A DNA stretch of 64,000 bases from assembly GCF_008087665.1 (NCBI RefSeq), contig NZ_CP042912.1, positions 4,898,001 through 4,962,000 of the forward strand, in the 5' to 3' direction. A program made the translations under genes and the position numbers. The stretch is from Mariniblastus fucicola. Its GTDB lineage: Bacteria > Planctomycetota > Planctomycetia > Pirellulales > Pirellulaceae. A model generated the notes under the pieces. It was not told where the DNA came from. It did not search any database and saw only the letters and a list, made by a program, of their open reading frames with translations. Below are positions 1-64,000 of this stretch, one piece after another (within the stretch, counting starts at the first letter, position 1; each line of letters starts with the position of its first letter).

Positions 1-602
1 ATACAACGTCGTCGTAGACTCGTTTGAGTTGCAACACGTTGAACAACCAATCTTCCTTTTGGCGTCCCTACGCCCCAGTGCCGCAGCGGCCGAGTTCGTG
101 CCGACAATTGCACGCGGTCCACCTGCTTCGTAAGTCGCCACTGATCTGGTACTGACCCTATTCAAAACTTGGCCTTGAAGCGTCACGCTTCCGCACGGCA
201 CTGAATTTGTCGTGCGTAACGCTCGGTAAAGCCCTGCGGTTTTGAAAATGGCTTGCACAATCACGTTTTAGTCTGCTCGATTTGCGCGACCAACTCGTGA
301 CTGGATTCTCCAGATCTCTTTCATTCGGCGATCCAAAACCGGAAGTGGATCTTCTGCCTTAAATGACTAACGTGCTTTCCTCCTGAGGACCATCCTGTTG
401 ATGGCTGGCGCGTTCGTGCTGCTCACTTGTACGAGTTCGCGATGCAGATCTCTCTCACAAAACAACTCAGCAAACGCCGTCGTGGGCAACCGCGACGTTC
501 AAGGCGGCCCGACAAATCCGTTTCGAACTAACGGTCTGCCCCGACGGTCTTTTGCTACCCCTCCGCTGCCTCACACTCCGTCCGTGTGAGCCCAAGGAAA
601 CT
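1..602. other. Left-edge region without a recognisable gene
   Basis: No convincing coding region is visible on either strand in about 600 bases. The only open frame, near 398-589, is short, lacks a plausible ribosome site and has no recognisable protein features. The last 30 bases hold the ribosome-binding region of the following DUF1559 gene. The region could contain the far upstream promoter of that gene, but I see no clear -35/-10 pair. Confidence 0.5.
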
Positions 603-1706
603 ATGTCTGAAGGAAGTCAAATGTCACGAACCGACCAACGCCAAACCGGATTTACGCTTGTTGAACTTCTGGTCGTAATTGCGATTATCGGAATCCTGAT
701 CGGCATGCTGCTTCCCGCAGTTCAGTCCGTGCGGGCGGCTGCAAGACGGACGGTCTGCGCGAACAATTTGCGACAGATCTCTCTGTCCGTGTTGAACTAT
801 GAGTCCGCACATGGCTACTTCCCCGAGAATCAAATTGGGCCTGGCGAAGCCAATGGTGCCGGGGGATTCGAGACCGGTTACTACAGCTGGCTCGTTCCGA
901 TTTTGCCGCACATTGAACAGAACAATCTTCACGACCTTTTCGACCTCCGCGTAAACAATGGCGACGGTGACGGTTACAAGGTCAGCGACACGCATATCAA
1001 CGCAAACGCAGTCTCCACGTTGGTGCCGACGTTTCTTTGTCCTTCCGACGAACCCAACACGGAGAACGAGGTCATCCTGGGCAGTGCCAATCCAGCACCG
1101 GGCAACTATGCTGCCAACGCAGGATGGCCATCCTATTCAAGCGGCTTCTCTGGCGAGCGAGCAACTCCCGGACGTTACAACGGAGTCATCTCGCTTCGTC
1201 ACCCATCGAGTCCAGTTTCATGGCACGGCAATTCCCGTATCGGTTTCGCCCACGTCAGCGATGGTTCTTCGAACACGGCACTGGTTTCCGAGCGTCTGAT
1301 TCAATCCGGAAATAGCGCGACTGCGATTAACAATGGCGATGAACGACTTCGTTCACTGCACATCGTCGAACGCGTTGAATCACAGCCAGAGATCGTCGAC
1401 CAAATGGCCAGCTCGCATGCTCACGTTTTCGAATCGGCTCATATCGGACGCTCGTGGTCCAGCGGGTCGCCGCTGACGGCACCGACTTACATGCACGTGC
1501 AAACTCCGAATTCGACGATCGGTCACTACAACACAAGCATGGAGCAAGGTGACTTTGTTGTCACACCGAGCAGCCAGCACACCAACGGAATCAACCTTGG
1601 CATGACCGACGGTTCCATCCATTTCGTTTCTGACTCGATCTCACCGGAGGTCTGGTGGGCGATTGGTGGACGGAACGACGGTCGCGCCGAAACACTTTCA
1701 AACTAA
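603..1706 (+). CDS. DUF1559 family prepilin-like secreted protein
   Basis: A 367-residue member of the planctomycete DUF1559 family. The N-terminus carries a type IV pilin-like cleavage/methylation signal: a short polar leader, then [19 protein letters not shown], with Phe, Thr and the Glu at +5, followed by [14 protein letters not shown]. The C-terminal part has the family-typical motif ending in G-M-x-D-G-S-x-x-F. Start 603 is chosen because AAGGAAA lies just upstream. ATG 621 is a credible alternative and also has AAGGAAG before it. The family is greatly expanded in planctomycetes and is presumed to be exported through a pseudopilin-type system, but its function is unknown. The PEP-CTERM gene follows 39 bases downstream and may be cotranscribed. 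Confidence 0.9.
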   Translation: MSEGSQMSRTDQRQTGFTLVELLVVIAIIGILIGMLLPAVQSVRAAARRTVCANNLRQISLSVLNYESAHGYFPENQIGPGEANGAGGFETGYYSWLVPILPHIEQNNLHDLFDLRVNNGDGDGYKVSDTHINANAVSTLVPTFLCPSDEPNTENEVILGSANPAPGNYAANAGWPSYSSGFSGERATPGRYNGVISLRHPSSPVSWHGNSRIGFAHVSDGSSNTALVSERLIQSGNSATAINNGDERLRSLHIVERVESQPEIVDQMASSHAHVFESAHIGRSWSSGSPLTAPTYMHVQTPNSTIGHYNTSMEQGDFVVTPSSQHTNGINLGMTDGSIHFVSDSISPEVWWAIGGRNDGRAETLSN

Positions 1707-1745
1707 TTTCCTACAGCAAGTTTTTTCTAATCTGGAGTATCAACT

Positions 1746-2528
1746 ATGAAGTTTCGTTTCCTTTCCCTGATCGCAGCTGCCGTACCGTGCTTGCTTGCGA
1801 CCAACGCATTTGCCCAGCACGCAGGCGATGTCGAGGTGGGCTATGACAGCCTTGCCACACCAAGCTCGCTGATTGTCGAAGTCATCGAATCGACTTCAGA
1901 AGGGATTGCACTTTTCGAAGCGGATTTTGAAGAGCTGGATCCATTCAACGCAGGTGACTTCAGCGCCGATGAGCCTGGCTTTAACACCAATCCTGGCGAA
2001 GGATTGTTGGTCAACACCGGAGACCAAATCTGGCTGAACGTTCTGGATGCGTCTGTCGAGTCTTCATTTGGCGTTGGCTACGTCAACTACTTCAACCCAA
2101 CCACGAACATGCTGGAAAACTCTGGCCGAATGTCGGTGCTGGGCAACAGCACATCTGTCGGAGACCTTTTCCTTAACGGCGGCTCGATTGAATCAGGAAG
2201 CACACGCCAGTTTATCGACGCAGGGGACGCTGACCAGGAAATCCATGATCACGTTGTCTTTGACTTGCTGGATGACGCTTCGGCACCTATTGGCGCGTAC
2301 GGTCTGCTGATGGAACTGGAAAGTGATTTTGATGCCGACGGAACCGCAGAACTGGTTTCAGACAAATTTTGGCTGGTCTTCAATTACGGCATGGATGAAG
2401 GCGATTTTGACGATCGAGCTCTGGCAAGCTTTGGACTGTCTTCAGTTCCTGAGCCCGGCTCGCTTGCGTTCTTGATGCTTGGTGCCGCCGCGATTGGATT
2501 GAAGCGTCGCAGAAACGCGGCTTGCTAA
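1746..2528 (+). CDS. PEP-CTERM sorting domain protein
   Basis: A 260-residue secreted protein. It begins with a Sec signal peptide (residues 1-23, ending AFAQ). It ends with a PEP-CTERM anchor at about 233-258: VPEPGS, then a hydrophobic stretch and a terminal KRRR basic cluster. Such proteins are cleaved by an exosortase and displayed at the surface or in extracellular matrix. The middle is rich in Asp, Glu and Gly and matches no family I recognise. GGAG sits 8 bases before the ATG. An 8-bp hairpin follows the stop codon. The cargo role is unknown. Confidence 0.85.
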   Translation: MKFRFLSLIAAAVPCLLATNAFAQHAGDVEVGYDSLATPSSLIVEVIESTSEGIALFEADFEELDPFNAGDFSADEPGFNTNPGEGLLVNTGDQIWLNVLDASVESSFGVGYVNYFNPTTNMLENSGRMSVLGNSTSVGDLFLNGGSIESGSTRQFIDAGDADQEIHDHVVFDLLDDASAPIGAYGLLMELESDFDADGTAELVSDKFWLVFNYGMDEGDFDDRALASFGLSSVPEPGSLAFLMLGAAAIGLKRRRNAAC

Positions 2529-2555
2529 CGCGACGACGATGAAGCTTTCTGAAGC

Positions 2556-2577
2556 CAGGCTCGACGGAACGAGCCTG
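2556..2577 (+). terminator. GC-rich hairpin after the PEP-CTERM gene
   Basis: The sequence CAGGCTCG, a 6-base loop, then CGAGCCTG forms a perfect 8-bp stem 28 bases after the stop codon. There is no T-tract after it, so it may be a weak terminator or an mRNA 3'-end stabiliser. Confidence 0.35.
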
Positions 2578-2620
2578 CTCCAGGAATTCGCCATTGCTCA
2601 GGAGTTTCAGGAATCGACCA

Positions 2621-3931
2621 ATGAAGCATTATCTCGAACGTCTTTCGGTATCCGTTTTACAATCGGCGAACCATGATTTTTGCCCGAACCTGAACCGATA
2701 CGTCTACTGGCTAAAGCAGCCGTTTGGCTGGTGCATCGTGGCGATTTTATTCTCACTGCTGGTCGGATTGAGCGTCGGACCGCAAGGATACGTGTTGGCG
2801 TCTGTCTTCCTGGCGTTGCTGGTTCTTGGAACAGCTTGGCCGTGGCTATCGATGAAAGGCATTCATTGCAGCCTCGCTTTGCCGTCTGGCGCGATGAAAG
2901 AAAACGAACCTGGGCAATTCGTTCTTGGCGTTCGCAACAACTGGCCGATCCCTGTTTTCGGCGTCACCGTTGAAGGCGATTTCCTTCAAGGATTCGATCC
3001 GGACGACGACCCGATCGCTTTTTCACTAAAACGAATTCCCGCGTTCTCCAAAACCGAGTTCCCCGTCGCAATCACTCCGCGACGAAGAGGCGTGTTGCCG
3101 GCTGGCGAAGTGCGAATCTGCAATGGGTTTCCGTTTGGTCTGGCCGCAGTCTCAAAACCCGTAGCCGAAATTGCGACAACTCTGGTTTGGCCAGAATGCG
3201 AGACGCTTCAAGGAAGTCCGCCAGCCGATGGCAGCCTGTTTAATATCGCTGGAGCCCTTGCTGACCGGGCGGGAAATGATGGCGAATCGATCGGCATTCG
3301 GTGCTATCGCGAAGGCGACCGACTAAGAAACATTCACTGGGCTCAAACCAGTCGATCGCAAAAACTGATGGTTCGCGAGCGTCAAACGCCGTCTTCTGCC
3401 ATCTCAACAGTATTGCTGGACTTGTGTCCGGATCACCATTCAGGACGCGGTGTCGACAGTAGTTTCGAATGGTCCATTCGAATCGCGGCAAGTATTTGCT
3501 TCCAACTCCATCGCACCAATGCTTCATTTCGAGTCGTGTGCCTTGGCCTGCCGAGGAATGTGCCACACACGAAAGGAAATGCACGCGGCATCGAGCCTGT
3601 GATGAGATTCCTTGCGAGCCTGCCGACGCTGAAAATGCAGCGGGAGTCATCGGATTTGATTCCGAAGAACCGCCCCAATCCGTCACTTTCAAACCAGACG
3701 TTTTTCGTTTGCACGAGTGATTCTCCTGTGATGAATTCGGCGGGAGCCAGGATCGAACAAATCGTAATCGAGCTAAACGGTTTTGCGGATAGTCATTCAG
3801 AACTCAGGAACGGGAAAGAGAACCGTCCGGAAAAGCATCGCCACGGCGGCTTTCTCGTGACCGCGCCGAGATTGGCAGCAAGTCAGCTCGAAGTTGCCTG
3901 GCGAAGGAGTTTCGGTCATGCGGCTGGATAG
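2621..3931 (+). CDS. DUF58 domain-containing protein
   Basis: A 436-residue protein with two N-terminal transmembrane segments (about residues 35-85). A cytoplasmic DUF58/vWA-like region follows, with the family's hallmark GxRxYREGDxxRxIHWxxxxR (at about 225-250) seen as RCYREGDRLRNIHWAQTSR. DUF58 proteins usually pair with MoxR AAA+ ATPases and transglutaminase-like membrane proteins, and all three are present here in order. ATG 2621 is preferred over an upstream TTG because AGGAA precedes it. The gene overlaps the transglutaminase gene by about 14 bases, which implies translational coupling. The exact substrate is unknown. MoxR-DUF58-TgpA clusters are thought to act in assembly or quality control of envelope proteins. 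Confidence 0.85.
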   Translation: MKHYLERLSVSVLQSANHDFCPNLNRYVYWLKQPFGWCIVAILFSLLVGLSVGPQGYVLASVFLALLVLGTAWPWLSMKGIHCSLALPSGAMKENEPGQFVLGVRNNWPIPVFGVTVEGDFLQGFDPDDDPIAFSLKRIPAFSKTEFPVAITPRRRGVLPAGEVRICNGFPFGLAAVSKPVAEIATTLVWPECETLQGSPPADGSLFNIAGALADRAGNDGESIGIRCYREGDRLRNIHWAQTSRSQKLMVRERQTPSSAISTVLLDLCPDHHSGRGVDSSFEWSIRIAASICFQLHRTNASFRVVCLGLPRNVPHTKGNARGIEPVMRFLASLPTLKMQRESSDLIPKNRPNPSLSNQTFFVCTSDSPVMNSAGARIEQIVIELNGFADSHSELRNGKENRPEKHRHGGFLVTAPRLAASQLEVAWRRSFGHAAG

Positions 3932-6404
3932 CCCAAATCGAACCAGCCCAGTTCCTGTTAACAACGAACTGCACTGGAATCCAATCGCTTTGCTGGGGGC
4001 GTTGCTGGCGGGCTTCGCCGTGCACATGTTCCGGATGGACCATCATCGCTGGGTGCCAGCGATCTGGATCGAGTTCGCGGCTTTCTCATTGGCTTCTGTC
4101 GCAATGTTTTATGTGGTAAGGCGCTGGATCGGCCGTCGCAAGACTCCAGTCCCCCAACAGACAGTCGCCTATCTCGCTCAAGCGGGTGCTGCAGTTTCCG
4201 TTCTGGCTCTGATCGCCTGGCATCTGATTTCGCGGAACATCGGGCTCGGCGATGCCAACGAGACCGTCGCTCTATTGGCAGTGCAATGCATCAGTTGGCA
4301 CATTGCAGTTTTTGCGTCGGTAAAAGGTTTTGAGAAGACAAGCCTGGTGCTGTGCGGCGCGATCGTATTCTTCGTCTGTTGCATGACCAGTCGATTCGAC
4401 ATCCTCTTGCTGGGCTCCATTTTTGCCGCCGCGGCCCTTTGGTGGTTGGCCGGGATCTACTGGTCAACGCTTGACTCAAAAGCCATCGACGGCAATCCAA
4501 AAACGATTCAAATTCACGGAGCATCGACTGCCATCGGAGTGATTGCGATCGCGATCGGGCTTGGGATTGCAATGCTCGTCCCTTTGTCAACGAACCGGAT
4601 TTCTATCCGTGGCTTCATGCCATTTTCGGGCGGAGAAGAAGGCTATCAGGACGAATTTGCGACTTCTGGTGTCGGCGACGGAAACATGCTGATGGCCGGG
4701 AATAACGCAACCACGACCGGAGCAGTAGATTCGAACGAGTTCATCGAGGACGACAAGCCTTCGATGTACGACGTGATGACGGAAAAGTACGACGGACCAG
4801 CTCGCAAAAAAAAGTTCAATCGCGCGGTTGCTCTCGATGAGGTCGCCAAACACATCCATGACGTTGTGCAGTCTGAACAATCTGGCAGAACGTTCCGCAC
4901 AATGCGAAACACGGACAAAACTTCCGACATCAAACTGAAAGACAAGCTGACGAAGGCTCTGTTTTTTGTGGAAGGATCGGTGCCGGCGAGGTTCGTCATT
5001 GAATCGTTTCAACATTTCGACGGGCTGGACTGGACAAGGTTACCCCTTGAAAAGACCGGTCCAACGCCGCCCAAACTGGTTTTGCAAACGCGAATGGAAA
5101 AGCCGGTTTTCAAGATGTGTCTTTTCAGGTCCGGCTACCTCACTTCGAGTCGCAGTCATCGAGTGAAGATCATGCGACTGCAAACTCCGAACCTTCCTTC
5201 GCCAGCCTTCCTTGATCGATGGCACATCGACCGGGTGAATGACCCGCAAATCTTCCAATGCAACGATGCCGGCCACGTGCAGTTTGCGGGAGAAGTGATT
5301 CCCGAGCAAACGGTGATCGACGTTCAGGGCTATGTGCCGAACTACCACACCATGCGATCCGCAAATGACCTTCGCAACTGTCGGCCTACCAGTTGGGGAA
5401 AGAAGATGTTGGGCAAGCTGGCTGGGGAGACCGAGGAGGATCCAGATCCGGCTTGGCAGCAAACGATGCCGAAGCTGTTCGACAAAGAGAACTCTCCGTT
5501 TTTACAAATCCCGGACAACGGTTCGCGTCAAGAAATTGAATCGCTGGCGAAAGCCTATACAGAAGGCATCCGTCCGGGCTGGAATCAAATCGAAGCCATC
5601 GTCAATCGCATACGGGAAGATTTTGAACTCGATCCTGAGTCCTCGGACGGCGGCAGTTCGGATGTCGTGATCTTAGAAGCCCCGGAGGACACCGTTGGGC
5701 AATTTCTGGATCAAAAAGGTGGGCCTTCCTGGATGTTCGCATCCAGTTGCGTCATGGCATTGCGAAGCGCGGGCTATCCCACTCGTTTGGCAAGCGGTTT
5801 TCTGGTGAAAGAAGAGGACTACAACCGGAAGGCTCGTCAATCGATTGTCACATCCGACAACATGCACATGTGGCCGGAAGTATGCCTGGACGGAAAGTAC
5901 TGGATCCCTCTTGAGCCGACTCCGGGATTCCCGGTCCCGTACAGTACCGAAACGATGTGGCAATGGCTGACCTCGAAAGCATACGCCGCCTACTATTGGA
6001 TTTGCGATCACCCGCTTACCTGTTTCCTGGTGGCGACGGGTCTCGTTTTGACCTACCTGTATCGCGTGAATTTCATCACGTTTCTGATGTTGATCTGGTG
6101 GCACCTGAGTCGATGTTTCTGGCCTCAAAACTTGCTTCGTGCGACGAGGCAATTGATCGATCTACGATTCTGGGCGGCAGGTGACAGCCGACCGCTGTCC
6201 AAAACGATCATGTCCTGGTACAGCCGGGTCGATCCGGGACTTTCGACTGGATTCTATGACCTGTGGAACGGCCAGAACTACGGCGACCAACAAAACATTG
6301 GCCGAGCGGATCTGGCTGCTCACTGTCGGCAGCAGATCGAACAATTGACCCTCAAGAAAATCAAAACGTTCGTCATCGAAAAATCCAAACGAGAGGCACC
6401 ATGA
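3918..6404 (+). CDS. Transglutaminase-like membrane protein (TgpA type)
   Basis: An 828-residue membrane protein. It has about six N-terminal transmembrane segments (residues 15-215), a large extracytoplasmic region with a transglutaminase-like core (about 590-680), and a further TM segment near 700. The catalytic triad region shows Cys611 (in SSCVMALRSAGYPTR), His650 (in HMWPEV) and Glu666 in LEPTPG, where most relatives have Asp (DPTPG). Start 3918 follows a GGAG motif. Its ATGA stop/start overlap with the MoxR gene, and the upstream DUF58 overlap, make a three-gene coupled unit. Family knowledge suggests periplasmic protease or crosslinking-like activity. The Asp-to-Glu change is conservative and may still be active. 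Confidence 0.85.
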   Translation: MRLDSPNRTSPVPVNNELHWNPIALLGALLAGFAVHMFRMDHHRWVPAIWIEFAAFSLASVAMFYVVRRWIGRRKTPVPQQTVAYLAQAGAAVSVLALIAWHLISRNIGLGDANETVALLAVQCISWHIAVFASVKGFEKTSLVLCGAIVFFVCCMTSRFDILLLGSIFAAAALWWLAGIYWSTLDSKAIDGNPKTIQIHGASTAIGVIAIAIGLGIAMLVPLSTNRISIRGFMPFSGGEEGYQDEFATSGVGDGNMLMAGNNATTTGAVDSNEFIEDDKPSMYDVMTEKYDGPARKKKFNRAVALDEVAKHIHDVVQSEQSGRTFRTMRNTDKTSDIKLKDKLTKALFFVEGSVPARFVIESFQHFDGLDWTRLPLEKTGPTPPKLVLQTRMEKPVFKMCLFRSGYLTSSRSHRVKIMRLQTPNLPSPAFLDRWHIDRVNDPQIFQCNDAGHVQFAGEVIPEQTVIDVQGYVPNYHTMRSANDLRNCRPTSWGKKMLGKLAGETEEDPDPAWQQTMPKLFDKENSPFLQIPDNGSRQEIESLAKAYTEGIRPGWNQIEAIVNRIREDFELDPESSDGGSSDVVILEAPEDTVGQFLDQKGGPSWMFASSCVMALRSAGYPTRLASGFLVKEEDYNRKARQSIVTSDNMHMWPEVCLDGKYWIPLEPTPGFPVPYSTETMWQWLTSKAYAAYYWICDHPLTCFLVATGLVLTYLYRVNFITFLMLIWWHLSRCFWPQNLLRATRQLIDLRFWAAGDSRPLSKTIMSWYSRVDPGLSTGFYDLWNGQNYGDQQNIGRADLAAHCRQQIEQLTLKKIKTFVIEKSKREAP

Positions 6405-7342
6405 TTCAGAACCTTGAACCGAAGATATCCAACGAGAAAGTTGACGCTCTCAGGGATGCTCTGAACGCTGCATTGGTCGGCAAAGCGGACGTCGTCGAAA
6501 TGGTCATCGCTTGCATCCTTGCTCAGGGACATCTGCTGTTCGACGACCTCCCGGGACTTGGAAAGACAACGCTTGCGAAAGCAATTGCGTCTGCGATCGG
6601 AGGCAATTTTGCGCGTGTTCAATGTACGCCTGACCTGCTTCCCACCGACATCTCCGGCTTCAATGTCTTTAACCAAAAACTGCAGGAGTTTCAGTTCAGA
6701 CCGGGCCCCGTTTTTTCGGACCTGTTGTTGGCAGACGAAATCAATCGGGCAACGCCGCGAACACAGAGCTCGCTTTTCGAAGCGATGGCAGAGTGGCAAG
6801 TAACGCTGGACAATCAAACGATGCCGTTGGCCAAGACCTTCCTTGTGCTGGCGACTCAGAACCCGACCGAAAGCCATGGCGTGTTCCCGCTGCCAGAAGC
6901 TCAGCTTGACCGTTTTGCGATCAAGCTGAGCATTGGATATCCGTCACGGCTCAATGAGATCCAGATGCTTGCGGACAAGGTGGGAGACACCGGAGATGCT
7001 GTCGAACCACAACCGGTTCTCACTCTTGATGAGCTGGAAAAGTTCCAAAAAGAGGTCGTGGGCATCAAGGTCAGCGAAAACGTACGCGGCTACCTCGTCG
7101 ATCTTGCCGCGGTCACAAGAGATCACGACGAAGTCGATACCGGATTAAGCCCGCGTGGCCTGATCATTTGGCAACGAATGGCCCAAGCCTGGGCGTGGAT
7201 GCGAGGGCAGGAGTTTGTCACGCCAGACGACATCCAAACGGTCGCCAAACCGGTCCTTCGACTTCGAATCTCCAGCCGGAAAATCGATGCGGATCGAATT
7301 ATCGACGAAGTCATCGACTCTGTGAAAGTTCCCGGCCTGTAG
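6401..7342 (+). CDS. MoxR family AAA+ ATPase
   Basis: A 313-residue AAA+ ATPase. The Walker A is DLPGLGKTT (residues 49-57) and the Walker B is LLLADEINRAT (about 108-117). Sensor and arginine-finger elements follow, including a typical LATQNP segment and PEAQLDRF. The start is the ATG overlapping the transglutaminase stop (ATGA), preceded by GAGAGG. A longer frame upstream lies inside the previous gene and is not used. MoxR ATPases act as chaperone-like assembly factors, usually with DUF58/vWA partners. Here they are encoded in the order DUF58, transglutaminase, MoxR, the reverse of the commonest order. Confidence 0.92.
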   Translation: MIQNLEPKISNEKVDALRDALNAALVGKADVVEMVIACILAQGHLLFDDLPGLGKTTLAKAIASAIGGNFARVQCTPDLLPTDISGFNVFNQKLQEFQFRPGPVFSDLLLADEINRATPRTQSSLFEAMAEWQVTLDNQTMPLAKTFLVLATQNPTESHGVFPLPEAQLDRFAIKLSIGYPSRLNEIQMLADKVGDTGDAVEPQPVLTLDELEKFQKEVVGIKVSENVRGYLVDLAAVTRDHDEVDTGLSPRGLIIWQRMAQAWAWMRGQEFVTPDDIQTVAKPVLRLRISSRKIDADRIIDEVIDSVKVPGL

Positions 7343-7424
7343 ACCTCGATCGTTCAACCTTGATTCAATTTTAAAACTTGTTGCGCCAGTGATTATCCGG
7401 CGCTCACAAATCAGGAAATCTCAA

Positions 7425-8132
7425 ATGCTTACCAAACAAAGCCTCCCAGGTGTTTCGTGGCTTCTCATTGCCGCAGCGTTTCTGTTCGTCGGCTGCGGCG
7501 AAGAAGTTGCAGTTGAACAGGCAGCGAAACCGTTGCCAAAACTTGACTTTCACAAACCAGAGAGTTTTGAAGCGGCGGTGGCACGGATTCGTGAAATCCA
7601 CAATGCGATTGTGTCGGAAGAAGCACTTCCAGCGCCAATCACCTATACGGTTGTCGAAGTCAGCCACGCCCATGGCGACGGCAATCCTCACGTGCACTAT
7701 CACCTCGCCGAAACCGAGGACCATTCGCACGAAGGACACGATCACGAAGGACACGATCACGAAGGACACGATCACGAGGGCCACGATCATGACGGTCATG
7801 ACCATGGAGACCACGATCATCGCGACCCGTTCAAAGCGGAACCGCCACGGCATAAGGTTTCAGTTGACTTGTTCACGGAACTGGAGGACATCGTCCGCTG
7901 GTTGCCGGCGATCGCGTCAGACGGTGACCTTCCGCAGGATCAGTGGAATCAAGCCAACGCATTGTCTGAAGATATGACAGGGCGACTGGAATCGATCCAA
8001 GGTGACGGGATGCCACTGCTCCAACGTGCCAGCTATCAGGAAAAGGCTGCTGAGATGGAGAAATGCCTGGGCGAACTGGAGGCGATTGTTGTGCCAACGA
8101 CTTCACCTTCCAAAAGCGAACCAAGCGAATAG
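7425..8132 (+). CDS. Histidine-rich lipoprotein, putative metal binder
   Basis: A 235-residue lipoprotein. It has a signal sequence ending in the lipobox LFVGC (Cys at about residue 23). A His/Asp/Glu/Gly-rich block at about 103-135 is built of GHDHE-type pentapeptides encoded by 15-bp DNA repeats. The C-terminal part (about 140-235) is predicted to be helical. The His-rich block suggests binding of zinc, copper or nickel at the cell envelope. The permease gene starts 22 bases downstream, so the pair probably acts together in metal or metalloid handling. I do not recognise the globular part. The role is inferred from composition and neighbourhood. Confidence 0.75.
   Translation: MLTKQSLPGVSWLLIAAAFLFVGCGEEVAVEQAAKPLPKLDFHKPESFEAAVARIREIHNAIVSEEALPAPITYTVVEVSHAHGDGNPHVHYHLAETEDHSHEGHDHEGHDHEGHDHEGHDHDGHDHGDHDHRDPFKAEPPRHKVSVDLFTELEDIVRWLPAIASDGDLPQDQWNQANALSEDMTGRLESIQGDGMPLLQRASYQEKAAEMEKCLGELEAIVVPTTSPSKSEPSE
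7731..7820 (+). repeat. Six 15-bp tandem units coding GHDHE-like repeats
   Basis: Three identical copies of GAAGGACACGATCAC (7731-7775) are followed by three diverged copies (7776-7820). They lie in frame and encode the histidine-rich block of the lipoprotein. The exactness of the first three copies suggests recent duplication or slippage, so repeat number may vary between strains. Confidence 0.9.
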
Positions 8133-8154
8133 CTCGCTCGGCGATGGCGTTGCG

Positions 8155-9762
8155 ATGGTGTCCGTCGCGTCTGGCCTGACTGACACTGAACTAAACGCGG
8201 AACTTTTTCGGAATCGCAGAATCGCAATGCTGGAATACTATCTTTTCGGAGGCGGCTTACGTCTTGGACAAATCATCATCTATTCTTCTCTGTGGCTGGT
8301 GATCGGTTTCATTGTTGCAGGTATTTTCCGCAACATGCTGGGGCCCGCGAAAGTCAGAAAGCTGTTTGGTGAAGGAACGAAGCGTGGAATTTTTACCGGT
8401 TGGCTGATCGGAATGCTGCTTCCCGTCTGCTCGCTGGGAGCGATTCCGATCGTTCGCGAACTGTATCGCTCGAAAGTCAAAGGCGGAACGATCATCGCGT
8501 TTGGACTGACCGCGCCGCTGTTCAATCCGATGTCGATCCTCTACGGACTGACACTGTCAGATCCGATTGCCATACTTTCATTTTCGCTTTGCGCGTTGGT
8601 GATTGTTGGTTTGCTGGGCATTCTCTGGGACCGTTTCTACCCGGACACGGTAGAAGAATTCCCCGACGTCAAAATGCCTGCTCCTGGGATCAAGCGAATC
8701 GCGGCTGTCTTCTACTCGGCCGTTCGTGACGCGACAGGATCGACATTGATCTATGTCCTCATCGGAATCGCGTGCTCGGTTTTGACTGCGGTATCGTTTG
8801 AAAAAGGCCACTTGCAATACGGAGTCGAACAGGACAACGTCCTAGCTCCGGTGCTCGTCGCGGCCGTCGCGTTGCCGATCTACAGCACGCCGCTTTTGGC
8901 GATGAGTCAGGTTGGCGGAATGTTTCAACATGGCAACTCCATCGGAGGCGCGTTTGCGCTGCTCATTCTCGGCGCAGGAGCCAACATCGGGCTGCTGGTG
9001 TGGTTCAACGTGACCTATGGATGGAAACGGAGCTTGGCTTTCCTCACCTTATTGTTTGTGACGACGATTGCTCTCGCGTATGCGATCGACAAACCGCTTA
9101 CACCGAAAGGCATCACACCGGCAGGCCATTCGCACGCATTCGATGTCTACACTCACCCGTTCAACAAAAGCCAATCAGATATCGGACGTATTTGGCGAAC
9201 ACAGCTTTCAGAATTTTGGCGAGTCAACGAGCTTGGCGGTACGTGGATTCTTGGCGGTTTCCTGTTGGCTGGAATCGTTATTCGATGCTGCGGCACGGCC
9301 CGGGTTGAGTCATGGCTCTATTCGGAATCTCCCGCACCGGAACGCAAATACGACTTCGATGTTCCCGGCTGGGTTTTGGGCGGTACGACGGTCAGCGGTT
9401 TGATCGCAGCGAGTGTCGTTGGATGCTATTTTTACTATCCGTCTCCGGAGCAACTGCTGCCGGACCTGTCCACGATCAACACCGAGTGCGTATTGTCAGC
9501 GAAGAACCAGCAATGGGAAGCCGCCGAAAAGTGGATTCCTTACGCAGACGATCTCTCGAGGCGATTGGAAGTCGGTGTGTTTTTGCGCAACGGTTCGGTC
9601 GACGAGTTCAAGACCGCGAAAGCCAAAACCTATCGTGACAAACTGGACAAGCTAAAAGAGCTGGTCGAGCAGCGTGAAGGCGAAAACATCGAGGCTTACG
9701 CGATGGACCTTTCGAAATCCTATCAGCGGTTGAGCCGGGCGTTCAAGGACGAAGCAGAGTAA
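8155..9762 (+). CDS. DUF318/ArsP-like permease, putative metal(loid) efflux
   Basis: A polytopic membrane protein of about 535 residues (511 if ATG 8227 is the start). The core resembles the DUF318/ArsP permease family, with the hallmark LLPVCSLGAIPIV and a second half with a matching PLFNPMS segment. About eight to ten TM helices are visible, then a final TM near 420-440 and a soluble, charged C-terminal tail (about 440-535). A loop near 320-330 carries HSHAFDVYTH. The family includes organoarsenical and copper/zinc exporters. The His-rich lipoprotein immediately upstream favours a transition metal. Neither possible start has a good ribosome site. The long upstream part of the frame overlaps the lipoprotein and is not used. 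Confidence 0.8.
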   Translation: MVSVASGLTDTELNAELFRNRRIAMLEYYLFGGGLRLGQIIIYSSLWLVIGFIVAGIFRNMLGPAKVRKLFGEGTKRGIFTGWLIGMLLPVCSLGAIPIVRELYRSKVKGGTIIAFGLTAPLFNPMSILYGLTLSDPIAILSFSLCALVIVGLLGILWDRFYPDTVEEFPDVKMPAPGIKRIAAVFYSAVRDATGSTLIYVLIGIACSVLTAVSFEKGHLQYGVEQDNVLAPVLVAAVALPIYSTPLLAMSQVGGMFQHGNSIGGAFALLILGAGANIGLLVWFNVTYGWKRSLAFLTLLFVTTIALAYAIDKPLTPKGITPAGHSHAFDVYTHPFNKSQSDIGRIWRTQLSEFWRVNELGGTWILGGFLLAGIVIRCCGTARVESWLYSESPAPERKYDFDVPGWVLGGTTVSGLIAASVVGCYFYYPSPEQLLPDLSTINTECVLSAKNQQWEAAEKWIPYADDLSRRLEVGVFLRNGSVDEFKTAKAKTYRDKLDKLKELVEQREGENIEAYAMDLSKSYQRLSRAFKDEAE

Positions 9763-9830
9763 CGGCAGGAACAGGCTAACCAGTTCGTGTCGCGTGCGGA
9801 ATCGAGTCCGGAATTTCGGGCTCACTTCGG

Positions 9831-10463
9831 TTACTCCGCGTTCTTCTTTTCGTAGACGACGGACAGGAACGCGTCGACGTCTTTGAACTTCTTCTTTTCC
9901 ACCAGCACGTCGTCGACCATCTTGCGAGACTCCTGCTCGGAATGCCCGAAACTGACCAAAATCTGATAGACCTCTTCCGCGATCGACGGTGCAGTGCCAG
10001 AGCCCTGATCGCCCTCGGCCGCAGGAACCAGCAAGGCAAAGCGAGCCATCTTGCGACGTAGTTTGGCCACGATCCGCTCCGCCGTTGCGGCACCGATTCC
10101 AGGCATCGTGGTCAACGTTTTCACGTCCTGTTGCTCGATCGAACGAGCCACATCCGGAACCGGTCGGACCATCGCTTTGAGCGCCTTCTTCACGCCCAAC
10201 CCGTCGACCGAACAGAACACTTCGAAGAATTGCTTTTCCGCGACGCTGTTAAATCCGATCAAACGCGGCGTCATCCGGCCGCCTTTCTGCACATTGCCGT
10301 CGATGTACTGAATCGTGTGCAAAGTGATCTGTTCGCCCAGCTTCATCTGAATCTGCCGTCGCGTAAACTCGGGCACGAGGACTTCGTATTCAAACGGAGG
10401 CACTTCCAGAACAGCACAGTCGTCAGGCAGCGCGCACAGCAGTCCGGTAATTTTTCGAATCAT
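9831..10463 (-). CDS. ruvA: Holliday junction branch migration protein RuvA
   Basis: A 210-residue RuvA. It has the N-terminal OB-fold beginning [12 protein letters not shown], helix-hairpin-helix motifs ([10 protein letters not shown] at about 85-95, [19 protein letters not shown] at about 118-137), and a C-terminal three-helix RuvB-binding domain (about 155-205). RuvA tetramers bind four-way junctions and load the RuvB motor. The start overlaps the ruvC stop by an ATGA, so translation is coupled. The upstream extension of the frame lies within ruvC and is not coding. ruvB is not in this window. Confidence 0.95.
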
Positions 10464-10963
10464 AGAATGGAGGTCGGTCGTGAGGATAAAAAGTGGTGGC
10501 AGATCGCGATCGCGGCCGCATCCGCCACGTCCGCGGGTTCTGGAATGGAATCGAGATTCAACTGTGTCGCGACGGCGAGCTGAACTTGCGACTTTGGCGC
10601 TCGGCCATTTCCCGTCATGACTTTTTTGACTTGGGTCGCCGCGTAGGGCATCACCGAAACACCGTTTTCCGCGCACGCCAAACAGATGACTCCACGGGCG
10701 TGGCCCATGATGATCGCGGTCGTCGGATTCGCATAGTGACTGTACAGTTCTTCCAGTCCCGCACAATCGGGCTTGAGTCGTTGAATGACTTCGGTCAGCC
10801 CTTCGTGGATTTCTTTCAGCCGATCGCCGAGCGAATCTTTGCGCTTGCTGCGAACGATCCCGCCTTCCACGATTTGGAACTGATTGCCATCGGTATCGAG
10901 CACGCTGTAGCCCGTAATATTCAGGCCCGGATCGATGCCAAGGATTCTTGTTTTGCCGTCCAT
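10460..10963 (-). CDS. ruvC: Holliday junction resolvase RuvC
   Basis: A 167-residue RuvC endonuclease with an RNase H-like fold. The acidic catalytic residues are visible: Asp11 in LGIDPGLNITGYS, Glu71 in GLEELYSHYANP, and Asp145 and Asp148 in PADVADAAAIAICH. The spacing matches the E. coli Asp7, Glu66, Asp138 and Asp141. RuvC resolves Holliday junctions handed over by RuvAB. The ATG at 10963 has AAGGTAA upstream and lies 11 bases after the ispF stop. Length and motifs are normal. Confidence 0.96.
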   Translation of the reverse strand: MDGKTRILGIDPGLNITGYSVLDTDGNQFQIVEGGIVRSKRKDSLGDRLKEIHEGLTEVIQRLKPDCAGLEELYSHYANPTTAIIMGHARGVICLACAENGVSVMPYAATQVKKVMTGNGRAPKSQVQLAVATQLNLDSIPEPADVADAAAIAICHHFLSSRPTSIL

Positions 10964-10974
10964 GAAGTTACCTT

Positions 10975-11457
10975 TCAGTCTTCCCGCGTCAGCAACGCAA
11001 CGCACTGAGCCTGCATAATTTTTCCAGAGCCAACATCGCCGACGCCTTCTCCCGTTTTGGCTTTCACGCCCACGCAGTCCGGAGAGATGAACAGAATCTG
11101 GGCGACGCGAATCGCAATCGCTGGCTTGTACGGCGAAAGTTTTGGCTTCTGCGCGAACACAATGCAATCGAGATTGGCGATCGACCAACCTTCATCGGCA
11201 GCCCGCCGCCACGCGAGGCTCAACATTTCAGCCGAATCCCGGTTTTTGTTTTCTTCGGCGTTGTCAGGAAAGAGCTCACCGATGTCGCCCATCGCCGCGG
11301 CACCCAGAATCGCGTCGGTGATTGCATGCAGCAGCACGTCGGCGTCGCTGTGGCCGGCAAGATGAAAGTCAAACTCGATGTCGACGCCACCGATCTTGAG
11401 CGGGCCGCCTGGTTCGAGGCGATGCGTGTCGTGTCCGATCCCGATTCGATGTTGCAT
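10975..11457 (-). CDS. ispF: 2-C-methyl-D-erythritol 2,4-cyclodiphosphate synthase
   Basis: A 160-residue IspF, the MEP-pathway enzyme that cyclises CDP-ME 2-phosphate to ME-cPP for isoprenoid synthesis. Zinc ligands are seen in GIGHDTHRLEPGG (Asp10, His12) and the AGHSDADVLLHAITDA motif. The GDIGELFPD segment and the C-terminal TGEGVGDVG follow the family pattern. An upstream ATG at 11502 would add 15 residues that are not typical of IspF, so 11457 is preferred. It heads an ispF-ruvC-ruvA run on the minus strand. Confidence 0.94.
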   Translation of the reverse strand: MQHRIGIGHDTHRLEPGGPLKIGGVDIEFDFHLAGHSDADVLLHAITDAILGAAAMGDIGELFPDNAEENKNRDSAEMLSLAWRRAADEGWSIANLDCIVFAQKPKLSPYKPAIAIRVAQILFISPDCVGVKAKTGEGVGDVGSGKIMQAQCVALLTRED

Positions 11458-11560
11458 GTTGAGTTCTGCGTGGTTTGTCAAAGACGAAATGGTGGGTGCC
11501 ATGATTGCGAATGTGTAAGCATGCTCACGAAAGCGCGAGGCATGGGCCCCGGTGCTTCTG

Positions 11561-11628
11561 TGAGCGACAGGGCGCTAGCCGTCGTTTCGCCGCACCCTCG
11601 ATACCGGCGGCTAGCGCCGTGCCGCTCA
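11561..11628. repeat. Intergenic palindromic element, copy 1
   Basis: The left arm 11561-11584 (TGAGCGACAGGGCGCTAGCC plus TGCG-like bases) pairs with the right arm 11605-11628, read in reverse complement, with three mismatches. About 20 bases separate the arms. The core CGGCTAGCGCC and the outer TGAGCG ends match the better-preserved copy at 41335-41400. It lies between the divergent ispF and ABC ATPase genes and outside both coding regions. Confidence 0.85.
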
Positions 11629-11820
11629 ATGGATCAACCCGTATTGGGCTTCCAGCGCGATTCGCGATTGAATCCGTGAATTTTACTCATCGGATACCGT
11701 CGCGACGCTCTTTCGGTAAGACTATTGTACGGCTCGCGTCTGAATCGACGTAGGCCATTCCACTCGCCTGACTCCGACCTATAATCTCGGCTCGCAAACG
11801 CTTCTTAAACACGCATCAAA

Positions 11821-12846
11821 ATGCCCGTCATCGAGATCAAAAATCTGCACAAGTCCTACCGCGTCTACCAGAAACGCGAAGGAGTCATGGCTTCGATCAA
11901 AGGGCTGTTTAAACGCGAGTATCGCGAAGTCCACGCCGTCCGCAACATCAGCTTGACCGTCGAAGAAGGCGAATTCGTGGCCTTTCTGGGTCCCAACGGA
12001 GCCGGCAAAACGACGACGCTAAAACTGCTCTCCGGCGTCATCAACCCGACCTCCGGAAGCTGCACAGTGCTGGGCCACGTCCCCTGGGAACGTCAAAACG
12101 AATACCGCCGACGTTTCGCCCTGGTGATGGGCCAAAAGAATCAGCTTTGGTGGGACTTGCCTGCGATGGAATCCTTTCGGCTGAACCAACACATCTATGG
12201 GATCGCCGCCGAAGAGTTCAATCGAACGCGTGACGAACTGACCGACATGCTGGACGTGACGCGGTTGCTATCCCAGCCCGTTCGCGAACTGTCGCTGGGC
12301 GAGCGGATGAAGATGGAGTTGATTGCGGCGCTATTGCACAAACCCGATGTGCTGTTTTTGGACGAGCCCACGATCGGTCTGGACGTGATCGCTCAACACA
12401 AGATCCAACAGTTCCTCAAGCATTATCAGGAAGAGCAGAATAACACGATCCTGCTGACCAGCCATTACATGAAAGACATCTCTGCGTTGTGCAAACGCGT
12501 CGTCATCATTGCCGGTGGCTCGATCTATCACGACGGATCACTGGAAGAGATCGTGGATCGGTTTAGCAGTCACAAAATCGTAACGCTGCAAATGGCGAAC
12601 GATTCTTCGCTGGAAGGTTTGCAGAATTTGCCGAACGTGATTTCCGTTCAGGCGCCGAAGATCAAGTTTCGTGTCGAACGCGAAGACGTCGGCCAAACGC
12701 TGAGCGAAATTCTTGGCTTGCACGACGTGGACGATATCGTCGTTGAGGATCCTCCGCTAGAGGAAGTGATTTCGAGCGCGTTTTCGGACGCGGCGAAGCG
12801 ACAGGAAGCTTTCGAACTGGAAACTGCCGAGGCGATCAAGGGATGA
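11821..12846 (+). CDS. ABC-2 type transporter ATP-binding protein
   Basis: A 341-residue ABC ATPase of the exporter (DrrA/NatA-like) type. The Walker A is GPNGAGKTT (57-65), the signature motif is LSLGERMKME (158-167), and the Walker B with switch is VLFLDEPTIGLD (177-188). An extended C-terminal domain (about 230-341) follows, as in ABC-2 exporters. The stop overlaps the first permease start by ATGA, and a second permease follows. The three genes form one complete exporter. The substrate cannot be told from sequence. Confidence 0.92.
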   Translation: MPVIEIKNLHKSYRVYQKREGVMASIKGLFKREYREVHAVRNISLTVEEGEFVAFLGPNGAGKTTTLKLLSGVINPTSGSCTVLGHVPWERQNEYRRRFALVMGQKNQLWWDLPAMESFRLNQHIYGIAAEEFNRTRDELTDMLDVTRLLSQPVRELSLGERMKMELIAALLHKPDVLFLDEPTIGLDVIAQHKIQQFLKHYQEEQNNTILLTSHYMKDISALCKRVVIIAGGSIYHDGSLEEIVDRFSSHKIVTLQMANDSSLEGLQNLPNVISVQAPKIKFRVEREDVGQTLSEILGLHDVDDIVVEDPPLEEVISSAFSDAAKRQEAFELETAEAIKG

Positions 12847-13718
12847 GCCAAGCCGCCGTTTCCAGTCCGCAGCAACTTACATTTTGGCAGAAAGTCCAGA
12901 TCTGGTGGACGTTCTTTCAAGTCTCGATCAATGAACGCCTGGTCTACCGCGGCGATTTCATGATCGGCACGCTGATGCGATTCTTGCCGACACTGACGCA
13001 AATTTTCCTCTGGTGGGCGATCTACGATGTCGTGGCGCAAACCGGTTCGGACACGATCGCCAGCTATCGATACGGTGACATGGTGGCGTACTATTTGATG
13101 GTCACGATCGGACGTGCTTTTTCCAGCATGCCGGGTTTGACCAGCGGAATTGCGAATCAGGTCCGCAACGGAGAGATCAAGAAGTTCCTGATCCAGCCGA
13201 TCGACATGCAAGGCTGTTTGCTGGTCCAGCGGATTGCTCACAAGCTGGTTTACTATTTGATTGCGACGTTGCCGTTCGCGTTGGTGTTCTTTCTGTGCCG
13301 CGAGTTTTTCATCGATGGTTGGCCGTCGGCGGAAGTCTCGATGGTCTTTTTCGCCTCGCTGATCCTCGGTTTCCTGCTCGGGTTTTTCATGGAGAGCGCG
13401 ATCGGGCTGATCAGCTTCTGGTTCCTGGAAGTCACTTCGCTGACGTTCATCTACATGCTGTTCAACTTCCTGTTGTCCGGGCACATGTTTCCGCTGGAGT
13501 TGCTGCCGGAGTCGCCGGTAAACATTCGAGCTTTCGTTGAGTTCCTGCCGTTCAAGTATCTGGCCTATTTTCCTGCGGCCGTGTTTTTGGGCAAAGTCGA
13601 CGGGCCGGAGATGTATCGCGGTTTGGCGATCGAGGCGTCGTGGGTTCTGTTTTTCATCATAGTTTCGCGAATCATGTGGCTTCGCGGCGTGAAGCGTTAC
13701 AGCGGATACGGAGGGTAA
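12843..13718 (+). CDS. ABC-2 family permease, subunit 1
   Basis: A 291-residue integral membrane protein with about six TM helices and a short cytoplasmic N-terminus. It resembles the ABC2_membrane_6-type permeases (the family once called DUF990) that occur as pairs beside a DrrA-like ATPase. Its start overlaps the ATPase stop, and GGAGGG near its end serves as the ribosome site of the second permease. It probably forms a heterodimer with the next gene product. The substrate is unknown. Confidence 0.88.
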   Translation: MSQAAVSSPQQLTFWQKVQIWWTFFQVSINERLVYRGDFMIGTLMRFLPTLTQIFLWWAIYDVVAQTGSDTIASYRYGDMVAYYLMVTIGRAFSSMPGLTSGIANQVRNGEIKKFLIQPIDMQGCLLVQRIAHKLVYYLIATLPFALVFFLCREFFIDGWPSAEVSMVFFASLILGFLLGFFMESAIGLISFWFLEVTSLTFIYMLFNFLLSGHMFPLELLPESPVNIRAFVEFLPFKYLAYFPAAVFLGKVDGPEMYRGLAIEASWVLFFIIVSRIMWLRGVKRYSGYGG

Positions 13719-13721
13719 CCC

Positions 13722-14567
13722 ATGAGCCCGTCTTACCTCAAAGTCTTCTTGACCTTCGCTCGCAACTCGCTTGTCCGCGACATGAGCTTTCGGCTCAACT
13801 TCATTTTGACGTGCTTTTCATCGGTGTCCTGGGCGTTGATGAACTTTCTGCTGTTCAAGATCGTCTATCAGCACACCGAATCGATTGGAGTCGGCACGGG
13901 TTGGTACGAGAACGAATTCTTTATTTTTTTGGGAACGATCTGGATCATCAACAGCCTGATCCAAACGTTCTTCATGACCAACGCCGAAGAATTCTCTGAG
14001 ATGATCCGCACCGGCAATCTTGATTTCGTGTTGCTCAAGCCAATCGACACGCAGTTCCTGATTTCGTTCCCCCGAGTCAACTGGGCTCAGATCCCCAACG
14101 GTCTACTCGGGCTGGCGCTGGTGATTTATTCGTTGGGTGAACTGACAAACGATCCCGAAAAAGTTATCTCGGTCGGACCTTTTGAGTGGCTGCTGTATGC
14201 GTTCTATATTGGCTGTGGCGTGCTGGTGATGTACAGCGTGATGATCATCATGGCGTCGACAAGCATTTGGTTGGGACGGAATCAGAACCTGCATACTTTC
14301 TGGTTCTACATCACCAACTTCTATCGCTATCCGATGGAGATCTATCAGAAGTCCGGGATCGGCATGGCGCTCTGGGGCACGTTTACTTTTGTGATTCCAA
14401 TTCTGGTCGTCTCCAATGTGCCGGCCCGAATTTTGGCTCAACCGATGGAAAGAGGTTGGTACAGCTGGCAGTCGGCGTACGCGATCTTCGCGGCTGCCGC
14501 GTCGTTGATGATCAGTCGCTGGGTGTTCAGGACGGCGTTGCTGAGCTATCGAAGCGCCAGCTCATAG
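13722..14567 (+). CDS. ABC-2 family permease, subunit 2
   Basis: A 281-residue membrane protein of the same superfamily as the preceding permease, with about six TM helices and a conserved stretch near 90-115 (FSEMIRTGNLDFVLLKPID). The equivalent in the partner is NGEIKKFLIQPID. The repeated E-(M/I)-x-x-G-x-(L/I)-x-x-x-L-(L/I)-x-P-I-D pattern supports paralogy. It starts 3 bases after the upstream stop and has a strong GGAGGG site. It is the last gene of the exporter unit. Confidence 0.88.
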   Translation: MSPSYLKVFLTFARNSLVRDMSFRLNFILTCFSSVSWALMNFLLFKIVYQHTESIGVGTGWYENEFFIFLGTIWIINSLIQTFFMTNAEEFSEMIRTGNLDFVLLKPIDTQFLISFPRVNWAQIPNGLLGLALVIYSLGELTNDPEKVISVGPFEWLLYAFYIGCGVLVMYSVMIIMASTSIWLGRNQNLHTFWFYITNFYRYPMEIYQKSGIGMALWGTFTFVIPILVVSNVPARILAQPMERGWYSWQSAYAIFAAAASLMISRWVFRTALLSYRSASS

Positions 14568-14584
14568 GCCAAACTCAGGCCACC

Positions 14585-15268
14585 TCAATTCGTCAGTGCT
14601 GGCGGATATGGCTTGCCGTTGGATTGAAGGACGATTCGTTCGAGCGGAATTCCGATGGCTTTGGAAAGCTTTTGTGCTTTCTTCCAGGCCAGATTGTATT
14701 TGTCCGCCAACAGCGGCCACTTCGCGATGACTTCCTTCCCATCGCGCACGACCAGATCCAATTCCGAATAGCTGGATGCACCCTGGCTGCCGGGCTCGGG
14801 ATCGTGCTGTGTATAGCGAAGGATCGAGCCAACAGGTAGCTCACGTTTGTAGCTGACATCGCCTTCGAGCGTAAAAGTTCGGTCCGCATAGACCGTCAGA
14901 ACTTCAGCCGGCCACGCATCGAAGTAGCGAACTTCTCCGTTGATAAACATGCGGAAAAGAATCAGCTGGCCGACGAAAATCAAAACTATGAAGCTCAGAA
15001 ACGTCACCGCAAAATCGCCGTCTGGCTTGGCATGCCAAACCGCCAACCCTACGGATCCGAAAATCACCAGCCCAACGACAGGGATAATTACGACTCCCAA
15101 AGTTTCGCGAAGCCCCCAGCCTTGCCTGAGAACGAGGCGAGCTTTGAAAGCATCCGAGTCGCTGCCTTCGACCACCGACCATCGTTTGGGCTCGTTGGCA
15201 TAGCAACGTGTTTTGTCCGGTCCGCGGCACAATAGCGGAATGGGTTTCTTTTCGTTGAACATGGCCAT
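14585..15268 (-). CDS. Hypothetical two-TM membrane protein
   Basis: I do not recognise this protein. Taking ATG 15268 gives about 227 residues, with two adjacent hydrophobic segments near 50-105 and a soluble C-terminal part with a Trp/Lys-containing helix. The frame stays open upstream to 15535 without a good ATG, and that stretch reads like real protein (many aromatic and charged residues). A longer form from a non-ATG start is therefore possible. It converges with the ABC exporter genes. Confidence 0.5.
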   Translation of the reverse strand: MAMFNEKKPIPLLCRGPDKTRCYANEPKRWSVVEGSDSDAFKARLVLRQGWGLRETLGVVIIPVVGLVIFGSVGLAVWHAKPDGDFAVTFLSFIVLIFVGQLILFRMFINGEVRYFDAWPAEVLTVYADRTFTLEGDVSYKRELPVGSILRYTQHDPEPGSQGASSYSELDLVVRDGKEVIAKWPLLADKYNLAWKKAQKLSKAIGIPLERIVLQSNGKPYPPALTN

Positions 15269-15631
15269 AGACCAACCAAACTCCCAATAATTCAGGTTGT
15301 GATCAATATTCAGTCGCCATCGAATCCGCCTGGTCAGGCTGTAGTGGGGAAATGCGCTACGATGGATTGAAAGGCCGAATCCGCCGAAATGTCCAGAAGA
15401 CGTGTGGAATTCCAGCGGCAAGGCTTGCGAACCACTCTGTAGACAACAGCCAGGATCGAATTTTGTTGCATCCGTCGGGAAATCGACGCAAAATCTGACA
15501 GATTTCAAAGTTGGCAAGTTATACTGTTTGGGCAATCCAAACTTGACACCGTCCGAGTCAAAATCGGGCGAAACACCTAGAATATAGCAACCTTTCGCAC
15601 ACGCGTTCGAGACGACACGGAGCCAAAAAGC

Positions 15632-17161
15632 ATGTCAAAACTGATTCCGATGGAACAAGCCGCAACAATGTTGGGCATGTCAGTAGAGCAAATCAACGAG
15701 CTCCGCAGCAACCAGGAAATCTTCGGATACAAGGATGGAGGCACCTGGAAGTTCAAGATGACTGAACTTGAACGTGTCGCTGACAATCTCGGAATCAACC
15801 TTGGCGGACTTGGCGACGCAGCTGCGGCCGTCACCGACAAGGCCAAAGACGTTGCTGACAGCTTTGACGATTTGGACTTCGGCGATTCAGAAGAACTGTT
15901 GCTCGACGACGACTCTTCTGGCGATTCGATGGGCTTGGACATTGACGAAGATTCTTCCGTTGAGTTGATGCAGAGCGCAAAGTCTTCCGACATCTTCTCT
16001 GACCTCGAAGAAGACGGCGTGACGCTGGAAGACAGCGGACTTTTGCCGTCAGGCACGTCGAAAGATTTGGACAAAAAAGACGACGATCTTTTGATCAGCA
16101 ACAGCGACGAAATCGATTTGGGCGAAAGCGGCAGCCTCAAACTTCAGGGCGAAAGTTCACTCAAGCTCGACGACAGCGGCGTCTTGAGTCTCGGTTCGGG
16201 CTCGGAAGTTCTCGACGATGACGACCAACTTTCTTTCGGCACCAGCGACATCAGCCTGGCTTCGGGAAGCAGCAAAAAACTCAAAGACGGCGACACTGGT
16301 TCGGATGTGCTCAGCGGCGAAGAAGCTTCTGAAGGAAGCGCTTCGGACACAGGAAAGATGCTCGGCGAAGCCGGCGGCGACGATCTGCTGTTGGCCGAAG
16401 ACGATCTGTTCGAAGACGATTTGGTCCTGCAAGACAGCGCGTCTTTCGAAGACAGCTCTGACCTCGGCAGCGATTTTGACGAAAGCGATCTGATTCTCGA
16501 CGACAGCGATTCCAGCTCAGAATTGGCTTTGGAAGCCAACCAGTCAGGCATCTCGTTGAGTCCCAACGAAAGCGGCATTTCGCTCGGTGATGAGCCATTG
16601 GAACTTGGCGGATCGGACATCGATGAGCTTGAGCTTCCTGAAGACGACATGATCGTTTTGGAAGATGCAGCCGATCCGGAAGCGGCGACGATGATGCAGG
16701 AAGACGATTTCAACCTGACGCCTCTTGAGCAATCGCTCGACGGAGACGACTCAAGTGGATCGTCATCGCAGGTGATCGCACTGGAAGACTCTGAAATATA
16801 CGCGGACGAATCAGAAGCAACGATTCTTGGCGAAAGCGACGCCAGCTTTGGCGAGCCTGCGTTGGTAGACGATGGCTTCGGTGCAGAAGCAGGTTTCGCT
16901 GCGGGTGCTGCTGCCGCCGGTGGCGCGATGATCCCGGGCATGGCGATGGACGGCACTATGGTGCAAACGGGTCCTGCGGGCCCTCCGGAAGCTGAATATT
17001 CGCTGATGAACCTGTTGGCACTCGGCGGAGCTGCCATGATCATTTTCCTCGGAGCATTGCTGGCCTTCGACACCTGTCGCAACCTTTGGGTTGGCGATGG
17101 CTCGGTCGTTTCGAGCGGCTTTTTGAACTTCGTGATCGAAACACTCGGCATGAAAAATTAG
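15632..17161 (+). CDS. Winged-helix/excisionase-like, acidic repeat, membrane-anchored protein
   Basis: A 509-residue protein in three parts. Residues 1-55 look like a MerR/excisionase-type helix-turn-helix (IPMEQAATMLGMSVEQINEL, then a basic, aromatic wing). Residues about 60-430 are a very acidic, low-complexity region of Asp, Glu, Ser, Gly and Leu with SGISL- and LDDDS-type motifs. Residues about 430-509 hold an Ala/Gly-rich linker and a TM segment (about 457-480). Related proteins occur in planctomycetes, as far as I know without assigned function. A strong terminator follows 35 bases after the stop. Whether the N-terminal domain binds DNA or a protein is not shown. Confidence 0.75.
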   Translation: MSKLIPMEQAATMLGMSVEQINELRSNQEIFGYKDGGTWKFKMTELERVADNLGINLGGLGDAAAAVTDKAKDVADSFDDLDFGDSEELLLDDDSSGDSMGLDIDEDSSVELMQSAKSSDIFSDLEEDGVTLEDSGLLPSGTSKDLDKKDDDLLISNSDEIDLGESGSLKLQGESSLKLDDSGVLSLGSGSEVLDDDDQLSFGTSDISLASGSSKKLKDGDTGSDVLSGEEASEGSASDTGKMLGEAGGDDLLLAEDDLFEDDLVLQDSASFEDSSDLGSDFDESDLILDDSDSSSELALEANQSGISLSPNESGISLGDEPLELGGSDIDELELPEDDMIVLEDAADPEAATMMQEDDFNLTPLEQSLDGDDSSGSSSQVIALEDSEIYADESEATILGESDASFGEPALVDDGFGAEAGFAAGAAAAGGAMIPGMAMDGTMVQTGPAGPPEAEYSLMNLLALGGAAMIIFLGALLAFDTCRNLWVGDGSVVSSGFLNFVIETLGMKN

Positions 17162-17191
17162 GCCGTTTGGCTCTGCTAACAAAGAATCACC

Positions 17192-17227
17192 AAAAGCGAT
17201 CAGCAATTTATGCTGGTCGCTTTTTTC
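17192..17227 (+). terminator. Intrinsic terminator
   Basis: AGCGATCAGCA, loop ATTTA, TGCTGGTCGCT forms an 11-bp stem with one G-T pair, followed directly by a run of T. It ends the transcript of the acidic HTH/TM gene. Confidence 0.92.
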
Positions 17228-17297
17228 TTTGGACTTCGGTTGCGGACGCAGCGGCCATTCTTTGCAAGCCACTCGATTTCGCAACTAACCGTATCGA

Positions 17298-17990
17298 TCA
17301 ACCTTTTGAGCTATTTGGCATCGACGCGTGCCAATCTCTCTTGAATCCATCGAATCCGTCAGCATTGACCTGATGGCACTCTGAGCAATTCACCAACCTG
17401 GAAAATTCCAGGTGCTCCTCTTTCGCGAACTCACCCTTCTCGATCAACAGGTGACATTTCGCACAATCAGATAGCCCGCCGGGATGAGCTTCAAAAAACT
17501 GTTCGTCGCCATAAAACCAGTCTTTGAATATTCCAACCAGCGCCGCGTCACCGACAGCGGGCAACCGATGACACAGACTGCAGTCTTCGAACTGTTCTTG
17601 TTGAGAATGTCCATGCAACAGATTGAATGCCTGGACATTAAACGCAACGGGTGTCAAATTTCCAGCGGAGGATCCAGCGGAGGATAACTCCGAATCAATG
17701 ACCGCCGCACTGGTTCCGGTAATCGTTTCGCCAACGGGCACGAAAGAACTCCCCAGCCAAATGCCCGCCAGCATCGCAACTGCAGCCGTCGACAAAATTG
17801 CTGCCCAGCCAAACCGGGCAGGGTTTGAAACAGGCGACGAGAGGCTCACCTCATCCTTGGAGCTCAAGCTGGCGATTGCCGTGTCCAGCTGACTCGACGG
17901 TTCACGCAACGTCATTTGTTGCAGCAACAATTCAACGTCAGCTGCCCCTTGATCGGGTGATTGGACTCCTCGAGATTCGCCTCGATTCAT
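17298..17990 (-). CDS. One-TM protein with three CXXCH heme motifs, putative anti-sigma partner
   Basis: A 230-residue protein. It has a cytoplasmic N-terminus of about 60 residues, one TM helix (61-84), and an extracytoplasmic domain with three c-type heme motifs: CSLCH (137-141), CAKCH (176-180) and CSECH (202-206). Additional His residues (126, 128, 169, 193, 221) could be distal ligands. The start overlaps the sigma-factor stop by ATGA, the usual layout of an ECF sigma factor and its membrane anti-sigma. No zinc-finger (HxxxCxxC) anti-sigma domain is visible. The anti-sigma role is inferred from gene order and topology. The heme attachment is inferred from motifs. It could instead be a cytochrome cotranscribed with the sigma gene. 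Confidence 0.7.
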   Translation of the reverse strand: MNRGESRGVQSPDQGAADVELLLQQMTLREPSSQLDTAIASLSSKDEVSLSSPVSNPARFGWAAILSTAAVAMLAGIWLGSSFVPVGETITGTSAAVIDSELSSAGSSAGNLTPVAFNVQAFNLLHGHSQQEQFEDCSLCHRLPAVGDAALVGIFKDWFYGDEQFFEAHPGGLSDCAKCHLLIEKGEFAKEEHLEFSRLVNCSECHQVNADGFDGFKRDWHASMPNSSKG

Positions 17991-18496
17991 AGCTGGCCTT
18001 TCAGATGATCTTTCAGTTTCAGCAACGCCCGACGGTATCGAGTCGCCATTGTTTTCGGAGACGTTTCGGCCATTTCCCCAGCCTGCTCAAATGTCAAACC
18101 AGCGAAAATTTTCAAAACGACAACTTCTCGCTCAAGCTCAGCCAATCCATCGATCGCAGCCCGAAGCTGTTCGGCTCGTTCCTGAGTCAACATCGCATCG
18201 TCAGGTGAAGCCTGATCTTCCCGTTGCTGTACGCTCTCAAACAGACTTTCGCCCAGTCGCTGTTGCCGTTGCTGATTCCGCTGCAAGTCGATCGCGCAAT
18301 TGCGTACGCATCGAAAAACGTAGGGAACCATTTTGTCATCTTCAATTCCGCCGATCGGAATTGGAGCGTCGTGCAAACGGGCAAATGCATTCTGAATCGC
18401 GTCTTCAGCGGTTTGTCCACATCCGAGGATCGAAAGCGCGTACGTAAACAAACCCTGGCGGTGTTCTCGATACAAGCTTTCCATGCACTGTTTCAT
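17987..18496 (-). CDS. ECF-type RNA polymerase sigma factor
   Basis: A 169-residue ECF sigma factor. Region 2 (about 8-80) contains the helix that binds the -10 element (AEDAIQNAFARL). Region 4 (about 110-165) shows LAELEREVVVLKIFAGLTFE and the DNA-binding helix AETSPKTMATRYRRALLKLK. The intervening linker is Gln-rich. ATG 18496 is chosen because upstream residues are not sigma-like. ATG 18484 is possible. The TM/CXXCH protein is translationally coupled downstream. Confidence 0.92.
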   Translation of the reverse strand: MKQCMESLYREHRQGLFTYALSILGCGQTAEDAIQNAFARLHDAPIPIGGIEDDKMVPYVFRCVRNCAIDLQRNQQRQQRLGESLFESVQQREDQASPDDAMLTQERAEQLRAAIDGLAELEREVVVLKIFAGLTFEQAGEMAETSPKTMATRYRRALLKLKDHLKGQL

Positions 18497-18738
18497 GAAT
18501 TCCGTTTGGTCACTGGCTCTCAGACCGCGGCAACATTCAATAGACGATTGTCGAATCGATTTTGCTTCAGAAAAGTTTGAAGAAATTTTGGGCGGCCGTT
18601 CGTTAGTAAAGCAGACGCGGCCTGCAACCATTAACTCCTTGCGACATTATGTCCTGCAGGGAAGGGCAGGGGGCGATTCCAATTCTCAATCGTTTTCACA
18701 ACTTGGCGATCGCCCATAGGACTTGTTCCATTAACGCA

Positions 18739-18744
18739 TATAAT
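18739..18744 (+). promoter_or_regulatory. Possible -10 element
   Basis: A perfect TATAAT lies 43 bases before the presumed GTG start of the lipoprotein gene, but no good -35 hexamer sits 16-18 bases upstream. It may be an extended or activator-dependent promoter, or chance. Confidence 0.3.
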
Positions 18745-18786
18745 TGGTTATCAACCATCCATCGGCCTTTCAAACCTACTGTACCT

Positions 18787-19380
18787 GTGTTGTTTTCCAT
18801 CTCCAAAATTTTAGTTTCTGCGAGCCTTGTTGTTGGCTGCGCCGTATTCGTACTTTTCGCCGGATGCAAAGAAGAACCGCAAATCGTTACCCATCGAATT
18901 CCCAAATCTCAATCGGGATTGGAGGACCTGCGTAACGAGGCAGCAGATCCCGACAACAAATCGGAAGCCGCGCCGGCGAAGTTCCCAACGCCTGACGGCT
19001 GGACGCGTGGCAAATCCAATCCCATGTTTCCCACTGAAAAATTCCTCAAGGATTTCGACGGTAACGAGGTCGTGCTGAGCATTATGTCATTGCCGGCTTC
19101 GAACGATTGGGAATCCAACGTGCAGCGCTGGCTTGGACAAGTCGGGATGGAAAAGTCGCTTGCTGAAATCAAGTCGATGACGACGCAGGTTCCCGTTGAC
19201 GGCAAATCTTCGTCGAAAGTTCGCTTGCTCGCTGACGATTCGGATAGCCAAGCCATCGTCGGGATCATGGCTTTGAAAAGAAACACAGCCTGGTTCATCA
19301 AGTTGATGGGTGAGAAGGCTGCGGTCGAGTCAGCGGAAAGCGAATTCGACGCTTACGTGGATTCGATCAAGCTACCCTAG
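18787..19380 (+). CDS. Hypothetical lipoprotein
   Basis: A protein of about 197 residues. It has a lipoprotein signal ending LFAGC (Cys at about residue 28), a polar linker, and a globular C-terminal domain with a PxGWTRG motif. This pattern resembles small planctomycete lipoproteins that NCBI leaves as hypothetical. The frame is open upstream to 18649, but the nearest starts that leave a normal signal peptide are GTG 18787 or TTG 18790. The start is therefore uncertain. It diverges from the sigma gene and precedes the ResB-CcsA gene by about 95 bases. Confidence 0.65.
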   Translation: MLFSISKILVSASLVVGCAVFVLFAGCKEEPQIVTHRIPKSQSGLEDLRNEAADPDNKSEAAPAKFPTPDGWTRGKSNPMFPTEKFLKDFDGNEVVLSIMSLPASNDWESNVQRWLGQVGMEKSLAEIKSMTTQVPVDGKSSSKVRLLADDSDSQAIVGIMALKRNTAWFIKLMGEKAAVESAESEFDAYVDSIKLP

Positions 19381-19476
19381 CAATCGAAACGAAACCCGGC
19401 TTTAACAGGTCGGTTTAATAGATTCCTACGCCTGAGACGAAGCGTTTAATCAAACCCAATTGTGGTGGAAACGAAA

Positions 19477-22400
19477 ATGGCAACGAACTCGCTCCCGACT
19501 AAATCTGGTACTGCCGCAAATCGCCATGGCGAACTTTCGGCCACGGATATTGCCACTGCGATCATCGCTCCACTGGCTTCCTTGAAGCTCACCGTTTTCC
19601 TGTTGTTCACGGCGATCGCGGTCGTCTTTATCGCAACCTTGCAGCAGGCTTCGATGGACATGTGGTCCGTCAAGAACATGCACTATGACAACTGGTTCGT
19701 TACGATCCCGTTCCAGGCGTTGCTGATCGAACGTTGGTTTCCGGGCTTTCAGGACGTCCCAGGCAGCTTCGTCATCCCCAGTGGAAAATTGATTATCTAT
19801 GGGTTGATCATCAACCTGGTCGCTGCGCACTTACTACGTTTTCGTATCAAAGCCAAAGGCGTGAAGCTGTGGATCGGATTGGTGACTGCGGTGATCGCGG
19901 GCGTCGTCACGTGGGCGATGAGCTTCAACACGTTTGGCACCGATGGGTTCCAGAAAGCTCCTCCTGTGAGCTATTCACAGATGTGGTTGATCATGCAAGT
20001 CATTTTGCTGGGGTTGGCCCTGTCCTGCGTCGCCGGGATGTTCCTGACTGAAAAAGGGAAACGTATCGAAAAATCGATCCTCGGCATCTTCGCTTTCCTC
20101 GCCGCCGCAGTTTTGATGATCACGATTGGTTTGGGAAAAGACGCGTTCATCGGCGATTCTGGAATGCGAATCCTGTGGCAGTTGGCTCAGTCCACGATCG
20201 CGGCTTGCGTTGCGTGGGGAGCCTGCGTTTTGCTGTTCCATCGGAAAGCCGGCATCGTGTTGCTGCACCTCGGAGTCGTCGGCTTGATGGCGAACGAGTT
20301 GTACGTGACGTACACGAACGAAGAGACACGAATGCAGTTCGTCGAAGGAGAATCCACCAGCGTCGCGACCGATATTCGCGCAACCGAGTTTGTGATCCTC
20401 GATCAGTCTGACCCTGAGTTTGACGAGATGGTGGCGATCCCGGAATCGATGCTTAAGTCTGGCGAACTGATTCAGGACGAGCGCCTTCCGTTCTCGATAC
20501 GCTGCTTGAAGTTTTATGACAACGCCCGCGTCGACCGAGCATCTGCTCCCAACAAAGATATCAAAGGCATGGGGCGAATGGTTGACATTGTTGAGCTTCC
20601 GCCGAGCGTTAGCGATCAAGTTGATTTTGCGGCCGCGCGAATCGAACTGTTGTCCAAGTCCGGAGAATCGTTGGGCACGTGGAAGGTTTCGCAGATGCTT
20701 CGGGAGTTCGCGGATACCGTTTCGGTTGGTGACAAAGACTATCGCATTGGGTTGCGTTTCAAATCCGAGTACAAGCCATACGCTTTGAAACTGAACGACG
20801 TCAAAGCCGAATACTACACGGGTACTTCGACACCCAAATGGTTCTCTTCGAACGTGGAACTGGTGGACCTCGAAACGAATTCCAGTTCGGAACATGAGAT
20901 CTGGATGAACAATCCGCTGCGATACGACGGCGAGACGTTTTACCAGGCCAGCTACGATGCATCGGGCGGTGAAGAAATGTCTGCGTTGCAAGTCGTGAAA
21001 AATCGCGGCTGGATGATCCCTTACATTTGTTGCATGTTCACAGTCGTTGGCCTTGCCGGCCAATTCGGCAGCTCGTTGCTTGCGTGGTTGAAGAAGAACA
21101 AGGCACAGACGGAATCAAAACTGGAAAAGGACGATTCCGGCCGTCCGATCAGAAAGCGGTTCAACTGGAAGTCTCCTGCGTTTCTTGTCCCAAGTGGCAT
21201 CGCTGCGATTTTCGCTCTGTATGCCATGTCGGGCCTGTCCAAATCGGCGCGTCCGGTTGTCCATGAGTCCGGAATGCGATTGGATCGTTTCGGCGAAATC
21301 CCGATTACCAACAAGGGTCGCATCCAGCCTCTGGATTCGTTTGCTCGCAACACGGCCCGGCAATTCAGCAAACGCGAGTTCGTCTATGACAAAGACCTGA
21401 CGAAACAGCCCGCCATTCGCTGGCTGGCGGACACGATGTTCGAAGCGGACGGCTATGATGAGTTTCGTCTGTTTCGCATCGAGGATTTGGAAATTCTGGA
21501 CTCGCTGGACTTGCCCAAAGAGGCCGGAGCCGGCGAGCCGAAGGATGTCCGTTTTCGCTATACGCTCAAGCAACTTGAAAAAGCCCCACCGAAGCTGTTT
21601 TCAGCGCTGCCTGAACCGGGCACGCCCGAATCGATGTGGAGCCCGTATCAATCGAGGGCTCAAAAGCATCTGGGGCGCATCCAACAAACGCTAGGACTGT
21701 CCGCCATCGTTGCCGATACTACGGACTCAGCTTCGCAACGACTTGATCGCCAACGCGGCAAAATGGCTGCCATGCTTGGAGACCGTCCGTTCCCGATCAA
21801 TCCGGAACGATGGCCGCGGTTCATTCCCAAAGGCAACGAGTGGAGTACTCTTTCGGATGCCGACAATCGCCGCTGGCTGATCGAGAAAGCGACCGATCTG
21901 GAGTCCGAAACGGTGATGGGACTGTACCCGAAGTTGCTTGAATCGAGCGATTCATTGCGTGATTATCGGCTGGAAGAATCGTCGACGGTTTTGGATCAGG
22001 TCGACCTGAAGAAATTGCTGTTCACGCCGGATCGAATCGATGCTGCGGAGAAAGAAGGGGCCAAAACGCCCGAGGAAATTACTTCTTCGATCCTGAGTTC
22101 ACCTGCGGCACAGCGTGTTCGGCTGATGGCCTTCAACGAGTCCGATCGGCTGATCAACAGTCTGCTCGCCAACATGAATGGCGATGAAAACGAAATATCA
22201 ACGTCTGGCGAATCGATTGACGTTCAACTTTCCGGGCTGTTTCAGAAGATGGGCGTAGCCTATCGGGCTGGCGACGCTGATACATTTAATTCACTGACCG
22301 AAGAGTACCTCGGTGCCGTTCAGGCAACGAGTGAAGTCAGTGGCTTCCTCAGCAGAATGAAAGCGGAGAAAGTCTACAACGGCTGGTCGCCGTTTTACGT

Positions 22401-23319
22401 CAGCATGGTGCTGTACTTGATCGCATTTGTTGCAGTTGCGTTTTCATGGTTCATGAGCTTTGACCAGAACTTCAGCAAGATCTTTGGCCGGACGGCAATC
22501 GCCATCGTACTGATCGCACTGCTGGTTCAGATGATTGGTTTGGTTTTTCGCGTTTACATTTCGGGTCGGCCGCCAGTTACGAATCTGTATTCGTCGGCTC
22601 TGTTCGTTTCCGCGGTGTTTGTCGCCGTGATGCTGCTTGTGGAAGCGATAACGCGACTGGGCGTTGGCACAGCGATGGGTAGTATCGGCGCGTTCGGTGC
22701 ATTGCTTTGGGCATGGACAATGTCCATCGTTGATGGCGACACATTTTCGGTCCTGGTCGCTGTGCTCGACACGCAGTTCTGGCTTTCGACGCACGTTGTC
22801 TGCATCACGATTGGCTATGGTGTCACCTTTGGTGCAGGTTTCCTGGCGGTAGCCTACGTTCTTATCTCCATGTTCACGCCAGCGTTGGACAAAAACGTTC
22901 GAAGACAATTCTCCAGCATCATCTACGGGATCACTTGCTTCGCCCTCTTCTTCAGCTTCTTTGGGACCGTGCTTGGCGGGCTTTGGGGCGATGATTCCTG
23001 GGGACGATTTTGGGGCTGGGACCCGAAGGAGAATGGAGCATTGATGATCGTACTTTGGAGTGCACTGTTGCTTCACGCTCGCTGGGGCGGACTTGTGAAA
23101 GAACGCGGTATCGCCATCCTCGCAATTCTCGGCAACATCGTCGTGCTGTGGAGCTGGAAAGGCGTGAACAGCATGGGCGTCGGTCTGCACGCTTATGCGG
23201 GCTCCGAAGATAGCACGGTTTTCTGGATCGTCTTCGTTGGTGCGATGCATCTGGTCGTTGCTGCAGTCGCCCTGACTCCAACGAAGTTCTGGTACAGCCA
23301 CATACGACACGCCACATAG
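19477..23319 (+). CDS. ResB-CcsA fusion, System II cytochrome c biogenesis protein
   Basis: A 1280-residue membrane protein. The N-terminal half (about 25-550) is ResB-like, with four TM segments and a large extracytoplasmic loop ending before the TM near 515-535. A middle region (about 580-950) has one TM and a soluble domain starting GEIPITNKGRIQPLDSFARN. The C-terminal part (about 970-1280) is CcsA-like, with at least seven TM helices and the WWD signature WGRFWGWDPKENGALM (about 1180-1195). Heme-ligand His residues are present in flanking segments. System II ResB-CcsA exports heme and attaches it to CXXCH apocytochromes. ATG 19477 is preferred over GTG 19462. Naturally fused ResB-CcsA proteins are known in several phyla. 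Confidence 0.92.
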   Translation: MATNSLPTKSGTAANRHGELSATDIATAIIAPLASLKLTVFLLFTAIAVVFIATLQQASMDMWSVKNMHYDNWFVTIPFQALLIERWFPGFQDVPGSFVIPSGKLIIYGLIINLVAAHLLRFRIKAKGVKLWIGLVTAVIAGVVTWAMSFNTFGTDGFQKAPPVSYSQMWLIMQVILLGLALSCVAGMFLTEKGKRIEKSILGIFAFLAAAVLMITIGLGKDAFIGDSGMRILWQLAQSTIAACVAWGACVLLFHRKAGIVLLHLGVVGLMANELYVTYTNEETRMQFVEGESTSVATDIRATEFVILDQSDPEFDEMVAIPESMLKSGELIQDERLPFSIRCLKFYDNARVDRASAPNKDIKGMGRMVDIVELPPSVSDQVDFAAARIELLSKSGESLGTWKVSQMLREFADTVSVGDKDYRIGLRFKSEYKPYALKLNDVKAEYYTGTSTPKWFSSNVELVDLETNSSSEHEIWMNNPLRYDGETFYQASYDASGGEEMSALQVVKNRGWMIPYICCMFTVVGLAGQFGSSLLAWLKKNKAQTESKLEKDDSGRPIRKRFNWKSPAFLVPSGIAAIFALYAMSGLSKSARPVVHESGMRLDRFGEIPITNKGRIQPLDSFARNTARQFSKREFVYDKDLTKQPAIRWLADTMFEADGYDEFRLFRIEDLEILDSLDLPKEAGAGEPKDVRFRYTLKQLEKAPPKLFSALPEPGTPESMWSPYQSRAQKHLGRIQQTLGLSAIVADTTDSASQRLDRQRGKMAAMLGDRPFPINPERWPRFIPKGNEWSTLSDADNRRWLIEKATDLESETVMGLYPKLLESSDSLRDYRLEESSTVLDQVDLKKLLFTPDRIDAAEKEGAKTPEEITSSILSSPAAQRVRLMAFNESDRLINSLLANMNGDENEISTSGESIDVQLSGLFQKMGVAYRAGDADTFNSLTEEYLGAVQATSEVSGFLSRMKAEKVYNGWSPFYVSMVLYLIAFVAVAFSWFMSFDQNFSKIFGRTAIAIVLIALLVQMIGLVFRVYISGRPPVTNLYSSALFVSAVFVAVMLLVEAITRLGVGTAMGSIGAFGALLWAWTMSIVDGDTFSVLVAVLDTQFWLSTHVVCITIGYGVTFGAGFLAVAYVLISMFTPALDKNVRRQFSSIIYGITCFALFFSFFGTVLGGLWGDDSWGRFWGWDPKENGALMIVLWSALLLHARWGGLVKERGIAILAILGNIVVLWSWKGVNSMGVGLHAYAGSEDSTVFWIVFVGAMHLVVAAVALTPTKFWYSHIRHAT

Positions 23320-23433
23320 CCGGCAAGTAAATCCACAGGCGGTCGAACCCTAATCGCCACAATGCAATTCACGAAAGGCATTGCTGCGCCAAAAGCAATT
23401 GCGCGATGCCATCCATTTGTTCAGGATCGTCAC

Positions 23434-25011
23434 ATGAAAATCCGCAAGCTAACTTCTGCGATCGTACTTCTGGGCACGTTGCTCGCCGCCGTTGCATACC
23501 CTTCCACACTGCCTGGCCAGGACCAACAACCTTCAGGTGATCAAAGCACATCCGCTGGCGCAAAAGCAGTCGCCAGCAACAGCGCTCTGGATCAACTCAT
23601 TGAATCCAACTCAATCGCTCAGCTCTTGAAGGGCGATGATCTCGAGCTCGATTCCGCTGACTTGCCCGCCGTCAGGAGTGCGCTTTGGAAGAAACTCAAG
23701 ACAGAGACTCGCGAGGACGTGGCCCGAAAAAAGGAAGACGAAACGCAACCTTATTCGATCAAGTATCGCCGAGGTCGCAGAAGCAACGCGAAAATAGTTG
23801 AGTCCGTTTTGGACGTGCGCACGATTGAATTCAACGGAAAAGTGATGCGTTTTGCCACTGAGGTGAAAGGCAAGAAGCCAGAATCCGGATATCCGCTCTA
23901 CATCTCGCTGCATGGAGGAGGCAGTGGCCCCAACGGTCGAGTCAACGATCAGCAGTGGCTGAACCAGACAAAGATCTGGAGCCGATCGGTTGAAACAGGT
24001 ATCCATGTGACTCCGCGTGCGGTTTCCAACACCTGGGACTTACACTTCAGACCAGCTTCTTACGTAATGTACGACCGGTTGATCGAAAACATGATCGCGT
24101 TTCACGATGTTGATCCAAACCGGGTTTACATTCTTGGGTTCTCGGCGGGAGGCGACGGACTTTATCAGATCACTGCGAGGATGCCGGACCGATTCGCGGC
24201 CACGAACATGATGGCTGGGCATCACAACAACGTTAGCGTCGTCAACTATCGTAACGTCCCCTTCCTGATCCAGATGGGAGAGAAAGACGCAGCTTTCAAA
24301 CGTAACATCCAAGCCGCAAAGTTCGATGCGAAATTGAACGAGGCCGCAGAATCATTTGGAGGCTATCCGCATGAAACACTGATCCACCTTGACGGAAATC
24401 ACAACAACTGGATTCCCGCATCAAGCATGTTGTCTCGACAGGAAAACATCGTGATTGCCGATCCGGGCAAGTGGCTCGACGGTGATCGAACCACCGCTAC
24501 GAAAAATACAAACAGCATTGTCTGGCTGAGCAAACATACGAGAAATCCGTGGCCCAATCGAGTTCGCTGGGAGATCGGATGCGGAGCGCCCAGTCGCTCC
24601 GGGGTGGCGGAAGACGACAATACATTTTGGACCAGCAAGGCAAGAAGCCGTCAGTTCTATTGGCTGGAGAACAACGACGACTCTCGCACGAAAGGAATCG
24701 TCGACGTCAGCTATGATCGGAATTCCCGGATCAACATTGAAGCATGCGGCGATTCGATCAAGCTGCTGCTGCGTGAAGAGATGTTTGACTTTTCACGCCC
24801 CATCACTATCACCGCCGGCGGCAAAGACTATTCGGTAACGCCAAAGCCACACCTGAAAACGATGGTGCAAACGCTGGTCGACCGAGGGGATGTCAACTAT
24901 GCGTTTCCTGTGGCCATCGAAGTCAGGAAAAACAAGAACGGCAAGTTTTCGTTTGATGGAGACGTCAAAGCCGGAAGGCCGAACACCGGCAACGACAGCA
25001 ACTCTCGCTAG
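23434..25011 (+). CDS. Secreted alpha/beta-hydrolase (PHB depolymerase/esterase-like)
   Basis: A 525-residue protein with a Sec signal peptide (about 1-28) and a linker. An esterase-type hydrolase domain follows, with oxyanion strand LHGGGSGPNG (about 157-166), nucleophile elbow GFSAGGDG with Ser237, and a probable catalytic His in HLDGNHNNW (about 315-325). The last 180 residues form a beta-rich domain of unknown type. The pattern resembles the polyhydroxybutyrate depolymerase/feruloyl esterase group, but the substrate cannot be set. The longer frame from 23362 lacks a signal-peptide start and is rejected. It converges with the next gene across 16 bases. Confidence 0.8.
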   Translation: MKIRKLTSAIVLLGTLLAAVAYPSTLPGQDQQPSGDQSTSAGAKAVASNSALDQLIESNSIAQLLKGDDLELDSADLPAVRSALWKKLKTETREDVARKKEDETQPYSIKYRRGRRSNAKIVESVLDVRTIEFNGKVMRFATEVKGKKPESGYPLYISLHGGGSGPNGRVNDQQWLNQTKIWSRSVETGIHVTPRAVSNTWDLHFRPASYVMYDRLIENMIAFHDVDPNRVYILGFSAGGDGLYQITARMPDRFAATNMMAGHHNNVSVVNYRNVPFLIQMGEKDAAFKRNIQAAKFDAKLNEAAESFGGYPHETLIHLDGNHNNWIPASSMLSRQENIVIADPGKWLDGDRTTATKNTNSIVWLSKHTRNPWPNRVRWEIGCGAPSRSGVAEDDNTFWTSKARSRQFYWLENNDDSRTKGIVDVSYDRNSRINIEACGDSIKLLLREEMFDFSRPITITAGGKDYSVTPKPHLKTMVQTLVDRGDVNYAFPVAIEVRKNKNGKFSFDGDVKAGRPNTGNDSNSR

Positions 25012-25027
25012 TCACGGCGTCGCTGTA

Positions 25028-25537
25028 CTAACGCGGCCCAACCAGCTTCGAGATTCGTTGCAGCAGATATCGAATCATTCCGATCGGACGGGCTGGTGTC
25101 CGAGAATACTCGGCGTCTCGTTCCCAGAACTCCATCGCTGACGCGGACAATTCAGTTTCCTTGATCTCCGAGCCGGCTGATTCATGGCCATCTTTTGTCC
25201 TGGCAAAATTCTGCAAACGGGTTTCGAAACCCGTTTTGCCTAGCTGAGCCTGCAGGCTGTCGAAATTTTTCTTCGCAGCACTCTCCCGACGAGCTTTCCG
25301 TCGTTCCAATCGCGTCTGCTGCCTGACGCCCAACGCGTCACAGGTGACCAACAAGATCCAGAACATGGAGGCAAACAGCACGATTCCAATCACGAACACC
25401 CTGCCTGCATAGGAAAGGTGCCCCCCAGAGACACTCGCAATGATTAAGACCAGCGCCACAACCGGGCACAGCCACAACCAATTGGCGGTCGGCTTCTGGG
25501 CTTTCGAAGGTCGTTTTGTTGGCGGCGATGGTTTCAT
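25028..25537 (-). CDS. Hypothetical membrane protein with two TM helices
   Basis: A 169-residue protein not matched to any family by eye. It has a basic N-terminus (KPSPPTKRPSKAQKP), two TM helices at about 18-40 and 46-70, and then a charged, helical cytoplasmic region with many Arg and Lys (about 75-120). ATG 25537 is preferred; an upstream start at 25585 would add 16 residues. It is separated from btaB by about 90 bases on the same strand order. Confidence 0.65.
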   Translation of the reverse strand: MKPSPPTKRPSKAQKPTANWLWLCPVVALVLIIASVSGGHLSYAGRVFVIGIVLFASMFWILLVTCDALGVRQQTRLERRKARRESAAKKNFDSLQAQLGKTGFETRLQNFARTKDGHESAGSEIKETELSASAMEFWERDAEYSRTPARPIGMIRYLLQRISKLVGPR

Positions 25538-25625
25538 GCGGAACGATCCAATGAATTCGGCAAACCAACTATAACCGAAAAACAAACGACCGTCCTCAAC
25601 ACATATCGTGCCGATAGCAGCGCTA

Positions 25626-26357
<732 letters not shown>

Positions 26358-26429
26358 GGACGGTTCTTGGTTAGCGCGGCAGAAAAAGGAGTTCAGCAGA
26401 TTAAAGCAGCTTCGATTCAAAACCGAAAT

Positions 26430-27623
26430 TCAGGCACCCAGTTCGGCAATGTAGAAACTGCCGTAGGTGTGAACCCGGTCCTTTTCGTGCAACTCAGTCG
26501 ACAACTCTGGCCGATAGCTCAACATCGGAGAGACGTTCTGGATCTCGCCGTTGTGCTTGACTTTCACATGCTCAATGAAGTCCGTTCGCAACCCGCCGCT
26601 GCGCCAAATCAAACGCGCTCCGGGAGCAGCTTTGTCGATGATGGCTTGCCATTCCGACTCCAGCAATGGAAAGAATTGATCGCTGAGCCAATCCATATGG
26701 TCCAGCAAAATGAACCTTGAGATTTGGCCGTCGTGCTTTTCCAGGAACCCCTGAACCGAATCGGTGTGAGTCGAAACGCGATCAACGATTCCGTTCTTTA
26801 GCTGCTGAAAGTTTTCTTCCTTCAGATACTCCGGGCAACACTCACGCGTGTACTGTCCGTTCAGATAGACGCGCCAGAAATAGTTATCCTGAATCGGAAG
26901 TTCAGCGAACACGCTTTCGACACAGTCCTGAATGAACTTTACCAATCCACCCGGATACTGCGTTTCGATTTGACGTCGTTGGGCTTTTGGAACGCCCAGC
27001 ATCGACATCGTCGTATCCCGATTCATGGCGAACTTCATCAAGCTCGACCAAAATTTATCTTTGAGATGTTTCTCGTAGATATCGCGTTGCTCTTCGATCG
27101 ACTTCGCATCCAGCAGCGCATTAATATGAGGCCGAACGCGGATCACTTTGTCGGTGTAAGCCTTGACCATTCGCGCAAACGCACCTGATGTCCCGCGAAA
27201 GTAGAATGTCTTTTTGGGATTGTCGAACCATTTGATTTTCTTGTCCCAGAAATCCTGAGACCACGTCGGCAATTCGCCCCGAAGTTTGTCCGTATAGACG
27301 GCTTTGGCTCCCGGCAATCGACCGTCGCCAAACATTTTGAAAAAGTCATCGAACTCGAGGTTTCTGATGGCCGATTTTTTCAGATCCAGCAACGCATTTT
27401 GGCGCGGATTCATATCGACGGCGTGGACATGATTTGGTCCGGCGAGCGAATAATCGAGCGCGTTACATCCGGCCGACGTGATCACCATGACGTTGTCTTC
27501 GGGGCCAAAATCCAGCGCAACGCGATCGAGCCTGGGATCTTCCCAGCAGGTGTTGTAAACCAGATTATTACCGTGAACCGACTGAAAAACGCGTCGACTC
27601 ACCCAGTCAAAAATCGCCATCAT
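26430..27623 (-). CDS. btaA: DUF3419 protein, BtaA-like 3-amino-3-carboxypropyl transferase
   Basis: A 397-residue DUF3419/BtaA protein. BtaA transfers the aminocarboxypropyl group of SAM to diacylglycerol, making diacylglyceryl-homoserine. Recognisable segments are NLVYNTCWEDPRLDRVAL near the N-terminus, the SAM-binding VITSAGCNALDY (about 48-60) with HAVDMNPRQ, and a C-terminal segment around LLDHMDWLSD (about 305-315). The first two codons are both ATG. It is followed after 72 bases by the btaB methyltransferase, so the pair can encode the full DGTS pathway, often induced by phosphate limitation. No Pho box was identified. Confidence 0.88.
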   Translation of the reverse strand: MMAIFDWVSRRVFQSVHGNNLVYNTCWEDPRLDRVALDFGPEDNVMVITSAGCNALDYSLAGPNHVHAVDMNPRQNALLDLKKSAIRNLEFDDFFKMFGDGRLPGAKAVYTDKLRGELPTWSQDFWDKKIKWFDNPKKTFYFRGTSGAFARMVKAYTDKVIRVRPHINALLDAKSIEEQRDIYEKHLKDKFWSSLMKFAMNRDTTMSMLGVPKAQRRQIETQYPGGLVKFIQDCVESVFAELPIQDNYFWRVYLNGQYTRECCPEYLKEENFQQLKNGIVDRVSTHTDSVQGFLEKHDGQISRFILLDHMDWLSDQFFPLLESEWQAIIDKAAPGARLIWRSGGLRTDFIEHVKVKHNGEIQNVSPMLSYRPELSTELHEKDRVHTYGSFYIAELGA

Positions 27624-27860
27624 TGCTCGCTATTGAGACCCATCAAAATGAGCCACAGATTGTAGCAATCGGACTCCAATCCTGCCATGACGCGATCTCA
27701 GGTACTGGTTGTGCCGATGATATCGGTGGTGCAGAATCCTGAGCCATAAATAGTTGCTGATTTCCAAATTCTGACGACTTACCCCTTCCAGGCGTTCTAT
27801 AGGGTGTACGTTTCGGGGCAGCAAACGGCTGCATCCGAATCAACACAAAGAGGTAGTTAC

Positions 27861-28361
27861 ATGTTCAAGTTCGTTTTCTCAGCAGTTGTTTGCGCAGCAA
27901 TGTGTCTTCCAGCAGCATCTTTCGCTCAGGACTGCGGTTGCGGTTGTGAGCCAGCACCGGCTCCATGCGTTAAAACTCGCAAGCGTCTGAAGCTTGTCGA
28001 CGTTCAAAAGCAGGTTTGTCGCACCAAGAAGATTTGCACAACAGACGAGTGCGGTTGCCCAACGACAAAGCGCGTTCGCGTCACTGAGTGCGTTACACGC
28101 AAAAAGCTGGTCCGCGTTGAAGTTCCTGTTGATCCATGCCGCAAAGGCCTGTTCAGCCGTCTTCGCGGCAAAATGGGCAGCGCGGGTTGCTGCGAGCCAG
28201 CACCGGCTCCATGTGGATGCGAAGCACCAGCTCCTTGCGGTTGCGAAGCTCCTGCACCTGCACCTTGTGGTTGCGGCGACGCAGCTCCAGTAATGGCTGC
28301 TCCAGTTGAGTACGCTCCAATGGCTGTTCCAACTCCAGCGGCACCTTGCTGCGGTGGCTAG
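27861..28361 (+). CDS. Small secreted Cys- and Pro/Ala-rich protein
   Basis: A 166-residue protein with a clear Sec signal peptide (1-21, ending SFAQ). About 20 Cys residues follow. Two copies of CGCEPAPAPC-like repeats flank a Lys/Arg/Val-rich central part (KTRKRLKLVDVQKQVCRTKK). Such short Cys-rich secreted proteins with PAPCGC repeats are common in planctomycetes and may be disulfide-linked envelope components. The function is unknown. ATG 27861 follows AAAGAGGTAG. A terminator lies about 30 bases after the stop. The opposite strand carries no real gene here. Confidence 0.8.
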   Translation: MFKFVFSAVVCAAMCLPAASFAQDCGCGCEPAPAPCVKTRKRLKLVDVQKQVCRTKKICTTDECGCPTTKRVRVTECVTRKKLVRVEVPVDPCRKGLFSRLRGKMGSAGCCEPAPAPCGCEAPAPCGCEAPAPAPCGCGDAAPVMAAPVEYAPMAVPTPAAPCCGG

Positions 28362-28392
28362 TTTGTAAGCGTTGCTGATTAAAATCGGAAAG

Positions 28393-28422
28393 CACGAGTC
28401 AACTTTTGGCTCGTGTTTTTTT
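28393..28422 (+). terminator. Intrinsic terminator
   Basis: CACGAGTCAA, a short loop, TTGGCTCGTG (one G-T pair) is followed by seven T. It ends the Cys-rich gene. It overlaps the last codons of the opposing DUF455-fusion gene; the A-rich left flank may let it act in both directions. Confidence 0.88.
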
Positions 28423-30477
28423 ATGCGCCGATTTTCCCGCAGGCGGTTCAATGATCACGCAGGGAATCAGTTTTGCACTGTCGCTACGCTCGCCAAACCA
28501 GACGACACCTGACTTCCAGCGGCCATGAGAATCAAATTCGATCGCCAGCGACTCCAATCGATCTTTTTGTGATCGGTACTGAGATTGAGTTAGCACGCGG
28601 AACATTCCTTTGGCGCCGTCAGCGGTTCTTTTTTCGATTGCCAAAGCAACATGGCCCATCGTCGTCCGTGGATTGAGCTCCACGAAGGGGCGTATTTTCA
28701 GGGACGATTCCCTGTTCCGAAACACGAACGCGTCGACTCCAAAGTTGCCGCGAAACTGTCGCGACGTCAACTCCGGCAGCAGGTTGCGTTCCAGCCACTG
28801 TTGCGTCAATTTGAGTTTCAGGCATTTTTCGGACAGCAAGAACTTTCGCACTTCCGGATCACAATCGTAAAACGGGCTCCCAAGCTTGGTGCCTTCGTAG
28901 CGGCCGCCTTTGGAAACCAGCGGGCGGGTCCAGCCAAGAAACTTCAGCTCGCCAGCTTGATCGACGTGCCACAAAAACGAAAGGTCAACGACTCGTTCTA
29001 GCCACGGCTCAACAATGGCTTCGATATCCGAACGAAACTGCTTCTGCGGAGCCGGCTTTCGCGTTGCGATTCGATGCATGCCGCGCCCTGATGAGCCAAG
29101 GTCATGTTTGTAGATCGCGACATCAAATCCACGGCTTGCGATTTGGGAAAGTGCTTCGTCCAGGGAATACTGATTGCCGACCGGAATGCCGCTGCACTCA
29201 ACACCCGCCATCCAGGAAGGAGTTTCATTCGCTGAATCAAACCAACGATCGATCTTATTGGCTGCCCATGATTTTCGAAACAGTTCGGCCTGCGAATCCA
29301 GCCACAGCCCCGGTTGATGTCGAACGGAATTGCGAACGGTTTCGACACGGACCTGGTTGGCGGGCGTCCACGCCCAAGGCTCAAGTCGATTTAGTTTTCG
29401 ATGCAGCAAAGATTGCTGATCTTCAAACAGACAGAACTCCGGGAATTCAACTCCGGCATCGACCCAGTGCTTCTGAAGTTCCTGCGACGGAAGTTCACGA
29501 ACCAACAGCATGTCGTCAGGCTTTGAGAGCGCGACCAGCACGAACTCCAACTCCTTCCCCAGCTGTTGCATCATTGGATCGGTTTGGTCACCGCGGGCTT
29601 GCAGATTTGCGGCACGAAGTTCAGCCTCGGCTCCGGGATCGAACCAGCGAACGGCGGCCGAGCGGTCTTTGGATTGGCCAAAAATCTCGATCGCGTCAAT
29701 AAACTCGTCGCTCAGGCCAGCTTTGCGTCTGCCTTCGCGATTGAAACACGACCTCGGCCCGCGAGCCCGACCGGGAGACATTGGAAAGTCGAGCGTTTCT
29801 TGCCAGGCGTCGAAGTCACTTTTCCCCGGCTCTTTCCATTGCCGAAACCAGTGCAGACCATGCTGTACGTGACCGATTTCGTCTTCGTAGATTTTCTGCA
29901 GCAAGCCTGCGGTATGGTGATCGCCGATGCGTGCGAAAACTTTGGAATAGTGCAGACTAAAGTCGAGGTTGGCTTGCTCGAAGGTCAAACTCAGCCGCGA
30001 CACGAAATCCATCGGCGAATCCATCGGCTCAACGATTCGCCAAAACTGACCACTGACTGGCCAAGTCCCGAACTCGACGCCACACTGCTTCATCCGTTCG
30101 AGATACATCCGAGTGTGAAGCTGCTCCTCCTGCAGCGTCACCAAAACGCCTTGGCGAAAAGCCCGCGGAGCATTGGGAAATTTAAGCAACACCAAGGCCA
30201 TTAGCTCTGTCGCCAATAGCTCATGGTTGGCCAAAAAGTGCAGCAATTGGCCTCGCGATTTTTCGTTCTCAAGCTGATCTTCACGAGGCGGCTGAACGTT
30301 TCGTCCAGGTTGATGCTGCATCAACAGGTGAGACGGCCTGCCGGGAGTTCGAAGTGATTTTTCCGACACCAGCCGTGCGCTCGTGTGACGATCGAAGCTC
30401 AGCTTCCCTGGTGCGGCAAGCTTTTCCTCTAGCGAGTTCGAGAATACGACCTGCTCGGCGAATTCAGTGATATTCAT
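28399..30477 (-). CDS. DUF455 ferritin-like / ATP-grasp-like fusion protein
   Basis: A 692-residue protein. The N-terminal part (about 70-265) matches DUF455, a ferritin-like family, with Glu/His metal-ligand helices EEQLHTRMYLERM (about 116-128) and EDEIGHVQHGLHWF (about 198-211). The C-terminal half (about 380-660) looks like an ATP-grasp domain, ending in the metal-binding signature RPFVELNPRTTMGHVALA, with a GSSGRG loop. I know DUF455 proteins as stand-alone forms, so the combination suggests a two-step enzyme, perhaps amide-bond ligation plus a redox or hydroxylation step. It is the last gene of the leftward run from the ABC transporter, 15 bases after the DUF3299 gene. Confidence 0.7.
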   Translation of the reverse strand: MNITEFAEQVVFSNSLEEKLAAPGKLSFDRHTSARLVSEKSLRTPGRPSHLLMQHQPGRNVQPPREDQLENEKSRGQLLHFLANHELLATELMALVLLKFPNAPRAFRQGVLVTLQEEQLHTRMYLERMKQCGVEFGTWPVSGQFWRIVEPMDSPMDFVSRLSLTFEQANLDFSLHYSKVFARIGDHHTAGLLQKIYEDEIGHVQHGLHWFRQWKEPGKSDFDAWQETLDFPMSPGRARGPRSCFNREGRRKAGLSDEFIDAIEIFGQSKDRSAAVRWFDPGAEAELRAANLQARGDQTDPMMQQLGKELEFVLVALSKPDDMLLVRELPSQELQKHWVDAGVEFPEFCLFEDQQSLLHRKLNRLEPWAWTPANQVRVETVRNSVRHQPGLWLDSQAELFRKSWAANKIDRWFDSANETPSWMAGVECSGIPVGNQYSLDEALSQIASRGFDVAIYKHDLGSSGRGMHRIATRKPAPQKQFRSDIEAIVEPWLERVVDLSFLWHVDQAGELKFLGWTRPLVSKGGRYEGTKLGSPFYDCDPEVRKFLLSEKCLKLKLTQQWLERNLLPELTSRQFRGNFGVDAFVFRNRESSLKIRPFVELNPRTTMGHVALAIEKRTADGAKGMFRVLTQSQYRSQKDRLESLAIEFDSHGRWKSGVVWFGERSDSAKLIPCVIIEPPAGKSAHKKTRAKS

Positions 30478-30492
30478 TGGAGCACTCGCGAG

Positions 30493-31263
30493 CTATCGCA
30501 CGATCGACGCATTTTTCATGTTGAAAATCGACCAAATCGCTCCGTCCGGGCCCTCTTTTTCTTTGAAGTAAAAGTCGCCACGGACTTTAAACGGACGAAC
30601 GATGTAGTCCGTATCGGTGCCCTTTTTCATATACACTCGGACGCAATCATAGATCGCAGCCTGGGGCCCGAAGCAGCACTCTTTGTCGTCGCGAACAAAG
30701 ATAAAACCCTTCAAGCCAGACGCCTTGAACGATGGTCTCATGTAGCCACTAAGCGTGATCTGCTTGCCATCGAATGCTTTGACTTCTTCGGACAACAGGG
30801 AACGTTCGAAAGGTTCGCCGACTTCGATATCAAACTTCAAATCGTCAAACGTAAGATCAAGTTTGTCGCCGCTGGTATCGATGGGCACAACGCGTTCCCG
30901 CTGCGGCTCAATCCATTCCTCGGGCATGTCGCCACGCTTGAGCCGACCGGATTTTTCTTCTGAATCAGCCACCTGATCGGCTGCATCTGCAAGATCAGCA
31001 TCGGTCAACTCGCTGTCGTCCAGTTTGTTCACGTCCGGTTTGCTCACGTCCGATTTATTCTCGATGGCGGGCTGGGAGTTGGCCGATTCAGTGTTGGCGT
31101 CCGCCATCGTTTCGTCAGTCGATTCTTGCGTTACTTCATCGGCATCCGATGATTCGGGATGATCGATCGTTGGCTCACAACCAGCCAGCATCAAACCGCA
31201 AACGATAGATAGGGCCGCGAACAGAGCTTTCGCAGCGGCAACACAATGATGAAGCGATATCAT
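30493..31263 (-). CDS. DUF3299-like lipoprotein
   Basis: A 256-residue lipoprotein. The signal ends LMLAGC (Cys at about 29). A low-complexity Asp/Glu/Ser/Thr linker follows (about 30-125), then a C-terminal domain of the DUF3299 type (about 150-256) with GKQITLSGYMRPSF, GLKGFIFVRDDKECCFGP and a downstream beta segment. The ECCFG motif resembles the DCCFG of the neighbouring paralogue. ATG 31263 is preferred over 31305 because it leaves a normal signal peptide. DUF3299 genes are often next to MacB/Lol-type ABC transporters and metal-linked proteins, from memory. The molecular function is unknown. Confidence 0.75.
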   Translation of the reverse strand: MISLHHCVAAAKALFAALSIVCGLMLAGCEPTIDHPESSDADEVTQESTDETMADANTESANSQPAIENKSDVSKPDVNKLDDSELTDADLADAADQVADSEEKSGRLKRGDMPEEWIEPQRERVVPIDTSGDKLDLTFDDLKFDIEVGEPFERSLLSEEVKAFDGKQITLSGYMRPSFKASGLKGFIFVRDDKECCFGPQAAIYDCVRVYMKKGTDTDYIVRPFKVRGDFYFKEKEGPDGAIWSIFNMKNASIVR

Positions 31264-31276
31264 TCGAGCCCGTTCG

Positions 31277-31996
31277 CTATCGGACGTGATCTGCTTCGAT
31301 TTCATAGAACACCCGTGGGATTTCTTCTTCGTCCGAAGCTGCAGTTGAAGGATTGAGTCGGAACGTTCCGCCAATTCGCCGCAAACCATAGCCATAGTTG
31401 ACTGTATCGTCTGACTGAATTTTGATGGCAACGACATCTGTGATCGCTGGATCACCGCCGAAGCAACAGTCGCCAAAGTCACCGACCATGATAAAGCTTT
31501 TCAGCCCATACTGCTTCCCGCTGGGCGGGCGCACGTAGCCTTTGATGAAAACTTTTTCGCCATCAAGCTCCGCAGCACGCTTGGGAAATCCCTGCGCGTC
31601 TGTTCCTCGACTGGAAGGCTTCAACTCGGCGAACGAAATTCGACGATATCCTTCCGGGACTTCCGTCGCGTAAATGAAGCTGTGCATGGCTCCGCTGCCA
31701 ATCAGACAAACTGCACTCAACAGCAATCCAAATTTTGCCGCGCCTTTTCCAACAAGTTCATCGGGGTAGGCGCGAATCGCTTTCAATGCAAGCAACGCGA
31801 AAACAATGCCCAGGATCGGCAACAGCATAAACATCTGAGCCAGAAACGCGGACAGTCCCAAAACTGCGAAGATCGCAGAAGCGACTGCTGATTTGCAAAC
31901 GGCCTGGTAGGTCGATTCTTCTGTGAAGGCAGAAGTCGTGGGCTGGGATGAGAAGGGGTTTTCTTTGATCATCGTGTCAGACATGGCATCATTCAT
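31277..31996 (-). CDS. DUF3299-like membrane protein
   Basis: A 239-residue protein. It has two or three TM helices in the N-terminal third (about 30-105), then a DUF3299-type domain (about 120-239) with GEKVFIKGYVRPPSGKQYGL, KSFIMVGDFGDCCFGG and a GGTFRL beta segment. The order of motifs and the Cys pair match the downstream lipoprotein, so the two are tandem paralogues with different membrane anchors. The start could be 31996 or 31984. It ends 13 bases before the next gene start. Confidence 0.72.
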   Translation of the reverse strand: MNDAMSDTMIKENPFSSQPTTSAFTEESTYQAVCKSAVASAIFAVLGLSAFLAQMFMLLPILGIVFALLALKAIRAYPDELVGKGAAKFGLLLSAVCLIGSGAMHSFIYATEVPEGYRRISFAELKPSSRGTDAQGFPKRAAELDGEKVFIKGYVRPPSGKQYGLKSFIMVGDFGDCCFGGDPAITDVVAIKIQSDDTVNYGYGLRRIGGTFRLNPSTAASDEEEIPRVFYEIEADHVR

Positions 31997-32198
31997 TGAC
32001 GTTGCGAAATTCAATTCTAGCATCGGGATCCAACATCGGCGTCGCCAAGCGGAAAAACCGCAGGCCGGGGTGTCCAATCCGCCACTTCTTTCGCCAAATT
32101 CCGATGTCGTGGACCGGGTTGTGTCGCGAATGACATCCAGACAGGCGAAAAATGTAGATGCGGATGCGGAAACGCGAGTTAGCCTCGCCCGAGCGAAA

Positions 32199-33896
32199 CT
32201 AAAAAATCAAACGCTCAAACCAGCCGCTGAGTACTGACCACAGGAGGACAAACAGCACGATCGACACTGCCATCGGGATAAATATGATCTGCCATGTCAA
32301 ATTTGGAGACGTGGCAATCACTGGCGCCGCAGGAATGGGAGCCGGATTGGTTCTGGCTACCTGAATTCCAGACTGCGAACTCGAAGAAAGTATCGTCTGA
32401 TTCGATGCGTTATTGCTCGATACGAAAGTTTCCTCACGAGGGTTCGATTCAGAAACTCTGGCATCGTCAGAAGCTTCCATTTTCGCAAGAACATTCTGTC
32501 GCCCGGAACGCAGCGAGCCACTTTCGGTCGAAATTTCAAACGCCGGCTGTTCGACTTTCTTGACAACATGTCGAGTCCTGACGGGCTCATCGAAGGACGG
32601 CTCATCGATATCAATCGCGGACTGCGTCGACTCATCGGCAAGAGACACAAACTGAGGCGAATCATCGGACAGCGGCACAAACAGGCTGACCTTTGAATCG
32701 GAAGACTCGTCTGCGGACTCATCTTCATCGGCTTCTTCAGCTTCGTCGTCGTCAAAGTCCATCCCGCCCAGGAACTTCGCACGGGCAATCGAAGCCTTGT
32801 CGATTTCTTCCAGATCTTTCAAGTGTTTTTTTGCTTCGGGAAGCGGGCAAGCCATCAAGTAGGACGCGATCGGAACGCGAATCCAACTATCGTCGTCGCT
32901 ACTCTCCTTGAAGATTTTGACCAGCTTGTCCATCACGGACCAGTCTTCCCATCGAGCCAGGTCGGGGATCACCAAATCGCGTGCTTCGTCGTTGTCGAGC
33001 ACTTTTCTGGCAGCGGCAACAATCCGATCTTTGGGAATGATGTCGGTCTCTTCGGCATGGAAGCGAAGCGCTTGCATCGCCAGCATCGTGTACGTGAACT
33101 CACAGTCTTTGTTTTCGAAAAACTCGCGCTGAATCAGCGCCATCCCCGCTTCGCCCTTGATGTTCAAATAGCAAGCAATCAACGCTTCCAACCCACGCAA
33201 CTTGCGGCGACTTCCAGAAAGCAAAAGCTCTTCAAGCATCTTTGCATCTTCAGGTTGGCCACAAACGCCAAGCATCGTGAAATACAGTCGGCGGCGGTTC
33301 GGCGATGTTTTGTCATCGTTGATCAGCTTAATCAGACGTTCCCGATCCATGCGATCCTTGAGCGCGATCAGGTCCTCGTAAGGAGCCTTGGCGAATTCGT
33401 CGTAAGCGTCGAACGCCAGCAATGATTCTTCGTCCTCGAAGAACTCCTGAAAGAATGCCAATCGATCAGCACCGCTTTCTGGCAGCGTTCCAAGCTTGTC
33501 CAAATATTCCAACACGCGATCGCTGGCTTTCATCGGAGTCGTCCAATTGAGCCTCGGTGGGTCAACGCCCATCACGAAGAACTTCTGCCCAACCGGATAT
33601 CGACCGACAAGCAGGGCCTTGAACTGCATGCCTTCTTTGACCAGCTCTTTGCCGCGGAACACCTTAACGATTTCGAATTTCGCCCGCGGAAGCTCTTCGG
33701 CGTCATCGTCTGGCTCTGGAATCTCCAGCAACTTTGCTGAAACGACGACATCTTTCGAAGCCATCTGATCAGTGAACGTCAGCCCAACAGCAGCACAGAA
33801 AGGGCAGGCCTCGACGACAGCCGCAGCGCAAACCATCATCCCCAACAACACTGCGGTTGCGAGCAGAAAACTTCGTATTCGACGTGCCAGATTCAT
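32199..33896 (-). CDS. Secreted/membrane-anchored CPFC-type hypothetical protein
   Basis: A 565-residue protein. It has a signal sequence (about 1-32) followed at once by ACPFC, a beta-rich domain (about 35-110), and a helical region (about 120-370) that looks like an alpha-alpha repeat (HEAT-like). An acidic, Ser-rich unstructured part (about 380-530) and a C-terminal TM helix (about 535-557) complete it. The start at 33896 follows AAGAGGACCT. It sits in the same leftward run as the ABC transporter and the DUF3299 pair. The vicinal CPFC cysteines could bind a metal or act in redox. The function is unknown. Confidence 0.7.
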   Translation of the reverse strand: MNLARRIRSFLLATAVLLGMMVCAAAVVEACPFCAAVGLTFTDQMASKDVVVSAKLLEIPEPDDDAEELPRAKFEIVKVFRGKELVKEGMQFKALLVGRYPVGQKFFVMGVDPPRLNWTTPMKASDRVLEYLDKLGTLPESGADRLAFFQEFFEDEESLLAFDAYDEFAKAPYEDLIALKDRMDRERLIKLINDDKTSPNRRRLYFTMLGVCGQPEDAKMLEELLLSGSRRKLRGLEALIACYLNIKGEAGMALIQREFFENKDCEFTYTMLAMQALRFHAEETDIIPKDRIVAAARKVLDNDEARDLVIPDLARWEDWSVMDKLVKIFKESSDDDSWIRVPIASYLMACPLPEAKKHLKDLEEIDKASIARAKFLGGMDFDDDEAEEADEDESADESSDSKVSLFVPLSDDSPQFVSLADESTQSAIDIDEPSFDEPVRTRHVVKKVEQPAFEISTESGSLRSGRQNVLAKMEASDDARVSESNPREETFVSSNNASNQTILSSSSQSGIQVARTNPAPIPAAPVIATSPNLTWQIIFIPMAVSIVLFVLLWSVLSGWFERLIF

Positions 33897-34077
33897 AGGT
33901 CCTCTTTTGATGGCCGAATTATAACGCATTGAGCCATTTCCCAAGCCCCAATTCGAACTTCTTTTGAAATCAAATTACGAAGATTGACCAAAATGGTTCC
34001 GCAGAAAAAAACTGACGGGAATGGTTGTTGCCCAAGGACGCTGATGGCGTTAAAGATTTCATCGCAAAAGAATTTGC

Positions 34078-35784
34078 CTATTTCCCCAACGACTGCGACA
34101 CATCAGTTCGATATGCAGAAATCGCCGGGTAAATTCCAACAAGAACCGCCAGCAGAACAAGACCCGGAATCACCATCAACTCGGGAGACACTTTCATCGC
34201 AGACATCCAACCGGGCAAGTTTTCTGCTCCGGGAAGGAATGCCAGCGGCATGCTCGGCGCCAAATCAAAGAACCCCATCTGGATTCCAGTTTGCTGCTCG
34301 ATGACATCAGACATCGCAAAGTTCAACGCGTGCCCGGCAACCCATCCGATGACTCCTGCAGTCAACGCCAACAAAATGGATTCCGACAGCATGATCATTA
34401 AAACTTTGGTGCGGCTTGCACCGAGGGCTCGCATCACCGCGATCTCGTGACGACGCTGACTCATCGAGTTATAGATCCCGACCAGAATGCTGATCGAAGA
34501 CACGATGCAAATCATCAATGTCAACAGCAGCAACGCCAGCTGAATCGGATCGATAAACGAAGCGAACAGTTTTGTGACGACCTCCACCGGATTCACTGCC
34601 ATCGCGGCTTCCTGAGAACTTTCCGGGGAAAACGGAGTCCACGCCAGAGTCGCCTTCAGGTCTCCGCGATCAATCTGTGGCGGCAAATACTGACCGACCG
34701 AATCGATCCCGTCGTCTCCGATTTCGCCGCGGATCAGCAACGAGGTAACCTCGCGTTTTTCGATCGGCAAACGGGCCGGGCCGGGCGTTACGTATTCGTC
34801 CGTCGATTCGTCTTCGTCGTCATAGACTTCGCCTTCTGCTTCCAGTTCCCTTCTTTCACGACGTCGCTTGGCAACGGCACGCACCGACTCGTCCTTGATC
34901 GATTTCGTGTGGCCTTCCATCAGGAAAAAGCCTTCGATATTCAGAAACAGACATCGATCGCTCGGCGAACCAGAAGGCTCCATGATCCCGACGATGTAGA
35001 AATCCGTTTCATGCAAGTGCGATCCGGAACTGTTGGGATCACCGTGAGTTGGCTGAATCGTGTCGCCGATTTTCAAGCCGCTTTTTGCCGCCACGGCAGA
35101 TCCAATGACGGCCTCGTAGAAACCATGCTCTTCGTTGTATTCCTCGAAAGCCCGCCCTTCGGCAAACTCAAACTTCCGTTCGGTTTCCACGTCCAGCACA
35201 AGCTCAGTGAAGTACGTGGGCTTGGTGCCGACGCAGCGAAAATTGGATTGGGTTGCCTCATCGACCCAGAAATCGCCAAGGTTGATCGGGATGACGGTGT
35301 GGACCCAGCTATCGAACATTCCGCGGTCGTGAAACTGCATCGTTTTCATCTGCTCGAATTCCGAACCCGCGGCCAACAGTTCGTGGCCCAAGCCGGAAAT
35401 TGCACCAAGCGGTCCTGCGGCCAGACTTGCCAATTGCAGCGAATCCTGCTCGTGCGATTGAGTCACCATGGCGAGCGAATGTCGCATTTCACGCTGGCGT
35501 TTTTCTTTGTCCGCGAACGCGAGATAGTACTCGTAAGGAACGTTTTCCACGGGAGGCGCCAGAAAGAACACGCTGCTCATCGTCAACTGGTATTCGCCGC
35601 CCCGGGCCCCGACCAGAATGTTGTATCCAAACGTTCGGCTGTTCTTGAATGACTTGGAGACGATGCCGTGAATCGAGATGACGGACACGACCATCATGAT
35701 GCCCAAGGCCATCGACAGGATCGTCAGGAACGAACCGATGCCGCGGTGTTGAATGCTCCGCCATGCGATTTTGAAAAGATTCAT
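34078..35784 (-). CDS. MacB/LolC-type ABC transporter permease
   Basis: A 568-residue FtsX-superfamily permease. One N-terminal TM (about 15-40) is followed by a large extracytoplasmic MacB-PCD-like domain (about 50-405). Three C-terminal TM helices follow (about 420-445, 470-495, 530-555), with the coupling-helix motif NSMSQRRHEIAVMRALGAS (about 450-468). An unusual acidic insert (EDESTDEYVTPG) lies near 320. The start overlaps the ATPase stop by ATGA. Lol/Mac transporters move lipoproteins or small molecules across the envelope using mechanical force, not a channel. Substrate unknown. Confidence 0.88.
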   Translation of the reverse strand: MNLFKIAWRSIQHRGIGSFLTILSMALGIMMVVSVISIHGIVSKSFKNSRTFGYNILVGARGGEYQLTMSSVFFLAPPVENVPYEYYLAFADKEKRQREMRHSLAMVTQSHEQDSLQLASLAAGPLGAISGLGHELLAAGSEFEQMKTMQFHDRGMFDSWVHTVIPINLGDFWVDEATQSNFRCVGTKPTYFTELVLDVETERKFEFAEGRAFEEYNEEHGFYEAVIGSAVAAKSGLKIGDTIQPTHGDPNSSGSHLHETDFYIVGIMEPSGSPSDRCLFLNIEGFFLMEGHTKSIKDESVRAVAKRRRERRELEAEGEVYDDEDESTDEYVTPGPARLPIEKREVTSLLIRGEIGDDGIDSVGQYLPPQIDRGDLKATLAWTPFSPESSQEAAMAVNPVEVVTKLFASFIDPIQLALLLLTLMICIVSSISILVGIYNSMSQRRHEIAVMRALGASRTKVLMIMLSESILLALTAGVIGWVAGHALNFAMSDVIEQQTGIQMGFFDLAPSMPLAFLPGAENLPGWMSAMKVSPELMVIPGLVLLAVLVGIYPAISAYRTDVSQSLGK

Positions 35785-36494
35785 GCGTCGCCTCCTTCGC
35801 TTGACGCCGCCGAAGCAGTACTGCGGAGATCCGCCACGACGCGATTGAGTTCGTCCAACTGAACGACGCGATCGAACTGGTTGGCGACTTCCATCGAGTG
35901 AGTCACCATCAGCATTGCGATGTTTTCTTCGCGGCAGGTGTCTTTGATCAGCTGCACAACCTGTTGTTGATTCTGAGGATCAATGTTTGCCGTCGGCTCG
36001 TCCGCGAGCAGCAGGGCAGGGCGATTGGCAACCGCGCGGGCGACGGCGACTCGCTGCTTTTCACCGACTGACATTTGATGCGGTTTGTTTCCAAGCCGAT
36101 GGCCCAGCCCGACTTTTTCCAGCAGCTCTTTGGCTCGGGCCGGCGAAGACCGTTTGGCACCAAAACTGATCCCCAGCAGCACATTTTCCAACGCAGAGAA
36201 CCCATCAAGCAGGTTGAATGTCTGAAAAACGTAGCCGATCTTGTCCGCACGGATGCGATCACGAGTCGATTCGCTGTATCGAGTCAGCTCTGTGCCGTCA
36301 ACGAAGACCTTGCCACTGTCAGGTTTGGTGATGCCGGAAATGATGTGCAGCAGCGTCGTCTTGCCACACCCGGATGGTCCGATCAGGACAACTTGTTCGC
36401 CTGCCGCGATTTCAAACGACGGCACGTCAAGGATCGGCACCCGTTTTCCGTCAGGCTGAACAAAGCTCTTCTTGATGTTTTCGAGTCTGAGCAT
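35781..36494 (-). CDS. MacB/LolD-type ABC transporter ATP-binding protein
   Basis: A 237-residue ABC ATPase. The Walker A is GPSGCGKTT (about 38-46), the signature motif is MSVGEKQRVAVARA (about 139-152), and the Walker B is ALLLADEPTANID (about 160-172). MLMVTHS follows as the H-loop. It is the first gene of a leftward run that continues with the permease, the CPFC protein and two DUF3299 genes. Its stop overlaps the permease start by four bases. Confidence 0.92.
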   Translation of the reverse strand: MLRLENIKKSFVQPDGKRVPILDVPSFEIAAGEQVVLIGPSGCGKTTLLHIISGITKPDSGKVFVDGTELTRYSESTRDRIRADKIGYVFQTFNLLDGFSALENVLLGISFGAKRSSPARAKELLEKVGLGHRLGNKPHQMSVGEKQRVAVARAVANRPALLLADEPTANIDPQNQQQVVQLIKDTCREENIAMLMVTHSMEVANQFDRVVQLDELNRVVADLRSTASAASSEGGDA

Positions 36495-36778
36495 AAATGG
36501 TCGACGTAGGCCGCTGGCTCGCGATCCGGGTGCGTTGCGTGTTTTGGAAGGTTGAGCGAAGGTCTGGAAACGCGTGAGGCTGTCTCACCGTGCAAGCCGC
36601 AAGTTCACAGACTCGATGCCTATGACACATTTTTACCAGATTCGATTTCTACGACCACCACAGCAAACGGTTCGCGAAAACTGGAGCCAGTTTCAAACTT
36701 CGTGAGCCAGGCGTTGCACGCCGCGAACCGATGTGACTGAGACAGAGACAACATTGTTCTACCAGCAGCAGATTCGCT

Positions 36779-37111
36779 TCAGGCTTTCTTCACGAATTCG
36801 GACTTGAGCCCCATGGCTCCGATACCGTCGATCTTGCAATCGATGTCGTGGTCTCCATCGACTAACCGAATGTTTTTGACTTTTGTACCGCCTTTGATCA
36901 CGGTCGAGGATCCTTTCAGCTTCAGATCCTTGATCACAATGACCGTATCTCCGGACTGAAGCACATTGCCGTTGGCGTCGCGAGTTACATCGTCGTCTTC
37001 TTCGACGACCGTCGGGTCCCATTCATGGTTGCAGTCAGGACAGACGACCATGATTCCGTCTTGCCACGTATAGTCGCAGCTACATTTCGGGCAGTTTGGG
37101 AGTTCAGACAT
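36779..37111 (-). CDS. PhnA-like zinc-ribbon protein (YjdM family)
   Basis: A 110-residue protein. It has an N-terminal zinc ribbon with two Cys pairs, CPKCSC (about 7-12) and CPDC (about 29-32), followed by the conserved SH3-like PhnA domain ([14 protein letters not shown]). The family is called alkylphosphonate utilisation protein PhnA/YjdM in annotation, but it is not the phosphonoacetate hydrolase. Its function is not settled. The gene stands alone between the ABC run and a DUF1559 gene. Confidence 0.9.
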
Positions 37112-37253
37112 GGAATCTTTCAGGAAACGTTAGACCTGATCTTTTTCACAGGTCGGTAATGGAAGCAATATTGAAACAAGCTCTGCCCGGCGCATCAACC
37201 GCGTCGGACAGGCTTACAAAGAACATCAAGCGAGTGAATCGATTCTTCCTGCG

Positions 37254-38201
37254 TTAATTGTCGTCAGGACGAAGCACTTCGCCGTTGGCCGGCGTCTCAC
37301 CCGCAGACCACGCCGGATCGGTGACTCCAGCGGTAGCGCGACGAACAGAACCGTCGGCCATCGCCATGTGAATGATGCCGGCTGAGAAACTCTGGGACTT
37401 CAACGGATGAGCATTGGTTGGCTCGACGTTGAATTCGGGCTTCAACATGCAGCGGCATCGCCAGGGCTCATCGCCTGCCCAGGAAGTCGGAACTGCGCCG
37501 CCGCGATTAACGAACCCGCTTCGCGCCCAGAAACTGCTGGCGTACAAGTGATCTGCCGGCATGGTGACCGAGTAGTCGTAGGGTATCGTTGGCGGAAAAA
37601 CTCCATAGCCCCACAGGTTGGCTCCATGCGTTGGGTCTCCAACTTCGCGTGACGAAATGGCAAACTTTTCATTGAACAGAATCGTATTGGAAGCTCCATC
37701 GCGGATGGTCGCAAAACTCGCACCCTCATCCCCGAAGACTTGCCAGTTTGCAGAATAGCTGCTCACGCCCCACTCGTTACTTGTCGAACTTGCCCAAGCC
37801 GGAACCTTTTCGTCCAACTCGTAGATGCCGTTTCCGAAAGAGGGATCCGAAGGCGCTTGCAGGACCGGCACGACATAGGACCGCGATGCATCTGGCCCAA
37901 GGGCGTGAACGTTGGATTGCTCAAGGAATGGCAACAGGTGATAGAAAACCGTTCCATACGGCGGATTATCATTCCCCGCAGGAAAGCTACCGTACATCGG
38001 CGGCATCTCCATCATGGCGGTATCAGCGTTATGCAACGCCAATACAAGTTGTTTCAGATTGTTCATCGATGTCGTGCGCCTTGCCGCGTCACGAACCGAC
38101 TGCACGGCAGGCAGCAGCATCCCAATCAGAATGCCGATGATCGCGATCACGACCAGTAGCTCAACCAAAGTAAAACCACGCTTCGTTTTGTGTGTAGACA
38201 T
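37254..38201 (-). CDS. DUF1559 family prepilin-like secreted protein
   Basis: A 315-residue DUF1559 protein, paralogue of the one at the left end. It starts with [18 protein letters not shown], the pilin-like leader and TM helix, and contains the typical MADGSVRRA motif near the C-terminus. ATG 38201 is the first that leaves a normal leader, and GGGAAA lies upstream. A small lipoprotein gene lies upstream on the same strand, a pairing often seen with DUF1559 genes in planctomycetes. Confidence 0.9.
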
Positions 38202-38387
38202 AATTAGTTTTCCCAAATTTTTACTGACGAACTTCACCGACAACAATCTTAAAAACGGACTGCCTGGGCAGCGTTTCAAAACCAGAACCCGAAGCGTCTG
38301 CGAGTCAAAGCGAGTCGCTCGCGGACGCATCGGGTTTTGATTCAATGAGGCCCCATCGGCCCGTGATTTAACAGGCCGACAACACGG

Positions 38388-38783
38388 CTACGACATCGGG
38401 TCCCTTGCCACAACGACTTTGGGATCAGACACGATCTGATAGGTACACTTCACTTCATTTCGCTTCCCTTGCCTGTCCTGTACCGTCAGCGTGACCGCGC
38501 AACGTGCGGTTCCATCGGATTCCATGTAGGTCTTGCGAATTTCGAAATCAAGCAGCTTGTTGGACAGGTTCCAGTCGTCATCAAAGAACCTGACGGGCTC
38601 TTCCTCGGCCTCCAACTCAGCCGGTTTTTTCCCTTGTTGCCACGCCTCGAGAGATTGCTTTACGGTCGCTTCAGCAAACTCCATCTTCATTTGGTCTTCG
38701 TTGTTACCGCAGCCGGTTAGCAGCAGGCTGAGCATCAAGCATCCAAAAAATTGCGATATTGATTTCGTTGTTGAGAGCTTCAT
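38388..38783 (-). CDS. Small hypothetical lipoprotein
   Basis: A 131-residue lipoprotein with signal ending LLLTGC (Cys at about 25). A compact domain follows that has a helix around EATVKQSLEAWQQGKKP and several beta strands ending MKCTYQIV-like and VVARDPMS. The fold resembles small planctomycete lipoproteins encoded next to DUF1559 genes. I cannot assign a function. Confidence 0.75.
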   Translation of the reverse strand: MKLSTTKSISQFFGCLMLSLLLTGCGNNEDQMKMEFAEATVKQSLEAWQQGKKPAELEAEEEPVRFFDDDWNLSNKLLDFEIRKTYMESDGTARCAVTLTVQDRQGKRNEVKCTYQIVSDPKVVVARDPMS

Positions 38784-39329
38784 GTTGGGAACTTTGACTG
38801 AGGGCTACGTTTGCCCCGAATTTTCAATGATGAAATCGTTCGGGGTTACTGAAAACAGCTGAGACACGATCCGGGCAGAGCCGGAAAGATTGGTGCGACG
38901 CCGGGACTGAGGCCACGATGTTCTCAAGCACGAGAAAATCGCGGTTTGCAAGTCAACGGGCACGCCGCTTCGATGCTAGGCGAGTCACGTGAAGCCAGTG
39001 CAGCGCAACTGGCAAGCGCAGGGACCGGCACAAGGTCCTGAGTTAACAACAGAATTTTGGAGAACGTGTTCCATTGCCTGGTCTTGTTTGCTGCCAGTAA
39101 AATTTGGTTGGCAGGTGACTGATTCCATCAAAAATAACGGACGACTCATATCAGGCCGCGAGTCTTTCGTGTGCGTTGCCGCAATATAAACGAACGGCAC
39201 CGAAGCATGTAGAGACTAACGGTATAAAAATCTGATAGACGTCGAACAAATGCTGGCTGCCAATGACTGCAAGCCAACCATTAGATTTGAAACGTCGATT
39301 GCAAGCTCCTTAACTGCCAGCATTGGTTC
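38784..39329. other. Intergenic stretch without a recognisable gene
   Basis: About 545 bases contain only short overlapping open frames on both strands with no signal peptide, motif or ribosome site. One small hairpin, GGACC-GGCACAA-GGTCC near 39021, is present. No tRNA-like TpsiC sequence and no clear promoter were found. The left part probably carries the promoter of the lipoprotein and DUF1559 genes. Confidence 0.45.
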
Positions 39330-40484
39330 TCATAACTCCCCACGTACGATACCGGCAGCTTTAACCATTGACTGCAACTTTTTTGCAGCAACGGACTCTT
39401 CATTGACACAACGGTTCGCGAAACAACCGAACCCGCAATCTGGATTCAGAAAGATCTTTTGCGGATCCCAAAATCCGAGTGCTTCCCTGATCCTCGCGGC
39501 AATGAAATCCGGCGATTCCGCCACGTCAGTTCGCGGGTTCACGCACCCCAAACCGATTTCCCTGTCCGACAAGGCTTGGCCGACCACACTCAAGTCACCG
39601 GCGCGCGGCGTCGCGTATTCCAAAACCAATTGCTGAACGTTCATCGATGCAAAACAATCCACCAGCGGTTGGTAGTCACCAGTGATCATGACATCTTCAC
39701 GTTTGGACCAGTTGCCTCGACAAACATGCAGCCCAATACGTGCTCGCCCCGCGAACCCATCGATCACACGATTCAAAAGCTCCGCAGCATACGTTAGCTC
39801 TGCACCCGCATCACGGCGGGTCGCCAAAGTCGCTCACATAAAGGTGCGCCGTTTGTCGTCGCTGCTGTGAACAACTTCGGTCAGGATCGGTTCGTCGAAT
39901 TGAATGAATTCAGCTCCTGCCTGAATCAGCTCCTCAAGCTCTTCACGCAGGATCGAAACGATGTCGTCTGCCATCACCGGTTTATCGCCGTAGGCTCCGG
40001 TCGAATAGGAGGTCACCCACATCGCCCGAGTCAGCAAATAGGGGCCCGGCAGTGTGACTTTAACCGGTTTGTCCGTTAGCGAGCGAAGGAACTTCAGTTC
40101 GCCGCCGGCCAGTGGTTCGCGGCGGCGAAGTTTCCCCACACAGGTGGGATTGCGGATGGAAAACGCGGGTGCATCGAGCGTTTGCAACATCTCTTCAAAA
40201 GCGGCTTTGTCTTCGACCGTCTCGAGCATATCGGCCAACGACATCAACTTGGTCCCGTCGACTTTGTCAGTGATGAAAGAATAAAAATTGTCGCGCCGAA
40301 GCTCGCCATCGACCACGATATCGACGCCAGCGGCGTGCTGCAGCTCAATACAACGCCGGATTTCGTCATCAGCAAAACGGTTGAATTGCTCGTCACTGAT
40401 CCGCCCCATCCGTTTTTCGCGCAGCGCCGCAAGCAGCTCTTTCGAACGCGGCCACGAACCGACTTGAGTGACTGGAAACAGCAT
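39330..40484 (-). CDS. MetE C-terminal-like methyltransferase with one in-frame TGA (candidate selenoprotein)
   Basis: Reading through one TGA (39836-39834, codon 217) gives a continuous 384-residue protein of the cobalamin-independent methionine synthase II-like family (COG0620). N-terminal landmarks are FPVTQVGSWPRS, DGELRRDNFYSF and the Asp-Glu in QFDEPILTE. The zinc ligands after the TGA are intact: His253 and Cys255 in LHVCRGNW, Glu289 in LVLEYATPRAG, and Cys350 in NPDCGFG. No other stop or frameshift occurs. The TGA lies in the context RRTFM-TGA-ATLATRRD; from memory relatives often have Cys there (FMCA.L). The downstream half could not start well (only TTG 39827). This could be selenocysteine readthrough, another recoding, or a recent nonsense mutation. 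It starts 10 bases after the TusA-OsmC gene. Confidence 0.8.
39802..39824 (-). promoter_or_regulatory. Hairpin downstream of the in-frame TGA, bacterial SECIS-like
   Basis: Read on the minus strand, ACCCGC (39821-39816), loop CGTGAT, GCGGGT (39809-39804) gives a perfect 6-bp upper stem. Two more G-C pairs follow below a single-base bulge. The loop occupies bases 19-24 after the TGA and has G at its second position. These features fit the published general model for bacterial SECIS elements, but a short GC hairpin can arise by chance in coding DNA. Confidence 0.45.
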
Positions 40485-40494
40485 GCCTGGTCCG

Positions 40495-41253
40495 TTAAAG
40501 GGTTACGATTCTGGCGTCGATCTGACAGGATTTAATCAACGTTTGAAACACCGGCGAATCCTGCAATCCTGCTTGCCAAGCTTGCTCCACCATCGCGTCG
40601 TCCGCCGAAGTCGTGAGGTAGACGGTCAGAGCAATCGTTTCGATCGACGGGTCTCCTGATTCGAATCCTGCGGCGGCCAACGAGTTTACCAACGTCGCGT
40701 TGAGCGTTGCTTCCAAGTCGTCGACCACCATCGAAAGCCGACTGCATCGAATGGAAAAGCAGGCGATGACGTTGGCCAGCAGGGAACCGAGGAACTGCTC
40801 CAGCGAAGTTGCCGTTTCCGATTTTCGATCGAAGTCAATCGACGCCCCGGACTGCCAGGAAAAGTTACGCGAATAGACCGTCGTTTGGTGGCCATCTGTT
40901 TGACGTGCACGAAGGCTCCACTTGAATTGCTGAGCCTTCTGTCGATCGGACTCAAGTTCGGCTTTCTCAGTCGCCTGATCGGAGCCGCGCTGGACCCAAT
41001 GATGCCATCGTCCACTGGAGACTTCTTCGCTTCCCAGATGGGAATGCGAAACCATGCGGCACCACGGAGGCAATTCCGAAACGACAGTCGGTTCGCTGCT
41101 TCGAATTTCCAGCACGCCGCCAACGGGAACTTCCAACATGTTTTGGCGAATCAGCAGAATCAAACCGGAACCGCAATCCATCGCGCCTCCATCGAACACA
41201 TGGTCGGCACGCGGATAACCGTTTGGATGCGATTCGTTTTTGGATTGATTCAT
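40495..41253 (-). CDS. TusA-like / OsmC-like fusion protein
   Basis: A 252-residue protein. The N-terminal part (about 18-75) is TusA-like: AMDCGSGLILLIRQNM with Cys27 at the position of the sulfur-carrying Cys, then VPVGGVLEIRSSEPTVVSELPPWC. The usual CPxP is replaced by CGSG. The C-terminal part (about 125-250) is OsmC-like, with a central helix GSLLANVIACFSIRCSRL and LTVYLTTSADDAMV. The second OsmC Cys (normally in a C-P motif) seems to be Ser (DSPV). Such fusions suggest transfer of persulfide or peroxide-linked chemistry between domains. It is directly upstream of the MetE-like gene. Confidence 0.78.
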   Translation of the reverse strand: MNQSKNESHPNGYPRADHVFDGGAMDCGSGLILLIRQNMLEVPVGGVLEIRSSEPTVVSELPPWCRMVSHSHLGSEEVSSGRWHHWVQRGSDQATEKAELESDRQKAQQFKWSLRARQTDGHQTTVYSRNFSWQSGASIDFDRKSETATSLEQFLGSLLANVIACFSIRCSRLSMVVDDLEATLNATLVNSLAAAGFESGDPSIETIALTVYLTTSADDAMVEQAWQAGLQDSPVFQTLIKSCQIDARIVTL

Positions 41254-41334
41254 GAACAGTTTGATTTCTGTTTAAACGCGAAAGCTGGGCGGCGTTACTG
41301 AACGTCGAACGCACCTAGGCATGTTTGGTAAATG

Positions 41335-41400
41335 TGAGCGACAAGGCGCTAGCCGCCGTTCCGTTGCGCTTTTTAACGGCGGCTAGCGCCTTGCCGCTCA
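41335..41400. repeat. Intergenic palindromic element, copy 2
   Basis: The left arm 41335-41360 and the right arm 41375-41400 are inverted repeats of 26 bases with a single mismatch, separated by a 14-base loop. The core is GGCGCTAGCCGCC. The ends are TGAGCG and CGCTCA. A second, more diverged copy is at 11561-11628. It lies in the gap between the DsrE-like and TusA-OsmC genes and could fold into a long hairpin in RNA. Confidence 0.92.
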
Positions 41401-41448
41401 AGTTTGGCCGCGTTGATGACATAAAAGTCAATTTGTCAAACAGTGCAC

Positions 41449-41814
41449 CTAGTAGCTAACGTTGGGAGAACCGTTGCTCAGCCATTCAACCAGGACGGCT
41501 CCACCAGCGATTTCGACGCCATCGAAGAGCTGATCTTCCGAAATCTCCCGCTTTTTACAGCACGGAGCACAGGCAATCACGCGACCACCGGCCGCGATGA
41601 AGCGGGTGACAAGATCAGTCAACGGCTTGAACGGGCCGCCTTCATTGACGTTCGCTGCTTCATCTTTGACCGACGCCCAAACACCATCGGTGCTGAGGAA
41701 AACCATCGTGTCTTTTCCAGATCCCAACGCCGCAGTTGCGACCACGAAACCGACTGTGGCTTTGTCGCCGTTTTCCTTGCACGAGTTAATCGTTACGCAA
41801 AAAGTATCACTCAT
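41449..41814 (-). CDS. DsrE family protein
   Basis: A 121-residue DsrE/DsrF-like protein. Characteristic features are an N-terminal beta strand, ATAALGSGKDTMVFLSTDGVW (about 26-46), and a C-terminal Cys cluster CAPCCKKREI (about 81-90). DsrE-type proteins carry persulfide sulfur in relay with TusA. The start lies inside the last codons of the TusA-like gene (8-base overlap), so the two are translationally coupled. Confidence 0.87.
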   Translation of the reverse strand: MSDTFCVTINSCKENGDKATVGFVVATAALGSGKDTMVFLSTDGVWASVKDEAANVNEGGPFKPLTDLVTRFIAAGGRVIACAPCCKKREISEDQLFDGVEIAGGAVLVEWLSNGSPNVSY

Positions 41815-42058
41815 TTGAATTTCCGTTTTGATCTGGTTTTTTGATGATGTACAGCGGGTGATCCATCGAAATCAGCTCGTGCTTTGTCAGACGGCACCAC
41901 GCAGGAATCTCCAGCGGAGCTCCGGCGTCGAGAGCACGAACTTCGACGACGGCGTCTGCAGGTTGTTGTCGCATAAAGAGCAACAAGTCCAGCAGCAACT
42001 CGCCACAACCGGTTTCTCCGCCGTCGAATTTTGCGTTCGGTTCGCTACGGCTATTCAT
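41807..42058 (-). CDS. TusA-like sulfur carrier protein
   Basis: An 83-residue TusA-family protein. The segment GETGCGELLLDLLLFMRQQP holds the probable sulfur-carrying Cys (about 18), and the rest follows the family (VEVRALDAGAPLEIPAWCRLTKHELI). The canonical CPxP is changed to CGEL, similar to the CGSG of the fusion protein downstream. ATG 42058 is used because upstream residues do not fit TusA. It overlaps the DsrE-like gene, and the TusA-OsmC fusion follows. Confidence 0.82.
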   Translation of the reverse strand: MNSRSEPNAKFDGGETGCGELLLDLLLFMRQQPADAVVEVRALDAGAPLEIPAWCRLTKHELISMDHPLYIIKKPDQNGNSNE

Positions 42059-42281
42059 GCACCGTGCCCCTGTTGATTTTGAAACATCGACGCCGCGAAC
42101 TGGTTTCCCGGCTGTCAGGAAAATGCCTGAAAGTTTCGCTCGACGTTTAGCCACAGCGAAGTCGCTGATTGTCCCAGAGTCTTGCCAACGATCAATGGTC
42201 AGCGATGCAAAATCGGCCTGCTAAACGCGAAAGGAAATTTGTTTTTTGACACAGACGAGCAACCGTCGCCTTGAAACCGGT

Positions 42282-43313
42282 TTACTTTGACGATGCGCTG
42301 GAGGGACTGGCCAAAACATTTTCGTTGTGGGTGTAGTTGTAGTAAGTGAAGCCCTGCAATCGGAGGTCTGCTTTGACTTTGCCGGAGGCCGATTCGCTTA
42401 GCTGTTTGCGGAACTCGGCTTCTGCGGACTCCATACTGTTCGCCTGCAGCCAGTCCAACATGAACTCCTGTTCCGCCGAAAAAATGACAGACACGTTCAA
42501 GCCGGGCTTGCCATTGGCCAATCCCTGCAGGCGACTCGCCGTGTAGGCAAAATCTGGACGAGACCGGTAAGCGTGCACCCTCAGCTGATCCAAATTTTGA
42601 GCAATCAGCCGGGCAACTTCCTCCTCCGACGTCTCTTCCAAACCGTTGGTCCAACCAATGTAGGCTTCGGTCGTGATGCTGCGAGCGTTGGCTTGAGCGA
42701 GGGATCGAATCGCTTTCAAGTTGGTAATGAAGAACTCGAAAGCACCGTCTTTTGTTGCCGCGAATCCACGGGGAATCAAATAGGGTTCGGCGTAAACTTC
42801 TTTGACGCGACTTTCGATCCAAAACTCGAACTCCAAATTGTAGATGTCGAATTTTTCGGAAACGTCGACTCGGCTGTTGTTGTAGGGATCAATAACTTCG
42901 CCGAAAAAATCGGCCGACTCGCCAATCGCCGCGATGCGTTGCACGCCGTATTGCGTTTTGGCACGAGAGATAAACGAGGCCAACGATTCGTTGTGGTCAA
43001 GATCGCTGGCGTTGTCCCGATTGAGCACTTTGTGAAGCTCGTACAACAACAGCACGTCCATCTCGTGGCTGTCCGCATATTCAAGCAGCTTTTCCTCTGC
43101 CGCGACGTCGCCAAGAATGCTGGAAAAGCCGTCAACGTACAGGGATCGCTTGCTGTCGTGACGCTCCTCGGTCTGATCTTCGGCCGGTTCGGAGTCGCTC
43201 GGACTATCGGCGTCTGACGATTCGGAAACACCGACTGGCTTTACAGGCTCGTCACACGAAAGCAACGAAGAGAACGCGAGAAAGAAAATCAGCCAACGAA
43301 AACGGGACAACAT
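42282..43313 (-). CDS. Hypothetical lipoprotein, TIM-barrel-like
   Basis: A 343-residue lipoprotein. The signal ends SLLSC (Cys at about 20), followed by an Asp/Glu/Ser linker. A domain (about 60-340) then shows alternating strands and helices such as DVLLLYELHKVL and IAAIGESADFF, a GFAATKDGAFEF segment and Trp-rich parts, suggesting a TIM-barrel or related fold. I do not recognise the family. A TTG start at 43349 would be far upstream, so ATG 43313 is used. Its gene follows the 2OG-Fe(II) oxygenase gene on the same strand. Confidence 0.65.
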   Translation of the reverse strand: MLSRFRWLIFFLAFSSLLSCDEPVKPVGVSESSDADSPSDSEPAEDQTEERHDSKRSLYVDGFSSILGDVAAEEKLLEYADSHEMDVLLLYELHKVLNRDNASDLDHNESLASFISRAKTQYGVQRIAAIGESADFFGEVIDPYNNSRVDVSEKFDIYNLEFEFWIESRVKEVYAEPYLIPRGFAATKDGAFEFFITNLKAIRSLAQANARSITTEAYIGWTNGLEETSEEEVARLIAQNLDQLRVHAYRSRPDFAYTASRLQGLANGKPGLNVSVIFSAEQEFMLDWLQANSMESAEAEFRKQLSESASGKVKADLRLQGFTYYNYTHNENVLASPSSASSK

Positions 43314-43345
43314 TTTCACGTGTTTCACTTTCTGAATAGACCGAT

Positions 43346-44023
43346 TCAAAACCGTTGCCAGTTTTCAATCGCCGGCATTAGCGTTTCGTGGCCGCTGCTC
43401 TCCTTGAGCGTAACAACGATGTCCGCCGAAATCGAAATGCGAGGCTCGGTGGTCATATTCGGAGCCGTTGAGTGTAACGTTTTTGAAGGAAAAATCAGGA
43501 TCTCACCCTGTTCCGGTTCGACGTAGATTCGGTTCAGCGTTCTTTCGCCCGGCCGTTTGATGATCTGCAATTCTTCTTTTGAAAGCGTAAACAAACCGGC
43601 CGCAAACTCGTTCGGATGCTCCGCGACGCTGAAGTAAATTCCGCCACCATCAAGCGACTTTTTCAGGTAAAAGGCAAAACTCAAATGCGATTGCTGATGC
43701 GCGTGTTCGAAGATCCGTTGACCTTCGCGACTGACCGTGGCCCACGAACGCTGGAAGTAAAACGCCAGGCGATCGTTATTAAGTCCGAGTGCTTCGGTGT
43801 AGCCACGAATGGCGTCGCCGATGGACGTGAACAACGCTTCGAATTCGGGTTCACGAAAGAGGAATTCAAAGCCAGCGGTGTCACCCAGCCAGGCCGATTC
43901 CTGGTCGGGTTGAGGACGCTCCATTTCGAGAATGCGATTGCAGAGCTGTGATTGATAGCCCGCATCGAGTTTGAGTTTCTGCCGATAGACAGAAAGGGCA
44001 AACAGATCGATGAACTCGGACAT
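43346..44023 (-). CDS. 2OG-Fe(II) oxygenase family protein
   Basis: A 225-residue protein resembling the PF13759/TIGR02466 putative 2-oxoglutarate-dependent dioxygenases. The double-stranded beta-helix core shows the iron-binding pattern with His in EHAHQQSHLSFAFYL (about 113-127), a conserved G-GGIYF strand, and the distal His in FPSKTLHSTAPN (about 183-194) with the 2OG-binding Arg in PRISISADI. The middle metal ligand is not obvious. The substrate is unknown. The start at 44023 has no close alternative. Confidence 0.78.
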   Translation of the reverse strand: MSEFIDLFALSVYRQKLKLDAGYQSQLCNRILEMERPQPDQESAWLGDTAGFEFLFREPEFEALFTSIGDAIRGYTEALGLNNDRLAFYFQRSWATVSREGQRIFEHAHQQSHLSFAFYLKKSLDGGGIYFSVAEHPNEFAAGLFTLSKEELQIIKRPGERTLNRIYVEPEQGEILIFPSKTLHSTAPNMTTEPRISISADIVVTLKESSGHETLMPAIENWQRF

Positions 44024-44162
44024 GAAGCGTTTCCAATGGCCAATCGCTGGTGGGCGCCACCGAACGATAGAGTGCGAAAGTTACAAACAAAGACGCGTGG
44101 CGGCCCGAAGCCGCCACCACGAAAAAATGCTTTCTACGGAAACACCAGCATGGCGTTCTCCG

Positions 44163-45557
44163 TTACGAGCTTGCGCCAGCAGGCACTCCCATTTCAATCT
44201 CGTAGCCTTCGCGATACGGACGGCTCAACATCGAGTTCGCCAAATCATCGCCCTTGATCGATTCGGACGCGGCGTCCCAATCAAGTTTACGGCCAACGCG
44301 AGCGCAAATACCGGCAAGGTGGCAGATATTCAGCATCCGCATGTGCGAATGAACATCCGAAATCGGCTCGACTTGCTGATCAACGCAGTGCAGGAAGTTC
44401 GCCCAATGAGCTCGCCGCTCGTTCTCAACAGGATCGTAGCCTTTGTAGACTTCCTTGATAATTCCTTCCGGCAATGGCTTGCTCTCGAGATCCTCGACAG
44501 GTTTCCCCTTGAGCGAACCGCGGCTGACAAAAATACGTCCTTTGTCGCCTTCGATCAAAACACCGTTGCTGGTGTCGTGACGGATGACCATTTCGGCGCC
44601 TTCCGGGAATTTCACAGTGAAACTGAACTTGGTCGCCGTGTTGTAACGATCCGTTTGCACTGGCTTGCCATCTTTGAACTCAACCGGATGCTCGGCAGTT
44701 CCTTCGATCGAAAGCGGCTGTGAATTCTGACCGTTGAGCTCCAGAGCCCAGACGCCGATGTCCACATGGTGCGCGCCCCAGTCCGTCAGCTTTCCGCCCG
44801 AGTACTCGTACCACCAACGGAATTCGTAGTGGCCATTGGTTTGCGGACGGCCTTTTTCGGGCTTGAGCATTCGATAATCGGCTTTTGGTGCCGGCCCGAG
44901 CCAGCGATCCCAATCCAGATTTGTCGGCACATCAGCGACAGGCAGCGCTGGCGAAGAAGGTGCTCCACCGATCGCGACCTGAATCTTCTTGATTTTCCCT
45001 AACCGGCCGTCTTTCACCAAAGCCATCGCCTTGGTGAAGAGATTGAAAGTACTTCGCTGCTGCGTTCCAACCTGAACGATGCGACCAGTTTCCTTTTGAA
45101 CTTTGCGAATCAGTTTGCCTTCGTCGATCGTCAACGTCAGCGGTTTTTCACAGTAAACGTCTTTGCCCGCGTACATTGCTTCGATCAACGGTTTGGTGTG
45201 CCAGTGGTCCGGCGTCGCAATGTGAACGACCTTGATGTCGTCGCGTTCGAGGATCTTTCGATAGTCAGAGTAAACATCGGCTTTGCCTTGTCCCAGCCCC
45301 GCCTTCATGCTTTCTGCTCGGCCAGAATCCACATCAGCAATCGCAACGAGGTTCAGCCATTTCTTGGCAGCATTAATATTCCCGCCGCCCATTCCGCCGG
45401 CTCCGATGAGCGCGATGTCGACCTTGTCGTTCGCCGAACCGGTATCGAAGGCGAGCGAAGGAGCCGCAGAAAAGTGGTACGGCAGGAAGAGGCCTGCTCC
45501 AGCGGCAGAAGCCGTTTTAATGAACGAACGACGTGACGTGTTCTGCTTTTGAGTCAT
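44163..45557 (-). CDS. Gfo/Idh/MocA family oxidoreductase with Tat signal
   Basis: A 464-residue protein. It begins with a twin-arginine signal (SRRSFIKTASAAGAGLFLP), then a Rossmann fold with IALIGAGGMGGGNI (about 48-61) and DVDSGRAESM. The Lys-containing motif EKPLTLTI (about 135-142, in CEKPLTLTID) is typical. The C-terminal alpha/beta domain covers about 200-440, with GAHHVDIGVWAL. These NAD(P)-dependent oxidoreductases act on sugars, and planctomycetes have many exported copies. The exact substrate is unknown. A palindromic leader was not seen. It lies 35 bases upstream of smpB in genome order, read in the same direction. Confidence 0.92.
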   Translation of the reverse strand: MTQKQNTSRRSFIKTASAAGAGLFLPYHFSAAPSLAFDTGSANDKVDIALIGAGGMGGGNINAAKKWLNLVAIADVDSGRAESMKAGLGQGKADVYSDYRKILERDDIKVVHIATPDHWHTKPLIEAMYAGKDVYCEKPLTLTIDEGKLIRKVQKETGRIVQVGTQQRSTFNLFTKAMALVKDGRLGKIKKIQVAIGGAPSSPALPVADVPTNLDWDRWLGPAPKADYRMLKPEKGRPQTNGHYEFRWWYEYSGGKLTDWGAHHVDIGVWALELNGQNSQPLSIEGTAEHPVEFKDGKPVQTDRYNTATKFSFTVKFPEGAEMVIRHDTSNGVLIEGDKGRIFVSRGSLKGKPVEDLESKPLPEGIIKEVYKGYDPVENERRAHWANFLHCVDQQVEPISDVHSHMRMLNICHLAGICARVGRKLDWDAASESIKGDDLANSMLSRPYREGYEIEMGVPAGASS

Positions 45558-45592
45558 TGGTTGTCTTTCAAAATTTACGCTTGATTGATTCG

Positions 45593-46129
45593 TTAACGTC
45601 TGCCGCCAGCTTTCATCTGTCGGTCGATTTGTCGACGAGCTTCCTGATTTTTCAAAGTCTGGCGCTTGTCATGAATTTTCTTACCTCGCGCAACTGCCAC
45701 CATCACTTTGACGATACCGCGTGCGTTGAAGTAGGCTCGCAATGGAACCAAGGTTAGTCCGTCCGCCGTGGCTTTAACACCAAGTCGATCCAGCTCTTTC
45801 TTGTTAACCAGCAATTTCCGTTTACGTTTCGGATCATGGTTCCACAAATTTGCCTGGCGATACTCTGAAATATCGGCATTCACCAGCCAAAGCTCGCCGT
45901 TCTGAAAACGGACGTAAGCCTCTTCCAGCGAAAGCTTTCCAACTCTCAGGCTTTTGACTTCGCTACCGTGCAGCACCAGTCCGCATTCGAGTTTTTCAAG
46001 CAACTCGTAGTTGTGGCGAGCCTTTCGGTTTTCCGCGATCGTCTTTCCAGTCGGCGCAGCATTCTTTTTCTTCTTGGCAGGCTTGCCAGCCGAAGTCGGT
46101 TTGGGCTGATTCTTTTTTTTCTTGGACAA
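45593..46129 (-). CDS. smpB: SsrA-binding protein SmpB
   Basis: A 178-residue SmpB, the tmRNA-binding protein of trans-translation. Key segments are IAENRKARHNYELLEKLECGLVLHGSEVKSLR, WLVNADISEYRQ, and the C-terminal VAVARGKKIHDKRQTLKNQEARR tail. A Lys-rich N-terminal extension (about 1-30) precedes the core. The start is uncertain: TTG 46129 is best placed by protein length and GAGACC upstream, while ATG 46201 would add 24 atypical residues. tmRNA itself was not found in this window. Confidence 0.9.
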   Translation of the reverse strand: MSKKKKNQPKPTSAGKPAKKKKNAAPTGKTIAENRKARHNYELLEKLECGLVLHGSEVKSLRVGKLSLEEAYVRFQNGELWLVNADISEYRQANLWNHDPKRKRKLLVNKKELDRLGVKATADGLTLVPLRAYFNARGIVKVMVAVARGKKIHDKRQTLKNQEARRQIDRQMKAGGRR

Positions 46130-46390
46130 ACGAGTATCCAGGTCTCTGTCTTGGGGGATTTTGAGGATGCCACGTCGCGAACAATCGCCTCGGGCCAACA
46201 TCCTAACATTGTTCCCGATCGTTCACTTTGACGCTGGAACTATCGAATGTAAATGCTTCTCAACTGGAAAAAATACGGTTCAAGGCATAAAATACCGATC
46301 AGCTATTTGACAACCATGCTGCAGAGATCGAACGTCGTGAGCAAAAGCTCCGTTGCGATTTCTGCACGCAAGCCCTGCGGGAAACGCTCA

Positions 46391-47368
46391 ATGTCTCAAC
46401 TTCCAATCGTGAACTCTGACGGCAAACCGGAAACAGCAGGCTCCTGCGGGAGCGGCGGTTCTTGCGGTGGAGCCAGTTTTCCGGCGTCGCTGACCTCCGG
46501 CGAAATGAGCGCCACAGGCCGACTTCCTCGCTGGCTCAAGCGACAGATCCCCAAAGGAAACCACGTAAACCACACAGCGAGTTTGCTGGACGAACTCAAC
46601 CTCGTAACGGTTTGTGACAGCGCCAAATGCCCGAACCGGATGGAATGCTACTCACAGCAGACCGCCACGTTCATGATTCTGGGCGACACTTGCACTCGGC
46701 CTTGCGGATTCTGCGCGGTTAAACGCGGCAAACCGGAAGTTCTCGAAATCGACGAACCAGATCGTCTCGCCGAAGCAGCACTGCGACTCGGGCTGAAGCA
46801 CGTTGTGATCACGTCGGTGACTCGCGACGATCTGAGCGATGGCGGCGCCGAACATTTTGCTCAATGCATCCAAGCCGTCCGCGAGAAATGCGATGCGACT
46901 GTCGAAGTCCTCACCCCGGATTTTCTGAACAACCCCGATGCTTTGATGAAAGTTGTGGCTGCCAAGCCCGAGGTCTTCAACCACAACACGGAAACCGTTC
47001 CAAGGCTTTATCGCCGAGTCCGTGGGCCTAAATCGGACTACAAATGGACCCTGGAAATGTTGCGACTGATCAAGGAAGCTGACCCAAACATTAAGACCAA
47101 AAGCGGGCTGATGCTGGGACTTGGCGAAACCCACGAAGAGCTCTTCGACGTGCTCGCGGACCTGCGTTCAATCGGCTGTGACTTCCTGACGCTGGGACAA
47201 TACCTACAGCCATCGACGGATCGCTACTTGCCGGTCGTTCGCTACGTTCCACCCGAGGAATTCAATGCTTTGGGCGCCGCAGCGAAACATCTGGGCTTCA
47301 AAAAAGTCGCCAGTGGTCCATTCGTTCGCAGTAGTTATCACGCTCGCGACATGGCAGAAACGGTGTAG
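46391..47368 (+). CDS. lipA: Lipoyl synthase LipA
   Basis: A 325-residue radical SAM enzyme that inserts two sulfur atoms into octanoyl chains to form lipoate. The auxiliary cluster is bound by CDSAKCPNRMEC (about 75-86), the radical SAM cluster by CTRPCGFC (about 102-109), and the RSSYHA ending (about 313-318) supplies the Ser ligand. A Gly/Cys-rich N-terminal stretch (GSCGSGGSCGGAS) is unusual. ATG 46391 is used, with 46316 also possible. It is followed after 5 bases by thiS, so sulfur-cofactor genes are grouped. Confidence 0.95.
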   Translation: MSQLPIVNSDGKPETAGSCGSGGSCGGASFPASLTSGEMSATGRLPRWLKRQIPKGNHVNHTASLLDELNLVTVCDSAKCPNRMECYSQQTATFMILGDTCTRPCGFCAVKRGKPEVLEIDEPDRLAEAALRLGLKHVVITSVTRDDLSDGGAEHFAQCIQAVREKCDATVEVLTPDFLNNPDALMKVVAAKPEVFNHNTETVPRLYRRVRGPKSDYKWTLEMLRLIKEADPNIKTKSGLMLGLGETHEELFDVLADLRSIGCDFLTLGQYLQPSTDRYLPVVRYVPPEEFNALGAAAKHLGFKKVASGPFVRSSYHARDMAETV

Positions 47369-47373
47369 GCACG

Positions 47374-47628
47374 ATGAGCGACCTGGACCAATCAAACATC
47401 AAACTGAATGGCGAACCGTTTGCGATCGAAGCGGACTGGACGATCGAAGATCTTTTGGTGCGGCTTGCGGCGGAGAAGCACGGAAACGGAACCTCGGCTC
47501 AATCAAAAACTTTTGGCGCCGTTGCTGTTGAACTGAATGCTGAAATCGTGCCGCGAAATCAATTTAGCCAAACGAATTTGAACGCCGGCGACGAAGTCGA
47601 AGTCGTGACGCTCGTCGGTGGCGGATAA
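47374..47628 (+). CDS. thiS: Sulfur carrier protein ThiS
   Basis: An 84-residue ubiquitin-like sulfur carrier ending in TLVGGG, whose C-terminal Gly is thiocarboxylated for thiazole synthesis. The core segment IKLNGEPFAIEADWTIEDLLVRL and AVELNAEIVPRNQF fit the family. The start lies 5 bases after lipA and 19 bases before thiG, indicating one operon. Confidence 0.93.
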   Translation: MSDLDQSNIKLNGEPFAIEADWTIEDLLVRLAAEKHGNGTSAQSKTFGAVAVELNAEIVPRNQFSQTNLNAGDEVEVVTLVGGG

Positions 47629-47647
47629 CATCTGAAGAACGAATGAC

Positions 47648-48532
47648 ATGGCTACAGACGCACCAACCGAAACTGAATCTGACGCTGGGGACCAGTCGCA
47701 GTTTGACGCGACGCCATTGCGTATTGGATCGCAGGTCCTCAACAGCCGACTGATTCTGGGCTCGGGAAAATATGACTCATTTGAGTTGATGCGAGACTCG
47801 ATCGAAGCTTCCGCGACGGATTGTGTGACGCTGGCTGTTCGACGCGAGAAACTGAACGACAGCTCCGCGCGAAACATTCTCGATTTCCTTCCCTATCAAG
47901 AACTGACTTTGTTGCCGAATACAGCGGGCTGCTACGACGCCGTCACCGCCGTCCGTTGTGCGAAGCTGGGCAGGGCGATCCTTGAAGGACTCGACAATCC
48001 CGGGCAAAGCTGGGTCAAACTGGAAGTCCTCGGGAACAGCAGAACGCTATTGCCGGATCCGTTTGAGCTGTTGAAAGCCACCGAGACGCTGGTTGCGGAC
48101 GGTTTTGATGTGCTCTGTTATTCCAATGACGACCCGGTTGTCGCCAGGCGATTAAAAGATGCTGGCGCCGCGGCGGTAATGCCCGCAGGCAGCCCCATCG
48201 GTTCAGGGTTGGGCATCGCAAATGAGAACAATCAGCGAATCATTTTGGCCGAACTTAAAAGGGGTGATCCCGATTATCCCGTGATTCTTGACGCTGGTGT
48301 CGGTACGGCGAGCGATGCGGTTATCGCAATGGAATTGGGTTTTGACGCGGTACTTCTAAACAGTGCAGTCGCGAAAGCAAAAAATCCGATAAAAATGTCA
48401 GCTGCGATGCGTTTGGCCGTGAATGCAGGTCGACTGGCTTTTGAAGCAGGTCGAATGCCTACATCGGCTTACGGATCAGCCAGTAGCCCGGAGTTGGGGG
48501 TCATATCTGACCGCAAACTACAGGACAGTTAA
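47648..48532 (+). CDS. thiG: Thiazole synthase ThiG
   Basis: A 294-residue thiazole synthase, which makes the thiazole phosphate of thiamine from DXP, dehydroglycine and ThiS-thiocarboxylate. The TIM-barrel motifs include [16 protein letters not shown], the Schiff-base Lys segment [15 protein letters not shown], and the phosphate-binding [21 protein letters not shown]. An N-terminal extension of about 25 residues is acidic. It follows thiS and lipA. Confidence 0.95.
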
Positions 48533-48636
48533 GCTGAGACTGAATATTCGGAAATTAGCAGGAATGCTGGTTTTTGGCGTCTGCGAGTCGATTTGAAAGT
48601 TATTTTTCATTTGTCTTGCCCAGACCCTCAATTTTC

Positions 48637-48665
48637 TTGACCCGGTTGTAAACGGCAGCTATAAA
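48637..48665 (+). promoter_or_regulatory. Sigma70-type promoter for the secreted repeat protein
   Basis: TTGACC (48637-48642) and TATAAA (48660-48665) are separated by 17 bases. The predicted start of transcription near 48672 leaves a leader of about 70 bases before ATG 48744. Confidence 0.7.
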
Positions 48666-48743
48666 TGGGGACTAAATCGGATCGGTCCTCATGCCTTTTC
48701 CGGCCACAATTTTGTAATGCAACTTGAGCTATTTGGTGAATCA

Positions 48744-50012
48744 ATGATTAAAAAACGGAACAAATTTCAGCTTGGGCTGATGCTTGTTGCTCTTCCTTTC
48801 GTAGCAACCGCAGCAGCTTCGGCTCATCAATGGATCTCTTCGGCGACTCCAATTGCAGCACCTGAGGCGGTGACCGCAGTGAACGCTTCAGCTGATCGTC
48901 TTCATAACATTACGCTTAACAGCAACGGTGGAATCGAAGGACGTATTACTTCGCTCAAAAATTCTGAAGGCGAAGGCCTTGCAGATTTGAAAGTCTACTT
49001 CGTTCGCAATGGAAAAATTGCCAAGGAAGCAGTGACTGATGCATCAGGTACATTCCGCATCGACAACGTTGCAGACGGTGCATACTCATTCGTCGCGACT
49101 GGCCAAAACGGTTTTGCTGCTTACGGCGTTAACGTTGTTGCCAACAACGGCAGCAGCAAAGTTAACGCGATGGAAGCCGCTGCTGTTTCTCCTCGCTTCG
49201 CTGTTGTTAAAGAGATTCTTGAAAACAACCTTCCTCAGCAAATCGCTGCTGAGATTCTTGACGGTGCTTCAAACATCACTGATCAGCTTGTTGGTGCTAA
49301 CCGTATCAAGCTTCAGAACGGAAGCCTTGTCGGAAACATCGTTCCTTTGTTCGGCGAAATTTCAGCTGTAGAAGGAACACAAGTTCACATCATCCAGAAC
49401 GACAAGCAAGTTGCTCGCGTTCAGACAGACGTTAACGGTGACTTCTCTGTTGCTGACCTTGAGCCTGGCGTTTACGACTTCGTAGCTGCTGGCCCAACTG
49501 GAATCGCTGCTGTCAGCTTCCAGGCTATCGACGAAGAAGGTGAAATCGCTGCTGAGTCAGTAATCGATTCAGACGAAATTCCAGTTGCGATCGAGCCAGC
49601 TGCTGCGGCCGCTGCTCTTCCTTTCCAGGACGTTGTCAGTGCAGACATCCCAATGGAAGCTGCATCATCTTTGAACGTTTGCACAACATGCTCAAACGAC
49701 GCTGGCTTCGTTGGCCAACAGGTCAGCTACGCTGGTCAAGAAGTTGTCTACGACGGTGGCTACGATGCTGGTGCTCCTATCCAGTACGCATCTGAAGCAG
49801 TTAGCTGCGGCGGTGCATGTGGAGCATCTTGCGGTTCAGCAGGCGACTTCAGCGGATTCAGCAGCTGCAACAGCTGTGGTGGAGCCGGTGGCGGACGTCT
49901 CTTCGGTGGCGGATCAACTGGTCTTCGTCGTCTTGCTCTTCTGGGCGGAATCGCTGGAGCAGTCATCGCGATTGCTTCTGACGACGACGCAAGTCCTAAC
50001 TCGCCGAACTAA
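48744..50012 (+). CDS. Secreted protein with two carboxypeptidase-regulatory-like domains
   Basis: A 422-residue protein. It has a Sec signal peptide (1-29, ending ASA), then two beta-sandwich repeats of CarboxypepD_reg type. The first (about 65-130) shows GIEGRITSLKN and TDASGTFRIDNVADGAYSFVA. The second (about 195-265) shows VNGDFSVADLEPGVYDFVAAG. A Cys/Gly-rich stretch follows (about 355-400) and a hydrophobic tail (about 400-415). Codon use differs from the neighbours, with many GTT, GCT and CTT codons, suggesting high expression. The role is probably structural, at the cell surface. A strong terminator follows. Confidence 0.78.
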   Translation: MIKKRNKFQLGLMLVALPFVATAAASAHQWISSATPIAAPEAVTAVNASADRLHNITLNSNGGIEGRITSLKNSEGEGLADLKVYFVRNGKIAKEAVTDASGTFRIDNVADGAYSFVATGQNGFAAYGVNVVANNGSSKVNAMEAAAVSPRFAVVKEILENNLPQQIAAEILDGASNITDQLVGANRIKLQNGSLVGNIVPLFGEISAVEGTQVHIIQNDKQVARVQTDVNGDFSVADLEPGVYDFVAAGPTGIAAVSFQAIDEEGEIAAESVIDSDEIPVAIEPAAAAAALPFQDVVSADIPMEAASSLNVCTTCSNDAGFVGQQVSYAGQEVVYDGGYDAGAPIQYASEAVSCGGACGASCGSAGDFSGFSSCNSCGGAGGGRLFGGGSTGLRRLALLGGIAGAVIAIASDDDASPNSPN

Positions 50013-50074
50013 CTGAGCCCGACGAGGTTTGGACTGCCGTTCTCACGGCATGATTAAAGTTACAAAATTGGAAG

Positions 50075-50103
50075 AGCCGTCCCAACTTGGGGCGGCTTTT
50101 TTT
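50075..50103 (+). terminator. Intrinsic terminator
   Basis: AGCCGTCCC, loop AACTT, GGGGCGGCT (one G-T pair) followed by a run of T. It lies 60 bases after the stop of the secreted repeat protein. Confidence 0.9.
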
Positions 50104-50325
50104 CTGCGCCGCAAGTTACCGATCGCCGGTGCGGCCATCACGCTCGGCGACGCGAATCGCCCCGTGATGAACTGGGCAGCATACGTTGCACAGAACATCG
50201 GCTGCACAAACATCGGCTGGCTGGCTGCAGCTCTGTTGCCACAACGGGAGGAACTCTCTGCGACAACGGCTACTGATCAGGTTGCTGCAACAGTGAAGAC
50301 GACCAAGAACACGGACAGCTTACAA

Positions 50326-51126
50326 CTAAGCCCGTCGCAACTGTGGCAACGGAACGTAGAACTTAGAGTAGCGATGCCCATCGCTGTATTCGATTCCGCG
50401 AGGATCTTTCACCAGCACCGTCGCACGCTTAGTGATCCTGTTTACGACGCCGCGATAGCGCTCGCCTCGGATGGAAAACGTAACCGCATCGCCGCAACGA
50501 ATCCCCAACTGCTTGCGAGCGAAATCCGACGGCGTCATCAACTGGTGATTCGATTCTTTGTGCCCAAAGTAGTTCCGCACCAGCGCCCGAAATGGTTTCG
50601 CCTGGCAGTTTGAATCTGCAGTTCCGAGCAGCTCGACAAGGTGAATGACTTCGTGCTCCATAATTCGCTGCAAAGCCTCCAGCCTGGAATCACACCTGAC
50701 ACCTCCGACGTTTGCATGCTGTTCAAACTTGAAACTGCTGAACAACGGAGTCGTTGCAATCGCAATTTCGAACTCCGTTTCGCGACGCGACACGCCTGGG
50801 CGAGTTGCCATCGTTGTCGTTCCGCCGGCTGTCGTCATTCGTGTGGACAGCCGAAACGTCAGCGGCTTGTTGAAGTTTGACTCGACGAATCGGCCAATCG
50901 TTCCGTCGAAGAAAAGTTCGTCCGTCAGCTGAAACAGCATCCCCAGATCAGCCGCAGAAATGACGTCAAAATTGACGCTGCGAACGTTGCTGGAATTCAA
51001 AAGTAAGTGCTCGTGAATCTCGCGCTGCATTGCCCGCTGATGCGACACCGGAAATCTGCGACCAAGAATCTGGCGGTAGAACTTGGCTGATTGTTCGTTG
51101 GCGTTTCGCATGCTTACATTTTGCAA
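50326..51126 (-). CDS. SprT-like zinc metalloprotease-type protein
   Basis: A 266-residue protein with the zinc-binding motif HEVIH (158-162) in the helix RIMEHEVIHLVE. A likely third ligand lies in NYFGHKESNH (about 186-195). The flanking layout resembles SprT/Spartan-like domains. The C-terminal part (about 205-266) is a small beta domain with FSIRGERYRGVVNRITKRATV that could bind nucleic acid. The start may be 51126 or 51111. It is transcribed away from the nrd genes. The protease activity is inferred only from the motif. Confidence 0.68.
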   Translation of the reverse strand: MQNVSMRNANEQSAKFYRQILGRRFPVSHQRAMQREIHEHLLLNSSNVRSVNFDVISAADLGMLFQLTDELFFDGTIGRFVESNFNKPLTFRLSTRMTTAGGTTTMATRPGVSRRETEFEIAIATTPLFSSFKFEQHANVGGVRCDSRLEALQRIMEHEVIHLVELLGTADSNCQAKPFRALVRNYFGHKESNHQLMTPSDFARKQLGIRCGDAVTFSIRGERYRGVVNRITKRATVLVKDPRGIEYSDGHRYSKFYVPLPQLRRA

Positions 51127-51315
51127 ACTTTCTCGCAGTCACCAACGGGAATTTTGGAATCGATCGAAACGTTGCAAGATCACGCCAATTCGCCTCCCGG
51201 AAATCGCCCTGGATGTAGACCAATTTGCTATCACATTCATGCAAGCGAAATTCCTTATACGAAAAAATGTGGCGTTTTATCGCACGAAATGGACTGTCTG
51301 GTGCGGGCACCCAAA

Positions 51316-51362
51316 GCACAACATTTTGTGTTGACACGTTCAGCGACAACTATATATTGGGG
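51316..51362 (+). promoter_or_regulatory. Promoter with two NrdR-box-like sites upstream of nrdA
   Basis: A consensus -35 TTGACA (51331-51336) and a -10 TATATT (51353-51358) are 16 bases apart. Box 2 (51347-51362, core CTATATATTG) matches the NrdR-box core CWATATATWG exactly and covers the -10. Box 1 (51316-51331, core CAACATTTTG) matches eight of ten and adjoins the -35. The cores are 31 bases apart, about three helical turns, as expected for NrdR repression of ribonucleotide reductase genes. Confidence 0.75.
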
Positions 51363-51747
51363 CCGTGACGTGGCGAAGCATGAAGATACGACAACATGAG
51401 CACGGATTTCGCTGTCAAATTTGAAGGAATCTTCGAATTTGACTTCTTCAAGTTAAAGCAAAAACCACAACATGTAGTTTTGCTCACTTGGACACGGCAC
51501 GAACAATAACGTTTGCTAATGAACGACTGGTTGGGGGTTTCGATTTTTAATCGAGCATTGACCAGACGTGTCAATGCCAGCCTTACGTTGTTCGCAGGTA
51601 ATTGGGACAGCCCAACTTAAAGCATGGATGCGACCTCCTTCAAAGCCCGTCTCGGGCTCTATGGATGCAACTTCCCGCTGGACGTTGATGATTGTCATGG
51701 ACTGTTTGGCCTGAGGGTCAAAATCAATTCTAAGGGAGTTCGAAGGA
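51363..51747 (+). other. Long nrdA leader
   Basis: About 385 bases separate the promoter from the nrdA ATG. The leader holds an open frame of 37 codons at 51396-51509 with only a weak ribosome site, and a hairpin AGCCCG-TCT-CGGGCT at 51644-51658. No known riboswitch was recognised. Length and content suggest post-transcriptional control or simply non-functional sequence. Confidence 0.4.
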
Positions 51748-54591
51748 ATGTCGGAAACACTCAACAATCAAAATGGAATCGTTGGCAACGCGGTCGTAGT
51801 CATGAACGTAACCAAGCGTGATGGTCGGCAAGTCTCGTTTAACGAGAGTTTGATCAGTCAGGCGATTGAGAAAGCTTTTTGTGCGGACCTGAATCTCAAA
51901 AGCGTAACGGATCTTTCCGAGGCTCAGAGAACGCGGATCCACGACATCACTCGCAATGTTGTTGAAACGGCCAAGCCTCTTTCGTTGGCGAAAGACGGCA
52001 TCAGCGTCGAGAAGATTCAGGATGTTGTCGAAGCGGAGCTGATGAAGAACCAATACTTCTCAGTGGCACGCCGCTATATTCTCTATCGTGCTGAGCACAA
52101 CAAGATTCGTCAGTTGCGTGCTGAAGAGCGGATGGAGAATCCACAAGCGTTCCCATCGATGATGGTTAATCGCGATGGCCAGTTGGAAAACCTTGACTTC
52201 CAACGACTTCGCGAACAGATTTCGACGGCCTGCGAGGGACTGGAAGAAACCTGCTCGGCGGAAGAACTGTTCGTCGAAGTTCAAAAGCAGTTCTTCAACG
52301 GAATCACGCCGCGTGAGATTGCTCGCTGCATGGTCCTGGCTGCACGAGCACGTATCGAAAACGATCCGGACTACGACACCGTCGCCAGCCGGCTCGTTTT
52401 GAATATTATCTATCGCGAGTCGCTTGGCAAATCGAGTGCCACTCGTGACGTTATCGAGCGATATCGCAATCAGTTCGACGACTACATTGCCGAAGGCATC
52501 GAAGCCGAACGTCTCTCTCCAGAACTTTCCAACTTTGATTTGGACCGACTCGCGTCGATAATTGTACCTGAACGTGACGCACTGTTTCCTTACCTTGGTC
52601 TGCAAACGATTTACGATCGTTACCTGTTGCACATCGAAGGCCGACGTTTCGAGTCACCCCAGTATTTCTGGATGCGTGTCGCGATGGGTCTTTCGATCAA
52701 CGAAGCGGATCGCAACGAGCGGGCGATTGAGTTCTACAACATCCTTTCGACGTTTCGTTTCACTTCAGCGACGCCGACTCTGTTCAACGCGGGAACTCTG
52801 CATCCACAGCTTAGTTCTTGCTATCTGAGTACGGTTTCTGATGATTTGGACAGCATCTTCAAGCAAATTGGCGACAACGCCCGTCTTTCGAAGTGGGCAG
52901 GCGGCCTTGGCAACGACTGGACAAACATTCGTGCAACGAATTCGCACATCAAGGGAACCAACGGTCAGAGCCAGGGAGTGATTCCGTTCCTGAAAGTCGT
53001 CAGCGACACTGCGGTTGCGGTGAACCAGGGCGGCAAACGCAAAGGAGCAGTTTGCTCTTACCTTGAAACCTGGCACCTTGACATCGAAGAGTTCCTCGAT
53101 CTTCGCAAGAACACGGGTGACGATCGTCGTCGTACGCACGACATGCACACTGCGAACTGGATTCCTGACTTGTTCATGCGTCGCGTGCACGAAGAAGGCC
53201 AGTGGACACTGTTCAGCCCGGACGAAGTTCCGGATTTGCACGACTTGTACGGCAAGGCTTTCGAGGAACGCTACACGTACTACGAACAGCAAGCTGCTGA
53301 AGGCAAACTGCGTCTTTCGCGCACCATTCCTGCCCAGGACCTGTGGCGAAAAATGCTTACTCGCGTTTTTGAAACGGGTCATCCGTGGATTACTTTCAAG
53401 GATCCGTCAAATGTTCGTTCGCCTCAGGATCACTGTGGCGTCGTTCACAGCAGCAACCTGTGTACGGAAATTTTGCTGAACACGTCGGCAGACGAAACGG
53501 CTGTTTGCAACCTTGGCTCGATCAACATGCTCAACCACATCACCGAAGGTGAGCTTGATCTTGAGAAACTTGAAGAGACGATCAATACCGCGGTCCGCAT
53601 GTTGGACAACGTGATTGACATCAACTTCTACCCAACAGAAGAAGCCAAAAACGCGAACCATCGCCATCGTCCGGTTGGGCTTGGCTTGATGGGTTTCCAG
53701 GACGCTCTTTCGGCTTGTGGAATTAGCTACGCCAGCGACGAAGGCGTCGAGTTCGCCGATCGCAGCATGGAAGCCATCTCATGGTTTGCACTGATGGCGT
53801 CGAGTCGTCTGGCGGGCGAGCGTGGGACTTATTCTTCTTACGAAGGGTCGAAATGGGATCGCGGACTGCTTCCGATCGACACCGTTGCGACCCTCGAAGA
53901 AGAGCGTGGTATGGCGATCGACATGGACAAGTCCACGACGATGGACTGGTCTGTAGTTCGTAAGCAAATCAAAAAACACGGCATGCGTAACAGCAATGTG
54001 ATGGCGATTGCTCCGACCGCAACGATCTCCACGATCATTGGCGTGACTCAGTCGATCGAGCCGACTTACAAACACCTGTTTGTGAAGAGTAATCTTTCTG
54101 GCGAATTCGTTCAGCTGAACGTAAAACTGGTCAACGAGTTGAAAGAACGCGATCTTTGGTGCGACGAGTTGCTTGAAGCGATCAAGTATTACGACGGTTC
54201 GCTCGGCGACATTCCGGGCTTGCCGGAAGACATCAAGGGTCGCTTTGCAACGGCTTTCGAGATCGAGCCACAGTGGCTGATCAAGGCTGCCAGTCGTCGA
54301 CAGAAGTGGATCGACATGGGCCAGTCGTTGAACCTGTACCTTGGTCAACCCAGCGGTCGCAGACTGGACGAAATGTACAAGTATGCGTGGGTCGCTGGAT
54401 TGAAGACGACTTATTACTTGCGTTCACTCGGAGCGACACAGGTTGAGAAATCAACGGTCGACATTAACAAGTTTGGAGTTCAGCCTCGCTGGATGAAGAA
54501 CTCCAGCTCTTCGTCTGATATCGCGGTTGAGCGACAACCGGAAGTTCAAGCGTGCAGCATCGACGACCCTGACTGCGAAGCCTGTCAGTAA
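51748..54591 (+). CDS. nrdA: Ribonucleoside-diphosphate reductase large subunit NrdA
   Basis: A 947-residue class I ribonucleotide reductase alpha chain. It has an N-terminal ATP-cone (about 11-105) that allows dATP feedback control. Active-site cysteines are seen in LSSCYLS (Cys358), NLCTEI (Cys572) and VCNLGSI (Cys587), and a C-terminal redox pair in [14 protein letters not shown] lies 5 bases before the ATG. It reduces ribonucleotides to dNTP precursors together with NrdB, encoded 198 bases downstream. The class Ic type of the small subunit suggests that this alpha chain pairs with a Mn/Fe cofactor. Confidence 0.95.
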
Positions 54592-54789
54592 CCGTACCTC
54601 GAACGCTCCACGTCGAACCGCATCTCACCTCGTCTCAGTGCGACTCGTCGTGGAGTTTTTCGAACCTGTTTTTCCCCATCCATCACCTACCCACAGCTGA
54701 AAACACAACTTTTGGACCAGTTGAAAACTGATTTTGCCAACAGTTAATCTTTCATACTTTCATTTATCAATTGCATGGAGTCGCAATCA

Positions 54790-55851
54790 ATGGCTACGGA
54801 CATTCGAGATAAAGCAGCTGCAGAAGCAGCCAAAACCAAACGTGTTGACGCCAGTGAAAAGCGGCTGATCAACTGCCATCAGGTTGACGTCAACCAGCTC
54901 ATGCCCCTGAAGTACAAGTGGGCGTGGGAGCACTACGACAACGGTTGCGCCAATCACTGGATGCCGACCGAAGTTCCGATGAACAAGGATATCGAGATCT
55001 GGAAGTCGGACACGCTGACTGCGGATGAACGACACGTGATCATGCGAAACCTCGGTTTCTTTTCAACGGCCGAGAGCCTGGTCGGAAACAACCTTGTGCT
55101 GGCGATTTTCAAGCACATCACGAACGCGGAGTGCCGCCAGTACCTGCTTCGTCAGGCGTTTGAGGAAGCGGTGCACTCTCACACGTTCCTGTACGTGGTT
55201 GAAAGTCTTGGACTGGACGAAGGCGAAGTCTTCAACATGTACAACGAAGTCCCTGCGATCGCTCGCAAGGATGCATTTGAGATGGAACTTACGCGGGAAG
55301 TTCTCGATCCTGACTTCACGACGGAAACGTTCGAAGGCGCTCAGGCGTTGTTGAAGAATCTGATCGGTTTCTACCTGATCATGGAAGGCATTTTCTTCTA
55401 CACCGGATTTGTAATGATCCTGTCGTTCCATCGTCGCAACCTGATGAAGGGAATTGGCGAACAGTTCCAGTACATCTTGCGGGACGAATCGATTCACCTG
55501 AACTTCGGCATCGATTTGATCAACGGCATCAAGTCAGAAAACCCTGAACTGTGGACGCCTGAGTTCCAACAGCAAATGGTGGATCGCGTTCGCGAATCGG
55601 TTGAGCTGGAACTTGAGTATGCGAAGGACTGCTTGCCGAACGGTGTGCTTGGGCTCAACGCAGAACTTTTCCGTGATTACGTTCAGTACGTTGCGGACCG
55701 TCGTTTGGAAAGAATCGGTTTGCCGGTTCAGTACAACAGCCCGAATCCATTCCCATGGATGAGCGAAACAATGGACCTCGCCAAAGAGAAGAATTTCTTT
55801 GAAACGCGAGTCACTGAATACCAGACCGGCGGCAAGCTGGACTGGGACTGA
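54790..55851 (+). CDS. nrdB: Ribonucleotide reductase small subunit NrdB, class Ic type
   Basis: A 353-residue R2 protein. Metal ligands are visible: Glu95 in [10 protein letters not shown], Glu126 and His129 in EEAVHSHTF, Glu residues in MEGIFF, and Glu and His in [10 protein letters not shown]. At the position of the Tyr radical (His + 4) there is Phe133. With a Glu as first ligand this is the hallmark of class Ic R2, as in Chlamydia trachomatis, which uses a Mn/Fe centre in place of the Tyr radical. The whole protein resembles the chlamydial R2 closely. ATG 54790, with GGAG upstream, is preferred over 54775. A terminator follows. Confidence 0.93.
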
Positions 55852-55878
55852 TAGTCAGATATCAACGTCATTGAATTG

Positions 55879-55910
55879 GCCGCTGTGGTAATGATCACAG
55901 CGGCTTTTTT
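55879..55910 (+). terminator. Intrinsic terminator after nrdB
   Basis: GCCGCTGTG, an 8-base loop, CACAGCGGC followed by a run of T. The 9-bp perfect stem is 27 bases after the nrdB stop. Confidence 0.93.
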
Positions 55911-56186
55911 CGTTTGCATTCCTCTGTGTCGCAGACATCGCAGCGCGGCTTTTCACGATTCGATTCGTCACATTCGGTAACATCGGGCATTCGTCATTCA
56001 GCAACGCGTGATCTTCGGTTTGGCACGACGGTTAATCCGATTGTTCCGGTTTCTCAGGTCGCGTGAATTGCTGCAAATTCGCCACACGTCGCTATCTGTG
56101 ATGTAACTTTTAGGGCGACCGGAGTTCGTTGGCAAATGCCACGCCAGGGTCGCCCACCGACCTTCCACACAGCACAGAATTCAGCG
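55911..56186. other. Intergenic stretch before the glycosyltransferase
   Basis: No gene or RNA element was recognised after the terminator. The open frame at 56136 is an in-frame extension of the following gene without typical residues. Confidence 0.5.
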
Positions 56187-57053
56187 ATGAGCAATCCAGT
56201 GGCGAAACTTTCGAATTCAACGACCCAACCTGACACCGACGCGCGTTTTGAAGAAATGCTTACCCGGCTGCGAAAATGCGAAGGGCTCGTCGAGCAGGAA
56301 CTTGATGAGTACCGGTCGACGGAAACTCCCGTGTCGGAACAAGATGCGAACGAAACGCAGCGCGATTACCTTCTTTCGATCGTCATTCCGGTCTACAACG
56401 AAGAGGCAACCGTCGCACGAGTCGTTAGCCGCGTCGCCGCACTTCCTCTGAATTCCGAACTGGTTATTGTCGATGACTGCAGCACCGACGGCACGCGCGC
56501 GATCCTTGGATTGGTCGCTGATCTGCCGCAAGTCCAGGTTATCCTCAAAGACAAAAATGCGGGCAAGGGCGCCGCACTTCGAACCGGATTTGAAAATGCT
56601 ACCGGTGATTTCATCATCGTGCAGGACGCGGATCTGGAGTACGACCCGCGCGACATTCCACCGATTATTCAGCCATTGCTTCGCGGCGAAGCGGACATCG
56701 TTTATGGCTCACGCTTCATCGGCGATGTCGTTCATGACGAATCGTTCATCCATCGACTCGGCAACGCAGTTCTAACGCAAGCTTCCAATCTGTTCAGCGG
56801 CTTGAACTTGACGGACATGGAAACGTGCTACAAAGCATTTACGCGTGAAGCGATGGAGGCCGTCGACATTGAACAGGAACGTTTTGGGATCGAACCGGAA
56901 ATTACAGCCAAGCTGGCTCGACGCGGGTTTCGTTTCAAGGAAGTTCCGATCAGCTTTTATGAAAGCCGTGGTTACGACGAAGGTAAGAAGATCGGAATCA
57001 AGGATCTTTTCAATGCTTTCTGGTGCATCGGGCGGTACGGGATAAGCGACTGA
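56187..57053 (+). CDS. Glycosyltransferase family 2 (dolichyl-phosphate sugar synthase-like)
   Basis: A 288-residue GT-A glycosyltransferase without TM helices. Landmarks are LSIVIPVYNEEATVARVV (about 71-88), LVIVDDCSTDGT, the GKGAALRTGFENATGD segment, and the metal-binding DADLEYDPRD (about 164-173). The GSRFIGD and the later KEVPISFYESRGYDEGKKI motif are typical of polyprenyl-phosphate glucose or mannose synthases. It probably makes a lipid-linked sugar donor at the membrane surface. ATG 56187 is used. An acidic N-terminal extension (about 1-65) is unusual. Confidence 0.88.
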   Translation: MSNPVAKLSNSTTQPDTDARFEEMLTRLRKCEGLVEQELDEYRSTETPVSEQDANETQRDYLLSIVIPVYNEEATVARVVSRVAALPLNSELVIVDDCSTDGTRAILGLVADLPQVQVILKDKNAGKGAALRTGFENATGDFIIVQDADLEYDPRDIPPIIQPLLRGEADIVYGSRFIGDVVHDESFIHRLGNAVLTQASNLFSGLNLTDMETCYKAFTREAMEAVDIEQERFGIEPEITAKLARRGFRFKEVPISFYESRGYDEGKKIGIKDLFNAFWCIGRYGISD

Positions 57054-57185
57054 GTTCGCCGCCTGAAGTTCCGAATGCCCCGATCAGCACGAAGCTCCAG
57101 CATTCGAGACACCCGGCTGCGAATCCAAGCTTTCTTCGATCTCGCTGTTTGCCTAAGATAGAATTGTCGCAAACAGGAACGATCC

Positions 57186-58280
57186 ATGCAAAAACTGCTC
57201 GCCGCCATCATCATTCTGACGCTCACCAGCACTTATTGCGTTGGTCAGACATTCAAGCCCCGCTACGGGCAGGGCAGTTCCCAGCGCACCGGCGACTCGG
57301 CCAGAACGCAGAACCGGTCGCTTGAACTGCGTGTTCTTGTCGACGACCGTAGCTCTTTAGGAACCAGCCACGACTGGATGCAAGCTCTCGCCGAAGTCGG
57401 CGCCGATCGCGTTGTTGCAGAGACTTCCCGTGCACGGAAACCTTCGTTTGAAGAATTCGACTCGGGTTCGACCAAACTTTTGACGGTCGTCGGCATCGTC
57501 AAACAGGGAAAACTGCACCTACCAGGCGGGAAGTTTACTATTCGGCAGGTTGCAGCCATTCGAGCACACCTACAGAAACTTCGAGACGACGGCGCCGAAG
57601 TCACGGTCGCTGAAAAAGTCGCGTTTGGACTCACGGCCAAGCAACTGGTCGCACTTCACGATCAACTTGGTTTGAAAATAACGTCGCCGACGGCTGGCCA
57701 AAACGCTGGTAAGCTCGCGAGCACGCTGATGAAAAACTCCGGCTATCCGATCTCCATCGATCGAACATCACAGCTTGTAATTTCCAGCGCTCAATCAACC
57801 GTCGACATCGAGCTCGAAGGCTATTCGATTGGCACCGGATTGGCTATCGCGCTTCGGCAATTGGGCCTGGTTTTCGAACCCGTTCGCCCTCAAGGACAGA
57901 AAGTTAAACTGGTCGTGCGAGCTGCAGACGAGAAAACAAAAAACTGGCCCGTCGGCTGGCCCGTTTCTGAATCGCGAAAGAAAGCTGCTCCAAATCTGTT
58001 TGTGAAAGTCGACGTCCAGGCTGCGGAGACTCCGATTCTCGACTTGTTGGGCGCGATCGAAGGCAGGATCGAGATTCCGCTGATCTATGATGTCGCAAAA
58101 ATTTCGGAACGCGGAGTCGATCTCGCGTCGACGAAAGTCAGTTTTTCGCGGCCCGGAAAGAAATCAAGCTACGACATGGTGATGGACAAAGTCCTCAACC
58201 AATGCAAACCAAAATTGAAGTCTGAGCTAAAAATCGATGAAGCTGGCAAGCGATTTCTGTGGATCACGACACGAAACTGA
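57186..58280 (+). CDS. Secreted protein with STN/secretin-like C-terminal repeats
   Basis: A 364-residue protein with a Sec signal peptide (1-20). Two stretches read like STN (secretin/TonB N-terminal) modules. The first (about 195-240) has a strand-helix-strand run with SIGTGLAIALRQLGL. The second (about 270-360) has AAETPILDLLGAIEGRIEIPL and a following beta strand ending FLWITTRN. The N-terminal part (about 40-160) has a repeated strand-helix pattern. The pattern suggests a periplasmic protein interaction module. No secretin channel domain is seen. AGGAA precedes the ATG. Confidence 0.65.
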   Translation: MQKLLAAIIILTLTSTYCVGQTFKPRYGQGSSQRTGDSARTQNRSLELRVLVDDRSSLGTSHDWMQALAEVGADRVVAETSRARKPSFEEFDSGSTKLLTVVGIVKQGKLHLPGGKFTIRQVAAIRAHLQKLRDDGAEVTVAEKVAFGLTAKQLVALHDQLGLKITSPTAGQNAGKLASTLMKNSGYPISIDRTSQLVISSAQSTVDIELEGYSIGTGLAIALRQLGLVFEPVRPQGQKVKLVVRAADEKTKNWPVGWPVSESRKKAAPNLFVKVDVQAAETPILDLLGAIEGRIEIPLIYDVAKISERGVDLASTKVSFSRPGKKSSYDMVMDKVLNQCKPKLKSELKIDEAGKRFLWITTRN

Positions 58281-58347
58281 TGGCTGAATCCGAATCGATT
58301 TGCCGTACAATCGGTTCACGCTATTCGAACCCAACCGTCGGTGATCC

Positions 58348-59757
58348 ATGCTCAATTTCATTCTTGCGTTTCGAAACTTCGCCATTCTGACCTTAGCACT
58401 CGCGTGCACCTCTTCCGCGTTCGCTGCCCAGGACGCCGATTCTGAACTGCTGTGGCCCGGATTCCGCGGCCCCAACGGCAACGGAACTTCGCTCACTGCA
58501 AAACCACCCACTGTTTGGAGCAACACAGAGAACATCGCGTGGAAGCAGAGAATTCCAGGACGTGGTTCGTCCTCTCCGATCGTGGTTGGGAAACGAGTCT
58601 ACATCACTGCGGCGACTCCCGCCGATTCAGACAACGCTCCGCGGCAGCTTACTCAGCCGGAGATAACGAAAAAGTTTGACGCAAACCGAAACGGGCAACT
58701 GGATGGAAACGAACAGCGAGCCGCCAGAGCTTTTCTTCAATCTCAGCGAACGTTGCTGGCGCAAAAGCAAAAATTCATGGTCCTTTGCTACGACCGCGCA
58801 TCGGGCGATCCGATTTGGGAGAAAGTTGCAACCGAGGCGATGCCCCACGAAGCACACCATCCGGACCATGGATACGCTTCCGCCTCGCCAGCAACGGATG
58901 GGAATTACCTGTACATCAATTTTGGATCCTATGGTCTGTATTGCTACGACCTGGAAGGCAACCTGCGATGGAAACGCGACGATCTGGGCAAGATGCAGAC
59001 GCGAGGAACGTTCGGCCAGGGCAGCTCGGTCGCGCTCCACGACAACATTCTGATTCTTCCGTGGGACCACGAAGGCCAGTCGCGCATCGAAGCCATTGAT
59101 TGTGACACGGGCGAAACGATTTGGAAAAAAATGCGAGACGAACCAACAGCCTGGGCGACGCCGCTGGTCGTTGAGGTCGATGATCGCAAGCAAGTCATTC
59201 ATTCGGGCCAAAACTACTCGCGCGGTTACGACTTGAATACGGGCGAGGAGATTTGGAAAGCGTCCGGACTTTCACAACGCCCCGTCGCTTGCCCAACCGT
59301 CTTCGGCAACACCGGTTTCTTTGCGAGTTTCCGTCGCGGAGCCGTGCTGCAGGCGATTCCGCTGAACCAAACGGGAGACATTAGCCAAAACGGCATCGTC
59401 TGGAGCATCAATCGGCAAACTCCGGATGTTCCTTCGTTGCTACTATCGGAAAACCGGCTGTACTTTACCGGCGGGAACAACGGCATCCTGACCTGCGTCA
59501 ACGCTGAAACGGGAGAGCCATTTTTCAATCCACAGCGGCTGCCAATCGGCGGAGTTTACTCTTCGCCCGTAGCCGCAAATGGAAACGTCTTCATCACCAG
59601 TCGTGATGGCGAGACCGTTGTGATTCGCGACGCGGTGACCTTCAGTGTCGTCTCTAGGAATGACATCGGCGAGCCTGTTGATTCGACTTTGGCTTTGGCC
59701 GACGATGAGATTTTCATTCGGGGTCGGGACCATCTGTTCTGCGTACGCAACAAGTAA
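58348..59757 (+). CDS. PQQ-type beta-propeller repeat protein with EF-hand
   Basis: A 469-residue secreted protein with signal peptide (1-27). It has the WPGFRGPNGNGTS motif common to planctomycete PQQ-like proteins and several blade repeats typical of PQQ-binding-like beta propellers (WKRDDLGKM and WKASGLSQ are two examples). An EF-hand-like calcium loop, DANRNGQLDGNE (111-122), lies in an insert between the first blades. No enzyme active site can be set; many such planctomycete proteins have no proven activity. It converges with the P450 gene. Confidence 0.88.
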   Translation: MLNFILAFRNFAILTLALACTSSAFAAQDADSELLWPGFRGPNGNGTSLTAKPPTVWSNTENIAWKQRIPGRGSSSPIVVGKRVYITAATPADSDNAPRQLTQPEITKKFDANRNGQLDGNEQRAARAFLQSQRTLLAQKQKFMVLCYDRASGDPIWEKVATEAMPHEAHHPDHGYASASPATDGNYLYINFGSYGLYCYDLEGNLRWKRDDLGKMQTRGTFGQGSSVALHDNILILPWDHEGQSRIEAIDCDTGETIWKKMRDEPTAWATPLVVEVDDRKQVIHSGQNYSRGYDLNTGEEIWKASGLSQRPVACPTVFGNTGFFASFRRGAVLQAIPLNQTGDISQNGIVWSINRQTPDVPSLLLSENRLYFTGGNNGILTCVNAETGEPFFNPQRLPIGGVYSSPVAANGNVFITSRDGETVVIRDAVTFSVVSRNDIGEPVDSTLALADDEIFIRGRDHLFCVRNK

Positions 59758-59812
59758 CCCTGCTGCCAAATGGCAAAGGACAAATGACCAAACGGCCAGT
59801 TCGCGAGACAGA

Positions 59813-60976
59813 CTAATTGTTGACGCGAAACCGGACGTTGAGCGTGTCGTAGCCAACAGCGCGTGTGAATTCTTTGGCGACTTCCACATGTCGAACCGAG
59901 TCAATCATTTCAATCGACAGGTTTTTGCTGCAGAGGACTTCCAGCATCGTACGGACGACCAGTCTGGCATGAGCGGCGCCCTGGCAAAGGTGATCGCGAA
60001 ACCCGAATGAAACGTGTGGATTCGGACGACGGTCGAGAATAACATCCTGAGCGTTTTCAAAAACGCTTTCATCGTGATTGGCCGACGCCCAGCACAGCCC
60101 AATCCTCTCACCCGCTGCGACTTTGACTCCGTGCACATCGGCTCCTTGCGGGCAAACGCGACCGATCTGAGTCAGCGGCATGAACACGCGAAAAAACTCT
60201 TCGCTCGCCAACACAATTCGCTTCGGATCCTCCCGCAGATACTCAAGCCCCACGGGGTTGCTCGCCAGCCACGCGATGATCGACGTCACACTGTGAATGA
60301 TCGTATCGCGTCCACCAGCAAAGGCCAGATTGGCGAAACCGAGACACTCATCCCGCGTCAGTTTTCGTCCACGAAATTCAATCCGGGTCAACACGCTGAA
60401 AAAATCTTCGCCCGAGTCGGCCGCCGCGCGATCAAACTGTTCGTTCAAATAGGACTCCAGCGAACCGCCTCGTTTCGATTCGCCTTCCTGAGGCTGGAAG
60501 ACATGAACGCCCCAGCGGATCCAGACTTCTGCTTCGGATTCCGGCATGTTCAACAGATACGTGAACGCCCGAGACTGAATCGGTAACGCGAATTCCGCAA
60601 CGGCATCGAACGAGTCCTGTTCCGCGAGCGCATCGACGACCGATTCGATCATCGACTTCACCGCCGAGATGACTTCCGGCTTCTTCGCCCGCAGAAAAAA
60701 TGGCTCGGTAAGCTTTCGATACTCTTTGTGATCAGGAGGATCGACTTCGATCGGCAATTGTCGCACCGAACGCATGGACTCTTCGGATGGAATCGGAACT
60801 CGAAACGGCGCGTCCGAGCTAAACTGTTTCCAGTCTGCGGCAGCGTCCCGAACATCTTTGTGCCGCAGCAACATCGTGATCATCTCGCCCTCGAACGGGC
60901 AGCGCATCACGCCCTCTTTTTCACGAGCTTCACGAAACGGATCATCGTTGATTGGATTTTCAGGTTGCATGTTCAA
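59813..60976 (-). CDS. Cytochrome P450
   Basis: A 387-residue soluble bacterial P450. Signatures are the I-helix AGGRDT (220-225, with Asp-Thr), the K-helix ExxR (Glu260-Arg263 in EEFFR), and the heme-binding FGFRDHLCQG (324-333) with Cys331 as thiolate ligand. The length is normal for class I bacterial P450s, which need ferredoxin and reductase partners, not seen here. The substrate is unknown. The gene stands alone; the HlyD-type adaptor genes lie upstream on the same strand. Confidence 0.95.
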   Translation of the reverse strand: MNMQPENPINDDPFREAREKEGVMRCPFEGEMITMLLRHKDVRDAAADWKQFSSDAPFRVPIPSEESMRSVRQLPIEVDPPDHKEYRKLTEPFFLRAKKPEVISAVKSMIESVVDALAEQDSFDAVAEFALPIQSRAFTYLLNMPESEAEVWIRWGVHVFQPQEGESKRGGSLESYLNEQFDRAAADSGEDFFSVLTRIEFRGRKLTRDECLGFANLAFAGGRDTIIHSVTSIIAWLASNPVGLEYLREDPKRIVLASEEFFRVFMPLTQIGRVCPQGADVHGVKVAAGERIGLCWASANHDESVFENAQDVILDRRPNPHVSFGFRDHLCQGAAHARLVVRTMLEVLCSKNLSIEMIDSVRHVEVAKEFTRAVGYDTLNVRFRVNN

Positions 60977-61079
60977 TTGGAATGGAACGGGATCAACTAC
61001 ATGCCACCAATGTACTCAGCCGCCAGAGTATTTCTTAGATCTTAAAGAAGATGCCAAGGCAGGAGTTAGCCGTCTTGGC

Positions 61080-62207
61080 CTACTTCAGCATAATCCGCAT
61101 CGAAACGCGAGCGTCTTTTCGCAAAACCCACTGGCCCTGCTTCATCTTGTTGGTAATCTCGGCCTTGACCATGAACTCGTTGCCAGTACCGGCGATATCC
61201 TTGGAACCGATGATGACGATCTTTCCTGGAAACTCCATCTTTTCCTTACGAGCCAGCTCCACAGTCACCAAAACGTCTTTCCCCTTCACATCAGAAGGGT
61301 TGTAGTCGCGGTTTGAAATCAGGCCGGTAACGTAAAGCTTGTCCATGCGAGCAATCCTGACAACAGGCTCGCCAGCCGTCACCCATTCGCTCTGCTGTTT
61401 ATAGCGATCTACCACAACGCCATCGAACGTTGCTACAACCGCATGCCGCTGGATTCGCTCTTCGACTTCCCGGGCACGAGCGTTCTCAAGTTCCGCTTCT
61501 CCCTGGGCTTCAAGCTGTCGCATGTTGGCAGCGCGAAGCTGAAGCTGAGCTACTTCGTACTCGTACCGCGCCGTCAGTTTCTCATCAGAAGAACGCGCGC
61601 CCTTTCGCTCAAGCTTGCTGGTCGTCTCATAACGTTGGCGAGTCAGCTGAATTTGCTTTTCCGCGGCCTCCATCGAAGTCGTATCGTTGGCGATTCGATA
61701 AGCATTGTTCTTTCGAACCAGCGCCTGACGCAGTTGATGCTTGAGCAGCGTATCGTTGATTCGCGCGATCACCGTACCAGTCGGTACAGCGTCACCCTCG
61801 GTTACATTCATCTCGACCAGAGCACCTGTCTCCAAAGCCGGAACGTCAATTTCGTCAACGTACTCGATCGTGCAAGCGCTGACCCGTCCTTCGCCCATCC
61901 CCGACGTGTCGCCAATTTGCGATCCGGTCCCGGGATCGCTCTGTTGAATCGATGTTCGTGGAGGCGTCAACGTCGATGTTCCGCCGCGCCCAAACGTCGG
62001 TGTCGCATTGCGGTTGGTCGAGGGTTCGAACTTGCTGACTCCCGGCGTCGCCTGCTTGGCCTGGCCATCGGAGTAGGGCGATCCGCTGCTTCTCTTGAAC
62101 CCGCCCTGAGCGTTGGCTTCGGCACACTCAAACGACACCAGGCACGCAACGATCAGAACAGCTGGCCAAACAGACAAACGGCTTTTTGCTAAATCAATCA
62201 CGGTCAT
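61080..62207 (-). CDS. HlyD/RND-type periplasmic adaptor protein
   Basis: A 375-residue exported adaptor. It has a signal peptide (about 1-34), a Ser/Thr/Pro-rich linker, a lipoyl/biotinyl-like half-motif (about 118-150), an alpha-helical coiled-coil hairpin (about 155-240), and a beta-barrel and membrane-proximal domain (about 245-375). The layout fits efflux or type I secretion membrane fusion proteins. A GAGAG site precedes the ATG. Its partner is the GAF/HlyD gene directly upstream, and the transporter itself is probably beyond the right edge. Confidence 0.85.
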   Translation of the reverse strand: MTVIDLAKSRLSVWPAVLIVACLVSFECAEANAQGGFKRSSGSPYSDGQAKQATPGVSKFEPSTNRNATPTFGRGGTSTLTPPRTSIQQSDPGTGSQIGDTSGMGEGRVSACTIEYVDEIDVPALETGALVEMNVTEGDAVPTGTVIARINDTLLKHQLRQALVRKNNAYRIANDTTSMEAAEKQIQLTRQRYETTSKLERKGARSSDEKLTARYEYEVAQLQLRAANMRQLEAQGEAELENARAREVEERIQRHAVVATFDGVVVDRYKQQSEWVTAGEPVVRIARMDKLYVTGLISNRDYNPSDVKGKDVLVTVELARKEKMEFPGKIVIIGSKDIAGTGNEFMVKAEITNKMKQGQWVLRKDARVSMRIMLK

Positions 62208-62401
62208 TTCGCTCTCATGCGTTGGTTGGTAGAAGCTGGCGACAGGCAGAAGTGCTTCGATAAAAATCGGCCAGAGAAAGCCGCCACAGCCAGAGAAAAT
62301 CGGCGGATCAACGTTTGCGAGGCGACTAAACGCAGCCTATTCCCTGACGTCTGTAAGTATAGGGAATTTAGGGATCCTGTCCGCCGAATTGCCAGCAAAA
62401 T

Positions 62402-64000
62402 TCAAAACCAGAACTGCCACTTTGCCTGAACCGTCTCGATCAGCTCGTAGAACATCGCGTAGCCAACCGAACAAGTGCCGCACTGAACTTTTCCCGTGAC
62501 GCGAGTTCCCGATCGAAGCAGCTCTTGAGGGATAGCATCATTGGGAAAGCGGACTCTTACCAATGCAGCATTGCCTTCATCGGAGTAGACGTCCAGCTTC
62601 TGATCGACAGACAGCAACTCACCCTCAAACTCTTTTCCAGGCCACGAAACGAGTGCGAAAGTCACCTTGAGGAACTCGTCGGAATCCTGCATCGCCCTGG
62701 ACAAATGAGCCAGTCGTCGTTCCGGCATTTCCAGCTCGATCAGCCACTGTGTATCGGGAGGAACAATGGTCATCAGATGTTGCCCAAAACGAACGGGGCG
62801 TCGCAGCAGATTCTGTCGGACTTGCCAGTTTACAACCTGACCCGCGATCGGAGCACGGACTTGTAACAGCTCGCGGTCTTTCAGTTGAACTGCCAATTCG
62901 TTTTCGAGGTTGGCAATTTCCTGAGACGCTCTTTGGAACTGCGAGTTGTAAGCGGCTTTCTCGCTCGCATCGACGCCCGTCGTCTTTCCCGTTTCCGCGA
63001 TCCGCAGCTCGTTTTTGGCTTGAGCGATTCGTCCTTGCAGGTCTCCAATCTTGAGTTCCAAAGTTGAACTCGCCATCGTGGCGAGGAGTTGACCTTTGTC
63101 GACGATTGAATCGCCCGTGTTGGAGACCTTGATGTCGGTCAGGATTCCGTCCAGTTGAGCGTAGACTTCGTGGCGACTTTCGGCCACCAGATTTCCTCGG
63201 GCACCGAGCGAGAACGAATAAGGATACAAGCACAGGAATCCCAGCACGGCCGCAATCACGGCAATGCCTGTCAGGCTGCGAGCCAAGCGGCGGCCCTGAA
63301 ACTGTTGGACGATTTTGCCAATCGACTTCCACAGCGGCATCAGGAAAATGCTCTGGTGGTCGATGCTGTTGGACAACGCGGTTTGCGCGTGTGTCGCCAT
63401 GACTTCGATGCGTTCCTTAACAGCAGGGGAAACGCTCGACGCGTCCAACTGCTCGATAATCAACGCCCCAACCGGTGCTTCGCTGCCCGTCGTTTGTGCC
63501 TGTTCAAAGGGATCGTCGTCGAAAGATGTCGGTGGGACGTTCCGCAAAGGAATCACTGCGACCATCCGCGCGTGCGACTTTTCGACATGATCGTGGACGC
63601 GTTTTTCGATGGTCGGGGGCAGGTTTTTGCTGTCGCCTTCGTACCACAGTGGCTTTTTTGACTGAACAACGGAAGTCGCCAAACGCCCGAGCGTCTTGAC
63701 CTGTTCGCTGCGTCGCTCGATCGTGTCGAGGCCGCTAACGGATTTGACGACGCATCGATTGCCTTGCATCGTCGCCACGCTGACACGATCACAATCGATC
63801 AGCCGTCTGCCTTCGTTGCTGATCGCGTAGACGGTGTCGTTGACGTCGAGCTTGCGATGAATCAACTGCACGAATCGTTCCAGCTGACTCCATGTTTTTT
63901 GCTGCTCCTGAAACGACCTCAGTCGCAAGTTGGACAGGAACTCACCCGCGATCTCTGACATCTGCAACAGGAAACGCAAGTATCCGCGCTGCGTCGCAGG
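62402..64000 (-). CDS. GAF domain / HlyD-type adaptor fusion (partial)
   Basis: The frame is open to the window edge, so the 5' end is missing. About 532 residues are visible. The N-terminal part (to about 225) contains a GAF-like domain with RRLIDCDRVSVATMQGNRCVV. A TM helix (about 245-265) then leads to an HlyD region with a lipoyl half (GNLVAESRHEVYAQLDGIL), a helical hairpin (about 300-390) and a beta-barrel (LLQVRAPIAGQVVNWQV). Joining a sensor-type GAF domain to a membrane fusion protein is unusual. It probably belongs to a larger operon with an efflux or peptide exporter (M50 or similar) to the right. Confidence 0.78.
   Translation of the reverse strand, partial: PATQRGYLRFLLQMSEIAGEFLSNLRLRSFQEQQKTWSQLERFVQLIHRKLDVNDTVYAISNEGRRLIDCDRVSVATMQGNRCVVKSVSGLDTIERRSEQVKTLGRLATSVVQSKKPLWYEGDSKNLPPTIEKRVHDHVEKSHARMVAVIPLRNVPPTSFDDDPFEQAQTTGSEAPVGALIIEQLDASSVSPAVKERIEVMATHAQTALSNSIDHQSIFLMPLWKSIGKIVQQFQGRRLARSLTGIAVIAAVLGFLCLYPYSFSLGARGNLVAESRHEVYAQLDGILTDIKVSNTGDSIVDKGQLLATMASSTLELKIGDLQGRIAQAKNELRIAETGKTTGVDASEKAAYNSQFQRASQEIANLENELAVQLKDRELLQVRAPIAGQVVNWQVRQNLLRRPVRFGQHLMTIVPPDTQWLIELEMPERRLAHLSRAMQDSDEFLKVTFALVSWPGKEFEGELLSVDQKLDVYSDEGNAALVRVRFPNDAIPQELLRSGTRVTGKVQCGTCSVGYAMFYELIETVQAKWQFWF

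What the first reader, a model, noticed from the sequence alone, without database searches (positions are those of the whole stretch)
39330..40484. Candidate selenoprotein in the methionine-synthase-like family
Two halves of one MetE-like gene lie in the same frame, separated only by a single TGA (codon 217). Everything else is intact, including the zinc ligands His253, Cys255, Glu289 and Cys350. On the mRNA, the stem ACCCGC/GCGGGT with loop CGTGAT begins 12 bases after the TGA, and its loop is at +19 to +24 with G in the second position, as in bacterial SECIS models. If homologues carry Cys at this site, the Cys/TGA pair is the classical sign of a selenoprotein. To my knowledge, no selenoprotein of this family is established; I cannot search. 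A nonsense mutation is the main alternative.
Basis: partly seen in the sequence, partly recalled or inferred. Interest (0 to 1): 0.82.

Follow-up and report, generated by a model that had tools for sequence, protein, structure and literature searches.

The report
Selenium-containing core methionine-synthase-like enzyme
A bacterial gene that looks broken by a stop codon very probably makes an intact zinc enzyme with selenium built in at that point, in an enzyme family for which we found no selenium-containing member on record.

Summary
Codon 217 is an in-frame TGA. At that site 21 of 83 family loci examined have TGA and the other 62 Cys. In 19 of 19 loci of the window's clade the TGA is followed by the same 6-bp hairpin with G in the second loop position, against 0 of 12 Cys homologues; codon shuffling gives at most 4 of 19. 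Synonymous codons are frozen just under the hairpin. The genome has selA, tRNA-Sec, selB and selD and a second gene of Sec type. The tree forces at least three Sec/Cys switches, most simply two gains and one reversion. The protein is a single-barrel MetE relative with invariant zinc and homocysteine-contact residues; Sec lies in a stretch that aligns to a gap in a solved MetE. It lies beside TusA, DsrE and TusA-OsmC genes; relatives are fused to TusA, and one lies beside selA. No such family is in a 2026 table of 119 prokaryotic selenoprotein families. Its function is inferred: a zinc/Sec enzyme in a sulfane-sulfur or selenium relay.

The parts
39330..40484 (-). Selenoprotein gene: single-barrel, core-MetE-like zinc enzyme, 384 residues with Sec at 217
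39834..39836 (-). TGA codon 217, read as selenocysteine
   Evidence: TGA in 21 and Cys in 62 of 83 family loci
39804..39821 (-). SECIS-like hairpin ACCCGC-CGTGAT-GCGGGT, inside the coding sequence
   Evidence: 19 of 19 Sec loci of this clade keep six pairs, 0 of 12 Cys loci; synonymous-codon identity 0.95 against a gene mean of 0.42
40495..41253 (-). TusA-OsmC two-domain protein, ends 10 bases before the selenoprotein start
   Evidence: Pfam TusA 25.2 bits and OsmC 20.4 bits, both below Pfam's cut-offs of 28.6 and 27.5; conserved in relatives
41449..41814 (-). DsrE-family protein
   Evidence: PF02635 47.2 bits, over the cut-off of 22.7; conserved in relatives
41807..42058 (-). TusA-like protein (start at ATG 42058 likely; the open frame reaches GTG 42154)
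   Evidence: PF01206 20.5 bits, below the cut-off of 28.6; conserved in relatives

Best explanation
The gene encodes a selenoprotein. UGA-217 is decoded as selenocysteine by SelB and tRNA-Sec under direction of the hairpin that starts 12 bases downstream, giving one 384-residue protein. The protein is a single-barrel relative of core methionine synthases: it keeps the zinc site (His253, Cys255, Glu289, Cys350) and the homocysteine-contact residues (Ser10, Glu61, Asp197), and has a family-specific stretch that carries Sec217 or, in most relatives, Cys. Supported by comparison: the recoding signal, the Sec/Cys exchange, the intact zinc and substrate residues, and the gene neighbourhood with TusA, DsrE and TusA-OsmC. 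Inferred: zinc activates an amino-acid thiol or selenol, and Sec217 takes up or releases a sulfane sulfur (or selenium) atom carried by TusA and DsrE, so that the enzyme does chalcogen or methyl transfer other than housekeeping methionine synthesis, for which the genome has MetH. I put the recoding at about 0.95 and this division of labour at about 0.4; the confidence below is for the selenoprotein claim with the enzyme class.
For: Sec machinery over cut-offs. A molybdopterin-oxidoreductase-like gene in the same genome has an in-frame TGA in the context *HAP, which fits the UHxP motif of Sec formate dehydrogenases. Site is TGA in 21 and Cys in 62 of 83 loci. Hairpin in 19 of 19 Sec loci of this clade, 0 of 12 Cys loci, at most 4 of 19 in 500 shuffles. 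Synonymous-codon identity at codons 222-227 is 0.95, the top 6-codon window of the gene, 0.35 in Cys members. Purifying selection after the TGA. selB over the cut-off in 18 of 20 other Sec genomes searched. Zinc and substrate residues invariant in 33 sequences (roles from PMC7857596, passages). Only one PF01717 place in the genome, and a MetH of 1602 bits. TusA and DsrE genes within 3 kb in 20 of 21 Sec loci.
Against: No selenium measurement. The hairpin of the window alone is only modestly stable against shuffles (z -1.68). Because the stem is nearly invariant there is no covariation to test; the only stem change seen is one C to U that keeps a G-U pair (L028). In 2 of the 20 other Sec genomes no selB was found at E 1e-50 (L020 and L035; both are draft genomes). 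One Sec locus (L028) lacks the partner genes within 4 kb. Two of the three partner domain calls in the window are below Pfam cut-offs. pLDDT around Sec217 is about 60, so its place relative to zinc is not established.
Confidence: 0.93

Rival explanations
1. A nonsense mutation or sequencing error in an ordinary MetE-like gene, now a pseudogene or two separate pieces.
For: The gene is annotated mechanically as two ORFs, 216 and 165 residues.
Against: The same TGA in 19 distinct loci of the clade and in 2 of another clade; purifying selection equal on both sides; Cys in the other loci; hairpin kept only with the TGA.
Confidence: 0.02
2. The stop is read through by another route, or TGA means another residue in this organism.
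For: Read-through alone would also give a conserved downstream half.
Against: The site is Cys wherever it is not TGA; the gene itself ends in TGA; tRNA-Sec and selB are present; the SECIS-like hairpin is restricted to TGA forms.
Confidence: 0.03
3. It is a selenoprotein that simply acts as a core methionine synthase with a corrinoid or other methyl donor; TusA, DsrE and OsmC are unrelated or supply homocysteine sulfur.
For: Zinc ligands and all three homocysteine-contact residues are kept (residues from PMC7857596); core synthases MesA-C use or probably use corrinoid methyl donors (PMC7857596, PMC7005905, passages).
Against: The genome has MetH; no methionine-synthase model of NCBIfam reaches its cut-off; the invariant Cys/Sec has no counterpart in the solved MetE aligned; TusA is fused to the protein in relatives.
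Confidence: 0.3
4. The whole gene group serves selenium metabolism itself: it delivers selenium or removes methyl groups from methylated selenium compounds.
For: On Paracoccus plasmids the TusA-MetE fusion is followed 77 bases later by selA and then trxB. In Verrucomicrobia L039 a selD with in-frame TGA lies 1.2 kb away. In one Planctomycetota genus selB lies about 7 kb away. selB is found in 46 of 50 family-holding against 190 of 342 other sampled Planctomycetota genomes. YedF, a SirA-like plus DsrE-like fusion, is tied to selenium (PMC5322559, passages); type I mlp clusters are proposed for methyl-selenium salvage (PMC10418091, passages).
Against: In the other loci checked no sel gene was found nearby. 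The co-occurrence test is not corrected for ancestry. The two Paracoccus records are near-copies and count once. The selB distance comes from one genus.
Confidence: 0.3

Closest known systems
Core methionine synthases MesA, MesB, MesC, MesD (PMC7857596; core-MetE of Dehalococcoides, PMC7005905)
   Same: Single catalytic barrel without the N-terminal folate half; zinc ligands H, C, E, C and the Ser, Glu, Asp homocysteine contacts conserved
   Different: Extra stretch with invariant Cys or Sec; sulfur-carrier partners; below the cut-offs of the NCBIfam methionine-synthase models hit; activity unknown
Cobalamin-independent methionine synthase MetE
   Same: Fold of the C-terminal barrel, TM by query 0.66-0.77 for the MetE chains in ranks 1-31; four zinc ligands
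   Different: One barrel instead of two; TIGR01371 at 101 of 930 bits; the DIHS histidine (recalled as the E. coli proton donor) aligns with Arg318
Known bacterial selenoproteins
   Same: In-frame TGA replacing Cys, hairpin at the expected distance with a loop G, Sec machinery in the genome
   Different: No PF01717 or methionine-synthase entry in the 119-family table of PMC13188914
YedF (SirA-like plus DsrE-like fusion linked to selenium, PMC5322559)
   Same: TusA-like and DsrE-like proteins encoded side by side
   Different: Separate genes here; no YedF model hit in NCBIfam; coupled to a MetE-like enzyme
Type I mlp gene clusters (PMC10418091)
   Same: Zinc methyltransferase-type enzymes of the same broad superfamily found with selenium genes
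   Different: Different enzyme family and partners; corrinoid proteins were not seen among the conserved neighbour clusters here

Membership tests
Bacterial selenoprotein | In-frame TGA aligned with Cys in homologues | tested here: met
   21 TGA and 62 Cys of 83 loci
Bacterial selenoprotein | SECIS-like hairpin just downstream with G in the loop, selected at RNA level | tested here: met
   19 of 19 loci of this clade; synonymous-codon conservation
Bacterial selenoprotein | selA, selB, selC and selD in the genome | tested here: met
Bacterial selenoprotein | Coding sequence conserved beyond the TGA | tested here: met
Bacterial selenoprotein | Selenium present in the protein | not testable with these tools
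   needs 75Se labelling or mass spectrometry
Core methionine synthase (MesA-D) | Zinc ligands and homocysteine-contact residues | tested here: met
   invariant in 33 sequences; residue roles from PMC7857596
Core methionine synthase (MesA-D) | Sequence membership in a curated methionine-synthase model | tested here: not met
   9 NCBIfam families matched, none at its cut-off; best 184 of 406 bits. MesA-D sequences themselves were not compared one by one
Core methionine synthase (MesA-D) | Makes methionine from homocysteine and a non-folate methyl donor | not testable with these tools
   needs an enzyme assay
Canonical MetE | Two barrels with a folate-binding N-terminal half | tested here: not met
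   384 residues, aligns to the C-terminal half
[quoted passage not shown]
   separate genes; no YedF model hit

The most novel reading that the evidence does not exclude
The TusA, DsrE, OsmC and core-MetE-like genes form an undescribed chalcogen-handling pathway in which a zinc enzyme uses Sec or Cys as the end point of a sulfane-sulfur or selenium relay, possibly feeding or protecting selenium metabolism itself; Sec was most simply gained in it twice.
Probability: 0.35. Interest if true: 0.85.

Novelty: new variant of a known kind. Interest (0 to 1): 0.74.

Why it matters
[quoted passage not shown] such genes look broken to ordinary gene calling. It ties an unassigned relative of a textbook enzyme to sulfur carriers and, less firmly, to selenium genes. 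It also offers a natural experiment, with Sec and Cys exchanged at least three times at one invariant site. A named cultured strain, Desulfopila aestuarii DSM 18488, carries the Sec form (L037), so the claim can be tested directly.

Tried and rejected
A riboswitch at about 38.9-39.1 kb on the + strand, suspected by eye, was not supported: 0 Rfam matches over threshold in the window and one weak, irrelevant match in the local search. Neighbour clustering by longest ORFs was spoiled by shadow ORFs and replaced by a codon-model caller. I first read the Cys-bearing Verrucomicrobia (L029, L030, L039, L040) as having lost Sec use, because 3 of their 4 genomes show no selB over the cut-off; L039 has a selD with an in-frame TGA in the motif CAG*ASK, so the missing selB may be incompleteness and I dropped that claim. 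A covariation argument was not possible, since the stem is nearly invariant.

Rows dropped before counts: L050 and L051 (identical to L019 and L020), L057 (fragment), L099 (same gene as L115), and distant PF01717 relatives among L055-L056 and L058-L076 (22-31% identity), which lack the FMC/U motif. Near-copies L041-L043 and L129-L130 were kept in the 83 loci. Three family places (second copy in G291, and those in G283 and G122) were never fetched, so their residue at 217 is unseen. The genome scan looked for six peptide patterns, so it finds close relatives; the phylum sample covers 392 genomes. The tree is a quick one with SH-aLRT support only.

Papers. Passages found by term: PMC13188914 (also the whole of its Table 1), PMC12013277, PMC2398784, PMC9312934, PMC4807772, PMC10418091, PMC8318568, PMC5322559, PMC7857596, PMC539065, PMC7005905, PMC2667541, PMC9402790, PMC7435645; PMC5029168 gave no passage for the terms. 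The other papers named in search outputs were seen as listings only. Not seen: Haft and Tolstoy 2025 (not held; its families are listed in the review's table), the supplementary selenoprotein table of PMC4807772 (planctomycete candidates; supplements not available here), and the groundwater MAG study cited by PMC13188914 (not found). The statement that this family is not in print rests on the searches, whose lists were capped, on PMC13188914 and on NCBIfam.

Full report
What is there. On the minus strand, 40484-39330, one reading frame of 384 codons is interrupted only by TGA at codon 217. Twelve bases after it begins ACCCGC-CGUGAU-GCGGGU, which the minimum-energy fold contains. Read with Sec (as Cys), the product is a PF01717 protein (E 2.3e-35). 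Its AlphaFold model (mean pLDDT 86.8, about 60 around residue 217) matches the catalytic barrel of MetE. It is the only PF01717 place found in the genome, which also has MetH (1602 bits).

Is it a selenoprotein? The genome (6.57 Mb in one contig) has selA (555 bits), tRNA-Sec (70 bits), selB (356 bits) and selD (265 bits), each over its curated cut-off. It also has a molybdopterin-oxidoreductase-like gene with an in-frame TGA in the context CAAT*HAP; this gene matches TIGR03129 weakly, below its cut-off, but the motif fits UHxP of Sec formate dehydrogenases. A pattern scan of species genomes returned 30 relatives. With duplicates removed, 19 distinct loci including the window have TGA at this codon; their records name Planctomycetota, Verrucomicrobiales, Krumholzibacteriia, Desulfopila and unclassified bacteria. 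Over 83 family loci examined the site is TGA in 21 and Cys in 62.

The recoding signal. All 19 loci of the window's clade form all six pairs of the hairpin with G in the second loop position; 0 of 12 Cys loci form all six, though 11 of those 12 also have G at that place; 500 codon shuffles give a mean of 0.5 and at most 4 of 19. Identity of synonymous codons at codons 222-227 is 0.95, the highest of the 6-codon windows scored, against a gene mean of 0.42; in Cys members the same window is 0.35. This is selection on RNA where Sec is used, at the place expected of a bacterial SECIS. After the TGA the protein stays under purifying selection (pN 0.039, pS 0.442 for L023 against L025; before it 0.039 and 0.466).

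Evolution. On a 64-row quick tree (21 Sec, 43 Cys) the label needs three changes, and well-supported branches force three. The simplest reading is a gain in the window's clade, a second gain in L115 and L123 (two Planctomycetota with another candidate hairpin, GCCC-GGA-GGGC, n = 2, not tested), and a return to Cys in four Verrucomicrobia nested in the window's clade; the tool notes that three changes can be split otherwise. selB is over its cut-off in 18 of 20 Sec genomes and 38 of 43 Cys genomes searched, and in the window's genome. In a sample of 392 Planctomycetota genomes, 46 of 50 with the family have selB, against 190 of the other 342 (Fisher p 1.4e-7); this is not corrected for ancestry.

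What the protein could do. In 33 aligned members the zinc ligands H253, C255, E289, C350 and the homocysteine-contact equivalents S10, E61, D197 are invariant (roles from PMC7857596, passages; the equivalence is by alignment). The Cys/Sec lies in a stretch that aligns to a gap of 13 residues in Neurospora MetE (4ztx), and the DIHS histidine of that MetE aligns with Arg318. So this Cys/Sec is not a known residue of MetE chemistry. None of the nine NCBIfam models matched reaches its cut-off.

Partners. Upstream lie TusA-like, DsrE and TusA-OsmC genes. In the window only DsrE passes its Pfam cut-off; the TusA and OsmC matches are below theirs, while some relatives pass (L034 TusA, L044 OsmC). TusA and DsrE lie within 3 kb in 20 of 21 Sec and 38 of 62 Cys loci, OsmC in 20 and 34 (flanks differ and some are short); L028 is the Sec exception. 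In Paracoccus, and in Planctomycetota such as L131-L144, tblastn shows a TusA domain fused to the MetE-like protein. On Paracoccus ferrooxidans plasmid pFER4 the order is cysteine desulfurase (opposite strand), TusA, DsrE, two unknowns, TusA-MetE with Cys, selA (565 bits), trxB. In L039 a selD with an in-frame TGA lies 1.2 kb away on the other strand; in G179 and G305, one genus, selB lies about 7 kb away. In the other loci no SelA, SelB or SelD match was found nearby, apart from a partial SelD match in L030. Another set of Cys members sits instead with an acyl-CoA-dehydrogenase-like gene and a substrate-binding-protein-like gene (SBP near 14, dehydrogenase near 13 of 62 Cys loci; 3 and 2 of 21 Sec loci); they match the Rv1679 and Rv1680 models below cut-off.

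Reading. The recoding is as well supported as sequence alone can make it. The function is inference: a zinc enzyme with a homocysteine-type pocket and a second, selenium-based centre, working with sulfur carriers, either moving sulfane sulfur or selenium, or transferring a methyl group to or from such a thiol or selenol. The link to selenium metabolism itself is suggestive, not shown.

Known or new. The 2026 inventory of prokaryotic selenoproteins (119 families and subfamilies, PMC13188914, Table 1) has no methionine-synthase or PF01717 entry. Paper searches found no Sec form of this family (lists capped), and neither did passages of PMC2667541, PMC9402790 and PMC7435645. Unread sources that could hold it are named under Tried and rejected. 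I rate it a new variant of a known kind: a selenoprotein form of an unassigned core-MetE-like family.

Noticed in passing
window 41335-41400: A 26-bp-arm palindrome between the DsrE and TusA-OsmC genes folds far better than shuffles (z -5.96); its core GGCGGCTAGCGCC also occurs as an inverted pair near 11571-11618. The count of 4 core matches alone is not unusual (5 of 100 shuffles reach it)..
   Followed up: partly
L115 8500-9642 and L123 7409-8545: A second group with TGA at the same Cys/Sec site and a different candidate hairpin, probably a separate gain of Sec.
   Followed up: partly
L125 (G000:C1:3929080-3930459): A molybdopterin-oxidoreductase-like gene with an in-frame TGA in the context *HAP, probably a Sec formate dehydrogenase, in a 923-residue open frame.
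   Followed up: partly
L077 (G000:C1:4276027-4276941): selD lies in a 767-residue open frame, much longer than SelD itself, so it may be a fusion.
   Followed up: no
L039 6323-7380: A selD with an in-frame TGA in the motif CAG*ASK, 1.2 kb from the Cys form of the family.
   Followed up: partly
L108-L112, L029, L039, L040: Cys members lie beside an acyl-CoA-dehydrogenase-like and a phosphonate-binding-protein-like gene that match, below cut-off, NCBIfam models Rv1679 and Rv1680; the window TusA also matches the Rv1681 radical SAM model weakly. This suggests a related gene group in mycobacteria, not examined.
   Followed up: no
L041, L042, L044-L048: Cys members of Chloroflexota and Acidobacteriota lie beside a rhodanese-domain gene and mostly an OsmC gene.
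   Followed up: no
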